From: a bacterium
GTDB lineage: Bacteria; Patescibacteriota; Patescibacteriia; Patescibacteriales; JAKAJF01
Assembly (NCBI GenBank): GCA_021788015.1
Contig: JAJYLD010000009.1
Coordinates: 1 to 40,877 of the forward strand
Length of the DNA: 40,877 nt
Direction of reading: 5' to 3'
The notes below the pieces were generated by a model. The model was not told the DNA's origin. It ran no database searches and worked only from the letters and a program-made list of their open reading frames with translations. Positions 1 to 40,877 of the stretch are shown here, piece by piece. The number at the start of each line of letters is the position of its first letter. Within the stretch, counting starts at the first letter, position 1. Made by a program: the position numbers and the translations under genes.

Positions 1-72
1 CGAATAATCAGAAAATACATCGAACAACAGGGACAAGAGGACAGCGGGCAAATTATTTCTTTAGATAAATAA
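1..72 (+). CDS. C-terminal fragment of a CDS cut by the window edge (RIIRKYIEQQGQEDSGQIISLDK*); possibly IS200/IS605-type TnpA
   Basis: Open frame from base 1 to TAA at 70-72; RKYIEQQG-like tail resembles Y1 transposase C-termini; followed by an IS605-like right-end hairpin. Confidence 0.4.
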   Translation, partial: RIIRKYIEQQGQEDSGQIISLDK

Positions 73-84
73 TTTGGCTCTTCT

Positions 85-119
85 TAGAAGCCACGGTGCG
101 TAAGCCCGTGGAGATTCAC
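85..119 (+). mobile_element. Probable right end of an IS200/IS605-family element (subterminal hairpin)
   Basis: GAAGCCACGGtGCGTAAGCCCGTGGAGATTCAC: stem CCACGG/CCGTGG with a bulged T and inner GC/GC around a GTAA loop, directly after a truncated transposase-like tail. Confidence 0.5.
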
Positions 120-214
120 TTTTTAAATTTTAGAAATTAGAAATTTTGATATTATCTAAAAATTATAAAATTGAAAATCAAAAATTCTATCTGTTTTTAG
201 GGCTAAAATATAAT

Positions 215-877
215 ATGAGAATATTTTGTGTCATTCCCGCTTATAACGAAAAGAACTCGATTGTCGAGGTGATAAATAAAGTAAGGCCATGTGTTGGCGA
301 GGTTATTATTGTCGATGACTGTTCTTCGGATTCGACTTGTGAACTTGCCAAAAAACAGGGCGTTACAGTTTTGCGCCATATAATTAACCGGGGACAAGGA
401 GCGGCTTTGCAGACAGGCACCGAATACGCCTTGAGAAACGGCGCGGATATTATCGTGCATTTCGACGCCGACGGTCAATTTTTGGCCGAGGAAATAAAAG
501 AGGTGACCGAACCGATCGAACGGGGCGAAACCGATGCCGTTTTCGGATCGCGTTTTTTGGAAAAAAAATCCCGCATCCCGTTTTTTAAAAAAACCGTTAT
601 CTTGCCTTTGGCGCGTTTCGTAAACAATTTGCTTCTCGGCGTAAAACTAACCGATCCGCAAAGCGGATTCCGCGCTCTTTCACGAAAAGCGGCGGGTAAA
701 ATCGTAATCGAACAGGACAGGATGGCGCATTGCAGCGAAATTTTATTTAAAGCTTTTTCAAATAATTTAAAAATCAAGGAAGTGCCTATAACCGTCGTTT
801 ATCATGACTTCGGCCAAAAATTTTCCGGCGGAGTAAAAATCATAAAAGAATTGTTTATCGGCGCTTTACTTAACTAG
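215..877 (+). CDS. Glycosyltransferase family 2
   Basis: MRIFCVIPAYNEKNSI...VIIVDDCSSDST...DADGQF; ATG at 215 preferred over the upstream ORF start. Confidence 0.9.
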   Translation: MRIFCVIPAYNEKNSIVEVINKVRPCVGEVIIVDDCSSDSTCELAKKQGVTVLRHIINRGQGAALQTGTEYALRNGADIIVHFDADGQFLAEEIKEVTEPIERGETDAVFGSRFLEKKSRIPFFKKTVILPLARFVNNLLLGVKLTDPQSGFRALSRKAAGKIVIEQDRMAHCSEILFKAFSNNLKIKEVPITVVYHDFGQKFSGGVKIIKELFIGALLN

Positions 878-1068
878 AACCCATCTCAAAAATAATCTCT
901 GGCTCTTTTTCAGTCTTTTTCGGCTGCCCGTCTCGCCTTCAACTTGCCGAGGCGGACAAAATCCAAAAATCTCGTCGAAATAACTTAAATTATTACTCCT
1001 CAATTTTTGTATTTTTCCCTCGAAAAATCTTTGAAAAAGACTAAAAGCTATTTTCGAGACAGGTTCTA
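875..1068. repeat. Long imperfect palindrome
   Basis: TAGAACCcatCTCaAAAATA ... TATTTTcGAGacaGGTTCTA; inner AGTCTTTTTC/GAAAAAGACT. Confidence 0.75.
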
Positions 1069-1073
1069 ATGAT

Positions 1074-1394
1074 ATGTTCCAGCAATTAATAGCAATCGTC
1101 GTTATCTTATTTTTTCTCTCCCGTCTTTTCATCCAAAGGAGACGGAAGGAGATTGGAGCCAATGAATTTGTTTTTTGGCTTGTTTTTTGGCTTCTGGCCG
1201 CCGTTTTTATATCGGCCTTGAAATGGATTGACAAGCTCGTGGCCGAACTCGGCTTCTCCGGGTCGGGAATCGAAGTCATGCTTTATATCGCGGTCGCCGT
1301 TTTATTTTATTTCATTTTTAAATTAAGACTGAGACTTGAAAAAATGGAAAGAGATATGACTAAAATCGTGAGAGAATTATCAATTAAGAAATAA
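1074..1394 (+). CDS. DUF2304-like small membrane protein
   Basis: 106 aa, two TM segments, C-terminal KLRLRLEKMERDMTKIVRELSIKK helix; follows a GT2 gene. Confidence 0.65.
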   Translation: MFQQLIAIVVILFFLSRLFIQRRRKEIGANEFVFWLVFWLLAAVFISALKWIDKLVAELGFSGSGIEVMLYIAVAVLFYFIFKLRLRLEKMERDMTKIVRELSIKK

Positions 1395-1402
1395 TAAAAT
1401 AT

Positions 1403-1813
1403 ATGAGCGTAAAAGATGTCGTTTTGGATTTTATCAACTTGGGATTCGCCCTGGTCTTGATAATATTTTGCATTTTGTTTTTTATAAGCGGGAATAATTT
1501 CGGAGCTTTTACCGCGATAATGGAATCGCTCGTTCCCGTTTCTTTTTTTGGCATTCTGCTTTTGGTCAAATTGAAATTCAATCGGGTGCAGCTCAAAAAA
1601 AGAAAAGAAGAAGAGAACACGGACATAACTTTGAAATTGAGTTTTACGGATAAACTCAAGTCCGATTTGTTTTTGTATTCTTTGCCCATATTGGTTTTGA
1701 TCGTTCCGTTCGTCATCGATCAAAATGTAAACTTCGCGAATGTCTTGCAAGCTTTGCTTGTGTTTATTGTCGCTTATCTTTGGCAAAGGATGATTTTTAA
1801 AAAAGAATATTAG
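1403..1813 (+). CDS. Hypothetical multi-TM membrane protein
   Basis: 136 aa, hydrophobic segments, tightly packed in the glycosyltransferase cluster. Confidence 0.6.
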   Translation: MSVKDVVLDFINLGFALVLIIFCILFFISGNNFGAFTAIMESLVPVSFFGILLLVKLKFNRVQLKKRKEEENTDITLKLSFTDKLKSDLFLYSLPILVLIVPFVIDQNVNFANVLQALLVFIVAYLWQRMIFKKEY

Positions 1814-1818
1814 TATGT

Positions 1819-2934
1819 ATGAAAGTAGCGCAAATAATCTGCACCTTTCCGCCCTATAAAGGCGGCATGGGCAATTCAGTTTACAACTTCGCAAAATTTT
1901 TATCGGAACTGGGCGAGGATATAACTGTTTTCACCCCCAAGTATTCAAGAAAGGAAAAAAATAAAAATGAAAATTTTAAAATAATCAGGCTGAAACCTGT
2001 TTTTAAATTTGGAAACGCCGCGTTTGTTCCGGAAATTTTTTCGCAACTGAATGACTTCGACATTGTGACTTTGCATTATCCTTTTTACGGCGGAGCCGAA
2101 GCCGTTCTTTTAAAAAAATTTTTAAAAGGCAAAAAAATGAAATTGGTTGTTTTTTATCATATGGACACGACGGCGAAAAGACTCAAGGGTTTTCTTTTTG
2201 AATTGAACCAAATTTTTATTACGCCGATTTTAATAAAAATGGCTGATATGGTTTTATGTTCGAGTTTTGATTACGTAGAAAGTTCGAATATTGCCAAGCT
2301 GTATAAAAAACATAAAAATAAATTTCGGGAAATTCCTTTCGGGGTGGACTTAAATAGATTTTTCCCCGCTCCCCATGAAAATAAAATAAAAAACATTTTG
2401 TTTGTCGGCGGGTTGGATAGCGCCCATTATTTCAAAGGATTGGATGTTTTATTAAAAGCTTTAAAAGAAATGTCATTCGCGAATTGGCGGCTTACGATTG
2501 CAGGGGATGGCGATTTGAGAAAAAATTACGAAGACATGGTTAAGGAGTTTGGCCTTGATGATAAAGTTGAATTTATCGGCAGCGTTTCTAACGAAGATTT
2601 GCCTAAAACTTATCGGGAAGCGGACTTGTTTGTTTTACCATCGATAAACAAAGGTGAAGCCTTCGGATTGGTTTTGCTCGAAGCCATGGCTTCGGGAATT
2701 CCCGTAATCGCATCGAATTTGCCCGGAGTGCGCAGTGTTTTTAAGGAGAATGAACAGGGACTTTTAATTGAATCTGGAAACGAAAATGATCTTAGAAAAA
2801 AATTGGAAATGATTTTAAATGATGAATCAAAGATGCGGGAAATGGGAAGGGTGGGGAGAAAATTGGTTGAAGAAAAATATGATTGGAGAAAGATTGCCAG
2901 GAAATTGGATGATTTATATCGGCAAATAAAGTAA
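1819..2934 (+). CDS. Glycosyltransferase family 4 (GT-B)
   Basis: N-terminal FPPYKGGMGNSVYNFAKFL and C-terminal EAFGLVLLEAMASGIPVIASNLPGV motif. Confidence 0.92.
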   Translation: MKVAQIICTFPPYKGGMGNSVYNFAKFLSELGEDITVFTPKYSRKEKNKNENFKIIRLKPVFKFGNAAFVPEIFSQLNDFDIVTLHYPFYGGAEAVLLKKFLKGKKMKLVVFYHMDTTAKRLKGFLFELNQIFITPILIKMADMVLCSSFDYVESSNIAKLYKKHKNKFREIPFGVDLNRFFPAPHENKIKNILFVGGLDSAHYFKGLDVLLKALKEMSFANWRLTIAGDGDLRKNYEDMVKEFGLDDKVEFIGSVSNEDLPKTYREADLFVLPSINKGEAFGLVLLEAMASGIPVIASNLPGVRSVFKENEQGLLIESGNENDLRKKLEMILNDESKMREMGRVGRKLVEEKYDWRKIARKLDDLYRQIK

Positions 2935-3110
2935 ACCTTCTATGAATTACAAATTTAATAATATAACTCAAAACTCAAATGTCAAAATTTAAAACTACAA
3001 CTTAAAACTCAAAACTTTTTAGTTTTAAGATTTAGTTTTGAGATTTGCGTTTTGCGTTTTGAGATTTATTAGATTAATTATGGAGATTAAGGTGAAAATA
3101 CATTTTTGTA
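2932..3110. repeat. AT-rich palindrome, copy A (upstream of the double GT)
   Basis: AATATAACTCAAAACTCAAATGTCAAAAtTTAAAACtACAACTTAAAACTCAAAActTTTTAGTTTTAAG shared with 5316-5480. Confidence 0.85.
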
Positions 3111-3122
3111 AGACATTAAACC

Positions 3123-5318
3123 ATGAAAAATAAACCTTTAAAGATCGGAGTTGTTCATGATCATCTCGGGTCGCGAGGCGGAGGAGAGCGGACAGTTTTG
3201 CTTTTAGCCTTGAAATTGGGCGCCGATTTTATTACCGCTTATCTTGATAAAAATACTTTTCCGGAATACCAGAATCGGCTCGGCAAGAAATTAAAACCTC
3301 TCTCGGAAAAAATAATCACCACGCGAGTAGTCAGATTTTTTTGGCTTAGATTTTTGTTTTGGGAAAACCGCGAACTTTTTGAAAGTTATGACATTTTAAT
3401 CGCTTCTGGCCAGACGGCGACGGAAGTTGTTGCGCGCCATGCCAAACCAAAAACATTAAAAATAGTTTATACGCATACGACTCCGAGGCGCGTTTTTGAT
3501 CAGTATGAATTCAGCAAAAACAGGTATCCATGGTTTCTGCGCGGTCTTTACGCCGTTTTCGCACGTTATTGGAAATGGTTGTATCTGCGCGCGATCAGAA
3601 AATACGATGTCAATCTCGCCAATTCCGAATCGGTTCGCAAAAGAATAAAAGATCATACGGGGGGCGACGCCAATGGAGTCGTGCGCCCTCCGATTTTGAC
3701 GGAAAAATTCAAATGGGTGGAACAAGGAGATTATTTTTTGTCTTGGGGCAGGCTTGACGAACTAAAAAGAGTGGAGCTGGTTGTTCAAGCGTTTCAAAAA
3801 ATGCCGGAACAAAAACTGATAGTAGCGTCCGGCGGGCCGAGAGAAAATCCAATTCGCGAATTGGCGGAAGGCTATTCCAATATTGAATTTTTAGGCTGGG
3901 TTTCGGAAGAAAAATTATATGAGCTCGTCGGAAAGTGCCGAGCGGCGATTTATATACCTATCGAAGAAGACGCGGGCATGACCAATATCGAAGCGAATGC
4001 GGCCGGTAAGCCGGTTATCGGAGTCAACGAAGGCGGTTTGCGCGAGACCATTGTCGACGGGGAAACGGGAATTCTAATCAAAGCGAATCCCGGAGAAGAA
4101 GACCTTATCGAGGCGGTGCGAAAAATGACGCCTGAATGGTGCCTTGGAAGAAAAGAGACGTGCATCACGCATTCTCAAAAATACAGCATGGAAGTGTTCA
4201 CGGAAAGAATGCGCCATTTCATAAGAGAGAACGATCCCCGAATTCCGTTGCTCGGAATCGACGCCTCAAGATGGGAAGACCCGCGCCGACCGGGAGAGGG
4301 AAGGCGAACGGGAGTCGAAGTGTACGCGAAAGAACTTATTGAAAATTTGATTCCGCTCGCGCGAAAAAGGGGAATACGCGTAAGAATTTATACGCCGAGA
4401 ACGATTGAAGAATTGCCCCTGGAAATTCAAAAAGTGATTCCCGGGAAAAAGCAATGGACAAGAAAATATCTTGCGCGCGAATTAAAATATTCTCCGCCCG
4501 ATTATTTTTTTACGCCCTCTTATTATATCCCGAGAATCGCGCCGAAAAACAGTTTTGCGACTATTCATGACGTAATTTTTAAAACCAATCCGGAAAAATA
4601 TTCATTTTTTGAAAGATTGAGGCAGGATTACGTAACCGGGTTGAATTTAAAAAGAGCGAAAAAAATTTTTACGGTTTCGCAATTTTCAAAAAATGAAATC
4701 GCGCGGATTTATGAATTCAACCCCGAAAAAATAGTCGTCGCGTCCATAGGGCACGACCCATGGCCCGGTATTGACCGAGATTTGGTGCGAGAAAAAAATA
4801 TTTTTTACATTGGCAGAGTCGAAAAGAAAAAATCGGTTGATGTTTTAGTTAAAGCATTTTCCATTTTCCATAAAACCAATCCCGAATGGCGATTGATTTT
4901 AGCCGGAAAGCCGGGATACGGTTTTGAAGGAATAAAAAAAATGATTGCGCATGAAAATTTGGAAACGAGTGTTAGACTTCCGGGCATGATATCGGATGAA
5001 GAGAAGAAAAAAATTTTTTCAAAATCAAAAATCTTTGTCCATCCCGGTTCGAATGAAGGCTCATGCATTCCTCTTTTTGAGGCTTGGGACGCTCGCACTC
5101 CGGCCATTGTTTCCGATGCCCCGATGCTCAAGGAAATCGGCGCAAACGGCGCTTTATACTTTAAGGCCGGTAACGCGAATGATCTCGCTTTAAAAATTTC
5201 GGAATTGGCGGAAAGCGAATCGTTGAGAAATGAATTGGTTGCAAACGGCATGGATAATTTAAAAAAATTGGATTGGAAGGAAACGGCTGAAATAATCCTT
5301 GAGAACATTCTGTATTAA
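3123..5318 (+). CDS. Double glycosyltransferase: two fused GT4/GT-B modules
   Basis: 731 aa; first module VHDHLGSRGGGERTV...EEDAGMTNIEANAAGKPVIG, second module LGIDASRWE...GVEVYAKEL...HPGSNEGSCIPLFEAWDARTPAIVSD. Confidence 0.9.
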   Translation: MKNKPLKIGVVHDHLGSRGGGERTVLLLALKLGADFITAYLDKNTFPEYQNRLGKKLKPLSEKIITTRVVRFFWLRFLFWENRELFESYDILIASGQTATEVVARHAKPKTLKIVYTHTTPRRVFDQYEFSKNRYPWFLRGLYAVFARYWKWLYLRAIRKYDVNLANSESVRKRIKDHTGGDANGVVRPPILTEKFKWVEQGDYFLSWGRLDELKRVELVVQAFQKMPEQKLIVASGGPRENPIRELAEGYSNIEFLGWVSEEKLYELVGKCRAAIYIPIEEDAGMTNIEANAAGKPVIGVNEGGLRETIVDGETGILIKANPGEEDLIEAVRKMTPEWCLGRKETCITHSQKYSMEVFTERMRHFIRENDPRIPLLGIDASRWEDPRRPGEGRRTGVEVYAKELIENLIPLARKRGIRVRIYTPRTIEELPLEIQKVIPGKKQWTRKYLARELKYSPPDYFFTPSYYIPRIAPKNSFATIHDVIFKTNPEKYSFFERLRQDYVTGLNLKRAKKIFTVSQFSKNEIARIYEFNPEKIVVASIGHDPWPGIDRDLVREKNIFYIGRVEKKKSVDVLVKAFSIFHKTNPEWRLILAGKPGYGFEGIKKMIAHENLETSVRLPGMISDEEKKKIFSKSKIFVHPGSNEGSCIPLFEAWDARTPAIVSDAPMLKEIGANGALYFKAGNANDLALKISELAESESLRNELVANGMDNLKKLDWKETAEIILENILY

Positions 5319-5490
5319 CTTCTACGAATTACAAATAAAATCACAAAAATACATAATATAACTCAAAACTCAAATGTCAAAACTTAAAACCACAACTTAA
5401 AACTCAAAATTTTTTAGTTTTAAGCTTTAGTTTTGAGGTTTGTGTTTTGAGATTTGAGATTTATTATTTGTGTATTTGTTATAATCCGTA
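5316..5490. repeat. AT-rich palindrome, copy B (downstream of the double GT)
   Basis: Near-identical direct copy of 2932-3110 core. Confidence 0.85.
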
Positions 5491-5491
5491 G

Positions 5492-6619
5492 ATGTCTATG
5501 AGAATTCTTCTAATTAACAATTTATACAAGCCTTATGCTCGCGGGGGAGCCGAAAGAATTACGGAATTAAGCGCGGAAGCTTTAAAAAAGAAAGGACATG
5601 AAATCGCGCTTTTGACCACCTTGCCTTATTTTAAAAAGGAAAAGAATCCCGATTTTAAGACTTATTATATCAAATCTTTTTATCGCGATTTGGGGGAAAT
5701 CCCGACTTTTCTTCGTTTGTTCTGGCATGTTTTTGATATATTCGATTTAAGAAGCTATTTTTATGTCAGAAAAATTTTAAAGAAAGAAAAAATAGATTTG
5801 GCGATTACCCACAATTTGAAAGGAATCGGCTTTCTGGTCCCGCGCGCGATTCAAGCTCAAAAAATAAAGCATGTTCATACTCTGCATGATATCCAGCTTA
5901 TTTATCCTTCCGGCTTGATGTTTTACAATGAAGAGAAAAAAATTGACGGATTCTTTGCGAAAATTTATGCTTTTTTTTCTCGCGTTTTTTTTAATTCACC
6001 CGAAGCGATCATTGCCCCGTCACAATGGCTTTTGGATTTGCATGCGAATAAAGGTTTTTTCAAGCATTCAAAAAAAATTGTTTTACTAAATCCGATAAAA
6101 ATAGAGCATAATATCAGAAACAAAAATTACGATGTTTTCCGTTTTCTTTTTGTCGGGCAAATCGAAGATCATAAAGGCTACGCGATTTTGATCAAGGCTT
6201 TTCAAAAAATAAAAAGTCCGAACAGCGAATTGGTTGTTATAGGAGACGGATCGAAAATGGAAAATTTAAAAAAGATGGCAAACGGGAATGATAAGATAAA
6301 AATTTTAGGAAGAAAAAACAAAGAGGAGGTTTTAAATTTGATGTTGAATTCCGATTGTTTGATCGTTCCTTCCCTTTGTTACGAAAATTCTCCAACCGTA
6401 ATTTATGAAGCTCTGGCCAACGGTTTGCCGGTTTTAGGTTCGAATATCGGAGGGATACCGGAGTTGATTCGCGATAAAAATTTTTTATTCGCGCCCTCTG
6501 AAGATGAGCTCACTCGAAAAATGGAATGGGCAATTGAAAATAAGGATAATTTAAAAATTGAACCGCCAAAATTTGTTTCGGCAAGTGAGTACGTAGATTG
6601 GATTTCGAAAATTTTATAA
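5492..6619 (+). CDS. Glycosyltransferase family 4
   Basis: NNLYKPYARGGAERITELSAEAL ... SPTVIYEALANGLPVLGSNIGGIPELI. Confidence 0.92.
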   Translation: MSMRILLINNLYKPYARGGAERITELSAEALKKKGHEIALLTTLPYFKKEKNPDFKTYYIKSFYRDLGEIPTFLRLFWHVFDIFDLRSYFYVRKILKKEKIDLAITHNLKGIGFLVPRAIQAQKIKHVHTLHDIQLIYPSGLMFYNEEKKIDGFFAKIYAFFSRVFFNSPEAIIAPSQWLLDLHANKGFFKHSKKIVLLNPIKIEHNIRNKNYDVFRFLFVGQIEDHKGYAILIKAFQKIKSPNSELVVIGDGSKMENLKKMANGNDKIKILGRKNKEEVLNLMLNSDCLIVPSLCYENSPTVIYEALANGLPVLGSNIGGIPELIRDKNFLFAPSEDELTRKMEWAIENKDNLKIEPPKFVSASEYVDWISKIL

Positions 6620-6677
6620 AATTTCCCTCTTTAAGAAGGGGTTAATGAAGCGCTCCGCTCGGACCACTCCGTGGAGG

Positions 6678-6830
6678 GTCGCTTTTTTAGAAAAAGCGAC
6701 GCAAAAAGCGCTCGCTTGAGAAAATTAAGGGAATTTTTTGCTTTCGCTCGGGACGATTTCAAACTCGCCCCGCTCAAACAGTGAAATCGTCTTTTCCTCG
6801 CTTTCAGCAAAAAATTCCACTAAATTTTCT
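6678..6830. repeat. Composite two-hairpin element, copy 1
   Basis: GTCGCTTTTTTAGAAAAAGCGAC hairpin plus a 112-bp palindrome with core TTTCAAACTCGCCCCGCTCAAACAGTGAAA. Confidence 0.85.
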
Positions 6831-6899
6831 ATGCTCGCATTTTGTTCTTTTATAATTTGTTGTGCGTTACGCGTTATGAGTTAAGTGTTACGCGATAAT

Positions 6900-8777
6900 T
6901 TATCTTTTATATTCAAAAACATAGACATCCCCGTTTCCGATCGACCACCATTTGTCCGACGATAATTTCGCTTCATCCCTGATTTTTACAAAATCGGTCC
7001 AATATTTATTTAAAACAAAAAAACCTTCGTTAACGCCCGCTAGATTCATGGCTTGAAGCATTGTCGCGCGACTCGGATTTTTATAGACCATGTCCAAATA
7101 GTATTGGTACAAAGGCCCGCTTGTCGGAACGGGATAATAGAAAATGTTATTTTTATAATATTTGCTAAATCCGAATTCATTCAAGGCGGCCGCGCTTACC
7201 TGTTGATCGGCGAGAGCGATATAATTTTTGCCGCCTTTATATTCGATAAGGCGAACCGCGTTTATGTCGTCCGCTCCCGTGGACAATCCTTTGGAATTAA
7301 AATAATTGTCATAGCGAGGATAGGATAAATACAAAGACGCCGTTACGAGCAAAATGAGAAAAATCGCGAAAGGAATTTGAATTTTCTTTTCCGAATTTAA
7401 AATCCGTTTGGTTAATTCATAAAAGACTATGGCGACAAAAGGAAGAAGAAAAAGGGCGGCCGATTTCAGGATTCTGTCCGAGTAATTGTCCCTTTCGTAA
7501 CTGATTAAATAATTGAAATTAAGAAAAGTGGAAAGAATATAAGAAACAAAAAGAGCGACCGCGATTCCCAGATTAAGAAATAAAATTTTGAATTTCTCCC
7601 TGTTTTTCAAAGCTATAAAAATTCCCGCCAGAGCCGAGACGAAGAAAATGATTCCGAAATTAAAGCCGAGAAGATAGATAAAATTGTAAATGAAATTTTC
7701 CGAACCGGGGATAACGATTCGGGGGAAATGAAAAGAAAAATTAAGATTAAAACTGTCATTTTCGACGAATAAAAAAGCCAAAGGCAAGGCAAAAACGGAA
7801 ATTATGAAAATAATCGAATAAAACAATTTTTTTCTTTTGATCCGACCATGAAAAACGGCCAAAGATATCCCGTAAAGGAATGCCGGAATGCCGGCGATCG
7901 GCTGAGTGATCAGGGCGGCCAGGGCCAGAAAATTAATGAGAAGAAGATTGAAAGAGTCCAGTTTATCAAGACTGATTAAAATGATCAAAAGCAAAATGAG
8001 AAAAGCCAGGTTTTGTGGGGTGCTCAAAATCAAAAACGAGTAGGGGATAATAAGAAGTAAAAGAGAGACGATAAAAATAAGATTTTTTTCTTTATACCGT
8101 CCCCGGAAAGCCCGCCAAGAAAAAAACGGAAGAAAAAGCGCCGATAAAAGCGGGACGGAAAATTTATTTAAAAATGAAATCGGCAAGCGCAAAAATTTAT
8201 GGATGATTGTAATCGGTCCGTAGAATCCCAAATAGTAAAACTGCTTCGGGTTAACGCTTCCGATCTTATCGATTAATTTCAAAGTCGCTTCGTGAACAAA
8301 GGGATCGAAGCCGTATCCGATTTTATAAACAATCAGGGCGACGGAAAAAGAAAGAAAGTAATGAACCGAAAGCAAAAGAATGGCGGACAGGCCGTTTTTG
8401 ACTTTTGTCAAAAAAACAAAAAGAAACAGAGTCGCCGATCCGTAAACGAAAAAGAAATAAGCCGGAACAACTTGCCAGGGCGAAACAATCGCTCTTACCG
8501 TTTCATGTCTCAACAGAATGCAAAACGATAAAGCGGCAAAAATCAGATAAAGAAGAAAAAAAGGATTTTTCCAATCGAATTTTTCCATTTTTTCGCTCGC
8601 GATATTTTTTCTTTGAAACAATCGGAAAGCGTAAAAAACGAAAATAAAAGAAAATGCCAGACTTATTAAAACCCCGAGAGTATTTAAAGCATAAACACGA
8701 TAAACAACACCCCCGAAAAAAGAGAGAGATGTTAGGATCAGTAAGATAAAAATTAGTATTGAATAAAGTCGTTTCAT
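6900..8777 (-). CDS. Large polytopic membrane protein, possibly GT-C-like
   Basis: 625 aa with many TM segments and a soluble C-terminal domain; glycan locus context. Confidence 0.6.
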   Translation of the reverse strand: MKRLYSILIFILLILTSLSFFGGVVYRVYALNTLGVLISLAFSFIFVFYAFRLFQRKNIASEKMEKFDWKNPFFLLYLIFAALSFCILLRHETVRAIVSPWQVVPAYFFFVYGSATLFLFVFLTKVKNGLSAILLLSVHYFLSFSVALIVYKIGYGFDPFVHEATLKLIDKIGSVNPKQFYYLGFYGPITIIHKFLRLPISFLNKFSVPLLSALFLPFFSWRAFRGRYKEKNLIFIVSLLLLIIPYSFLILSTPQNLAFLILLLIILISLDKLDSFNLLLINFLALAALITQPIAGIPAFLYGISLAVFHGRIKRKKLFYSIIFIISVFALPLAFLFVENDSFNLNFSFHFPRIVIPGSENFIYNFIYLLGFNFGIIFFVSALAGIFIALKNREKFKILFLNLGIAVALFVSYILSTFLNFNYLISYERDNYSDRILKSAALFLLPFVAIVFYELTKRILNSEKKIQIPFAIFLILLVTASLYLSYPRYDNYFNSKGLSTGADDINAVRLIEYKGGKNYIALADQQVSAAALNEFGFSKYYKNNIFYYPVPTSGPLYQYYLDMVYKNPSRATMLQAMNLAGVNEGFFVLNKYWTDFVKIRDEAKLSSDKWWSIGNGDVYVFEYKR

Positions 8778-8894
8778 CCCGTTAGAAGCAAATCGCGATC
8801 AAAAAATTTAAATTGCATATCTGCGTAAATTATAATTTTTTAAATTCATGTTTTTATCCATCCCCGTGAAAGCGATCGCGGCTTCTAACGGGAT
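8776..8894. repeat. CCCGTTAGAAGC inverted-repeat element, copy 1
   Basis: ATCCCGTTAGAAGC ... GCTTCTAACGGGAT. Confidence 0.9.
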
Positions 8895-8974
8895 TCATTT
8901 CATTATAATCATACAGGATTTAGAGCATTTTTTCCAGTTGATTTAATCGTGGTTGTTTGCTAGGATAAGATAAA

Positions 8975-9107
8975 ACAAATATCTAATTTCTAAATCCTAA
9001 ATCCTAAACAAATCCAAAGTTATAAATCCAAATGACCCAAATGTTCGAATTTTTATTTTTTGTCATTTGGATTTGTTTAAAAATTAGATATTAGGATTTA
9101 GAAATTT
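8975..9107. repeat. AT-rich palindrome (AAATCCTAA / CAAATCCAAATGAC type)
   Basis: AATTTCTAAATCCTAA / TTAGGATTTAGAAATT and CAAATCCAAA / TTTGGATTTG; related element at 40490-40625. Confidence 0.8.
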
Positions 9108-9111
9108 ATTC

Positions 9112-10881
9112 GTGAGCTTAATTAAATGTATGCCAGAAAGCAAAATGTTTGGAAATGATAAAATGAAATACGTCAAAAAATTATGGCATTGGCCGCTTGT
9201 TTTGATTTTGGCGGGCGTTTTTTTTATCGGCGCGTCCGGTTTTAATTATTTTTTAAACAAGGATGGAATTGTAAAATGGGTTTCGCCGGACGAAACCGCC
9301 AATTACACTTTCGCGAAATTGTACGCCCAAACCGGCAATCTCACCATTTTCGAAAAATACAATATTTACGCGGAAGACATAATCCATCCGCGGAGTTTCC
9401 GGAGCGATGACGGTTTTTTAAAACCGGTAAGTTTTCTTGGCATCATTTTGATTTACGGCACGATCGCGAAAATGACCTCGGTTAAATTATTGCCGTTTTT
9501 AACCCCTTTGTTCGGGGCGATCGGAATAATTTTTTATTATCTTTTGATCAGGGAAATTTTTGGCAAAAAAAACGCACTTATCTCGGCCTTTCTTTTGACT
9601 GTTTTTCCGGTTTATGTTTATTACAGTGTACGCAGCATGTTTCATAATGTCCTTTTCGCAGTCTTATTGGTAATCGGTTTGTATTTTTCGGTTGTCATGA
9701 CCCGCGAAAGATTTGGACAAAAATGGCCCGGCCTGGTTTTTGCCGGTCTCGGCGGGATATTTACCGGCCTCGCGATCATGGCGCGGGCCTCGGAACTTTT
9801 ATGGATGGTACCGCTTTTTTTTATTTTATGGATTTTCAATATAAAAAAAATTGGAATTTTAAAATTGGCCTTGTTCATTTCTTTTTTGTTTTTTTCTTTG
9901 ACCCCGGCTTTTTATTGGAATAAAATTTTATACGGGTCGTTTTTCTCCGGCGGCTATCCGGAAATGAATTCTTCGATCGCCAATTTAAGACAAGCGAGCG
10001 CGACCATAGCCAAAGCCGCGGTTTTAAAAAAGAGTTTGGCTAAAGGGGCCGTGTCAAAAATAAAAAATACAATTTTTTATTTCGGCTTCCATCCCCGCGA
10101 TTCCGTAAAAATGCTTTATGAATATTTTACGCGTATGTTCCCCTGGATTTTCTGGCCGGCCGTTTTGGGATTTATTTTGTTGCTCTTAAACCGGAAGAAA
10201 ATCAGGAGAAAACATCTTGTTTTCATTCTCGGTTACGCGGTTCTCGCCTTGATCTTGATATTCTATTACGGCAGCTGGAAATTTAACGACAACCCCGATC
10301 CGAGACAGATCACGATCGGCAATTCCTACACGCGCTATTGGCTTCCGGTTTATTTGGGCGCTTTGCCGTTCGCGAGTTTGTTTATTTTGAAGATAACAAG
10401 TTTTTGGATGAACAGGCGTGACGATAGAAGCAAAATGAATTATCACTTGAAAGTTTTTGCGAAAGCGGCGACGCGAGTCATTCTTCTCGCCTTGATCGCG
10501 ATCGTATCTTTTAACTTTGTTTTAAGGGGTTCGAGCGAAGGTTTGATTTATACGTACCAAAAAGAAAAAGTATCCAAAGAGGAATTAAAGAAAGTTCTTA
10601 AATTGACCGAACCCGACTCCGTTATTATCACAAAATATCAGGACAAATTGTTTTTCCCCGAAAGGAAAGTTATTGTCGGATTGTTCGACGATAACAACAT
10701 GATTTACGATTACGCCGAGCTCGCCAAATTTATCCCCGTTTATTATTACAATTTCACTTTTCCGAAAAAAGATTTCGATTATTTAAACGACAAAAGGCTC
10801 GCTCCCGACGGGATTGGAATAAAAAAGGTGGCGAGCGTGGATGAATTTACTTTGTATAAAATTGAAAGAATAAAAATATGA
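9112..10881 (+). CDS. GT-C/GT39-like membrane glycosyltransferase (ArnT/PMT type)
   Basis: 589 aa polytopic; KWVSPDETANYTFAKLYAQTGNLTIFEKYN resembles the first-loop acidic motif of GT39 enzymes. Confidence 0.7.
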   Translation: MSLIKCMPESKMFGNDKMKYVKKLWHWPLVLILAGVFFIGASGFNYFLNKDGIVKWVSPDETANYTFAKLYAQTGNLTIFEKYNIYAEDIIHPRSFRSDDGFLKPVSFLGIILIYGTIAKMTSVKLLPFLTPLFGAIGIIFYYLLIREIFGKKNALISAFLLTVFPVYVYYSVRSMFHNVLFAVLLVIGLYFSVVMTRERFGQKWPGLVFAGLGGIFTGLAIMARASELLWMVPLFFILWIFNIKKIGILKLALFISFLFFSLTPAFYWNKILYGSFFSGGYPEMNSSIANLRQASATIAKAAVLKKSLAKGAVSKIKNTIFYFGFHPRDSVKMLYEYFTRMFPWIFWPAVLGFILLLLNRKKIRRKHLVFILGYAVLALILIFYYGSWKFNDNPDPRQITIGNSYTRYWLPVYLGALPFASLFILKITSFWMNRRDDRSKMNYHLKVFAKAATRVILLALIAIVSFNFVLRGSSEGLIYTYQKEKVSKEELKKVLKLTEPDSVIITKYQDKLFFPERKVIVGLFDDNNMIYDYAELAKFIPVYYYNFTFPKKDFDYLNDKRLAPDGIGIKKVASVDEFTLYKIERIKI

Positions 10882-10997
10882 ATCCCGTTAGAAGCCGCGA
10901 TCACTTTTAATAGGAGCATAAAAATAAAAATTTTATAAAATAATTTACGCAGACATAGCAATCAAAATTTTTGATCGCGATCTGCTTCTAACGGAAT
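10882..10997. repeat. CCCGTTAGAAGC inverted-repeat element, copy 2 (opposite orientation)
   Basis: ATCCCGTTAGAAGCcGCGATC ... GATCGCGATCtGCTTCTAACGGaAT; internal TAATTTACGCAGA.AT.GCAAT matches the reverse complement of copy 1. Confidence 0.9.
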
Positions 10998-12420
10998 GAA
11001 TTCAAGAGAAGCATGGGAAAAACAAGAAGAAAGAATGAAATTTTACAGGACTAGCAATCCGGATTTGATTTCACGAAAGAGCAAAAGGCCGGAAAAAGAA
11101 ATTCTTAATGAAATAGGAATTTTTAACGTCAATTTTGACAAACCAAAAGGATACATTCGATTGTTCCCGGAGGATTTTATCGTTGAGGAAAAAAGAGCCG
11201 GAGGAGAAATTTCAAGAATCAATGATTTTCGCATAAATTCGGAGATTGCAAAACCGGATGAAAAAACAAATACTTTGTATGCGAATTTAATCAAGATAGG
11301 CATACCTACCAATGTCGCCGCGCAAAGGATCTCCGAAATTTTAGAATTTCCCCAAACAAAAATCGGCACGGCCGGCTTAAAAGATTCGGACGCGATTACC
11401 TCGCAACTCATCGCTTTTCCCGGGATTGAATTAGGGCTCGGGGAAATAATGGCTCGAAAGATCCCGAATGTTTATTTGTCGAATTTTTATTACGGCAAAG
11501 GTTCATTGAACGCGGGAGACCTTGAAGGAAATATTTTTACAATAACCGTAAGGACAGAATCCGAAATCGACGATAAGCTGAAAATAAAACTGAATACCAT
11601 CGAGCAATTCGGCATTTTAAATTATTTTCAAAGCCAGAGATTCGGGGGCATGAGATTGTTGAGCCATGAATTGGGAAAATTGATAATGCAAGGAAATTAC
11701 GAACAGGCGATAAAAACATTTCTGTTCCATACAAGTTCTAATGACATCCCTCTTCTTGCGAACATACGAAAGAAAGCCGAAGACATGGGGAATGATTGGG
11801 CGGGAATTAAAAAATTGTTTGAAAGCGAAATGCCTTATACTTTATTTAATGAAATAAGGTTACTGGATTATTTGATTAAAAACCCGACAAACTTTATCGG
11901 CGCTTTGATCGATTTGAAGGATCAGACTCAGCTCTGGGCTTACGCTTACTCAAGTTTGCTTTTTAATAAACACCTTTCGGAATATTCTAAAGTGAAAGGA
12001 TGCGTGGATGAAAAATTTCCAATCTTTTTGAGCAGTAATCCCGACGATGTGAAAAATTACAAAAAATATCTCGAACAAGACGGAACATTGAATTTCAAAA
12101 AATATCTTTTTCCGTTTAAATTTTTAATTTTAAAAGGCAAGCAGCTGCCGGGAAGAATTTTTCCTAAAGACATTAAATATAACACATTTGAAAAGGGGAT
12201 AGTCATAAAATTTACTTTGCCAAAAGGAGCGTACGCGACAACATTTTTAACAAATCTTTTCGAGCTCGAGCAAGGCCTGCCGATTTCGGGATGGGTGAAT
12301 GCGACCGAAACGGATCCGAAGAAAATTTTAGGAGAGGGAGACATCGAGGGGGTGAGGGCTATTTTCAAAGACTATTGGTATTATAAAGGTCAGTCTGAAA
12401 ATACTACTACCACGAATTAA
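10996..12420 (+). CDS. truD: tRNA pseudouridine synthase D (TruD family)
   Basis: IGTAGLKDSDAITSQ matches the G-x-K-D-x-x-x-x-T-x-Q catalytic motif; IEQFGILNYFQSQRFG motif. Confidence 0.85.
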   Translation: MNSREAWEKQEERMKFYRTSNPDLISRKSKRPEKEILNEIGIFNVNFDKPKGYIRLFPEDFIVEEKRAGGEISRINDFRINSEIAKPDEKTNTLYANLIKIGIPTNVAAQRISEILEFPQTKIGTAGLKDSDAITSQLIAFPGIELGLGEIMARKIPNVYLSNFYYGKGSLNAGDLEGNIFTITVRTESEIDDKLKIKLNTIEQFGILNYFQSQRFGGMRLLSHELGKLIMQGNYEQAIKTFLFHTSSNDIPLLANIRKKAEDMGNDWAGIKKLFESEMPYTLFNEIRLLDYLIKNPTNFIGALIDLKDQTQLWAYAYSSLLFNKHLSEYSKVKGCVDEKFPIFLSSNPDDVKNYKKYLEQDGTLNFKKYLFPFKFLILKGKQLPGRIFPKDIKYNTFEKGIVIKFTLPKGAYATTFLTNLFELEQGLPISGWVNATETDPKKILGEGDIEGVRAIFKDYWYYKGQSENTTTTN

Positions 12421-12451
12421 AATTTTTAACTCATGTCGAGTTTTAAAATTT

Positions 12452-12539
12452 AAGCCGAAGAAAATATTTATTTTTTCGCTGCGGATGAAAACCTACGCGA
12501 AAACGTCCTCGCTTCAAAAATAAATATTTTCTTCGGCTT
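12452..12539. repeat. Inverted repeat with perfect 24-bp arms after truD
   Basis: AAGCCGAAGAAAATATTTATTTTT (12452-12475) and its exact reverse complement (12516-12539). Confidence 0.9.
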
Positions 12540-12567
12540 TCTATAAATATCAATTGAAAAAAATTTA

Positions 12568-12617
12568 ACCCCAAGCTACTTCGCGCGATTCTTTGCGCTT
12601 TTCACTTGGGGTTTTTG
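12568..12617 (-). terminator. Rho-independent terminator downstream of 12631-13230
   Basis: Complementary ACCCCAAG / CTTGGGGT arms with T-rich flanks. Confidence 0.65.
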
Positions 12618-12630
12618 GTTTCTGGAGGGC

Positions 12631-13230
12631 CTACCCGATGCGGTAGGTGTTGCCCTCGACCGTGAGCTCGCGGCCCGGCTTGTCCGTTTTGGCGCCACCG
12701 TTCAGGTTGATGGTATCGAGACGGTACTGGCCCTCACCGTCATGATTGTACTTCAAGTTGCACCACAGGGTGCAGCTCGAGAACTTCATGGTCAGGGCCT
12801 TGAGGACGGCGGCCGTCATCGGCTGGGCTTCGCCTTTGGTTGAGAACTGCAGTACCGAAACCGAAGATTTACCTACACGGTGCTGGACGTGGCCGCCGGT
12901 GTAGTAAAGGCCGAGGTTGTCGAGCCGGCTGACGAGGCCGGTGATGCGGATGTTGTGCTCGTTGTTAAAGAGAGCAAAGCCCGTGTCGCCCTTGTCTCTG
13001 TAGGCCCGGAAATTGAGGTCGCGTTTCTGCGCCTCGGCCTCGTGCTTAGCATCGATGGTTTCTTCGTCGCGGAAGCCCTTCTCGGCCAAGCCGGGGATTA
13101 TGATACCGTAAAGCTTGACGAGGACGGTCTTTCTCGCTTTCGCGAAGACCGCCATCCTTTTCTGCCTCTCGTCCAGAGAGGGTACTGCCTGTGTCTTCTG
13201 CGTCTGCTGTCCGCCGTGTTCGTATGCCAC
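12631..13230 (-). CDS. Orphan hypothetical protein with GC-rich codon usage
   Basis: 199 aa; GTG start preceded by CGGAGGTGGTGCCAA Shine-Dalgarno; consensus-like promoter upstream. Confidence 0.75.
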   Translation of the reverse strand: MAYEHGGQQTQKTQAVPSLDERQKRMAVFAKARKTVLVKLYGIIIPGLAEKGFRDEETIDAKHEAEAQKRDLNFRAYRDKGDTGFALFNNEHNIRITGLVSRLDNLGLYYTGGHVQHRVGKSSVSVLQFSTKGEAQPMTAAVLKALTMKFSSCTLWCNLKYNHDGEGQYRLDTINLNGGAKTDKPGRELTVEGNTYRIG

Positions 13231-13270
13231 TTGGCACCACCTCCGTTTGGGATTTTATTTATGACTGAGC

Positions 13271-13337
13271 TGTCATATTTCAAGGGTCATCCAGTAAAAC
13301 GAAGCTTCGATCCGGGATGACATTTTAAAATATGACA
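13271..13337. repeat. 67-bp nested inverted repeat in the 5' leader of 12631-13230
   Basis: TGTCATATTT...AAATATGACA outer, GTCATCC...GGATGAC middle, GAAGCTTC inside. Confidence 0.85.
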
Positions 13338-13366
13338 TTCAGCCCATTGTAAAGAACTAACAATTT

Positions 13367-13395
13367 AATATAACATTTAACAATAAATCTGTCAA
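13367..13395 (-). promoter_or_regulatory. Sigma70-type promoter for 12631-13230
   Basis: Minus strand TTGACA-17 nt-TATATT. Confidence 0.7.
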
Positions 13396-13430
13396 GTTAT
13401 TTAATTTTGTTTAAAATTACATGAAATTTT

Positions 13431-13472
13431 TACCTATTTTAAATCAATAATTCGTTTATTGACTTGAAATAG
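13431..13472 (-). terminator. Hairpin downstream of 13518-14831
   Basis: ACCTATTT...CAATAA...TTATTG...AAATAGGT nested inverted repeat. Confidence 0.5.
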
Positions 13473-13517
13473 GTGGCGAACGGAGAGGAGGTCCCCGCTC
13501 GCCGGATACGACTAGGT

Positions 13518-14831
13518 CTAGGCGATGGTGAAGGGAAACGTTCCCTTTGCCTTTTTCGCCTTTCCGTCTTCGAAAGTGTAGATGAAGACGGATTTGCCGT
13601 CGGCGGTTTTTACAGCGGCCCTGTAGCCGCTGTTGATGCCGGCGGCCTCGAAGGCCTTGATGTCGCTCTCGCCGATGCAGAGCATCGGCTCGGCCGCTGC
13701 TCCGTTGGCCTGGACATTGACCATCTCTCCCTGGGTTTCCTTCGGCTTCCAGGCGAGATCCTCGGCCTCGATGCGCTCGACCTCTCTGACCTTGGAACCG
13801 GTCTTTCTGATCGTGAACACGGCCAACGGCTCGCCCTGAGGCTTGCCGTTGACAATAGCCTCGACAAGCACTGCCAGAGAATGATCGGGAAGAGTGTCTT
13901 TTTCGGTCTTGGTCACGGGAATGCAAGGAAGGCGTTTCCCGGTTTTTGTATTATAGACCGGGACTCTCTTTCTGCCGATTATCTCGGCGCGCCTTGCCTC
14001 ACGCTGGATCCTCTTCACGTCTTCCCATGTAAGGCCGTTTTCGATGAGGTCGGTTCTCTGCCCGTCTTTCCCGACTGTGAACACGGCCAACGGCTCGCCC
14101 TGAGGCTTGCCGTCAACGATAGCATTGACCTCCACGGCCCGGAAATGCTGCGGAAGAGTGTTCTCTTCCTGTTTGGTTACCGGGGTGCAGAAGTGCGGCT
14201 TCCCCTTCGCGTCGAACACGTCGACACGGTGCCTTGCCAGGATCGCCTCGCGTTTCTTCCTCTCGGCTTCCTGAGCCAGCCTGACTTTTTCCTTCTCAGC
14301 CTCCATTGCCTGCCTCGCCCTTTCCTCGCGGTCGGCGATGATCTTCTTCTCTTCGTCGGTGAGGATGGCCCTTCTCTTTGCGGCCTTTGAGTAGGCCACT
14401 TTGAGATCGAGCAGGTCTTCCGGTTTCGGGCCGCCGGCGTACATTACGTTCCCGCCGGGAAGGTTGACCTTCACCTTCGGAATCAATGCCATGCTGATTG
14501 ACATGACATTGGTAATACCGTCGCGGGCGTCGGAGACGATAACGAACTCGCCCTTGCACTCGCGCAGGAAGCAGAAGCCGTTGCCCTTTTCCTCGCGGTA
14601 GTCCCAAAGGAGCTTGCCCTGCTTCCTTACCATCGAGGGAAGAAATTCCGCACCTTCCGGAGCCTTGTGAGAGCGGAACATTTCGATTTCCACTCCCTTG
14701 GGTCCGCCAAGGTGAGCGACCTCGCCACCCCTCTCCTCGATCTTAACGACCGAGAAACCGTGACCGACATCTTGACCCTTTGTGAGGGTCCCTTTAAGAA
14801 GACTGCTAAGAAGACCACTGTCCCTTTGCAT
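13518..14831 (-). CDS. Orphan protein with central charged coiled-coil and a tandem ~88-aa repeat; GC-rich
   Basis: 437 aa; AAGGAGGAAAAGCGATG start; repeats KGKPHFCTPVTKQEENTLPQHFRAVEVNAIVDGKPQGEPLAVFT and TGKRLPCIPVTKTEKDTLPDHSLAVLVEAIVNGKPQGEPLAVFT. Confidence 0.75.
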   Translation of the reverse strand: MQRDSGLLSSLLKGTLTKGQDVGHGFSVVKIEERGGEVAHLGGPKGVEIEMFRSHKAPEGAEFLPSMVRKQGKLLWDYREEKGNGFCFLRECKGEFVIVSDARDGITNVMSISMALIPKVKVNLPGGNVMYAGGPKPEDLLDLKVAYSKAAKRRAILTDEEKKIIADREERARQAMEAEKEKVRLAQEAERKKREAILARHRVDVFDAKGKPHFCTPVTKQEENTLPQHFRAVEVNAIVDGKPQGEPLAVFTVGKDGQRTDLIENGLTWEDVKRIQREARRAEIIGRKRVPVYNTKTGKRLPCIPVTKTEKDTLPDHSLAVLVEAIVNGKPQGEPLAVFTIRKTGSKVREVERIEAEDLAWKPKETQGEMVNVQANGAAAEPMLCIGESDIKAFEAAGINSGYRAAVKTADGKSVFIYTFEDGKAKKAKGTFPFTIA

Positions 14832-14880
14832 CGCTTTTCCTCCTTGCTCCTTTTTGGAGCTTGTGGTTATTTATGCCCAA

Positions 14881-14928
14881 GGGCATAATAGCGGCTATTT
14901 TATTAGAAAAATGGCCGCAATTATACCC
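14881..14928 (-). promoter_or_regulatory. 48-nt leader hairpin upstream of 13518-14831
   Basis: GGGcATAATaGCGGCtATTTT ... AAAATgGCCGCaATTATaCCC. Confidence 0.6.
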
Positions 14929-14939
14929 TCAGGATTTAC

Positions 14940-15100
14940 GGGTCTATCGCCGAATACCATTTCTACTGCAAATTTTAAATTTCGGCTGCAAAATTCATAA
15001 AGCTCCTCCGCTTATAACTTCGTATAAACATCCTCGCTTTCTGAATTTTTCGCTCGAAATTTAAAATTTTCGTAACGAAAGCGCATTCGACGATAGACCC
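14940..15100. repeat. 161-bp long imperfect palindrome
   Basis: Ends GGGTCTATCG/CGATAGACCC, inner AAATTTTAAATTTCG/CGAAATTTAAAATTT. Confidence 0.85.
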
Positions 15101-15121
15101 TCTAAAGAACATAAACATTTA

Positions 15122-15158
15122 AAAATAGCATGATTTAAAAAATGTGTCAAGTTTGACA
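15122..15158. promoter_or_regulatory. Divergent promoter region with palindromic TGTCAAgtTTGACA
   Basis: Minus promoter TTGACA-17-TATTTT (15150-15122); a plus-strand TTGACA at 15153-15158 lies back-to-back with it. Confidence 0.55.
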
Positions 15159-15271
15159 TAATTTAAATTGTGTGCCATTATTATAAATCAAATTCGTTCT
15201 TTTCAGTATAATAGCACAGGAAAGAAAATTGGAATAAACCATTGAAAATAAAAATTCGGAGGATAAAGGAA

Positions 15272-16555
15272 ATGGCAAAAGGGAAAAGGGAAATCGGCAT
15301 AAGGTTTTACGGCGGAGCAAGGGAGATCGGCGGAAGCTGTATCGAACTCTCTCTGCCCGACGGAAGACGGGTACTCTTAGACTGCGGAGGAAAATTCAAA
15401 AAGGACGGCAGGACAGTTTATCCGGAAATTGAAAAACCGGAAAAGATTGATATTGCCTTTCTCTCCCATCCACATGCGGATCACAGTCTCGGCTTTTTAC
15501 ATGCGAGGCAGATAGGACTCAACTGTCCCATCATCACGACGGAAATGACCAAACAAACTTCCGTGGTAACATTTTGCGATGCGCACAAGCTGGAGGTTGA
15601 ACGGGAAGAAGAGCCAAGATTCACCTACGGCAAAATTGCGCAGGTATTAAACCTCATGAAAACGGATAGGTCTCGCGGGCAGTTTGAGGGTCTAAGCTAC
15701 AAACTGTTTCCGGCGGGGCATATTCCCGGCGCGGTGGCCGCGTATCTAGGATATGGACATAAATCCATTTTGTATACCGGCGATATCAATAACAACGAAA
15801 CACGACTTGTGGCAGAAAGAGGAAAGTTGCCGCATGCCGATGTTTTGATAATCGACTGTACTTATGGCAACCGCCTGCATCCTGATCGCGAAAAAACCGA
15901 ACAGGATTTCCGACAGATGATCGAAGGCACTGTGGCCGGAAATGGCTGCGTTGTCATCGGCGCTTTTGCCGTCGCGAGGTCTCCGGAGATTCTACTGCTT
16001 CTGACGGAGATAAACCCGGATTGTCCGATTTATGTCGACGGAATGCCGCGGGACATTGTCAAGGTATATTTGGAGAACATCCAGTATCTTAAAAATCGCG
16101 ACCTTGAAAAGATCAGAGGGCAGGTTAGATTCGTATCCGGAAGTAACCACAGGCGATATGTGGCAAACATGCGGCCCGCGATCGTAGTCGCTTCCGGCGG
16201 GATGTTGAACGGAGGTGCGATTCTACATTACGCCAAAGCCGTTGCTCCCGATGAAAAAAGCGTTCTTGCTCTCACAGGATATCAAGTGGAAGGCACGAAC
16301 GGCAGAAGAGCGCTGGAAGAAGGTAGAATCGAGATAAACGGAGAGGTCATTGACCTCAAGTGCTCTGTCCGGCGGTTCAGCTTCAGTACCCATTTGGACT
16401 CCGATGGGATAAAAAAAACCATAGTCGAGGTTATGCCCAAGCTGGTCATCGCCCAGCATGGAGATGAGCAATCTGTCCGAGCCGTCGTAAAGATGGCCAG
16501 GAACCTTAATATCAAAGCGATCGCGCCCGCAATCGGCGAGCGTATAATCGTTTGA
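15272..16555 (+). CDS. Beta-CASP metallo-beta-lactamase-fold ribonuclease (CPSF/YSH1-like)
   Basis: SHPHADHSLG, YTGDINN, VIDCTYGN, VVASGGMLNGG, STHLDSDG and QHGDEQ motifs; ATG at 15272 after GGAGGATAAAGGA. Confidence 0.88.
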   Translation: MAKGKREIGIRFYGGAREIGGSCIELSLPDGRRVLLDCGGKFKKDGRTVYPEIEKPEKIDIAFLSHPHADHSLGFLHARQIGLNCPIITTEMTKQTSVVTFCDAHKLEVEREEEPRFTYGKIAQVLNLMKTDRSRGQFEGLSYKLFPAGHIPGAVAAYLGYGHKSILYTGDINNNETRLVAERGKLPHADVLIIDCTYGNRLHPDREKTEQDFRQMIEGTVAGNGCVVIGAFAVARSPEILLLLTEINPDCPIYVDGMPRDIVKVYLENIQYLKNRDLEKIRGQVRFVSGSNHRRYVANMRPAIVVASGGMLNGGAILHYAKAVAPDEKSVLALTGYQVEGTNGRRALEEGRIEINGEVIDLKCSVRRFSFSTHLDSDGIKKTIVEVMPKLVIAQHGDEQSVRAVVKMARNLNIKAIAPAIGERIIV

Positions 16556-16583
16556 CTGGTACAAATGTGCCAGTCTTTTTTTA
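16553..16583 (+). terminator. Rho-independent terminator
   Basis: GACTGGtacaaatgtgCCAGTCTTTTTTT. Confidence 0.85.
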
Positions 16584-16628
16584 TTTGCCAAAACAAGTTT
16601 AAAAATGTAAGATGAAGGGAGAAAAAAT

Positions 16629-19600
16629 ATGAAATTTGTCCATCTTCACAATCATACTCACTATTCCTTGCTCGACGGATTGACGCAAATCGATGAACTA
16701 ATCAAAACGGCAAAAGCCGACGGCGCTCCGGCGGTCGCGATTACCGATCACGGCGTCATGTACGGCGTAATTGAGTTTTACCAAAAATGCAAAAAGGCGG
16801 GAATAAAACCGATTATCGGTGTCGAAGCCTATCTCGCGCCGCATTCGCGTTTCGATAAAAATACAAAAGACGACGAAAGAAGTTATCATCTTTTACTCCT
16901 CGCGAAAAATAATGAAGGTTACAAAAATTTGTTGAAACTGACGACCCTGGCCCATCTCGAAGGTTATTATTACAAACCGCGCATCGACTGGGAAATTTTG
17001 CAGCAACATAGCGCTGGGCTTATCGCTTCGACCGCCTGCTTATCGGGAGAAATCCCGCGTTTGATTTTATCCGGCAAAATCGACAGGGCGAAGCAAAGAA
17101 TAAAAGAGTACAAAGACTTGTTCGGCGCAGGGAATTTTTATCTCGAGGTACAGTCTCATCCCAATCTTGAAGGCCAAGCCGAAATCAACGAAAAAATCAT
17201 CGAGCTCGGACGCGAAATGAATATCCCGATCGTGGCCACCAATGATTTGCATTATATCAAACCCGACGATTACGATGTCCAAGACGTTCTTCTTTGTCTG
17301 CAAACAAAAAAGAAAAAAGACGATCGAGACCGCATGGAAATGCACGGCCGGGATTTTTATTATAAAACGGCGCGCGAAATGAAAGAAGCTTTCTCCGATC
17401 TGCCGGAAGCACTCGAGAATACTTTAAAAATCGCCGAGGCTTGCGACGTCGAAATCGAACTTGGGAAAATTCAGTTGCCCTATTTCGAGGTGCCAGAAGA
17501 TTGCGACGGCAATTCTTATTTAAGAAAATTATGCGAGGCCGGGCTTGAAAAAAGATACGGAAAAAATTACGAAACCGTCGATCAGCAAATCAAAGAAAGA
17601 GTGGATTACGAATTGTCGGTTATCGCGAAAATGGGCTGGCCGTCCTATTTTTTGATCGTCGCCGATTTCGTGAATTGGGCGAAGTCGAGCGGCATCGTCG
17701 TCGGCCCGGGACGCGGATCGGCCGCCGGTTCTTTGGTTTGCTATTTGACCGGAATCACCAACCTCGATCCGCTGAAATACGATTTGCTTTTTGAACGTTT
17801 TTTGAATCCCGATCGCATTTCTATGCCCGACATCGACATGGACTTTGCCGACATTAGGCGCGATGAGGTTCTTCGTTACGTTGAAAACAAATACGGCAAG
17901 GATCATGTCGCGCAGATTATCACCTTCGGAACCATGGCGGCGCGGGCGGCGATTCGCGACGCCGGTCGTGTCTTGGGTTATTCTTACGATTACTGCGACA
18001 AGCTCGCGAAAATGATTCCCATGTTTTCAAAAATTGACGAAGCCCTTGAAAGCGTGGGCGAGTTCCGTGAAATTTATAGAACCGAAAACGAGGCAAAGAC
18101 GGTAATCGATTACGCGAGACGCCTAGAAGGAGTCGCCCGCCACGCTTCAACGCATGCTTGCGGCGTTTTAATCACAAAAGATCCGCTCTCGGAAAATGTT
18201 CCCGTCCAATACGCGTCCTCTTCCGATCGAACCATCGTTTCGCAATATTCGCTCCATCCGATTGAAGATCTCGGGCTCTTAAAGATGGATTTTCTGGGAT
18301 TAAAAAATTTAACCATCATTGAAAACGCGATCAGGATCATTAAAAACACCCGCGGCATTGAAATCGACATCGAAAAAATACCTCTGGACGACAGAGAAAC
18401 TTACAGATTGTTTCAAGAAGGGGAAACAACCGGCGTATTTCAATTCGAATCGAGCGGAATGAAAAGATACCTTAAGGAACTGAAACCGAATGAATTGGAA
18501 GACTTGATCGCCATGAACGCCTTGTACCGCCCCGGACCGATGGAATGGATTCCCGATTATATCGCGGGCAAGCTCGAAAAAAAGAAGCCGGAATATTTGC
18601 ATCCGAAAATGCAGCCGATTCTCGCCAAAACCTACGGCGTCGCCATCTATCAAGAACAGGTTATGCAGATGGCGCGCGATCTCGCCGGTTTTACCATGGC
18701 CGAAGCCGATGTCTTAAGAAAGGCGGTTGGTAAAAAGATCGCAAAATTATTGAACGAACAGAAGGAAAAGTTTATCGACGGTTGCGTCAAAAACGGGATC
18801 TCAAGCCAGCTTGCGGAAAAGATTTTCTCCTTTATCGAGCCGTTCGCCGGTTACGGCTTCAATCGTTCGCACGCCGCTTGCTACGCCATGGTAGCTTATC
18901 AGACCGCGTATCTCAAAGCGCATTGGCCCACCGAATTCATGGCCGCGCTTTTAACCGCCGATCAGGACGATACCGACCGCATCGCCGTCCTGATCGAAGA
19001 ATGCCAAAACATGGGAATCGAAGTGAACCGTCCCGATATCAATCAATCGTTCGATTCGTTCACCGTCGTCACTTCCGGAACGGAAAAAAACGAATTTGTC
19101 AGCGTGAAAGAAAAAGTGAATCACATTCGCTTCGGGCTGAAGGCGATTAAAAACGTGGGCGAACATATTTCCGAAGTCATTATCAAAGAGAGAAAAGCCG
19201 ACGGTCCGTATAAAGACATTTCCGATCTGCTTGAACGCGTCACCGACAAAGACCTGAACAAAAAATCGCTCGAAAGTTTGATTAAAAGCGGGAGCTTGGA
19301 TTCATTCGGAGAAAGGGGACAATTCTTGGGCAACATGGAAAACATACTCGGTTTTTCCAAAGAAATTTCAAAAACACAGGCGAACGGTCAGGCCAGTCTT
19401 TTCGGTGACGCGCCCGCTTTGAATTTGAATCACAAAGTAAGATTAAATCCGGCTCCGGCGACATCGCGCCAGGAAAAATTAGCATGGGAAAAAGAACTTT
19501 TGGGAGTTTATATTTCCGAGCATCCTTTTTTGGAGTATAAAAAATATTTGGCGGGCAAAGATGTGACGTCTCTTTCCGAACTTCCAAAAATTTCCAGAGA

Positions 19601-20180
19601 AGCTTCGCTCAACGTCGCCGGCATAATCACAACCATAAAAAAAATCGTCACTCGTTCGAACGAGAACATGCTTTTCGTCAAGATCGAAGACGCTTCCGGC
19701 AAAATCGAAGTTCTGGTTTTCCCGAGTCTTTTAAAAAGAACTCAGGACATTTGGTGGGAAGGCAAAGCGGTCCTTTGTCAAGGTAAACTGTCCGACAAAG
19801 ATCAAGAGATTAAATTGCTCTGTAACAAAGCCGTGGAAATGAAACCGGACGAAATAGAAAAAACATTGGATGAATTTAAAACCGCTTATTCTGCCGGAAG
19901 AAATAACGGCCATGTTTATGTCAAGAAAGAAGCAAAATCGGAACCGGAAAAAAGAAACGATCTTAAACTTATTTTTAATTTCAGGCCCAATCAAGACGAT
20001 CTGGAAAAATTAAGGACGATTCTTTCGGAACACAAAGGCGAAGACAAGGTTTATTTCAAATTAAAGGACGGAGAAGAAAATAAAATAATAGAAACAGGAT
20101 TCAGGGTTGAAAATAATTTCAAACTTACGGAGAAGATAAACGAAGAATTTAAAGAAGTTATCACGATTTTTGACAGGTAA
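16629..20180 (+). CDS. dnaE: DNA polymerase III subunit alpha
   Basis: 1183 aa; PHP domain MKFVHLHNHTHYSLLDGL, catalytic PDIDMDFAD, VGPGRGSAAGSLV, C-terminal OB region. Confidence 0.97.
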   Translation: MKFVHLHNHTHYSLLDGLTQIDELIKTAKADGAPAVAITDHGVMYGVIEFYQKCKKAGIKPIIGVEAYLAPHSRFDKNTKDDERSYHLLLLAKNNEGYKNLLKLTTLAHLEGYYYKPRIDWEILQQHSAGLIASTACLSGEIPRLILSGKIDRAKQRIKEYKDLFGAGNFYLEVQSHPNLEGQAEINEKIIELGREMNIPIVATNDLHYIKPDDYDVQDVLLCLQTKKKKDDRDRMEMHGRDFYYKTAREMKEAFSDLPEALENTLKIAEACDVEIELGKIQLPYFEVPEDCDGNSYLRKLCEAGLEKRYGKNYETVDQQIKERVDYELSVIAKMGWPSYFLIVADFVNWAKSSGIVVGPGRGSAAGSLVCYLTGITNLDPLKYDLLFERFLNPDRISMPDIDMDFADIRRDEVLRYVENKYGKDHVAQIITFGTMAARAAIRDAGRVLGYSYDYCDKLAKMIPMFSKIDEALESVGEFREIYRTENEAKTVIDYARRLEGVARHASTHACGVLITKDPLSENVPVQYASSSDRTIVSQYSLHPIEDLGLLKMDFLGLKNLTIIENAIRIIKNTRGIEIDIEKIPLDDRETYRLFQEGETTGVFQFESSGMKRYLKELKPNELEDLIAMNALYRPGPMEWIPDYIAGKLEKKKPEYLHPKMQPILAKTYGVAIYQEQVMQMARDLAGFTMAEADVLRKAVGKKIAKLLNEQKEKFIDGCVKNGISSQLAEKIFSFIEPFAGYGFNRSHAACYAMVAYQTAYLKAHWPTEFMAALLTADQDDTDRIAVLIEECQNMGIEVNRPDINQSFDSFTVVTSGTEKNEFVSVKEKVNHIRFGLKAIKNVGEHISEVIIKERKADGPYKDISDLLERVTDKDLNKKSLESLIKSGSLDSFGERGQFLGNMENILGFSKEISKTQANGQASLFGDAPALNLNHKVRLNPAPATSRQEKLAWEKELLGVYISEHPFLEYKKYLAGKDVTSLSELPKISREASLNVAGIITTIKKIVTRSNENMLFVKIEDASGKIEVLVFPSLLKRTQDIWWEGKAVLCQGKLSDKDQEIKLLCNKAVEMKPDEIEKTLDEFKTAYSAGRNNGHVYVKKEAKSEPEKRNDLKLIFNFRPNQDDLEKLRTILSEHKGEDKVYFKLKDGEENKIIETGFRVENNFKLTEKINEEFKEVITIFDR

Positions 20181-20417
20181 AAGATATTTTATTATAATTT
20201 AGAGCATAATCTAAAATTACGATTTTGAGCATTTGGCGCAATACCAAGGCTAAATAAATTTTTCAATTTTCAAAAAATTTTAAATAAGATAGATAAGAAC
20301 AAGAAGAGCAAGAAAATTTTTTTTATTCTTATTTTTTTATTTATCTTCTTGAAAATTGTTTAGAAATTAGAAATTTTATTATTAAGGAGGGTTCATTTTT
20401 TTTCCTCTTCTAAATTT

Positions 20418-21806
20418 ATGGCCAATATCGAAAAAGAAAAAGAGCCGAAAATTAAAACAAGGGCAAGAAAGAAAGCGGTCTCCAAGACGAAAACAAAATC
20501 GGGCGCGAAGAAAAAGATCGCGGTAAAGAGGATAATCACCAAACAAAAAGTAGAAAAAGGAGAAGAACCGATAGTGGAAAAAATCAATGAAGAATTAAAA
20601 AAGGAAGTTACGGAAGTGCCGGCTTTCATAAATGCCAAAATAAACAAAGAGAAGGAAGGGCCGAAAAAGAAAACCGTTTCCGCCAAAGGCCGTTCAATCG
20701 GTCTTTATCGAAAAATCGCTTTTTTGTTTTTGTTTTTGACCGCGGCGCTTTTGGTTTCCGTTTTTTACTTTTCTTTTACGAAAGTCGACATCGTTTTAAA
20801 ATCGAAACTGGAATCGGCGAGCAACAGTTTGATTTTTAATGTTCAGGACAAGGACAAGGGGAACGCAAAAGACGGCGCCGTTTTGGGAATCGCGAAAGAA
20901 ATAGACGCCGAGTACTCCAAATCTTATCAACCTTCGGAAAGCCAGGTAACAGGCGAAGAAGTAACGGGGCAAGTTACGCTCATAAATAATTATTCAAGAA
21001 GCCAGCCTCTTATCGCCACAACACGATTGTTGTCCGCCGACGGCAAGCTGTACCGTTTAAAAAATACGGTAAATGTCCCCGCGGGCGGTTCAATCGTAGC
21101 CGATATTTATGCCGACTCTCCGAGTCCGGATATGGCTATCGGCCCGACGCGATTCACCATACCGGGTCTTTGGGCGGGGATTCAAGATAAAATCTATGGC
21201 CAAAGCTACGCTCCTCTGGTTTATCAAAAAATAAAAAAAGGCACTATCGCCGCAACAGATATCAACAATGCCGTCGTCGATTTAAAAAATTCGCTTTTGG
21301 CAAAAGTAAAATCGGACAATTCGGCGAATTTCAACGGTTACGACCAGATGCTTTACAGTATCGACGACGGTTCGGTTCAAACGCAATTTGACGGAAAAGT
21401 CGGAGAAGAAAAAGACAGTTTTAGCGGGACCATAAAAGCGAAAGTTCTCGTAACGGCTTTTTACGGCAATGTAATTTACAATCTGGCGAAGGAGAAGATG
21501 GAGACAAGCATTCCGGAAAACGAAGAGCTTGTCAGTTTGGATCCGAGCAACTTCGTTTATACGGTTACGAATTTTAATGTCGATCAGGGTCTGGCTACAA
21601 TTAATGTAAATTTTGCGGGAGATATCCGATTGAAAAATGACGCAAACATAATCGATAAAAATAAAATTGTCGGATTGACGAAGGACCAGCTTGACAGTTA
21701 TCTCGACAGCATTCCCGGAATCGATTCTTACACTATAAAATTCTCCCCTCCTTTTCTTGAAAAAGCTCCCGATTTGGCCGATCGGATAAGTATTGAGGTG
21801 AAATAA
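20418..21806 (+). CDS. Membrane-anchored baseplate J/gp47-like protein
   Basis: 462 aa; Lys-rich N-terminus, single TM, then beta-rich region GQVTLINNYSRSQPLIATTRLLSADGKLYRLKNTVNVPAGGSI typical of this family. Confidence 0.6.
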   Translation: MANIEKEKEPKIKTRARKKAVSKTKTKSGAKKKIAVKRIITKQKVEKGEEPIVEKINEELKKEVTEVPAFINAKINKEKEGPKKKTVSAKGRSIGLYRKIAFLFLFLTAALLVSVFYFSFTKVDIVLKSKLESASNSLIFNVQDKDKGNAKDGAVLGIAKEIDAEYSKSYQPSESQVTGEEVTGQVTLINNYSRSQPLIATTRLLSADGKLYRLKNTVNVPAGGSIVADIYADSPSPDMAIGPTRFTIPGLWAGIQDKIYGQSYAPLVYQKIKKGTIAATDINNAVVDLKNSLLAKVKSDNSANFNGYDQMLYSIDDGSVQTQFDGKVGEEKDSFSGTIKAKVLVTAFYGNVIYNLAKEKMETSIPENEELVSLDPSNFVYTVTNFNVDQGLATINVNFAGDIRLKNDANIIDKNKIVGLTKDQLDSYLDSIPGIDSYTIKFSPPFLEKAPDLADRISIEVK

Positions 21807-21835
21807 TTGCTCCGCAGGGCCCTTCGCGGGCGGCG

Positions 21836-22007
21836 GTCCCTTTTTTTAGAAAAAAGGGACGCAAAAAAGCGCTCCCGTTGAAAAATTGCTAAATTTTTCC
21901 GGTATGCCTAACAAAATTTCAAACTCACCCGCCCCGGTGTACCGGGACGGGTTCAAACAGTGAAATTTTGTAACGGCATTTCGAAAAAATTTTTAACGCA
22001 ATTTTTC
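21836..22007. repeat. Composite two-hairpin element, copy 2
   Basis: GTCCCTTTTTTTAGAAAAAAGGGAC hairpin plus a ~128-bp palindrome with core TTTCAAACTC...TTCAAACAGTGAAA; same layout as 6678-6830. Confidence 0.85.
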
Positions 22008-22073
22008 CAAGGTCGCAAAAATAATTTTTATTTATTGCGTTATGAGTTATGCGATATTCGTTACGCGAGGGAG

Positions 22074-22101
22074 TTGACTTTTTAATTTTTTAGAGTAAAA
22101 T
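22074..22101 (+). promoter_or_regulatory. Sigma70-type promoter of the thrS leader
   Basis: TTGACT (22074-22079), 16-nt spacer, TAAAAT (22096-22101). Confidence 0.7.
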
Positions 22102-22106
22102 AAGTT

Positions 22107-22287
22107 ATAGGCGATTGTTGCGTCTACCAAGCGCAAAGCGAAAACTGCCGAAAGGCCTAAGTCTAGTCAAAAGCGCCCCGGTTACGCCGGGGAAACTGGG
22201 TGGAACCGCGAGGGAACAAAAGACCCCGTCCCAGTCCCGTTTACCTGAAATTTAGTAAGGAAAAGCGGGATTGAGACGGGGTTTTTA
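22107..22287 (+). ncRNA. T-box riboswitch leader (Thr) with transcription terminator
   Basis: CTGGGTGGAACCGCGAGGG T-box sequence; CCCCGG-TTACG-CCGGGG Stem III; antiterminator ACTGGG/CCCAGT; competing terminator ACCCCGTC...GACGGGGTTTTT; ACC in a hairpin loop; located upstream of thrS. Confidence 0.92.
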
Positions 22288-22295
22288 ATTTAATT

Positions 22296-22398
22296 TTGAA
22301 TTTTATAATTTTTAATTTTTAAACAATTTTTAATATCAAAATTTTAAAAATTAAAAATTGGAAATTATTTAAAAATTACAAAATTAAAAATTTATAAT
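22296..22398. repeat. AT-rich palindrome between the T-box and thrS
   Basis: Near-copy of 39405-39515. Confidence 0.8.
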
Positions 22399-22413
22399 AA
22401 TATACAAAACAAT

Positions 22414-24186
22414 ATGTCGAAACATGATAAAAAAAATGAAACTGATTTAGAGGTTGTCCGCCACTCCTTATCTCATATCATGGCCAAGGCCGTGAAGGAG
22501 ATGCGGCCGGATGTTAAATTCGCGATCGGACCCGCGATCGAAAACGGTTTTTATTATGATTTTGATTTTGGCGAAAGTAAAATTACAGACGAAGATTTGA
22601 AAAAAATTGAAAAGAAAATGGTTCATACTATAAAACAAAATTTGAAATTCGAAAGAACGGAATCGGATATTGATGAAGCGATTAAAAATGAAAAAAAATC
22701 CGGGCAGGTTTACAAAATGGAATTGGCCGAGGATTTAAAAATTCAAGGCGAGAAAAAAGTGAGCTATTATAAACTGGACGACTTCGTTGATTTATGCCGC
22801 GGTCCGCACGTCGAATCAAGCGGAAAAATTAAAGAGGGAAGTTTTAAACTCGAAAAACTCGCGGGAGCATATTGGCGAGGGAACGAAAGAAATAAAATGC
22901 TAACCCGTATTTACGGTCTGGCCTTTGCGACAAAAAAAGAACTCGATGATTATTTAAAAATGATGGAAGAAGCGGAAAAAAGAGACCACAGGAAACTGGG
23001 GAAAGAGTTGGATTTATTTGTAGTCTCAGAACTGGTCGGACCAGGCATGCCCTTGTATACTTTTAAGGGCGCGCTTATAAGAAGAGAAATAATTAATTAT
23101 TCAAATGAGTTACAAAAAGAAATTGGGTATCAGGAAGTACATACGCCCAATATGAATAAAGCCGAATTATTTAAAATTTCCGGGCATTATGATAAATACA
23201 AAGATGACATGTTTAGAGTAATTTCTAATTATACTGACGAAGAATATTTCCTTAAACCGATGAATTGTCCCCAACATACTCAAATTTACGCCTCACGTTT
23301 GCGAAGCTATAAAGATTTGCCTATTCGTATCGCCGATTTTGCGAATCTTTACCGCGATGAAAAACCGGGAGAATTAAGCGGGTTGACCCGAGTGCGCAGT
23401 TTTTCTCAAGATGACGGGCACAGCTTCTGCCGAGAAGATCAAATTAAAGAAGAATTTTTAGCCGTTTTGGGAGCAATTAAAAAAGCGATGATTACCTATC
23501 AAATGAATTACAGCATAAGGTTATCTCTTTGGGATCCAAACGCTCCCGAAAAATATCTGGGAGAACCATCCGTCTGGGAAAAATCGCAAAAATTGCTTGA
23601 AGAAATTTTAATCGAAAATAAAATAGAATATGTCAAAGCGGAAGGAGAAGCGGCGATTTATGGTCCGAAAATGGATTTAATTTCAAAGGATTCATTGGGA
23701 CGAGAATGGCAAATTTCGACTATCCAACTGGATTTTATCATGCCGCAGAGATTTAAGTTGACCTATATCGATGCTGATGGCAAAGAAAAAACTCCCGTCA
23801 TGATTCATCGAGCCATAGTCGGTTCTCCGGAAAGATTCATGGGTATTCTTATCGAGCATTATGCCGGCGCTTTTCCTATCTGGCTATCCCCGGTGCAGGT
23901 AAAAATTATTTCCGTCGGAGAAGGGCATATAAATTATTGCAACGAACTGGCAAGTGAATTTAAGAAAAGCGGAATTCGCGCAGAAGTCGATGACGCGAGC
24001 GAGACGGTCGGCAATAAAATCCGCAAAGCCGTTCGGGAAAAATATCCGTACATTCTCGTAATCGGAGACAAAGAAATGGGTTCGGAAAATTTGGCGGTTC
24101 GCGACAGGGGAGAACAGAAAACAAGAGAAATCGGAAAGAAAGAATTTATTGAAGAGATTTTGGAAAAGGTTAAAAATAAACAATAA
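22414..24186 (+). CDS. thrS: Threonine--tRNA ligase lacking an evident N-terminal TGS domain
   Basis: 590 aa; RHSLSHIMAKAV and CRGPHV editing-domain motifs, KPMNCPQHTQIY, DDGHSFC class II motifs. Confidence 0.96.
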   Translation: MSKHDKKNETDLEVVRHSLSHIMAKAVKEMRPDVKFAIGPAIENGFYYDFDFGESKITDEDLKKIEKKMVHTIKQNLKFERTESDIDEAIKNEKKSGQVYKMELAEDLKIQGEKKVSYYKLDDFVDLCRGPHVESSGKIKEGSFKLEKLAGAYWRGNERNKMLTRIYGLAFATKKELDDYLKMMEEAEKRDHRKLGKELDLFVVSELVGPGMPLYTFKGALIRREIINYSNELQKEIGYQEVHTPNMNKAELFKISGHYDKYKDDMFRVISNYTDEEYFLKPMNCPQHTQIYASRLRSYKDLPIRIADFANLYRDEKPGELSGLTRVRSFSQDDGHSFCREDQIKEEFLAVLGAIKKAMITYQMNYSIRLSLWDPNAPEKYLGEPSVWEKSQKLLEEILIENKIEYVKAEGEAAIYGPKMDLISKDSLGREWQISTIQLDFIMPQRFKLTYIDADGKEKTPVMIHRAIVGSPERFMGILIEHYAGAFPIWLSPVQVKIISVGEGHINYCNELASEFKKSGIRAEVDDASETVGNKIRKAVREKYPYILVIGDKEMGSENLAVRDRGEQKTREIGKKEFIEEILEKVKNKQ

Positions 24187-24187
24187 A

Positions 24188-24218
24188 AAAGTCGCTCCTA
24201 AGAAGCAACTTTGTTTTT
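24188..24218 (+). terminator. thrS terminator (possibly bidirectional)
   Basis: AAGTCGCTcCTAAGAAGCAACTTTGTTTTTG. Confidence 0.7.
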
Positions 24219-24501
24219 GTAAGCGCAAGAATTTGGACAATTTGCCCTATCCCTTTTTTCGCAATCCTTTAACTTGGTGTAACACCTCGGAAAAGGAAGT
24301 CTACCCCCTTCACAACGGACAGAGCATCCTCCTCCGTGCCTGCATAAACAAATCGTGGACGGAATGGTTTTGGCACGCCCTCCTTTCTATTTTACTCGTC
24401 TCGTACTTCACTAAAGAGCAATTTTATCGCGTATATTTCCTCTCTTGAACACAAACGGTATTTATGTATATAATAATATACATTTTTATTTTTTCCAAAT
24501 T

Positions 24502-25878
24502 ATGAAAACTTACCATATCATTACCATCGGATGCCAAATGAACAAAAACGATTCCGAAAGAGTCGCGAATTATCTCGAAAATTTGGGTTACAAACGGACG
24601 GCCGACGAAAATAAGGCGGATGTTTTGGTGACTACAACTTGCGGCGTTCGCCAATCGGCGGATGATCGCGTGTATGGCTTGATTCCAAGGATAAAAAGAA
24701 TGAATCCGAAAGGAAAAATAATTTTGACCGGATGCTTGGCAAACCGTGAAGATGTGCAAAAACGTTTGGGCGAAAATGTGGATATTTGGATGCCGATTAC
24801 GGAGTTGCCGGATTTAAAAAATAGACTTCATCCAAGAAAATCAAAAATGGAAAGCAGTTTGTCCGGTTATTTTAGGATTAAGCCCAAATACGAATCGAAA
24901 TTCAGCGCTTTCGTACCGATTGGAAACGGGTGCGATAATTTTTGCACTTACTGCGTTGTTCCTTACGCGCGCGGTCGTGAAACCTACAGGTCGGTGGAAG
25001 AGGTGGTGAATGAAGCAAAAAATTTAATTAAAAAAGGCTACAAGGAAATAACTCTGATTGCGCAAAATGTGAATAGCTATATTAGTCCTGCCATTCTGGA
25101 GCCGAAGGCGATAGAATCTCGAGATCCTATCGCTCCCGCTGGTCGCTCCGGGATGACAATCAATTTTGCTCAGCTTTTAAAAATGGTTAACGATATACCC
25201 GGAGATTTTTGGTTGCGCTTTTCCACGAGTCATCCGAAAGATATGAGTGATGAATTGATCGAAACGATGACAAAATGCGAAAAACTCTGTCACCACATTC
25301 ATCTTCCGGCGCAAGCGGGGGACAACAAAGTTTTGAATGCCATGAATAGGAAATATACGAAAGAGCATTACATGGAATTAATTAAAAAGATAAGAAAGGC
25401 ATTAAATAAAAAATCGCAAACCCGCCTGCCGGACGGGCGAGTTTTCAATCCGCCGGTTTCGATTACAACAGATATTATTGTCGGTTTCCCGGGCGAAACA
25501 AAAAATCAGTTTAATGAAACGGCAAAATTATTTCGAGAAGTAAATTTTGACATGGCCTATATCGCCCAGTACAGTCCGCGACCAGGAACCGTTTCGTATA
25601 AAATGGATGATAATGTCTCGCGCGCAGAAAAAAAGAGAAGGGAAGAGGAGCTCAATAAAATTTTAAGAAAAACGGCTTTAAAAAATAATAAAGCTTATTT
25701 GAACAAGATTGTAGAAGTGCTGATTGACGGAAAGAAAAAAGATTTTTATCTGGGAAAAACAAAGACCGCGAAGACAGTTGTGATAAAAAGCAAAAATAAA
25801 ATAAGAACCGGCGATATAAAGCGGGTCAAAATTTATAAAGTCGGAGATTTTGGGATGGAAGGAGAAATTAGTGATTAG
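24502..25878 (+). CDS. miaB: tRNA-2-methylthio-N6-dimethylallyladenosine synthase, with palindromic in-frame insertions
   Basis: TIGCQMNKNDSERV; radical SAM GCDNFCTYCVVPYARGRE; TTDIIVGFPGET; C-terminal TRAM-like region. ATG at 24502 preferred. Confidence 0.93.
   Translation: MKTYHIITIGCQMNKNDSERVANYLENLGYKRTADENKADVLVTTTCGVRQSADDRVYGLIPRIKRMNPKGKIILTGCLANREDVQKRLGENVDIWMPITELPDLKNRLHPRKSKMESSLSGYFRIKPKYESKFSAFVPIGNGCDNFCTYCVVPYARGRETYRSVEEVVNEAKNLIKKGYKEITLIAQNVNSYISPAILEPKAIESRDPIAPAGRSGMTINFAQLLKMVNDIPGDFWLRFSTSHPKDMSDELIETMTKCEKLCHHIHLPAQAGDNKVLNAMNRKYTKEHYMELIKKIRKALNKKSQTRLPDGRVFNPPVSITTDIIVGFPGETKNQFNETAKLFREVNFDMAYIAQYSPRPGTVSYKMDDNVSRAEKKRREEELNKILRKTALKNNKAYLNKIVEVLIDGKKKDFYLGKTKTAKTVVIKSKNKIRTGDIKRVKIYKVGDFGMEGEISD
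25089..25157. repeat. Palindromic element inside miaB coding sequence
   Basis: GCGATAGAATCTCGAGATCCTATCGC core (12 of 13 pairs) with outer CATTCtGGAGC / GCTCCgGGATG. Confidence 0.85.
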
Positions 25879-25914
25879 TCTCTTACTTTGGCGATTTGCT
25901 ATCTAAGTTACAAA

Positions 25915-26871
25915 ATGGCTGGAAAATTTAAAAAACCGAAAATAATCGTGATACTCGGACCGACGGCGAGCGGGAAAACAAAGCTGGCCGTTCATTTGGC
26001 TTACAAATTCGGCGGAGAAATCATTTCCGCCGATTCGAGACAGGTTTATAAGGGCATGGACATAGGGACGGGCAAGGATTTGAAAGAGTATGAAATAAAA
26101 CCGAAAACCAGAAACCCAAAACTTAAAATTTTTAAAATCCCACGCTATCTCATCGACGTGGCAAACCCGCAACAAAAATTCAGTCTGGCGAAATATCAGA
26201 AACTCGCGTTCAAAACTGTTGAAGATATCGCGAAAAGAGGCAAATTGCCGATTCTAGCGGGCGGGACCGGACTTTACGCGCAAGCTGTCGTAGAAAATTT
26301 TCAACTTTCGAAAGCGAAACCGGATTTAAAGCGCAGGAAAGAATTGGAGAGGGAAAATATCGCCGAGTTATTGAAATTGATTAAAAAATTATCGCCTTCA
26401 TTCGCGAAAAAAATCGACGCGAGCGACAAAAAAAATAAAAGAAGATTAGTCAGGTATCTTGAAATTTTGGAATCGGATCAAAAATTCAAATCAAAAACAG
26501 GAGAAGAAAAATATGACGCTTTAATTTTGGGAATCAGAAAAGAAAAAGAAGAGCTGGAAAAAAGAATTTACAAAAGATTAATCGAAAGACTGGAAAAAGA
26601 AAAGCTCGTTGATGAGATAAAAAGATTGCGCAAAGATGGTTTAGGCTGGAAAAGATTGGAAAGTTTCGGCCTTGAATACAAATTTATTTCTCTGTATCTG
26701 CAAAAAAAACTGAGTTACGACGAGATGGTCGAAAAATTGTTTATCGCCATCCGCCAGTTTTCGAAACGGCAGATGACCTGGTTCAGACGATGGGAAAGGC
26801 AGGGGAGAAGGATTTACTGGATTAAAAACGAAAAAGCAGCGGAAAAGTTGGCTAAGCAATTCTTAAAATAA
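25915..26871 (+). CDS. miaA: tRNA dimethylallyltransferase
   Basis: ILGPTASGKTKLAVHLA, ISADSRQVYKGMDIGTGK, ILAGGTGLYAQAV, FSKRQMTWFRR. Confidence 0.95.
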   Translation: MAGKFKKPKIIVILGPTASGKTKLAVHLAYKFGGEIISADSRQVYKGMDIGTGKDLKEYEIKPKTRNPKLKIFKIPRYLIDVANPQQKFSLAKYQKLAFKTVEDIAKRGKLPILAGGTGLYAQAVVENFQLSKAKPDLKRRKELERENIAELLKLIKKLSPSFAKKIDASDKKNKRRLVRYLEILESDQKFKSKTGEEKYDALILGIRKEKEELEKRIYKRLIERLEKEKLVDEIKRLRKDGLGWKRLESFGLEYKFISLYLQKKLSYDEMVEKLFIAIRQFSKRQMTWFRRWERQGRRIYWIKNEKAAEKLAKQFLK

Positions 26872-26872
26872 A

Positions 26873-26897
26873 AGAACCGGAGATTTCCGGTTTTTTA
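26873..26897. terminator. Terminator between convergent genes
   Basis: AACCGGAGATTTCCGGTTTTTT. Confidence 0.8.
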
Positions 26898-27404
26898 ATA
26901 TCCGATGAGCATCATTTTTAAGAGTGCCATCCGGATATAGAGGCCGTTTTTGTGCCGCTCAGTATTCTTGCGGTCATAAGTTTCGGTGTAAAGACCGAGA
27001 AGTGATTCTATCGGTCCTTGTTCACCAGCGTGTCCGGCGTTGATGACGGGAACTTTTGAAACTTTGCCGGCGCGTAAAGCCCCGTCCCGCTCATTATATT
27101 TTAACACGATCACATCGACATACGAACTTAAAACCTTGATCGTATCTTCAAGAGATTCGCCCTTGGCGACGGAAGAAAGCTCTTTTGTGTTGCCCGTAAC
27201 TTCGCCTCCCAATCTAAGCATGGCCGATTCAAAGCAAATTCTGGTTAATTCATCTTTTTCATAATACATGGAGGCCATAATTTTTCCACGCAAATCATCG
27301 GGGCTAAATTCACCACCCCTCATTTTGTCAGCTGCAGCGAAAATAGTGTTAAGCGTTTTTATATCAAATTGTTGAGCCGTTAAAATACTCCCTAATTTTT
27401 TCAT
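26895..27404 (-). CDS. Aspartate/ornithine carbamoyltransferase N-terminal-domain-like protein, truncated with degenerate active site
   Basis: YEKDELTRICFESAMLRLGGEV aligns with YEPSTRTRLSFESAMLRLGG; VPVINAGHAGEQGPIESLLGLYT aligns with VPVINAGDG..QHPTQALLDLYT; SD GGAGAGA before ATG. Confidence 0.75.
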   Translation of the reverse strand: MKKLGSILTAQQFDIKTLNTIFAAADKMRGGEFSPDDLRGKIMASMYYEKDELTRICFESAMLRLGGEVTGNTKELSSVAKGESLEDTIKVLSSYVDVIVLKYNERDGALRAGKVSKVPVINAGHAGEQGPIESLLGLYTETYDRKNTERHKNGLYIRMALLKMMLIGY

Positions 27405-27426
27405 TTCTCTCCTTATCCTTTTAAAA

Positions 27427-27447
27427 AAGAGCCAGAAATCATCTGGC
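27427..27447 (-). terminator. Terminator of the Cys-rich orphan
   Basis: Minus AGCCAGATGATTTCTGGCTCTTTTTT. Confidence 0.75.
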
Positions 27448-27448
27448 T

Positions 27449-27889
27449 TTATTTTTTAAATATACCCCGGTTACCGTAAAGAGTTTCATCAACCTCTTTT
27501 AAGGAAGGTTTTTGGCAAGCCGTGGCTAGCTTTAGGATGTTTTTGGCCCGCGGGTCCAGAATAATGCATTTGCCTTCTTTATGACATTCGGCGGACAAAG
27601 GAAGGCGTATTCTCAGTTCTGGGAAATGGCATGCCTTAACGTCGGCTTCGTTAACTTCGGCGCTGACGAGAAAATCCACCATAAGCGGGCAAGGGCCGGA
27701 AAATTTTTTAAGCCTTTCCGCTTCTTGGCAAATTTTTTCTCCTTCCTTGCTGCATTCCGTTGTTTTGGGCAAATCGCATATTTTTATGTGCCGGCACGGC
27801 CCTTCCCTGAAGATATCGCAAACTTCCGTTCTGTCTTGGCAATGCGCCGCCAAAACGCATCCCTTCGCTTTCGCACAGACCTTAATCAT
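27449..27889 (-). CDS. Cysteine-rich hypothetical protein
   Basis: 146 aa with 13 cysteines; SD GGAAGGAAAC before ATG; own terminator. Confidence 0.7.
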   Translation of the reverse strand: MIKVCAKAKGCVLAAHCQDRTEVCDIFREGPCRHIKICDLPKTTECSKEGEKICQEAERLKKFSGPCPLMVDFLVSAEVNEADVKACHFPELRIRLPLSAECHKEGKCIILDPRAKNILKLATACQKPSLKEVDETLYGNRGIFKK

Positions 27890-28145
27890 GTTTCCTTCCC
27901 CCCTCTCTATCTTATTGTTTATTTTTAAAATGTGCGTACAAAAAAATATCCCGTCCTAGAAACGGGATATTTTTTTTGAAACTAGCTTCCTGTCAGGCTT
28001 TTTTACGCCCAACAATAAGGAGAACTTTGTTTTTGTTATTTGATTTGTTTTTATAATCATTTACTTCATTTTAGCACTATTCTTGAATGTGGCAAAATTA
28101 TCTAATGTTAAATAAAAAAATATGAAAAGTTTATTAAACGGTTTT

Positions 28146-28466
28146 TTATTCGAAATGATGGTGTGGATAATTGGCCGCGCTTTTATTTAGATTGTTATTT
28201 TCCCATAAATAATTCATCAGTTTTGTTTGGCCGGGGTCATTTTCGTCAATTAAAGGCTTGAGATCGTCAAGAAGAGACAATTCCACCGAACCCGTTTGCT
28301 TTAATTCCGTTTTAAGATCCTCGACGACATGGTCGATTTTCCATCCTTCTTTTACTCTGCTTGCCGCCCTTTTAAATAGATTTAACGCTTTATTGAGATA
28401 CTCTTTCCTTTTGTCTCCGGAAAGACTGTTGTAAGACAATACGCTTTCTATGTTTTCAATTTTCAT
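28146..28466 (-). CDS. Hypothetical helical protein adjacent to gatB
   Basis: 106 aa ORF directly after gatB on the same strand. Confidence 0.6.
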   Translation of the reverse strand: MKIENIESVLSYNSLSGDKRKEYLNKALNLFKRAASRVKEGWKIDHVVEDLKTELKQTGSVELSLLDDLKPLIDENDPGQTKLMNYLWENNNLNKSAANYPHHHFE

Positions 28467-28470
28467 ATCG

Positions 28471-29988
28471 TTATATTAATTTTTTAATTATTTCCAAAAC
28501 CAATTTCGGGTTGGCTTTTCCTTTGGTGGCCGACATAACCCGGCCGACCAAATATTGAATGATATTCTCTTTCCCGGATTTATATTGCTCCACTTGCGCC
28601 GGATTTTCCTCCAGAACCCGTTTTATTATTTTCTCCAATTCGGCGATATTATCGATTTGCTCCAATCCCAAATCTCGCATGATATGATCCGGATCGCCGC
28701 CGGTTTCGTACATAACTTCCAAAATTTTCTGGGCCGCGGAGGAGTTAACTTTTCCGAGATAAACAAAAGTTACGAGTTCGGCGAAATTTTCCGGAGTGAT
28801 TTTTATATCTCGGATATTGTCGTTATGTTCTTTCAAATGTTTGAACAATTCGCTCAAGAGCCAGTTTGAGGTGATTTTCGCGAGTTTCTTTTTCTGTCTT
28901 TCCCAATCGTCACCGGTCGAATCGATCCAGGCGCGCAATTCGGAAATGACGTTCTCCGTGTATTCCGCAAGATATTTATCGCCGGCAAGAATTTCCGCGT
29001 CATTCTCGTTCAAATCGTATTCGGCTTTGAATCTTGCCAGTTTTGCCGGAGGAAGCTCGATTAAATTTTCTTTTATTTTTTCAATCCATTCCTCGCTTAA
29101 AGCAATCGGAGGAATATCCGGTTCGGGGAAATAGCGGTAATCGGCTGAAGTTTCTTTTATTCTTTGGCTTACCGTTTTGGCCTTTCCTTCGTCCCAGCCG
29201 CGCGTCTCCTGAACAAGAGTTTCGCCTTCTTCTATCGCTTCGATTTGGCGGTTTATTTCGTATTCAATCGCTTTTTCAATGGCGCGAAAAGAATTGATGT
29301 TTTTAATCTCGACCTTCGGATTCAACTTGTATTCGCCGACCGGTTTTATTTCGCATTTGCCTTCATATTTCCATTTTCCTTTTTCCTGCACGCTGACATT
29401 CGCTTCGCAGCGCATTTGGCCCTTTTCCATGTCGGCGTCGGAAATGTCCAAGTATCTTAAAATCTGCTGGTATTTCTGGCAAAATTTTTTCGCGGTTTGA
29501 GCGTCACGAATGACCGGTTCGGTAACCATCTCCACGAGGGGTGTGCCGGCGCGATTAAAATCAATCAAAGAATACGGTTTTTTATCGGGATGGCTTGATT
29601 TTCCGGTATCTTCTTCAAGATGGATTCTCGTGATGTCGATTTTTTCGCCATCGATTTCCAAGCCGGCGTTATAAACGAACGGCAAATCGTATTGGGAAAT
29701 CTGATAACCCTTCGGGAGGTCGGGATAAAAATAATTTTTGCGGTCGAATTTGCTCAAACGGTTTATTTTTCCGCCGAGACCGAGACCGAGCAAAATCGTC
29801 CATTCGATCGCTTGCTTGTTCGGAACCGGAAGCGTGCCCGGATGCCCGAGACAAATCGGGCAAACGACCGTATTCGGTTTTTTGCCTTCCGCGTTATTGT
29901 CGCACGCGCAAAACATTTTCGATTTTGTCTTCAGTTCGGCGTGTATTTCAAGGCCGATGATTACGTCGTATTGGTCATTCATATTCAT
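28471..29988 (-). CDS. gatB: Asp-tRNA(Asn)/Glu-tRNA(Gln) amidotransferase subunit B
   Basis: YDVIIGLEIHAELKTKSKMFC, VCPICLGHPGTLPVPN, LIDFNRAGTPLVEMVTEP, C-terminal GatB/YqeY domain. Confidence 0.97.
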   Translation of the reverse strand: MNMNDQYDVIIGLEIHAELKTKSKMFCACDNNAEGKKPNTVVCPICLGHPGTLPVPNKQAIEWTILLGLGLGGKINRLSKFDRKNYFYPDLPKGYQISQYDLPFVYNAGLEIDGEKIDITRIHLEEDTGKSSHPDKKPYSLIDFNRAGTPLVEMVTEPVIRDAQTAKKFCQKYQQILRYLDISDADMEKGQMRCEANVSVQEKGKWKYEGKCEIKPVGEYKLNPKVEIKNINSFRAIEKAIEYEINRQIEAIEEGETLVQETRGWDEGKAKTVSQRIKETSADYRYFPEPDIPPIALSEEWIEKIKENLIELPPAKLARFKAEYDLNENDAEILAGDKYLAEYTENVISELRAWIDSTGDDWERQKKKLAKITSNWLLSELFKHLKEHNDNIRDIKITPENFAELVTFVYLGKVNSSAAQKILEVMYETGGDPDHIMRDLGLEQIDNIAELEKIIKRVLEENPAQVEQYKSGKENIIQYLVGRVMSATKGKANPKLVLEIIKKLI

Positions 29989-29989
29989 T

Positions 29990-30084
29990 CGTCCCGGTTA
30001 GAGTATTTAGCGGCAGTTTTCAGCTGTTTAAAATCATTTTTGTAATTGATTGTTTCAAATATTTTACAATAACTCTAACGGGAT
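29990..30084. repeat. CCCGTTAGA-terminated inverted repeat, diverged copy
   Basis: GTCCCGGTTAGAGTATT ... AATAACTCTAACGGGAT. Confidence 0.7.
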
Positions 30085-30728
30085 AAATATTTAAAATTCC
30101 ATTCTTTGAAAAATTGTTTTAAAAATATTTTTTTGAATTCCTGTTTTTGTTTGGCTAAACGTTTCGCAGCTTTTGTATTTAAATTTTTGTAGATGTTTAT
30201 TTCATGATCGCGAATCGTGTGTATCGCGCTTATATTGCCGCCGTAAATCAAATCGGGTCTGGGTCTCGCTTTCTCGTCGTAAATTCTTTTGCCATGTTTG
30301 CCCGCCCAAAGGAATTGCCTAATAATGCCCATCGCGCCCATTGATTCGAGTCGATCGGCGTCTTGAAAGATTTTTGCTTCCGGAATATTCGGTTTTGTTC
30401 CGGAATGATTTTTTACCCAGCGATAATCGTCATGTTTTTTGATTACTTCCAAAACCAAATCTATGTCCGAAGGAAATTTTATTTTATTTAAAATGATTCG
30501 CGCGAGCTTTACCGAATTATGTCCATGTTCATTATCATGTTTTACGGTTTGGCCAATGTCATGAAGAATCGAAGCCGCGTAAAGAGCGTCGTAATTTACA
30601 TTTTTAAATTCTTGTCCGATAATTTTGCAATTTTCAAAAACTCGCAAGCTGTGGTCAAAATTATGCGCCACATCCAGACTATTTAATTTGGGTTTCACTG
30701 ACTTTATTAATTCATTTTTCCATGCCAT
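30075..30728 (-). CDS. HD-domain phosphohydrolase
   Basis: AHNFDHSLRVFENC, ASILHDIGQT, FQDADRLESMGAMGIIR. Confidence 0.85.
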   Translation of the reverse strand: MAWKNELIKSVKPKLNSLDVAHNFDHSLRVFENCKIIGQEFKNVNYDALYAASILHDIGQTVKHDNEHGHNSVKLARIILNKIKFPSDIDLVLEVIKKHDDYRWVKNHSGTKPNIPEAKIFQDADRLESMGAMGIIRQFLWAGKHGKRIYDEKARPRPDLIYGGNISAIHTIRDHEINIYKNLNTKAAKRLAKQKQEFKKIFLKQFFKEWNFKYLSR

Positions 30729-30938
30729 ATCACTTAAAGATTACCTTAAATTTTAAGAAAAATCAAGGACGCTTCGCCAGGAGTTACTTTCTTGCCCTCC
30801 AAAGGCGGGTAAATAACCCAGAAGGTAACCAGACCCGTTCGCAATGCTTCGCATAGCGATGCGGGCGCGTCGGCTGGCGGATAGCACCCTCTCCCAATTA
30901 GGAGAGGGTTGGGTGAGGTTGAATAAAAAAAGTCGCAG

Positions 30939-31127
30939 TTAGGTTTGCGACTTGGAAAGTTTCCATTTCCAATTTTTTCTTTGGGACATGTAATAGGCAT
31001 AGGCCGATCCCTGGTAACCCTGGATAGTAACCATAGCCTTCATGCCCTGCCCGGTCAAAAGAAAAAACAGGAAAAAGGCGGCGAAACCGATTTTATTGAG
31101 ACCGGTTACGGTTAACATTTCTGTCAA
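30939..31127 (-). CDS. Small single-TM hypothetical protein
   Basis: AGGGAGGGG SD before a TTG or ATG start; overlaps the upstream ORF. Confidence 0.45.
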   Translation of the reverse strand: MTEMLTVTGLNKIGFAAFFLFFLLTGQGMKAMVTIQGYQGSAYAYYMSQRKNWKWKLSKSQT

Positions 31128-31368
31128 ATTGCCCCTCCCTAGAATACATATCGATTTGAATTTTTACCATTTTTCTAATTTTCAAAAGAAGCCAAAGAAA
31201 AACAGAAGAGACCCAACAGAAAATTAATTTGTTGTTAGGATTTGTGTCTGGGCAAAATCCCCACAATTCAATTGCGATAGAAATCATGAGCATGGAATGG
31301 ATGACGGCGGCTATGCCCAGAAATGCGCGGTGCCCCTTTAAAAGATCTAAATCTGATTTTTTATCCAT
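31093..31368 (-). CDS. Small two-TM hypothetical protein
   Basis: 91 aa, GGAGGAtcgattac upstream of ATG. Confidence 0.55.
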   Translation of the reverse strand: MDKKSDLDLLKGHRAFLGIAAVIHSMLMISIAIELWGFCPDTNPNNKLIFCWVSSVFLWLLLKIRKMVKIQIDMYSREGQFDRNVNRNRSQ

Positions 31369-31411
31369 GTAATCGATCCTCCTCTGGATATGGTATTTTG
31401 AAATCTAATTT

Positions 31412-32704
31412 TTAAAATAATCCCGTACTTCCGAATCCGCCGATACCTCTTTCCGTATCGCTCGAAATCTCGCCTTCGACAATTTTCGGCGCTTCAATTT
31501 TTTGAATGAGAATTTGCGCGATTTTCTGGCCGTGGGCGATATGAATTATGTCCTCGCTTAAATTGACGATATTAATCAAAATTTCGCCACGATAGCCCGA
31601 ATCGATTACTCCGCCGGTCGTGTGCAATCCGGTTTTTGCGATTCCGCTTTTGTCCCAGATCAAGCCGACATGTCCGTCCGGTATGGCCATTTTAATTCCG
31701 GTTCGTAAAACTTCTTTTCCTTTTGGCGGGATCGAATAATTTCCGAAAGCGTATAAATCCAAACCGGCATCGCTTGCATGCGCGCGAGTCGGTTCTTTGG
31801 CGGCAGGGGAGACTCGTTCAAAAACTAAGATGTTCTCGTCTTTTTCCGAAATGACCGAAACGGGGATACTAACATTATCGTACACTTTTTTAAAATTTAT
31901 ACCAACGGCATCGTCGCGATTTAAAATAATTTCCGCACGGTCCGATTGATTTTGGTTTAAAACGGAATCCCAAAATTGCTTCGAGGTTTCATTTTTTTGT
32001 TCATTTTTTGGTTCATGTCCATTCAAAACTTCCATTACTGTCTGCCAGAGAATATCACTGATTTCTTCAACCGGTATCATGTCTCCGTTTTTCGTGCATT
32101 CTACAAACGCGAAACCGGGAAAAGTTTTCGCGATTTCCAAATAAACTTTTTCCGCATTTTTCAAATGATCTAAATCGTCTTCGTGGATGTCTCGTTTCTT
32201 TCCGCCAATGTATTCTCGCGCTTCTTTTTTGTCTATTAAATTTTGCGCAATAGCGGCGTCAACATGCAAAATTATATTCAGATCCGGCTTGGGAATTCCA
32301 AAAATTTCGTATTCGAGCGCGTAAAGCCAGTTAAAATAATGCTTTCTTTCGATCGGATCTTTTATTTTTCCGCCTTGGTGTCCCATATTGGCGGTAACGT
32401 AGCGATTGGAAATGACGATTTTTCCTTCATTAATCCATTTTTTTATTTTAAAACTCGCGTCATAACGGTCGCAGGCGTAAAAAATCGAAGCGCGGTAAGG
32501 CCCGACTTCGTCCGCCTTGCCGTATTTTCCGTTCAAATATTTTTCGACCGGTCCGGCCGACTTTTTTCCATACTGAGGGAAATCTACAACTTCAACATTA
32601 AAACCGGCCCGAGTCAAACGCTCTGCCAATAGTTTTGTTTGCGTTCCCTTTCCCGAACCGTCCGTTCCGTCGATAACGATAAATTTTCCCTGTTGTGATG
32701 CCAT
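31412..32704 (-). CDS. Thymidylate kinase-dUTPase fusion
   Basis: N-terminal FIVIDGTDGSGKGTQTKLLAERL; C-terminal ASDAGLDLYA, DKSGIAKTGLHTTGGVIDSGYRGEI and RGIGGFGSTG dUTPase motifs. Confidence 0.93.
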   Translation of the reverse strand: MASQQGKFIVIDGTDGSGKGTQTKLLAERLTRAGFNVEVVDFPQYGKKSAGPVEKYLNGKYGKADEVGPYRASIFYACDRYDASFKIKKWINEGKIVISNRYVTANMGHQGGKIKDPIERKHYFNWLYALEYEIFGIPKPDLNIILHVDAAIAQNLIDKKEAREYIGGKKRDIHEDDLDHLKNAEKVYLEIAKTFPGFAFVECTKNGDMIPVEEISDILWQTVMEVLNGHEPKNEQKNETSKQFWDSVLNQNQSDRAEIILNRDDAVGINFKKVYDNVSIPVSVISEKDENILVFERVSPAAKEPTRAHASDAGLDLYAFGNYSIPPKGKEVLRTGIKMAIPDGHVGLIWDKSGIAKTGLHTTGGVIDSGYRGEILINIVNLSEDIIHIAHGQKIAQILIQKIEAPKIVEGEISSDTERGIGGFGSTGLF

Positions 32705-32707
32705 ATA

Positions 32708-32800
32708 AATTCCTCCCCTTTATAAGGGGAGGTGTAGGTGGGGTGTTCGTTTTCTTCAAAAAACCTCCCCTGCGCCCCTCCTTAGTAAGGAGGGGAATAA
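32708..32800. repeat. CTCCCC-type dispersed palindromic repeat
   Basis: CTCCCCTTTATAAGGGGAG and CCCCTCCTTAGTAAGGAGGGG. Confidence 0.7.
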
Positions 32801-32849
32801 TAGAAAAGAGTGCCTTTGGCACTCCTCCTCCAGTTTAATTATTTAAATC

Positions 32850-33395
32850 TTAGTTACTTTGAACGATTTTGTCAATTTGAGAATAGAGTTCTTTATAGCC
32901 GCCGTTATTGTCGATTTTTATTTGGGCGGTCGCTCCGATTTTCGGAATTTCCAATTCGGTTTCGGCTTCATGGTCTTTAACGAATTGCTCGAATGTTTTG
33001 TTTAAATCGTCCGCATTTTCGCCGCGTTTGATAAGCCGCTCGTATCTTGTTTTAATATCGGCTGTGATATAAACCAATTTAAATTCCGGCAGTCTGGTCA
33101 AGTATTCGATATCGGCCGGGCGTCTGATGCCATCGACAATCACAATTTTATGCTCATCGCTTTCCGCATCTTTACTGATTGCCTTTGCCAGCAAATCCTG
33201 GCCGAATTGTTCCCGCAAAATTCGCGAAATATCCTGCATGTTCTTTCTGTTTATCTCAAGATGAAAACGATTTAAAGCGTCGCGCAGGGGAGTGGAAAAA
33301 CGATGCGATGAAGCGCCGTATTTTTCTTCCAAATATTTTGTTGCCGTGCCCTTGCCAGAAGCAATTTCTCCGACAAAACCGAGAATTAATTTCAT
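32850..33395 (-). CDS. P-loop (deoxy)nucleoside monophosphate/dephospho-CoA kinase-like protein
   Basis: ILGFVGEIASGKGTATKYLEEKYG, VDGIRRPADIEYL; ATG at 33395 preferred. Confidence 0.7.
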   Translation of the reverse strand: MKLILGFVGEIASGKGTATKYLEEKYGASSHRFSTPLRDALNRFHLEINRKNMQDISRILREQFGQDLLAKAISKDAESDEHKIVIVDGIRRPADIEYLTRLPEFKLVYITADIKTRYERLIKRGENADDLNKTFEQFVKDHEAETELEIPKIGATAQIKIDNNGGYKELYSQIDKIVQSN

Positions 33396-33427
33396 AAAAT
33401 AAAAAATTAAAAACAAAAAATATAAAT

Positions 33428-34717
33428 TTATTTTTTCATTATATCCTGAAGTCCGCGCCTTACGTCCCAATCGTCCGGATTCAAATCCGAGTGAAGCGGT
33501 AAACCGGGAAACATGTCTTTTAAGGCGCCATGCATTTTATGTGCAATTTTTCGCAAGGTGGGATGGACGGTCTTCATGGATCTTAATTCAACGACATAAA
33601 CCGCCGCCGGCAATCCGTAAGAAACCCGGCAGGAAACATTAAAGCCCATAGCCGTGTAATACTGTTTTACTTCCGGTGAAGCGTCAAGATTGTTTATGGC
33701 CTCTTTCTGTTCTTCGATTAATTTCAAGCCTTCCGCTCGGACATCTTCCGGCAGCTGTTCCAAATACCATTCGCTGAACCCGAGACTGGTCGTAAGCAAA
33801 GGCATGCGGCAGGTTCCGTTTCTATGTCTTTGGATATCGCGAAAGGATCCGAAATCAAGATAAAAATCAAAAACAATGTTTCCGAGTTCGCCCAAGAAAA
33901 CGGGCAAATTGGTTTTTATCGTGCGGTTTTGAATAATATCGTCGTATTGATCCAATTCTTTTGCGTCAATACTTGTTCTGTAATTAAAATCGGAAGCGAA
34001 TTCGGAATGAAAAAATGAATATTTTTCCATTGTTTGTTTTCTATAGGCTTCTTGTGTCTCATATAATTTATGGCTAAAACTGTTTGGATATTTTTCTTTT
34101 AATTTCGCAAGCATGATCTCGGCAATTTCTCTGACCTCGGGCAGGGGATTATGCCTTAAAATCGAAAGCTTGTCCCAGGCTTGTCGTAGGTTCGTGTGCC
34201 AGCTTAATTGCGTCGTAATCCCGGCAGGCAAGAATCCGCGCATAATGTCGAAAGTTCTCGCGGCGATCGCTTTTAGATAAATTTTTTCATCTTCATCCGG
34301 TTTTCTCTGATATTTTTTTATCAAGTGCTCTGTAACTTTTTTCTGCGAGCCGATATAAAAATCCATCCATTTTTTTAAAACGGCTTTTGATTCATTCGTG
34401 CCCAGAGGGTCGACGATCGGCTGCTTCGACATGTCGACATAACGCGTGCTCGTTTCCTGGCCGGAATACATCGGCCAGTCCTGAATCGCTTTGTCGGCAA
34501 GAATGCTCAAACCTTCTATAAACAAAGTAGTTGAACCGCAATCGGCTATGCTCAAATGGCCGTAACCGACATAAAATTTTTCCATGAATTTCCCCGAACC
34601 GGTTTCGCGCACTTTATTGACATGCTCTTCAACGCTTTCCGGAGAGCGCGAATAAAGCGCCTGGAGCATGGCGTTGTCTTCAGGGTTGAATTCGTCGTAG
34701 ATGAATATTTTTGGCAT
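33428..34717 (-). CDS. Tandem ThyX-like (FAD-dependent thymidylate synthase family) protein
   Basis: 429 aa; N-half GHLSIADCGSTTLFIEGLSILADKAIQDWPMYSGQETSTRYVD; C-half ELGNIVFDFYLDFGSFRDIQRHRNGTCRMPLL. Confidence 0.8.
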   Translation of the reverse strand: MPKIFIYDEFNPEDNAMLQALYSRSPESVEEHVNKVRETGSGKFMEKFYVGYGHLSIADCGSTTLFIEGLSILADKAIQDWPMYSGQETSTRYVDMSKQPIVDPLGTNESKAVLKKWMDFYIGSQKKVTEHLIKKYQRKPDEDEKIYLKAIAARTFDIMRGFLPAGITTQLSWHTNLRQAWDKLSILRHNPLPEVREIAEIMLAKLKEKYPNSFSHKLYETQEAYRKQTMEKYSFFHSEFASDFNYRTSIDAKELDQYDDIIQNRTIKTNLPVFLGELGNIVFDFYLDFGSFRDIQRHRNGTCRMPLLTTSLGFSEWYLEQLPEDVRAEGLKLIEEQKEAINNLDASPEVKQYYTAMGFNVSCRVSYGLPAAVYVVELRSMKTVHPTLRKIAHKMHGALKDMFPGLPLHSDLNPDDWDVRRGLQDIMKK

Positions 34718-34845
34718 ATTTAAAAAATTTTAATTATTTTAAATTCCTGCCTGCCTGCCGGCAGGTTTAAACAATTTTCAATTTTTAAATTAATATCTGT
34801 TTCAGTGAAAAATTAAAATTTTAAAATTAAGCTACAAACTACCAG

Positions 34846-35391
34846 CTATTTCGCCATCATTTCGATGGTTTCGATTTCCGTTTCCGCTTCCGGTTTTTCT
34901 TTCTTTTCAAACTTTAAATCGTGCTCGGGATCGTATTGTCGATATTCTACTCCGGCCAAATCGAGTAATCTCCGGGAAGCCTCCCAAATCGGATCGTCAT
35001 GATATTTGTCGCTTTCGTAAATAATTTCTTTGATTCCTCTTTGTATGGTTACCTTCGCGCATTCATTGCAAGGAAAAAGAGTGCAATAAAGTTTGGAACC
35101 TTTCGTATCGGCGTTGGCGTTCAGAATCGCGTTTTCTTCGGCATGAACGACATAAGCGTATTTTTTTTCGACAAATTCTCCTTCGCGAGCCCACGGCAAT
35201 TGATCGTCGGAACAGCCGCGCGGGAAACCGTTGTACCCCAAACCGATAATAATATTGTCCGGATTGACGATACAGGCGCCGTTTTGCGTGTTCGGATCTT
35301 TCGAGCGTTTGGAGATGACTTTGCAAATATGCATAAAAGTTTCATCCCAGGTGAAAGCGTTTTTATTTTTATCGTTTTGCATATTAGGCAA
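34846..35391 (-). CDS. dCMP deaminase family protein
   Basis: VVHAEENAIL and TLFPCNECAKVTIQRGIKEIIY zinc motifs; NGFPRGCSDD. Confidence 0.9.
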   Translation of the reverse strand: MPNMQNDKNKNAFTWDETFMHICKVISKRSKDPNTQNGACIVNPDNIIIGLGYNGFPRGCSDDQLPWAREGEFVEKKYAYVVHAEENAILNANADTKGSKLYCTLFPCNECAKVTIQRGIKEIIYESDKYHDDPIWEASRRLLDLAGVEYRQYDPEHDLKFEKKEKPEAETEIETIEMMAK

Positions 35392-35544
35392 ACAAAGGAA
35401 GGTTTTGAGCCTCCCTGTGTATAAGAGTTATGGTCTTTTCATTGTAGCAAAAATAGGGGAGAGGGAGCAAGGGATTTTTTGACTTTTCTTAGATGCGGCT
35501 TTATTATGAATTTAGTGATCTTTGTCAAAATAGGAGGGTTTCTC

Positions 35545-36312
35545 GTGAGTGATATAACATGGCCGCTTAGCGAAGTCGTAACGAATGGGAGAGAGGCAAA
35601 CAAGGAAGCATCCGTAGGACGGGCTGTAAAAATATTGGGGAAAGATAAAGTCTGCGAGGCTGCGGATGTGGCAAAGGTTTGGGACAAGAAATTAAGGGAT
35701 GGGCATGGCCAGATTGGCTATTCGGTAGAGTTATTGGGAGAATGCGCGGCAGAAAATGCGACAGGGATAGCGGATTGGCGGCTTACTTATCATCTGGGCC
35801 AAAATCTAGAAGAGATGTACATAATTCGAGGAGATGATAAAAAGAGGCAGCCTTGTTTTCTTCCGGCAATAAGACGCAAAGACGGGAAAAAAAGCGAAGG
35901 GAGCGAATGGTTCCCCAATCTCCACATTTTACATCCCTTAAATACTACCGGTTTTGAATCTTGGGATGGGAGAATGGCCGAACGCAAGGCGGAATACTGG
36001 CTTACAAATTTTAACCCGCTTTATTCCGAAATGAAGTGGGAAGAACAGGAGAAGTTAATCAGGTCCGTTCCTTTTCAAATAAGAACCGATATTGCGGTAT
36101 TCTGCGAAACTCTCATGAGCATTTTTATGCTCAAAGGCGCCCGTCTTTTTAAAAATCATCTTCACTGGACAAATTCGAAGTACCGTGGCTATTATCTTGC
36201 CGCGGGCCGCTTCATTCCTTACGGTCTTTTTATTAAGGAATGCTGGCCGGGCCATTGGGGCTTGGCGGTGTCCGTAAGTAAAAAACACGATATTGTTTCC
36301 GCGTCAAAATAG
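35545..36312 (+). CDS. Orphan hypothetical protein
   Basis: 255 aa from GTG start with AGGAGGG SD; no recognised family. Confidence 0.65.
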   Translation: MSDITWPLSEVVTNGREANKEASVGRAVKILGKDKVCEAADVAKVWDKKLRDGHGQIGYSVELLGECAAENATGIADWRLTYHLGQNLEEMYIIRGDDKKRQPCFLPAIRRKDGKKSEGSEWFPNLHILHPLNTTGFESWDGRMAERKAEYWLTNFNPLYSEMKWEEQEKLIRSVPFQIRTDIAVFCETLMSIFMLKGARLFKNHLHWTNSKYRGYYLAAGRFIPYGLFIKECWPGHWGLAVSVSKKHDIVSASK

Positions 36313-36357
36313 AACGCGGATTTTTTTATAAATAAAAAAAGCGGTGTGAAAATCCGC

Positions 36358-36666
36358 TTAGCCGACATAAATAAACGGCAATTTGCCGATGACTTCGATT
36401 TCCGGCAGGTAAATGCCGTGCGGTTCGAGAATCGGTTTGTCGAGTCCCGGCTGAAGATAAAAAGTAACGAGGCCGCCTTCATAATCGTTGTTTTTCAAAT
36501 CAATATCTCGGGCGACCACGAGAAATCTATGATCATGCGGTATATTTTCTTTAAAAATGCCGAGAATAAGATATGCCGGATTTTTCCCGGGAATTTTTAC
36601 AATACTTCCGCCAGTCGGACTTTTTGTTTTTTTTGATTTTTCGTAAATAACTATTCCGTCTCGCAT
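36358..36666 (-). CDS. Hypothetical protein
   Basis: About 102 aa; GGGGGACGAAGGA upstream of ATG at 36666. Confidence 0.6.
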   Translation of the reverse strand: MRDGIVIYEKSKKTKSPTGGSIVKIPGKNPAYLILGIFKENIPHDHRFLVVARDIDLKNNDYEGGLVTFYLQPGLDKPILEPHGIYLPEIEVIGKLPFIYVG

Positions 36667-36737
36667 TCCTTCGTCCCCCTTTTGCAAGTAATTTTGATTT
36701 CAGTCTAATATAGAGACTAATTTCTGTCAAAAATAAA

Positions 36738-36757
36738 AAAACCACTTTAAAGTGGTT
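36738..36757 (-). terminator. Terminator of the zinc-ribbon gene
   Basis: Minus AACCACTTTAAAGTGGTTTTTTT. Confidence 0.8.
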
Positions 36758-36992
36758 AGTCCCATCCGCGGCAGCCGCAATAAAAAGTTTTGGCCTTGAG
36801 GTTGAACGAAGGGGGAATGGTTAAGTCGGTTTCGGAAAATTTTTTGCCATCGATATAGCATTTTAATTCCGAACCGGAAATTACTTTGACCTCTTTCTCC
36901 CCGCAATTTTTGCAAACTTTCCGGCGCGGTTTTCGCTTTCCCGTCTTTACTTCCGCGTGATCGCACATCGGACAATAAATTAAGTATCGCAT
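36756..36992 (-). CDS. Small zinc-ribbon protein
   Basis: CPMC...CKNC...CGC; SD AGGAGG. Confidence 0.65.
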   Translation of the reverse strand: MRYLIYCPMCDHAEVKTGKRKPRRKVCKNCGEKEVKVISGSELKCYIDGKKFSETDLTIPPSFNLKAKTFYCGCRGWD

Positions 36993-37121
36993 GGGTTTTC
37001 CTCCTTATTTCGCAATGAGCATGCAAAATTTTATATCAAATTTGGAGCGGTTTGTCAATGAGAAGTTTTTCCACAACAAAACCGCTTCTTAAAGCGGTTT
37101 TGAAAAAATATTCGCTTACTT

Positions 37122-37883
37122 CTACTTTGATTCCGAGTCAATTAATTCATTTAATTCTTTTATTGTGCTCATGATTTGAGCGGGGAAAATAATTGTCGAA
37201 TTTTTTTCTACACTGATTTCGGCCATGGTTTGAAGATTCCTAAGTTGCAGGGCGATCGGATGCTTTGCGATCACATCCGCGGCTTCGCCCAATTTTTGTG
37301 AAGCCAGAAGCTCGCCCTCGGCAGCTATTATTTTCGCGCGTTTTTCCCGCTCCGCTTCCGCTTGCTTGGCCATGGCTCTCTGCATATTTTCCGGCAATTC
37401 AATATCTTTTATCTCGACAACGGAAACAATAACGCCCCAGGGTTCGGTATGGGTGTCCAAAACGCTTCCGATTTCCTTGTTGATGGTATCGCGTTCGGAA
37501 AGCACCTCGTCAAGCTGAAAACGACCGATAATGTTTCTAACCGTGGTTTGGGCGATTTGATCGATTGCGCTCATAACATTGGCAATAGCCACTATGCTTT
37601 TAACGGGATCGATGACCTTGTAATAAGCGACAGCCGAAATATCAACGGAAACATTATCTTTTGTAATAATTTTTTGCGGCGGTACGGGCAAAGTTACTGT
37701 GCGCAGATCAACTTTTTTCATCCATTGAAAGTAAGGAATAATCCATGTTAAACCCGGTTCTTTGACCGATACGATTTTTCCAAAAAAGAAGACAACTCCT
37801 TTTTCGTATTGTTGTACCACTCGAAAACCGGGTAGAACAATAAATACGACGATGGCGATTGCGAGTAAAAGTAAAAAGTTCAT
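37122..37883 (-). CDS. SPFH/band-7 slipin (stomatin-like) protein
   Basis: N-terminal TM, YEKGVVFFFGKIVSVKEPGLTWIIP, AMAKQAEAEREKRAKIIAAEGE. Confidence 0.93.
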   Translation of the reverse strand: MNFLLLLAIAIVVFIVLPGFRVVQQYEKGVVFFFGKIVSVKEPGLTWIIPYFQWMKKVDLRTVTLPVPPQKIITKDNVSVDISAVAYYKVIDPVKSIVAIANVMSAIDQIAQTTVRNIIGRFQLDEVLSERDTINKEIGSVLDTHTEPWGVIVSVVEIKDIELPENMQRAMAKQAEAEREKRAKIIAAEGELLASQKLGEAADVIAKHPIALQLRNLQTMAEISVEKNSTIIFPAQIMSTIKELNELIDSESK

Positions 37884-37923
37884 ATTTTTATTTTTATGAC
37901 CCCGAACGGGATTATTTATATAA

Positions 37924-37948
37924 AAAAACCACCGTTAAACGGTGGTTT
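37924..37948 (-). terminator. Terminator after rplA
   Basis: Minus AAACCACCGTTTAACGGTGGTTTTTTT. Confidence 0.9.
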
Positions 37949-37953
37949 TAAAT

Positions 37954-38634
37954 TTATATTGCAACTTTTATTCCGGGACCCATGGTCGAGGAGACGGACG
38001 CATTTTTGATGTACAAACCCTTGCTTGAAGACGGTTTTACTTTTCTTATGGCTTCGATAATGGCATTGAAATTCTCGGTCAGCTTATCCGTTCCGAATGA
38101 CAATTTGCCTATAGCGACATGGACATTTCCGGTATCGTCATTTCTGAAACTCACCTTACCCCTCTTTAATTCCGCGACCGCTTTTGCCGGATCGGGAGTG
38201 ACCGTATCGTTTTTCGGGGAAGGCATTAAGCCTCTTGTTCCCAAGATTTTCGCGATTTGGGCCAGACTCTTCATCATCACCGGTTCGGCAACCGCGACCT
38301 GGAAGTCCGTTTTTTCCGTTTTTTTGATTTCGGCGATTAATTCGTCTCCGCCGACCAAATCGGCTCCGGCCGCTTTTACTTCTTTTTCCTTGTCCGGAGT
38401 TACGAAAGCGGCTACCTTTACGGTTTTGCCGGTTCCATGCGGAAGACTGACGGCGGCGCGCACTTGCTGGTCGCCTTTTTTTGTATCGATACCCAAGCGC
38501 AAATGAATTTCCAAAGACGAATCGAATTTCGTTTTTGAGAACTTTTTGGCCAATTCGATCGCTTCGTTAATCGCATACGCTTTTGTTTTGTCAAAATCGT
38601 ATGTGGTTTTTGCTTTTGTAATTTTTTTCTTCAT
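37954..38634 (-). CDS. rplA: 50S ribosomal protein L1
   Basis: LRLGIDTKKGDQQVRAAVSLPHGTGK; LGTRGLMPSPKNDTVT; C-terminal SSSKGLYIKNASVSSTMGPGIKV. Confidence 0.96.
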   Translation of the reverse strand: MKKKITKAKTTYDFDKTKAYAINEAIELAKKFSKTKFDSSLEIHLRLGIDTKKGDQQVRAAVSLPHGTGKTVKVAAFVTPDKEKEVKAAGADLVGGDELIAEIKKTEKTDFQVAVAEPVMMKSLAQIAKILGTRGLMPSPKNDTVTPDPAKAVAELKRGKVSFRNDDTGNVHVAIGKLSFGTDKLTENFNAIIEAIRKVKPSSSKGLYIKNASVSSTMGPGIKVAI

Positions 38635-38638
38635 AAAT

Positions 38639-38682
38639 CGTGGTGGTGGCGACGAGAATATTTAAATCCGTCTCCCACAAAT
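38639..38682 (-). promoter_or_regulatory. Candidate L1-binding autoregulatory leader of rplA
   Basis: Minus GTGGGAGACGGATTTAAATATTCTCGTCGCCACCACCAC immediately before rplA; resembles rplK-rplA spacer hairpins in other bacteria. Confidence 0.4.
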
Positions 38683-38699
38683 TAAAATTAATTATTTCT

Positions 38700-38957
38700 T
38701 TACCCTGGTAAATACGATTTGAGCCTATTTTTTAAATAAGCTTTTCCGTATCGGGTTTTTAAATATTTTTCTCTTTTAGTTGCATCCTGTTGGTTTAAGC
38801 ATGCTTCGTAATAAATCAAACTTAAGGGCCTTCGATTTCCTGTGGAGTTTACCAATCCCTTACGATGTTGCTTAAATCGTAACTTTAAATTTTTTGTGCA
38901 TCCAGTATAGTGTTGGCCATCCTTTAGAGATTTTAAAACATACACACAATGGAACAT
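38700..38957 (-). CDS. Single-domain GIY-YIG endonuclease
   Basis: CVYVLKSLKDGQHYTGCTKNLKLRFKQHRKG...YYEACLNQQDATKREKYLK. Confidence 0.9.
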   Translation of the reverse strand: MFHCVYVLKSLKDGQHYTGCTKNLKLRFKQHRKGLVNSTGNRRPLSLIYYEACLNQQDATKREKYLKTRYGKAYLKNRLKSYLPG

Positions 38958-38969
38958 AAAAATTTAAAG

Positions 38970-39401
38970 TTACTTACCAGGGTGGATTTCAAGTCCCATC
39001 TGCCTTGCCGTGCCGGCGATAATTTTCATCGCCTGCTCGACGTTGTCCGTATTCAGATCGGGCAGTTTTGTCTGAGCGATTTCGCGGAGTTGAGCTTCGG
39101 TAATCGAGCCGACTTTTTCGGTCAACGGTTTTCCCGATCCCTTGCCAAGTTTCGCGACTTTTTTCAACAATTCCGCCGCCGGAGGGGTTTTTGTAATAAA
39201 ATCATAAGTTCTGTCTTCGTACACCGTAATTTCGACAGGGGTAATTTCGCCCATTTTTTCTTTTGTTCTGTCGTTAAAATCTTTGCAGAACTGGGCGATA
39301 TTTAAACCGTGCTGACCCAAAGCCGGACCGACCGGAGGAGCCGGATTGGCTTGGCCAGCGGGAATCTGAAGTTTAATTTTAGTAAGTATTTTTTTGGCCA
39401 T
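38970..39401 (-). CDS. rplK: 50S ribosomal protein L11
   Basis: [51 protein letters not shown]. Confidence 0.97.
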
Positions 39402-39404
39402 ATT

Positions 39405-39515
39405 TTAGAATTTTTGAATTTATAATTTTTAATTTTTAAACAATTTCTAATGCTTAAATTTTTTAAAATTAAAAATTGAACATTATTTAAAAATTACAAA
39501 ATTAAAAATTTAAAT
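39405..39515. repeat. AT-rich palindrome between nusG and rplK, related to 22296-22398
   Basis: TATAATTTTTAATTTTTAAACAATTTcTAAT ... AAATTAAAAATTGaAcATTATTTAAAAATTACAAAATTAAAAATTT. Confidence 0.8.
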
Positions 39516-39554
39516 CTCGTAGAAGCATCCATTAATGGAACGAGTTTAATATGT

Positions 39555-40100
39555 TTATATTTTTTTGATCTGCAAAAAATCCAATTCAACCGGAGTTTCT
39601 CTTCCGAACATTGAAACAAGAACCTTGATTTTTCCTTTCGCTTCGTCGACATTGACGACTTTTCCTTCCAGATTTTTAAACGGTCCATCGACAATCCTGA
39701 TCGGCGAACCGGGAGTGACATCGATTTTGAATTTCGGTTCCTCGACGCCCATTCTTTTCTGCAACTCCTTGACTTCTTTTTCGCTGATCGGAGTCGGAAC
39801 GGTTCCCGTGCCGACAAACCCAGTTACATTCGGAGTGTTTCTCACCACATACCATGAATCATCATTGACGATCATCTCGACCAAAACATACCCCGGAAAG
39901 ATTTTTTCCTCGACGACTTTTCTCTTTCCGTTTTTAATCTTGATTTTCTTCTCGGTCGGAATAAGGATATTGAAAATTTTATCCTCCATGTCCATGGATT
40001 CGATTCTTTGTTTCAAATTGCTGGCCACGTTCTCTTCATATCCGGAATAAGTATGCAGAACATACCAGCGGCGGCCTTGATTCAATGTTTGTTTAGCCAT
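39555..40100 (-). CDS. nusG: Transcription termination/antitermination protein NusG
   Basis: RRWYVLHTYSGYEENVASNLKQRIE, FPGYVLVEM, TPGSPIRIVDGPFKNLEGKV KOW domain; ATG at 40100. Confidence 0.96.
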   Translation of the reverse strand: MAKQTLNQGRRWYVLHTYSGYEENVASNLKQRIESMDMEDKIFNILIPTEKKIKIKNGKRKVVEEKIFPGYVLVEMIVNDDSWYVVRNTPNVTGFVGTGTVPTPISEKEVKELQKRMGVEEPKFKIDVTPGSPIRIVDGPFKNLEGKVVNVDEAKGKIKVLVSMFGRETPVELDFLQIKKI

Positions 40101-40166
40101 ATGTATAAATTCCAAATTCCAATAACCAAATTCCAATTTTTTAACAATCTGATTATGAAACTTGAT

Positions 40167-40352
40167 TTACCTTGTAATTATCGACTGCAATCCGTAATTA
40201 AAAATATAATCAACGGCTCCCAAGAATAAAGCCAAAGCGATACTGATCCCTATTACCAGTAAGGTGTAATTGTATGTTTCCTTTTTTGTAGGCCAGGTTA
40301 CTTTTTTCATCTCTTCGATCGAAGCCTTTATGTAACTTATAATTTTATCCAT
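40167..40352 (-). CDS. secE: Preprotein translocase subunit SecE
   Basis: 61 aa; YIKASIEEMKKVTWPTKKETYNYTLLVIGISIALALFLGAVDYIF. Confidence 0.93.
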   Translation of the reverse strand: MDKIISYIKASIEEMKKVTWPTKKETYNYTLLVIGISIALALFLGAVDYIFNYGLQSIITR

Positions 40353-40369
40353 AATATATTTATTTATTT

Positions 40370-40390
40370 AAAAAACAGCCCGGTTCGGGC
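40370..40390 (-). terminator. Terminator-like hairpin in the secE leader
   Basis: Minus GCCCGAACCGGGCTGTTTTTT. Confidence 0.65.
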
Positions 40391-40408
40391 GGCTTTATTA
40401 TTAACTTT

Positions 40409-40437
40409 ACAATACAGGATATTGAAAAATATGTCAA
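40409..40437 (-). promoter_or_regulatory. Promoter of the secE-nusG-rplK-rplA operon
   Basis: Minus TTGACA-17 nt-TATTGT. Confidence 0.75.
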
Positions 40438-40684
40438 ATTCTTATCAGACACTAAAAAAAACAGATTAAGATACGGATTAATTTCAATTTAAAATTTCTA
40501 AATCCCAATATATAAACTTTAAACAACATTGAATGACCAAAATTAAAAATTCAAAACGTTTTAATCGTTTGGGTTTTATAATTTTGGATTTGTTTTAGGG
40601 TTTAGAATTTAGAAATTAGAAATTTTTTTTCCAATCCGGTACCGTTTTCGTTGTTTTGTCTAAATATGGTATAATATATTCGAA

Positions 40685-40877
40685 ATGTTAATATCTCAAA
40701 AACAAAATTTAACAAAAAATAAAAAGACATACCTTCTTTTCATCTTCCCACTTCTCCTCCTCCTTTCCGTTTCCGTCGGTTTGGCCGTGACCGCCGATTC
40801 TCCCGACGCCATCGCCATTCGCGTCATTCCCAACCCCAACCATTATTCTCCCTCGCGCTGGTATCGGGAAAACATAA
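40685..40877 (+). CDS. N-terminus of an exported protein, truncated by the window edge (absent from the ORF track)
   Basis: MLISQKQNLTKNKKTYLLFIFPLLLLLSVSVGLAVTADSPDAIAIRVIPNPNHYSPSRWYRENI; signal peptide; TGGTATAAT extended -10 at 40667-40675. Confidence 0.75.
   Translation, partial: MLISQKQNLTKNKKTYLLFIFPLLLLLSVSVGLAVTADSPDAIAIRVIPNPNHYSPSRWYRENI

Follow-up and report, generated by a model that had tools for sequence, protein, structure and literature searches.

T-box riboswitches fall into at least four classes, in which codon–anticodon pairing with the tRNA is augmented by the IDTM, a double T-loop motif that binds the tRNA elbow, by the S-turn of Stem II, which clamps the tRNA, or by both (PMC10482949). 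Class III is the class with an apical specifier and, according to the same paper, it requires Stem II. Transcriptional T-boxes generally need a long Stem I, and a RRRxG-Stem III-AA motif has been described (PMC7583486), which the AAGCG-Stem III-AA of the leader presented here matches. TBDB applied its class II (translational) model to Actinobacteria and to those class I hits in which Stem I was truncated (PMC7778990). Isolated examples of the present type could be sitting unremarked in that database, and the open literature that we searched contains no mention of T-box riboswitches together with the Candidate Phyla Radiation (CPR) or Patescibacteria.

The window, i.e., the whole stretch of 40,877 nt that was analysed, is contig C2 of a source genome of 1.13 Mb in 13 contigs. 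The ThrS protein encoded in the window has its nearest named records in Candidatus Falkowbacteria (77% and 74% identity), followed by other Parcubacteria-type lineages, and this supports the CPR origin suspected in the first-pass annotation. The thrS gene is flanked upstream by an ORF of 462 aa (20418–21806) and on the other side by a radical-SAM/UPF0004 protein. Searches of NCBIfam and Pfam gave no match for the 462-aa ORF; protein ends similar to that of this ORF precede thrS in several relatives. About 300 nt separate the end of the upstream gene (21806) from the leader helix P1. Downstream of the 462-aa ORF and ahead of the thrS promoter there is an imperfect inverted repeat (21875–22012) with 15-nt arms 108 nt apart.

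Architecture of the thrS leader

Ahead of thrS, the region 22074–22290 holds a promoter followed by a T-box leader of very compact form and by a terminator (Table 1). From the inferred start site near 22108, placed by sequence only, there are 68 nt to Stem III, which are taken up by P1, the specifier hairpin P2, P4 and a 10-nt linker, with nothing else. Comparison of leaders shows a domain closed by P1, with ACC exposed in the apical loop (7 nt) of a 5–6-bp hairpin, and a short, unstructured linker that joins this domain to a standard discriminator with Stem III, antiterminator and UGGA. The first-pass annotation had proposed the promoter, a very short Stem I, the apical ACC and thrS as the target gene, and the present analysis agrees with it on all four. 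Its basal helix TAGGC/GCCTA was wrong, as homologues and the minimum free energy (MFE) structure both pair UAGGC with GUCUA instead.

Table 1. Features of the thrS leader and its target gene, in window coordinates
Feature	Position	Strand	Support
Sigma70-type promoter TTGACT-16 nt-TAAAAT (-35 22074–22079, -10 22096–22101)	22074–22101	+	10/12 consensus matches
P1 5' strand UAGGC, pairs with 22161–22165	22108–22112	+	5/5 pairs with two-sided changes in relatives
Conserved GAUUG, P1 to specifier hairpin	22113–22117	+	73/88 distinct leaders
Specifier hairpin P2, UUGCGU[CUACCAA]GCGCAA, 7-nt apical loop	22118–22136	+	6/6 pairs with two-sided changes; 95.8–99% paired
Specifier ACC (Thr codon, anticodon GGU)	22126–22128	+	ACC at loop positions 3–5 in 80/88 leaders
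P4 hairpin GCC-GAAA-GGC inside P1	22147–22156	+	MFE; hairpin adjoining CUAA in most relatives, sequence variable
Conserved CUAA before P1 3' strand	22157–22160	+	73/90 aligned rows
P1 3' strand GUCUA	22161–22165	+	MFE, homologues, covariation
Unstructured linker ending in RRRxG (AAGCG 22171–22175), where Stem II and IIA/B would stand	22166–22175	+	Folding of 88 linkers
Stem III CCCCGG-UUACG-CCGGGG (22176–22192), then AA	22176–22194	+	5/5 pairs with two-sided changes; RRRxG-Stem III-AA motif
Antiterminator: A1 ACUGGG/CCCAGU, bulge UGGAACC (22201–22207), A2 GCGAG/CCCGU	22195–22235	+	Covariation, RF00230, nascent MFE
Intrinsic terminator and U5, 5' arm shared with antiterminator 3' arm	22222–22286	+	Hairpin 22222–22281, -36.5 kcal/mol
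thrS, threonyl-tRNA synthetase, 590 aa	22414–24186	+	TIGR00418, 689 bits; Pfam tRNA-synt_2b, HGTP_anticodon, tRNA_SAD

The linker between P1 and Stem III measures 6–38 nt in relatives (median 13), and none of the 88 linkers folds below -2 kcal/mol. Linkers this short and unfolded leave no Stem II and no IIA/B pseudoknot. Judged from the sequence, then, the leader is without both the distal part of Stem I (IDTM) and Stem II; the lack of Stem II, which the first-pass annotation had missed, is the more unusual of the two. As candidate structures we considered base pairs between GAUUG and CUAA and a K-turn at these segments; both segments are nearly invariant in the leaders and covariation is therefore uninformative here.

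The T-box sequence UGGAACCGCG is present in the window together with A1 and A2 helices that covariation supports. The strand 22107–22290 folds better than 200/200 shuffled sequences (z -4.5). Up to the 3' arm of the antiterminator, the nascent leader has an MFE of -39.9 kcal/mol, in a structure made up of P1, P2, P4, Stem III and the antiterminator. The full leader reaches -71.1 kcal/mol with the terminator, compared with -57.9 kcal/mol when the antiterminator is enforced. The two structures are predicted to exclude each other, which is the usual design of a transcriptional T-box, and overlapping terminators were seen in 35/38 leaders, in line with the transcription termination proposed in the first-pass annotation. 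About 130 nt lie between the terminator and the thrS start codon.

An Rfam scan at gathering thresholds gave no match in the window. When run in E-value mode, RF00230 matched 22082–22236 with 35.4 bits (E 2.5e-6 in 501 nt), against a gathering score of 93, which is a curation limit and not a biological feature; in this alignment the long Stem I has deletions at about 70 positions. The scan, which the first-pass annotation had proposed as a check, recovered the T-box at a score under the threshold, and this match and the covariation described below both bear out the T-box identity. None of the RF00230 matches above the cut-off was a thrS leader of this compact type. A covariance model built from relatives scored the window at 104.8 bits (22105–22236), the window itself being among its training rows. 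The alignment behind this model has 18 rows; with 24 leaders, MAFFT placed CUAA wrongly in several rows.

Conservation and distribution in related genomes

Among 60 relatives, the same 5' domain was found in 35 of the 36 thrS leaders having a T-box core. In genome G045 no specifier hairpin could be recognised beside the T-box core. A set of 37 thrS leaders of relatives has in common P1, GAUUG, a specifier hairpin whose 7-nt loop contains ACC, and CUAA before P1. Parsed by hand, these leaders pair at 83% in P1 and 97% in P2, compared with shuffled maxima of 69% and 71%. In the 18-row alignment two-sided changes occur at 22/26 pairs, and none of 500 shuffles reached the observed values. Placing 88 distinct leaders on the model gave two-sided changes at all 26 pairs with 94.3% of cells paired, and sliding the register by one base lowered pairing below 49%, though this alignment was fitted to the structure and hence leans towards it.

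The ACC loop is kept while the stem of P2 varies freely. The triplet at positions 3–5 of the loop is ACC in nearly all of the 88 leaders (Table 1) and ACU, also a Thr codon, in two, a conservation that is partly built in by the collection of leaders by pattern and model; the loss of the ACC loop, which the first-pass annotation had named as evidence against its proposal, was accordingly not the pattern seen. Positions 1 and 2 of the loop are mostly C and U, and positions 6 and 7 mostly A. Among the thrS leaders collected via RF00230 instead, two (L194 and L244) are without the ACC hairpin. A thrS leader of the same type in Patescibacteria bog_1341 (L188) has ACU in place of ACC, a natural synonymous change of the specifier.

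The source genome has three tRNA-Thr (GGU, UGU and CGU), all with U73. U73 was also found in the tRNA-Thr(GGU) of 30/30 genomes, the source genome included, so the UGGA of the T-box is complementary to U73-CCA, as the first-pass annotation had expected of a tRNA ending in UCCA.

Promoters in relatives have on average 2.0 mismatches, compared with 3.8 in shuffled sequence, and the -10 element lies mostly 6–14 nt before P1.

The thrS model has matches in 141 of the 286 genomes sampled in the class and in 73 of 380 genomes spread over the phylum, some of those in the class through other T-boxes; many of the weaker matches are such T-boxes, picked up through the common discriminator. Most strong matches with an assignable gene precede thrS. 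The best score in 14 non-CPR records was 42.7 bits, compared with more than 55 bits for 81/90 matches in CPR thrS leaders. In the closest ThrS relatives (G002 and G021), as in several others, no T-box precedes thrS, and the element thus comes and goes, T-box control of thrS not being universal. Loci with thrS but no T-box include L064, L065, L075, L083, L096 and L104, and in several of these thrS lies within tens of bases of the upstream gene. As thrS nearly abuts the upstream gene there, T-box and promoter were gained or lost between two genes.

Other T-boxes were also seen. The source genome has a second one (G000:C11:61005-61226, minus strand; locus L002) before a TrpB-like (trpB_rel) gene, and the UGGC of this T-box fits the tRNA-Trp G73 of the source genome. 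Trp leaders of relatives have in common a UGCGUUAGUGG-like motif together with the stretch CCGUAACC..AUAGGAUAA. Very short Stem I structures are found in the CPR aspS leaders L041, L044–L047, L050–L052, L062, L200, L235 and L242, which have apical loops of about 6 nt with GAC or AAC. AAC is often combined with UGGU, and GAC with UGGC, although exceptions occur. An AAC specifier ahead of AspRS points to sensing of tRNA-Asn by an enzyme that may be non-discriminating. Ultrashort CPR leaders were also observed before glyS (L061, L290, L296, L298, L302 and L306) with GGC, before valS (L057) with GUC, and before a probable serS (L303) with an apical AGC. Several of the other ultrashort leaders have a K-turn-like base, and those of glyS are apparently without Stem II. 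All these features of the aspS, glyS, valS and serS leaders were read by eye and serve as leads only, since an automated search of other T-boxes for hairpins flanked by K-turns was not reliable and gave many wrong hairpins or none; the asp, gly and val genes were named by NCBIfam and serS from the protein start only.

Proposed tRNA sensing and alternative explanations

The element is very probably a T-box that senses uncharged tRNA-Thr(GGU) and controls thrS by transcription termination, a statement that leaves loop-to-loop detail aside. The core T-box features that were tested agree with this reading, as UGGA is matched by U73, the specifier matches the gene, and RRRxG-Stem III-AA is present. 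The T-box call is also supported because the apical triplets fit the genes in the aspS, glyS, valS and probable serS leaders of related genomes. The GGU anticodon of tRNA-Thr would pair with the specifier ACC, and the uncharged 3' end, U73-CCA, would pair with UGGA and stabilise the antiterminator, upon which RNA polymerase could read on into thrS. Charged tRNA would be unable to pair with UGGA and the terminator would form.

How the anticodon is bound is less certain than the sensing of tRNA, and most likely it involves loop-to-loop pairing of two 7-nt loops, without elbow contact or a Stem II clamp. In size and layout, the loop C-U-A-C-C-A-A resembles the anticodon loop of a tRNA (Y32-U33-34-35-36-R37-A38). 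As known from anticodon–anticodon complexes, complementary triplets bind each other far more tightly when each sits in a 7-nt loop than when they are free, which would explain how a single hairpin could be enough. A conserved purine follows the specifier on its 3' side; other T-boxes have it too, and alone it lends no support to the loop–loop idea. Taken as one joint reading, the element might represent a fifth T-box class, widespread in CPR and controlling transcription termination, with an anticodon-arm mimic as its tRNA-selecting part, in which a 5–6-bp stem with the loop Y-U-A-C-C-A-A kisses the anticodon loop without elbow contact or clamp. We propose this tentatively, with confidence a little short of even.

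A different arrangement, which concerns how the tRNA is held and not whether the element is a T-box, would have P4 (and P3 where present) replace Stem II, fold back and clamp the codon–anticodon helix. The element would then be related, in rearranged form, to the actinobacterial ileS class and would not be a clampless binder. Most relatives do keep a hairpin adjoining CUAA within P1, and PMC10482949 has Stem II as a requirement of class III T-boxes. However, P4 varies in length, loop and sequence and has only 2–3 bp in several genomes, no common S-turn sequence could be seen by eye, and P4 is situated inside P1 instead of after Stem I, so that we consider such a clamp rather unlikely, if still worth bearing in mind. 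A true leader start further upstream, with a full-length Stem I that was overlooked, would find room in the about 300 nt free between the upstream gene and P1, including the inverted repeat 21875–22012. The promoter nevertheless adjoins P1 in the window and, judged by sequence, in most relatives, the match of the relatives' model starts only at 22105, the Rfam alignment deletes the distal Stem I, and P1 closes the domain with strong covariation; this start, which the first-pass annotation had also kept in view, is very improbable.

The thrS mRNA of E. coli has an operator that is bound by ThrRS. The hairpin studied here, with a 7-nt loop like that of a tRNA anticodon and its position upstream of thrS, might likewise be bound by ThrRS itself, with termination only secondary. 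The loop nevertheless carries the codon ACC, the complement of GGU, and not the anticodon that ThrRS reads, and both the UGGA of the T-box and RRRxG-Stem III-AA are retained, so that we give this explanation hardly any credence. The weak Rfam score and the loss of the two known tRNA-binding modules would also fit a decayed T-box that has lost tRNA binding and works as a constant attenuator. Yet every helix is maintained by compensatory changes, and many families conserve the specifier, UGGA and the terminator, which makes decay exceedingly improbable.

Comparison with described T-box classes

The thrS leader fits none of the four described classes and lies outside the described architectures. 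A conserved transcriptional T-box without either module makes the minimum for tRNA recruitment and reading within one transcription event directly testable, in an RNA some 130 nt long. The leader also points to tRNA-sensing control of synthetases as widespread in CPR, a group for which the papers searched discuss no T-boxes, and to a compact T-box type that standard Rfam thresholds miss.

Class III (Nocardia farcinica/Mycobacterium ileS) shares with the thrS leader a short Stem I without IDTM, an apical specifier, and a discriminator of Stem III plus T-box. It is, however, mostly translational, unlike the thrS leaders with their terminator and U run (35/38 leaders), and its specifier loop has 5 or 6 nt compared with 7 nt here. 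It requires Stem II and the IIA/B pseudoknot, both absent here, and it differs from the thrS leader in that the latter has no recognisable K-turn and has its specifier hairpin and P4 lying together within P1.

Class II (Bacillus subtilis glyQS) is likewise transcriptional and has an unstructured linker instead of Stem II, but its Stem I is long and includes the IDTM, its specifier sits in an internal loop and it responds to glycine, whereas the leader described here has only P1, P2 and P4 and responds, by prediction, to threonine. Class I (for example tyrS of Bacillus subtilis and thrS of Firmicutes) resembles this leader in type of target, in the logic of specifier and UGGN and in the terminator switch; its long Stem I with distal IDTM and its Stem II with S-turn are both missing here. 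The Megasphaera thrS leaders L146 and L150 are visibly longer and without the compact 5' domain. Clostridia-type (Firmicute) thrS leaders (L165, L187 and L191) look shorter than classical ones and have T-box cores. In class IV, Stem I is intermediate and the specifier sits in a side bulge between two helices, in contrast to the closed apical loop of P2.

The E. coli-type thrS operator has a loop that mimics the tRNA-Thr anticodon, whereas the loop here holds the complement, ACC. The short-Stem I leaders of aspS, glyS and valS in CPR share the apical specifier, the transcription terminator and the type of host with the thrS leader. By eye, the aspS leaders among them have loops of 6 nt, a base resembling a K-turn and what look like Stem II and IIA/B, whereas the thrS type has none of these.
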